Part shown: in pieces, positions 1-5,418 of the stretch
Position numbering within the stretch: the stretch's first letter is position 1
Layout of the letters: each line of letters begins with the position of its first letter
Origin: Promethearchaeota archaeon
GTDB taxonomy: Archaea > Asgardarchaeota > Lokiarchaeia > Sigynarchaeales > SOKP01
Assembly (NCBI GenBank): GCA_014730295.1
Contig: WJIN01000090.1
Span: 1-5,418 of the forward strand
DNA length: 5,418 bases
Direction of reading: 5' to 3'
The notes under the pieces: model-generated
What the model saw: only the letters and a program-made list of their open reading frames with translations
Told to the model about the DNA's origin: nothing
The model's database searches: none
Made by a program: the position numbers and the translations under genes

Positions 1-136
1 TCAGAAGTAAGGTTTTATTTTTCTTTAAACTATATCGAAAATAGTTTTCAATCAAGCCCTTAATCTTCCAACCGTTCTCACCAAGAATTTTTTGTAGATT
101 TTCTATTTCGCTTACTGATAATGGAGTTATTGACAT
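1..136 (-). CDS. Unrecognised protein, N-terminal 45 residues (runs off the left edge)
   Basis: An open frame starts at an ATG (136-134) and stays open to the edge of the window. It gives 45 codons, beginning MSITPLSVSEIENLQKIL, with an amphipathic helix-like stretch and then a basic patch (RYSLKKNK). I do not recognise the family, and too little is visible to assign a function. The start is the only ATG in a sensible place, because further upstream the same sequence is present as a second tandem copy whose ATG has become AAG. The first 12 codons lie inside that duplicated unit. A TATA-like box (221-228) lies about 90 bp upstream. No Shine-Dalgarno site is seen. The protein-like composition and a start close to a plausible archaeal promoter support a real gene, but only its beginning can be judged here. 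Confidence 0.55.
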   Translation of the reverse strand, partial: MSITPLSVSEIENLQKILGENGWKIKGLIENYFRYSLKKNKTLLL

Positions 137-212
137 AATGATTTACATTGAATAAATTCTATTTCACTTACTGATAATGGAGTTATTGACTTAATGATTT
201 ACATTGAATAAA
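101..212. repeat. Tandem direct duplication, 2 x 56 bp
   Basis: Bases 101-156 and 157-212 are near-identical adjacent copies, 54 of 56 bases matching. The differences are 110 G versus 166 A, and 135 A versus 191 T. The unit covers the first 12 codons of the minus-strand gene at the left edge plus 20 bp of its leader. The second difference changes that gene's ATG to AAG in the promoter-proximal copy. Since 56 is not a multiple of three, a start in that copy would read out of frame and stop soon after. Confidence 0.95.
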
Positions 213-220
213 TTTATGCC

Positions 221-229
221 TATATATTT
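221..229 (-). promoter_or_regulatory. Candidate TATA box for the left-edge gene
   Basis: On the minus strand this reads AAATATATA, a good archaeal TATA-like element. It lies just upstream of the 56-bp duplication. The lost start codon in the nearer copy (192-190) is about 33 bp from its centre, as expected for a leaderless or short-leader archaeal gene. The present ATG at 136 would give a leader of about 60 nt. The call rests on sequence and spacing only. Confidence 0.4.
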
Positions 230-260
230 GATGATGAAATAAGAATTGAACCCTATTAAT

Positions 261-268
261 TTTATATA
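261..268 (+). promoter_or_regulatory. Candidate TATA box for the MIT-like/zinc-ribbon gene
   Basis: TTTATATA matches the archaeal TATA consensus. It would place transcription start near 290, leaving a leader of about 25 nt before the ATG at 315. No clear Shine-Dalgarno sequence follows. The 137-314 stretch is otherwise a divergent intergenic region holding the duplication and the two promoter candidates. Confidence 0.5.
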
Positions 269-314
269 GATGAGTTAATTTGAAAATAATAATAGAATTA
301 AGAAAATCTAAATT

Positions 315-1097
315 ATGAATATCAACAAACTTAATCGAGCACTAAAGATTTTAGTTGGAAAAGCAAAAGGCTATGAAAATGTTGATAAGATAGATGATGC
401 TATCGATACTTGGGTAGAAATTACGGAGATGACAATAAAAGCATCAAAAGATCCAAAATTAGATACATCCTATCGTAATATGCTAATAAATAGAACTCAA
501 GGGATTATTGCACATATAAAAGAATTGAAGAACTTAAAAGAAGAAAAATATATTAAAAAAACGAAAAGTAAAAGAGAAGAGATCTTAGAAGATCTGCCCT
601 CTGCTCCTTCCCATGAACCTTCTTCAACTTCGAATCTCGATACCACTCAAATTAAATCCACTAAATCTCCTAATCCTCAAAAATCCAACCCATCCATAGA
701 AAAAACTCCAGATCTACCATCAACTCCAAAGACTCAACCAAGTCCAGATATCGTTGAAGGTTCTGAATTTACAAATTTACCTGATGGATTCAAGCAAATA
801 AAACCGGTGAGTGATTACAATATTCTTACTCCTCACGATCCCGATGCTGTTAAAAAAAGGGAAGAATTAGCAAAAAAGAGCGAATACTTTAACGAACTCC
901 AGAATAGAAGGAATGAACAATCAACCAAAAAATCTAAATCTCCTCGCACTCCCAAGTCTGATGGTGGAGAGATTGAACTTGAAAAAAAATCTGAAGATGG
1001 AAAGGTTATTTGTTTTGCGTGCGGCGAAACTATTGAAACAAAGGAAAAATTGACCAAATGTCCGAATTGTGGAGTAGATTTGGATAGTAGCAACTAA
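315..1097 (+). CDS. MIT-like domain protein with PSAP motif and C-terminal zinc ribbon
   Basis: This is a 260-residue protein in three parts. Residues 4-75 are predicted all-helical and resemble the three-helix MIT fold (found in Vps4 and other ESCRT partners): a helix with ALKILVGKAKGYENV, a second with DKIDDAIDTWVEITEM, the connector KASKDPKLD, and a third ending IIAHIKELKNL. Residues 76-230 are a Lys/Ser/Pro-rich, probably disordered linker containing PSAP (95-98) and a more protein-like block (about 152-200). Residues 231-255 form a zinc ribbon with Cys233, Cys236, Cys249 and Cys252 (CxxC-x12-CxxC). There is no signal peptide or membrane segment, so a cytosolic adaptor is likely. By family analogy an MIT domain would bind C-terminal tails of ESCRT-III-like proteins. 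The MIT call rests on reading the pattern by eye. A generic helical bundle is the alternative. The zinc ribbon is firm. Confidence 0.85.
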   Translation: MNINKLNRALKILVGKAKGYENVDKIDDAIDTWVEITEMTIKASKDPKLDTSYRNMLINRTQGIIAHIKELKNLKEEKYIKKTKSKREEILEDLPSAPSHEPSSTSNLDTTQIKSTKSPNPQKSNPSIEKTPDLPSTPKTQPSPDIVEGSEFTNLPDGFKQIKPVSDYNILTPHDPDAVKKREELAKKSEYFNELQNRRNEQSTKKSKSPRTPKSDGGEIELEKKSEDGKVICFACGETIETKEKLTKCPNCGVDLDSSN

Positions 1098-1777
1098 AAA
1101 TTCTCGAATTTATTCATCTCGTTATAGTTAAATACACCAAACCGTTCAAATCTCCTTCTCTTAAAAGTTTCCCAACCCATTCTGGTATCTTTAAGACATA
1201 ATTGTGTTTTATATCCTTTCATTAATTCATATAATTGATCGCGATATTCTGCCATCTTGATTTTTATCTGATGATCCCGAGGTGCTTTGAGAACATTATA
1301 GAGTGCATATACATAAAACTCAGTATTTTTTAATTGGAGTTCCATAGCAGTTCTTTTAGCGATCGTGTGAGCAGCTTGATGATCGTTATGATTATTATTA
1401 TCACTGGGAATAACAAATCGATGGGCTCCCTTCGCAAATTCTTTTGATAAGTCAACTGCTAATTCTATATTATTCTCGAGATCTTGATCATGAATTTCAA
1501 ATAAATGAACATTAGTAGCTGGCAGTCCAATAGATTTAGAAACTTTTTTAGCCTCTTCTAAAGCAATTTCAGCGATCTCATCTTTAGTAAGATCTTTATA
1601 TTGTTGCGCACATTCTTCAATCAATTGATTTTCTTTTATACCCCATTCGATTAATGCTCTATTATCTGTTAAATAAATCAAATGAATATCATTACCTGCA
1701 TTCATCCATTTTAGAAGACTCCCTCCGCAGCCAAATAACTCATCATCAGGATGGGGAGCAAAAATAACTATTTTCAT
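1094..1777 (-). CDS. PIG-L/LmbE-family deacetylase
   Basis: A 227-residue protein of usual length for the PIG-L (LmbE-like) family of zinc-dependent N-deacetylases, which remove acetyl groups from N-acetylglucosamine-type sugars on lipids, thiols or other small molecules. The N-terminal signature APHPDDE is at residues 7-13 (His9, Asp11, Asp12), directly after the first beta strand. The second signature HNDH is at 130-133. By analogy with MshB, His9, Asp12 and His133 would hold the zinc and Asp11 would act as base. No signal peptide or membrane helix is seen, so it is probably cytosolic. It starts with ATG 34 bp after the small unknown gene upstream, so the two may be cotranscribed, although a TATA-like TTTATTAA lies about 25-30 bp ahead. 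Its TAG stop overlaps the TAA of the convergent plus-strand gene by four bases. The substrate cannot be told from sequence. Confidence 0.9.
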   Translation of the reverse strand: MKIVIFAPHPDDELFGCGGSLLKWMNAGNDIHLIYLTDNRALIEWGIKENQLIEECAQQYKDLTKDEIAEIALEEAKKVSKSIGLPATNVHLFEIHDQDLENNIELAVDLSKEFAKGAHRFVIPSDNNNHNDHQAAHTIAKRTAMELQLKNTEFYVYALYNVLKAPRDHQIKIKMAEYRDQLYELMKGYKTQLCLKDTRMGWETFKRRRFERFGVFNYNEMNKFENF

Positions 1778-1811
1778 TACTTATGGATTTCTTTTTCTTT
1801 TTAATAAACCT

Positions 1812-2174
1812 TTATAATCCTAGTAAATCCCCTGCCAAAAGAAGTATATTTTTCTCATCAATTCCTATTGATTGGAATTTACTGAGTAGATCTTTATGAG
1901 CATTAAACATCTGTTTTCCTATCTCGTTGTCTTCAATACCCATATCGCTCATAAAGTCTGTTAATTCTGGTTTAGTGACAATATAGTGTGTGTCTTCCAA
2001 TATTCGCTTAAAGGCGATCTTAGGGGATAATTCTTCCTTATTTATAATCTTAAATTGAACACTTCCTTCACTGGTTTTGGCAGTGAACTTATGTTCCAGA
2101 ATGATTTCTTCTTTATTAACTACCTCTAACGTCCACTCAATTGATATATCTCCAAATTGAATATTATAACTCAT
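1812..2174 (-). CDS. Small protein of unknown function (120 aa)
   Basis: I do not recognise this family. The first 45 residues look beta-rich with alternating hydrophobic positions (IQFGDISIEWTLEVV, then IILEHKFTAKT and SVQFKII). The rest looks helical and acidic, ending in a hydrophobic NILLLAGDLLGL. There is no cysteine, signal peptide or membrane helix. The first half could be a small beta sheet or sandwich and the second a helical cap. It starts with ATG, with no visible Shine-Dalgarno site and an A/T block 17-40 bp upstream in TATA position. It lies 34 bp ahead of the PIG-L-type deacetylase on the same strand, so it may be a partner of that enzyme, but this is only positional. Balanced composition and a clean gap on both sides support a real gene. 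Confidence 0.75.
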   Translation of the reverse strand: MSYNIQFGDISIEWTLEVVNKEEIILEHKFTAKTSEGSVQFKIINKEELSPKIAFKRILEDTHYIVTKPELTDFMSDMGIEDNEIGKQMFNAHKDLLSKFQSIGIDEKNILLLAGDLLGL

Positions 2175-2190
2175 GTAGAGGTAATAGACT

Positions 2191-2214
2191 AATTTTTTAA
2201 AAAATTTTTTAAAA
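2191..2214 (-). promoter_or_regulatory. A/T palindromic block upstream of the small unknown gene; possible TATA region
   Basis: Alternating homopolymer runs (T6 A6 T6 A4) form a perfect 20-bp palindrome at 2195-2214 and a 16-bp one at 2191-2206. The block sits 17-40 bp upstream of the ATG at 2174, where an archaeal TATA box is expected. It could be the core promoter, an operator, or simply A/T-rich spacer. Confidence 0.3.
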
Positions 2215-2246
2215 CGATATCAGTACCCATAGGGAAAATTACATTG

Positions 2247-2263
2247 AATAAAAAATAAAAAGA
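2247..2263 (-). terminator. Candidate oligo-T terminator after the sulfatase-fold gene
   Basis: On the minus strand, about 25-40 bp after the TGA at 2287, the sequence reads as two close T runs (T5 A T6-like). This is the usual form of intrinsic archaeal termination and needs no hairpin. It separates the sulfatase-fold gene from the small gene downstream. Confidence 0.35.
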
Positions 2264-2286
2264 ACTAGAGGATGTTTGGTGAAAAA

Positions 2287-3729
2287 TCATGTTAGATAAG
2301 TATTATGATACCAATCCTTAAAGTTATCGAATCGAGAAGATTTGAAATCTATCAAGAGATCATTATTGCTATCATTCAGAATTTTTTGAAAAAGCTTATC
2401 GTATACATCGGGATTATTCTCAATGATATTTTCATTCCAATGAGGATCTTTTTTTATATCGAATAATTTTTTATCGGTCTTATTATTACCCGTAATTAAA
2501 GCATAATCATCGGTTCTACATAAGGTCCACAGGGCCATTCCGCATGTTATATAATCTCGAGAATCGATTAAATGATCCTCTCTTTCGGCAAATATAGATA
2601 AATCTTTTCCTTCAAATATCCCAAGTGGTTTTTTATTCAAAAACCCATATAACGTAGGTAGAATATCATGATGATAAACAAATGACTTGGATATTCTTTT
2701 GGGTCCATTTATATTTCCCGGAGGTTTTATAATGAATGGGATATCGACTAGTTCGGGATACATAAAAACGGGAATTTTTCCGATTGCTCCGTGTTCCCCG
2801 AGACTATGACCATGATCACTTGTCAAAATAATCAAAGACTCATCATAAATCTCTAGTTTCTTTAAATAGTTAATAAAATAACCAAACCAGTTATCGCAAA
2901 GAGAAACTTCACCAGCATAACATGCTCTCATACAGTTTAATTCATCTTCAGAGAGATAGTCTACTTTTTCACCATAAATAGGCTGGATTATCATATTTCC
3001 ATTGTATTCTTTATCTAAATAAAGATCTAAATATTTTTTGGGTGGATCCCACGGTTCATGTGGATCAAACTCATCAATGAAATATAATACATTGTTAAAG
3101 TCTTGAGTATCCTTAACCGAAGTCAAAGCTTTTTTGAAAATTTTTGCGGGAAAATAATCCTCCTCTTTTTTTCTATCTTGAACATTTGGTAAATATTTTT
3201 TTAGTAATAACTTTTGAGTATGGACTTCTCCCCTATTTAATTTTGTTTTTTCAATCGTTAAATTTCTTATTTTACTATTGATTTCACGTCTTTTCCCCCG
3301 ATAACGAGATCTATAATTATCATACTCATGTCCTCTAATGAAGTGCCATTCATCAAATCCGAGATGAAAATTCATGTTTGGTTTGAAATAATGATAAGTG
3401 CTGGTAATTAAAGATGTTATATAGGCATTAGAGTTCATATATTCAGCGAGATGGGTTTGGTATGGTGGTATTGGCGCCCAACCCGGAGATTCAACCAAAT
3501 CATTTGTTCTAAAATCCAACTTTTTATGATTAAAGGGAAATGTTCTAATTCCTGTATGAATTGCTCTTCGAGCAGGTATAGTTGGTAATGATTCTGGAAA
3601 AGCTTTTTCAAACACCAATGAATCTTTCGCAAAATTATCGAAGTTCGGTGTTTTAATCCATTCATTACCATATACATTCCCGGTGTGATCTTTTCTCAAT
3701 GTATCAAAAATGATTATGAATATTTTCAC
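2287..3729 (-). CDS. Sulfatase/alkaline-phosphatase superfamily hydrolase with Thr at the nucleophile position
   Basis: A 480-residue member of the sulfatase-like branch of the alkaline phosphatase superfamily. The N-terminal strand leads into FDTLRKDH (residues 8-15, metal-binding Asp9). TPNFDNFAKDSLVFEKAF follows at 27-44, as in the family. The active-site box is PTIPARRAIHTG (49-60), with Thr50 where true sulfatases have the Cys or Ser that becomes formylglycine, and Arg54 conserved. DPHEPWDPP (222-230) supplies a catalytic His, and TSDHGHSLGEHG (303-314) supplies the Asp305/His306 metal ligands. Length fits the family. It lacks a signal peptide, so it is probably cytosolic. It starts with GTG at 3729, since the core strand begins at once and no ATG fits. 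Thr at the nucleophile position suggests a phosphatase or phosphodiesterase-like chemistry, or another sulfatase-like activity, rather than a formylglycine-dependent sulfatase. The substrate is unknown. Confidence 0.9.
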   Translation of the reverse strand: MKIFIIIFDTLRKDHTGNVYGNEWIKTPNFDNFAKDSLVFEKAFPESLPTIPARRAIHTGIRTFPFNHKKLDFRTNDLVESPGWAPIPPYQTHLAEYMNSNAYITSLITSTYHYFKPNMNFHLGFDEWHFIRGHEYDNYRSRYRGKRREINSKIRNLTIEKTKLNRGEVHTQKLLLKKYLPNVQDRKKEEDYFPAKIFKKALTSVKDTQDFNNVLYFIDEFDPHEPWDPPKKYLDLYLDKEYNGNMIIQPIYGEKVDYLSEDELNCMRACYAGEVSLCDNWFGYFINYLKKLEIYDESLIILTSDHGHSLGEHGAIGKIPVFMYPELVDIPFIIKPPGNINGPKRISKSFVYHHDILPTLYGFLNKKPLGIFEGKDLSIFAEREDHLIDSRDYITCGMALWTLCRTDDYALITGNNKTDKKLFDIKKDPHWNENIIENNPDVYDKLFQKILNDSNNDLLIDFKSSRFDNFKDWYHNTYLT

Positions 3730-3822
3730 AATAGAAATGATTAATGAATTTTTAATTAAGTTTTAGATGTAGTTTAATAAGCTAAAATTAGGTTAAGATA
3801 AATTCGGATATTTTTGAGGTTT

Positions 3823-4383
3823 TTAGAATTGTTTTCTAATTTTTTGATTATTATATTTCTTAATTGCTCTTTCGCGCCATACAGTTCTCCATCGCTTAAA
3901 TCCACTCTTAACATATTTTTCACGATTCGGAAAATCTCGACTTAACCAATTGAAAAGGACGAAATAACGTTTAGCACCACTTTTCTTGGTTAAATTACGT
4001 GAGCTGACCCCTAGTTTTCTAAGATGAGATACTAACCTACCTTCAACCGCATCCTGCAGTTTTCCTTCTATAGCTGACGCTTTATAAGATATTCCGTTCT
4101 CTTCAAAATAATAACGAACTAAATCAAAACAGTCTCCTCGACAGAGTTTTATTTTGTCCTTATCTTCATCATATCCTAAATCACATAATCCTTCTTGTAC
4201 AAGTTCTAATATTTTCTTCTTAGGGGCATTTTTTCTCAGGTTTTCTTGATTATATAATCCAACGGGGACCGATTTGAAAATTATTTTTCCAGTTTCAACA
4301 ATATGAAATCCGATAAAGGCATCACCAATAAGATCTCCGGTGCCACTGTCATCAATCTCTATTGTTTTTCCTTTTTTATCCAT
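3823..4383 (-). CDS. Conserved-looking archaeal protein, possible RNase H-like fold, basic C-terminus
   Basis: A 186-residue protein if started at the ATG at 4383. The frame extends seven codons further to a TTG at 4404, but the ATG sits right before the conserved-looking core and is preferred. The N-terminus, IEIDDSGTGDLIGDAFIGF (residues 8-26, Asp11, Asp12, Asp17), reads like the first hairpin of an RNase H/RuvC-like fold, with acidic residues on strand one followed by a Gly-rich turn and second strand. Later acidic positions are Asp84 (RGDCF), Glu106 and Glu114 (IEGKLQDAVEGRL). The last 30 residues are rich in Lys, Arg and aromatics, which suits nucleic-acid binding. This fits a nuclease or RNA-binding protein, but the fold call is inference from pattern and I cannot name the family. 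It stands alone, divergent from the CinA-type gene and 93 bp ahead of the sulfatase-fold gene. Confidence 0.75.
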   Translation of the reverse strand: MDKKGKTIEIDDSGTGDLIGDAFIGFHIVETGKIIFKSVPVGLYNQENLRKNAPKKKILELVQEGLCDLGYDEDKDKIKLCRGDCFDLVRYYFEENGISYKASAIEGKLQDAVEGRLVSHLRKLGVSSRNLTKKSGAKRYFVLFNWLSRDFPNREKYVKSGFKRWRTVWRERAIKKYNNQKIRKQF

Positions 4384-4578
4384 TATGATCGTCTTATTAA
4401 ACAATATTTTCTTAAATTCTTAATCCTTGACTATTCAACCTTAATTGAACAAAAAGCTAAAACTTCATTTTCTTAAATTAAGAATATAATAAATATCTAA
4501 AGATTTTATGAAAATAGATTTAATTACAAATAATAGGAAAATAATAATATTGAATTCTAATTATGTGATTTAAGAATA

Positions 4579-4588
4579 TTTAATTATA
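4579..4588 (+). promoter_or_regulatory. Candidate TATA box for the CinA-type gene
   Basis: TTTAATTATA is centred about 28 bp before the ATG at 4612, the spacing expected for a leaderless archaeal transcript. No Shine-Dalgarno sequence is visible before the ATG, which agrees with this. The rest of the 4405-4611 divergent region is A/T-rich. The only other thing I see in it is a 13-bp direct repeat (4406-4418 and 4467-4479). Confidence 0.4.
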
Positions 4589-4611
4589 CAACTTACGAAA
4601 TTTTTGATTAT

Positions 4612-5418
4612 ATGATAATCGAATTATTAATGATTGGAAATGAGATCTTGATTGGAAAGACAAAAGATACAAATTCTAATTGGTTGGCTAAGCGAATTAC
4701 GAAATATGGGCATCATGTTCGAAGAATAACTACAATCGGAGATGAATTAGATGAAATATCATCGACGATTAGAGAAATTATTAATCGTAATCCAGATATT
4801 GTAATAACCTCGGGTGGACTAATTTAAAAGAATCTCTCTTTAAAGTCTAAGGTCCTACTTTTGATGATATGACAAACGAGGGAATTGCAAAAGGATTAGA
4901 CAGAGAAGTAATAAAGGATAAAGATGCCTATAATTCTATTAAGAAAGCTTATAACTCTGCTTATGAACAAGGAATACTTAAAATGAAGGGTATGACTAAA
5001 GAGCGGGAGAAAATGGCTTATTTGCCAGAGGGCTCAACTCCTCTTCCAAATGTAAGAGGCACTGCTCCCGGTGTGAAACTAAAAGAGAAAAATAGCACTA
5101 TTTTTATCTTACCAGGTGTTCCTGCGGAGATGAAAAAAATGTTTATTAATATTATTAAACCAATTCTAAAAGAGAAGGAAGGAAGTTTCCACCAAAAAGG
5201 ATTTCTTCTTTCAGGTGTAGGAGAAAGTCAAATCGCACCCTATGTAACTGAATTAGAGGAAAGAAATCCAGAATTATGGATAAAAACACATCCAAGAGTA
5301 GGTTTAGCAGTAGAAGTTGAGATATCAATAACTTGTTTTGATAAACCAAACTGTGAAGACTTGATTGATAACGTTCTAGCAGAGTTAAAAAATATAGTTC
5401 AAGATTTAGGGGGAACAA
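4612..5418 (+). CDS. cinA: CinA-type (MoCF/molybdopterin-binding-like) protein, two exons, partial at right edge
   Basis: Exon 1 (4612-4821) gives 70 residues typical of the CinA N-terminal domain: MIIELLMIGNEILIGKTKDT, then NSNWLAKRITKYGHHV, then DIVITSGGL. Exon 2 (4851 to the edge) continues with GPTFDDMTNEGIAKGL, LPEGSTPLPNVRGTAPG (about residues 128-144) and LPGVPAEMKKMF (157-168), all family hallmarks, and stays open for 189 codons. Joined, 259 residues are visible, close to the full length of archaeal single-domain members, which lack the bacterial C-terminal NMN amidohydrolase domain. Bacterial relatives of this domain have ADP-ribose pyrophosphatase activity tied to pyridine-nucleotide salvage; the archaeal role is less clear. 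Without splicing, a TAA at 4825-4827 would end the protein after 71 residues. The absence of any other lesion in exon 2 argues for a functional gene whose transcript is spliced. A frameshifted pseudogene or assembly error is the alternative. Confidence 0.85.
4822..4850 (+). other. Putative 29-nt archaeal BHB intron within the CinA-type gene
   Basis: Removing these 29 nt joins CTA to GGT and restores GGLGPTFDDMT exactly. The flanks fold as a canonical hBHBh' substrate of the tRNA-splicing endonuclease. Outer helix: 4812-4815 with 4852-4855 (two G-C, two G-U pairs). Central 4-bp helix: 4816-4819 (GGAC) with 4845-4848 (GUCU), one pair being G-U. Bulge 1 is UAA (4820-4822) and bulge 2 is AAG (4849-4851), each 3 nt, on opposite strands. 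Intron helix: six perfect pairs, 4823-4828 with 4839-4844, and a 10-nt loop. Cuts after the second nucleotide of each bulge fall at 4821/4822 and 4850/4851. The structure and the protein frame were found independently and give the same boundaries. Splicing itself is not shown by DNA. Confidence 0.8.

What the first reader, a model, noticed from the sequence alone, without database searches (positions are those of the whole stretch)
4812..4855. BHB-type archaeal intron in a protein-coding cinA-type gene
A 29-nt insertion breaks the frame inside the most conserved CinA motif (GGL|GPT) and brings an in-frame TAA. The insertion and its flanks form a textbook hBHBh' element: 4-bp central helix GGAC/GUCU, two 3-nt bulges (UAA and AAG) on opposite strands, a 4-bp outer helix and a perfect 6-bp intron helix. 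The canonical cut positions, after nucleotide 2 of each bulge, remove exactly 4822-4850 and restore the motif to the codon. BHB introns are well known in archaeal tRNA and rRNA genes, but in mRNA only a few cases are established, notably cbf5 in some Crenarchaeota. I know of no report in cinA, though I cannot search for one. If real, EndA and RtcB process this mRNA, and splicing could gate CinA expression.
Basis: partly seen in the sequence, partly recalled or inferred. Interest (0 to 1): 0.93.

Follow-up and report, generated by a model that had tools for sequence, protein, structure and literature searches.

The report
Tiny mRNA introns in Asgard archaea
A protein gene of an Asgard archaeon is interrupted by a 29-letter insert that looks like a real intron of the kind archaea normally cut out of transfer RNAs, and relatives carry similar inserts in this gene and in four others, including RNA polymerase and the enzyme that should rejoin the cut ends.

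Summary
The window is an Asgard (Lokiarchaeia-type) contig; 29 nt (4822-4850) with an in-frame stop split a cinA-type gene at SGGL|GPT, and both predicted BHB cuts fall exactly on the codon junction. BHB-like motifs are common by chance, so comparison carries the case. The same site is interrupted by 29-30 nt in 4 of 74 class genomes with a cinA match; 36 of 47 database N-terminal fragments stop just after it. Helices survive paired changes, exon codons favour the pairing (4 of 5 versus 1 of 45), and both exons are under purifying selection. Genes first taken as controls carry such inserts too: rtcB (3 of 75 genomes), rpoB (3 of 77), rpoA1 (6 of 77), cbf5 (1 of 80, at the codon of the known crenarchaeal intron); none seen in endA or argS. 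In all, 12 of 83 genomes. Against: no RNA data; the window's BHB is not its lowest-energy fold; several copies are relaxed BHBs and two rpoA1 inserts (50, 65 nt) fit poorly. Confirmed precedents are cbf5 mRNA and a haloarchaeal 5'UTR; my searches listed no report for cinA, rtcB or Asgard mRNAs.

The parts
4612..4821 (+). cinA exon 1 (70 codons, MIIELLMIGNEILIG...PDIVITSGGL)
   Evidence: ORF; PF00994 59.3 bits; phase 0 junction
4822..4850 (+). 29-nt BHB intron with in-frame TAA, shifts the frame
   Evidence: same-site inserts in four other genomes
4851..5418 (+). cinA exon 2 (GPTFDDMTNEG...), incomplete at the contig end
   Evidence: ORF 4869-5417; PF00994; most aligned relatives run a few residues further
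4812..4815 (+). outer helix h, 5' strand GGGU (exon 1)
4816..4819 (+). central helix H, 5' strand GGAC (exon 1)
4820..4822 (+). bulge 1 UA|A, predicted cut after 4821
4823..4828 (+). intron helix h', 5' strand UUUAAA
4839..4844 (+). intron helix h', 3' strand UUUAAA
4845..4848 (+). central helix H, 3' strand GUCU (intron)
4849..4851 (+). bulge 2 AA|G, predicted cut after 4850
4852..4855 (+). outer helix h, 3' strand GUCC (exon 2)

Best explanation
It is a bulge-helix-bulge intron in a protein-coding mRNA of a Lokiarchaeia-type Asgard archaeon. The pre-mRNA pairs the end of exon 1 with intron and exon 2 sequence to form an hBHBh' element. The tRNA splicing endonuclease EndA, which relatives encode as one catalytic-looking and one structural-looking subunit, cuts after nucleotide 2 of each 3-nt bulge and releases 29 nt. 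RtcB (or another RNA ligase) joins CUA to GGU and so restores SGGLGPT in the CinA/MoCF domain; without splicing only a 71-residue fragment is made. It belongs to a wider set of short introns in Loki-class mRNAs. Shown here: geometry, codon-exact cuts, same-site introns in relatives, paired changes, codon bias at paired synonymous positions, purifying selection on both exons, EndA and RtcB genes in relatives, similar inserts in rtcB, rpoB, rpoA1 and cbf5. Inferred: that EndA cuts, that RtcB joins, and that the spliced mRNA is translated.
For: Codon-exact excision and restored domain. Same junction interrupted in G001 (CP070831, single-contig chromosome, 30 nt), G002 (30), G026 and G027 (29), each with in-frame stops; 4 of 74 class genomes with a match. 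36 of 47 database N-terminal fragments end 1-16 residues after GG-L/I, 33 with Ile next; 19 of the 36 tails have exactly 7 residues. Shuffled inserts, exons fixed, reach the observed pairing with probability 2.5e-4 (window), 5.5e-5 (G002), 0.022 (G001), 8.6e-4 (G027), 6.0e-4 (G026). Pairs kept by changes on both sides: central C-G to U-A and three intron-helix positions. Exon-exon outer helix fully paired in 4 of 5 intron genes versus 1 of 45 intronless (Fisher 1.1e-4); Leu codon YTA in 5 of 5 versus 4 of 45 (5.9e-5). Substitutions at codon positions 1+2 0.18-0.29, position 3 0.40-0.52. EndA in 82 of 83 and RtcB in 75 of 83 class genomes. Same kind of insert in rtcB, rpoB, rpoA1 and, at the known crenarchaeal position, cbf5: 17 of the 19 interruptions found, window included, are 29-32 nt long.
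Against: No RNA data. The window's BHB fold (-2.6 kcal/mol) is far from the MFE (-9.8) and its folding energy is not unusual (z -0.92). In cinA of G026 and G027 the fourth central pair is G.A, in G027 the outermost pair is lost, in G001 the intron helix is 3 bp before a 2x2 mismatch and its shuffle probability is only 0.022. In rpoA1 the two longest inserts (G002 50 nt, G040 65 nt) have weak or unclear BHBs, and the site-B ones (G050, G030) have 3 of 4 central pairs. The window's own genome is not held, so EndA and RtcB are inferred from relatives. An ab initio scan of 400 kb of G001 showed no excess of frame-restoring BHBs over other bulge sizes.
Confidence: 0.93

Rival explanations
1. A pseudogene: cinA was broken by a small insertion and is decaying; the BHB shape is coincidence.
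For: The gene is split into two ORFs; G001 carries a second copy with only the N-terminal part; the window's fold is not energetically favoured.
Against: Same-site but different-sequence inserts in five genomes counting the window, selection on both exons, codon bias for pairing, one cinA copy only in G002, G026 and G027; the same kind of insert in RNA polymerase genes, which can hardly all be dead.
Confidence: 0.02
2. The full protein is made without splicing, by programmed frameshifting or stop readthrough, as was once proposed for cbf5 (PMC2738675, passages seen).
For: Inserts of 30 nt keep the downstream frame (G001 and G002 cinA, G081 rtcB, rpoA1 of G042, G029, G050 and site A of G030).
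Against: The 29-, 31- and 32-nt inserts also shift the frame; G001 and G002 cinA need two stops read, G029 rpoA1 three; the product would put about ten residues into invariant motifs.
Confidence: 0.02
3. Sequencing, binning or assembly artefact.
For: All sequences here are metagenome assemblies.
Against: Independent assemblies, including a single-contig chromosome, give different inserts at one codon boundary; a comparison of 1352 ORFs with 1.06 Mb of fetched DNA found out-of-frame inserts in the range 12-120 nt only of 29-32 nt.
Confidence: 0.01
4. The RNA is cut by EndA but not rejoined, so the BHB is a control switch that truncates the mRNA rather than an intron.
For: EndA acts on a BHB in the 5'UTR of a haloarchaeal mRNA and affects its expression (PMC7714728, passages seen); the unspliced ORF still makes a 71-residue fragment.
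Against: Both predicted cuts are codon-exact and selection acts on both exons; inserts in rpoA1, rpoB and rtcB would then remove proteins that are probably essential (inference).
Confidence: 0.02

Closest known systems
cbf5 pre-mRNA introns of Desulfurococcales and Sulfolobales (Yokobori 2009, PMC2738675, passages seen; Watanabe 2002 and Yoshinari 2006 seen only in reference lists)
   Same: Short (16-44 nt there, 29-32 nt for most here), BHB at the borders, cuts between bulge nucleotides 2 and 3, inserted in critical motifs, patchy. The G081 cbf5 insert lies between letters 1 and 2 of the same catalytic Asp codon
   Different: Host genes also cinA, rtcB, rpoB, rpoA1; different phylum; not experimentally shown
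BHB in the 5'UTR of Haloferax HVO_1309 (PMC7714728, passages seen)
   Same: EndA acting on an mRNA
   Different: In a 5'UTR, not within a coding sequence
BHB introns of archaeal tRNA and rRNA genes
   Same: Same predicted RNA element and enzymes
   Different: Here in coding sequence; abundant tRNA introns are reported for Atabeyarchaeia and Freyarchaeia (PMC11291895, passages seen), which do not mention mRNA introns in those passages
HAC1/XBP1 mRNA splicing (IRE1 plus tRNA ligase or RTCB; recalled, abstracts seen in search listings)
   Same: An mRNA intron removed by an endonuclease and a tRNA ligase without a spliceosome
   Different: Different nuclease and RNA motif; stress-regulated there, no regulation shown here

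Membership tests
Archaeal BHB (EndA-dependent) intron | 4-bp central helix flanked by two 3-nt bulges on opposite strands | tested here: met
   Window: 4 of 4. Of 19 interruptions 13 have 4 of 4 central pairs (window, G001 and G002 cinA, rtcB G002 and G064, rpoB G026, G027 and G038, rpoA1 site A of G042, G029, G030 and G002, cbf5 G081) and 6 have 3 of 4 (cinA G026 and G027, rtcB G081, rpoA1 G040, G050, G030 site B)
Archaeal BHB (EndA-dependent) intron | Cuts after bulge nucleotide 2 coincide with the exon borders | tested here: met
   Window exact. Borders in the other copies were placed by homology together with the BHB, so this is not independent for them; rpoA1 of G040 gave no clean fit
Archaeal BHB (EndA-dependent) intron | BHB is the preferred fold of the RNA | tested here: inconclusive
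   Within about 3.5 kcal/mol of MFE in G002, G026, G027 cinA and both rtcB site-1 copies; window -2.6 versus -9.8, G081 rtcB -13.3 versus -20.5, G001 poorly modelled; whole-element folds not computed for rpoB, rpoA1, cbf5
Archaeal BHB (EndA-dependent) intron | EndA and a ligase in the same organism | tested here: inconclusive
   Window's genome not held. In six relatives EndA in 6, RtcB in 5 (none found in G026)
Archaeal BHB (EndA-dependent) intron | EndA cleaves and the spliced RNA exists | not testable with these tools
   No RNA data or bench work
cbf5-type archaeal pre-mRNA intron | Host gene cbf5, catalytic Asp codon | tested here: not met
   The window's host is cinA. In a relative, G081, cbf5 itself has such an insert at that codon
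Group I or group II self-splicing intron | Match to a catalytic intron family | tested here: not met
   No Rfam match at gathering threshold in the window; 29 nt is far too short
Spliceosomal intron | GT-AG borders | tested here: not met
   Insert reads ATTTA...TCTAA
CinA / MoCF-domain protein | PF00994 domain over the joined exons | tested here: met
   116.9 bits, cut-off 26.6; best NCBIfam PRK01215 258 bits is below its 293 cut-off, so the exact enzyme is not assigned

The most novel reading that the evidence does not exclude
mRNA splicing by EndA and RtcB is a routine layer of gene expression in Lokiarchaeia: short, mostly 29-32 nt introns sit at recurrent codons of invariant motifs in core genes (both large RNA polymerase subunits, cbf5, cinA), scattered over species, possibly moving or repeatedly regained. 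One interrupts the only detected rtcB of two genomes, so the ligase must splice its own message, a self-licensing loop.
Probability: 0.55. Interest if true: 0.93.

Novelty: new member of a known kind. Interest (0 to 1): 0.86.

Why it matters
In the papers I could read, introns within archaeal coding sequence rest on one confirmed gene, cbf5, in Crenarchaeota. Recurrent BHB introns in five genes of Asgard archaea, the relatives of eukaryotes, would show that mRNA splicing by tRNA enzymes is not a crenarchaeal oddity, would explain genes that now read as broken or as two ORFs (including RNA polymerase), and give a natural system for intron gain and loss at fixed codons. It can be tested at once in existing metatranscriptomes.

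Tried and rejected
Motif-only argument: rejected; 22 loose hBHBh' motifs in the window.

On re-checking rows with short open frames this proved wrong for rpoB and cbf5, and rpoA1, searched afterwards, has the most. The zero-background argument is withdrawn; the new cases raised the best explanation from 0.91 to 0.93, the novel case from 0.40 to 0.55 (reworded) and interest from 0.78 to 0.86. I did not check every short frame in those lists.

Ab initio survey of 400 kb of G001: 199 frame-restoring candidates, no excess over other bulge sizes; of the 35 printed most looked by eye like fusions of neighbouring genes and I accepted none. That filter would also have missed the known G001 cinA intron. 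A laxer scan was too permissive and dropped. The homology scan found out-of-frame inserts of 12-120 nt only at known sites plus G081 cbf5; it cannot see in-frame 30-nt inserts bridged by one alignment.

Viral collection: none of 28 pattern matches encodes a relative. ARAGORN on the 400 kb: none without introns, four low-confidence intron-bearing candidates with introns allowed; not used. One search used a misplaced structure on an alignment with a gap in a helix and is discarded; pairs were counted from the splice sites. One search used a wrong strand and is discarded. Trans-splicing of the extra N-terminal cinA copy in G001: considered by eye, no matching central helix.

Tree: the intron label needs 4 changes, forced by supported branches, and 0% of 200 bootstrap trees make it one group; but 63 of 500 label shuffles are as low, so it is not clearly clustered. 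One gain would need 13 losses on the midpoint-rooted tree. I cannot choose between many losses and repeated gain.

Full report
What is there. The window carries a stand-alone MoCF/CinA-type gene on the + strand running off the contig end, read as ORF 4612-4827 and ORF 4869-5417, both matching PF00994. Joined without 4822-4850 the protein matches the whole domain (116.9 bits) and is 67-80% identical to the 20 uninterrupted relatives I aligned, taken from 3462 proteins at E <= 0.001, 120 listed. Source names among the listed relatives are Promethearchaeota, Lokiarchaeota, Thorarchaeota, Hermodarchaeota and Hodarchaeota, all Asgard. The closest genome loci are titled Lokiarchaeota. No genome is held for the window. 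Rfam finds no known RNA family.

Geometry and chance. Loose hBHBh' motifs are common in this AT-rich DNA: 22 in the window, both strands. The informative number is the chance of a BHB at ends already fixed by homology: 29 of 1.6 million (start, end) pairs of length 29-30 in 400 kb of a related genome, 1 of 1.6 million at this score. Against it, the window's BHB is not the lowest-energy fold (-2.6 versus -9.8 kcal/mol).

Relatives. Of the 80 best genome loci kept from 221, 76 are uninterrupted at the motif, 2 (L015, L045) are interrupted and 2 (L047, L052) lack the site. A class-wide search found cinA in 74 of 83 genomes. Four have an insert at exactly this site: G001 (single-contig chromosome CP070831, 30 nt), G002 (30), G026 and G027 (29). 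Of the others I read the site in G003, G004 and the 28 loci L087-L114 and in G025 and G015; all uninterrupted. Some (G045, G049, G071) do not cover the site. Over the phylum 196 of 227 genomes match; no further split at this site appears in the rows listed, but the list was cut. In the protein database 36 of 47 N-terminal fragments end 1-16 residues after GG-L/I, with Ile next in 33, Val in 2 and Phe in 1; 9 continue into GPT and 2 end earlier (one search's script counted 34). P0131 among the 36 is the extra N-terminal copy of G001, not an intron gene.

Selection for the structure. With positions counted from the splice sites, the central pair next to bulge 1 is C-G in the window, U-A in G002 and U-G in the other three; intron-helix pairs 3, 5 and 6 also change on both sides; shuffle probabilities are 2.5e-4, 5.5e-5, 0.022, 8.6e-4 and 6.0e-4 for window, G002, G001, G027 and G026. 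Exceptions: G.A at the fourth central pair in G026 and G027, a lost outermost pair in G027, a 3-bp helix then 2x2 mismatch in G001. Four exon-exon pairs form in 4 of 5 intron genes (the fifth has three) against 1 of 45 uninterrupted Loki genes; the Leu codon is YTA in 5 of 5 against 4 of 45 (Fisher 1.1e-4 and 5.9e-5; sequences are related, so these are guides). Changes at codon positions 1+2 are 0.18-0.29 and at position 3 0.40-0.52 among the five, so the coding function is kept.

Distribution. On a 50-protein tree the intron genes fall in four places; the window's sister L001 is uninterrupted. At least 4 changes are forced, or one gain and 13 losses. The label is not significantly clustered (63 of 500 shuffles as low).

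Machinery. PF01974 (EndA) is found twice in each of six genomes examined and at least once in 82 of 83 class genomes. In G001 and G002 one copy has Tyr, His and Lys where I recall the catalytic triad, the other lacks the His (by eye). This fits a two-subunit enzyme, the type linked to relaxed BHBs and the cbf5 intron in Crenarchaeota (PMC2738675, PMC6379350, passages seen). RtcB is found in 75 of 83; none in G026.

rtcB. In G002 and G064 rtcB is split by 29 nt at SPGGVGY|DINCG with a UUGG/CCAA central helix, 3-nt bulges and a 9-bp intron helix; the canonical cuts restore the tyrosine codon (shuffle probability 1.0e-5 and 5.0e-6). The outer helix is weak, so these are relaxed elements. No other rtcB was found in either genome. 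Among the best 120 of 1642 N-terminal RtcB matches, 16 clusters end in SPGGVGY plus I-K/R-A or a similar short tail; 4 more flagged by the script are distant and not counted. In G081 a 30-nt insert with TGA lies at LPD|AHQGYG. If RtcB splices these, the ligase needs itself to be made; another ligase could do it, and draft genomes may hide a second copy.

RNA polymerase and cbf5, found on re-checking. rpoB is split at PD|IPGF by an identical 32-nt insert in G026 and G027 and at DPG|GYF by 31 nt in G038, all with a CCUG/CAGG central helix, out of 77 genomes with a PF04563 match. In a combined shuffle test (central pairs kept and intron hairpin at least as stable) the probabilities are 5e-5 for G026 and G027 and 3.5e-4 for G038; by simple position pairing G026 is unremarkable (0.20) because its helix has an asymmetric loop. 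rpoA1 is interrupted in 6 of 77 genomes: site A, CMGHFGH|IEL, in G042, G029, G030 (30 nt each), G002 (50 nt) and G040 (65 nt); site B, TYDEDG|LPIP, in G050 (30) and G030 (31). G042, G029 and G030 site A have 4 of 4 central pairs with sequence changes between them and probabilities 3.5e-4, 5e-5 and 1e-4; G050 8.5e-4 and G030 site B 0.010 have 3 of 4; G002 (0.012) and G040 fit poorly. The best of several tested registers is quoted, so these probabilities are lower bounds. cbf5 of G081 has a 32-nt insert between letters 1 and 2 of the GTL-D catalytic Asp codon, 4 of 4 central pairs, probability 1e-4; Yokobori 2009 places the crenarchaeal intron at that codon position. The three G081 stretches have similar G+C (0.46-0.48); contamination of that bin is not excluded. 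Total: 19 interruptions with the window's, 17 of them 29-32 nt, in 12 of 83 class genomes plus the window. None was seen in the EndA (82 genomes, list cut) or ArgRS (79) rows, which show domains only. Introns of different genes end in GUCUAA (window cinA, rpoA1 of G042 and G029), a hint at common descent or a preferred site that I did not test.

Known work. Yokobori 2009 (PMC2738675, passages seen) states that archaeal pre-mRNA splicing was confirmed only for cbf5, with predictions in other genes including 12-bp putative introns in a viral genome. A 2020 paper (PMC7714728, passages seen) still names cbf5 as the only other example beside its HVO_1309 5'UTR. PMC11291895 (passages seen) reports very many tRNA introns in three Asgard genomes. 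Nine library searches listed no report of introns in cinA, rtcB or Asgard mRNAs; none was aimed at RNA polymerase genes; the library holds only open-licence PMC papers, so this is not proof of absence.

Verdict. A real BHB intron, very likely spliced; each is a new member of a known but tiny class, and their number in core Asgard genes is the surprising part.

Noticed in passing
L121 about 1230-1259; L124 minus strand; L125 about 582-611: BHB-type inserts in rtcB, the RNA ligase gene, at two different sites in three Loki-class genomes.
   Followed up: yes
L154 about 1277-1307; L156 minus strand; L157: BHB-type inserts in rpoB at two sites in three genomes.
   Followed up: yes
L186-L191: Inserts in rpoA1 at two sites in six genomes, one genome (G030) with both.
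   Followed up: yes
L162 minus strand, reverse-complement 974-1005: 32-nt BHB-type insert in cbf5 of G081 at the codon of the known crenarchaeal intron.
   Followed up: yes
G003:C31, G006:C111, G029:C88 (rows): rpoA1 of three genomes has a long in-frame insertion near model position 446-454, intein-like.
   Followed up: no
L115 minus strand, G001 1419124-1419333: A second, N-terminal-only cinA copy about 10 kb from the complete intron-bearing copy in the same chromosome; no second exon 2 found.
   Followed up: partly
L115 minus strand, start of the complete G001 cinA copy: No ATG, GTG or TTG between the upstream in-frame stop and the conserved N-terminus; start codon unclear.
   Followed up: no
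window 106-212: A near-perfect direct repeat of about 53 nt in the upstream intergenic region, read by eye; function unknown.
   Followed up: no
L119 (G015:C114): A more distant CinA relative whose match is split near residue 180, away from the intron site; possible frameshift.
   Followed up: no
window 3823-4404 minus strand: A 193-aa ORF without a Pfam or NCBIfam match next to cinA.
   Followed up: no
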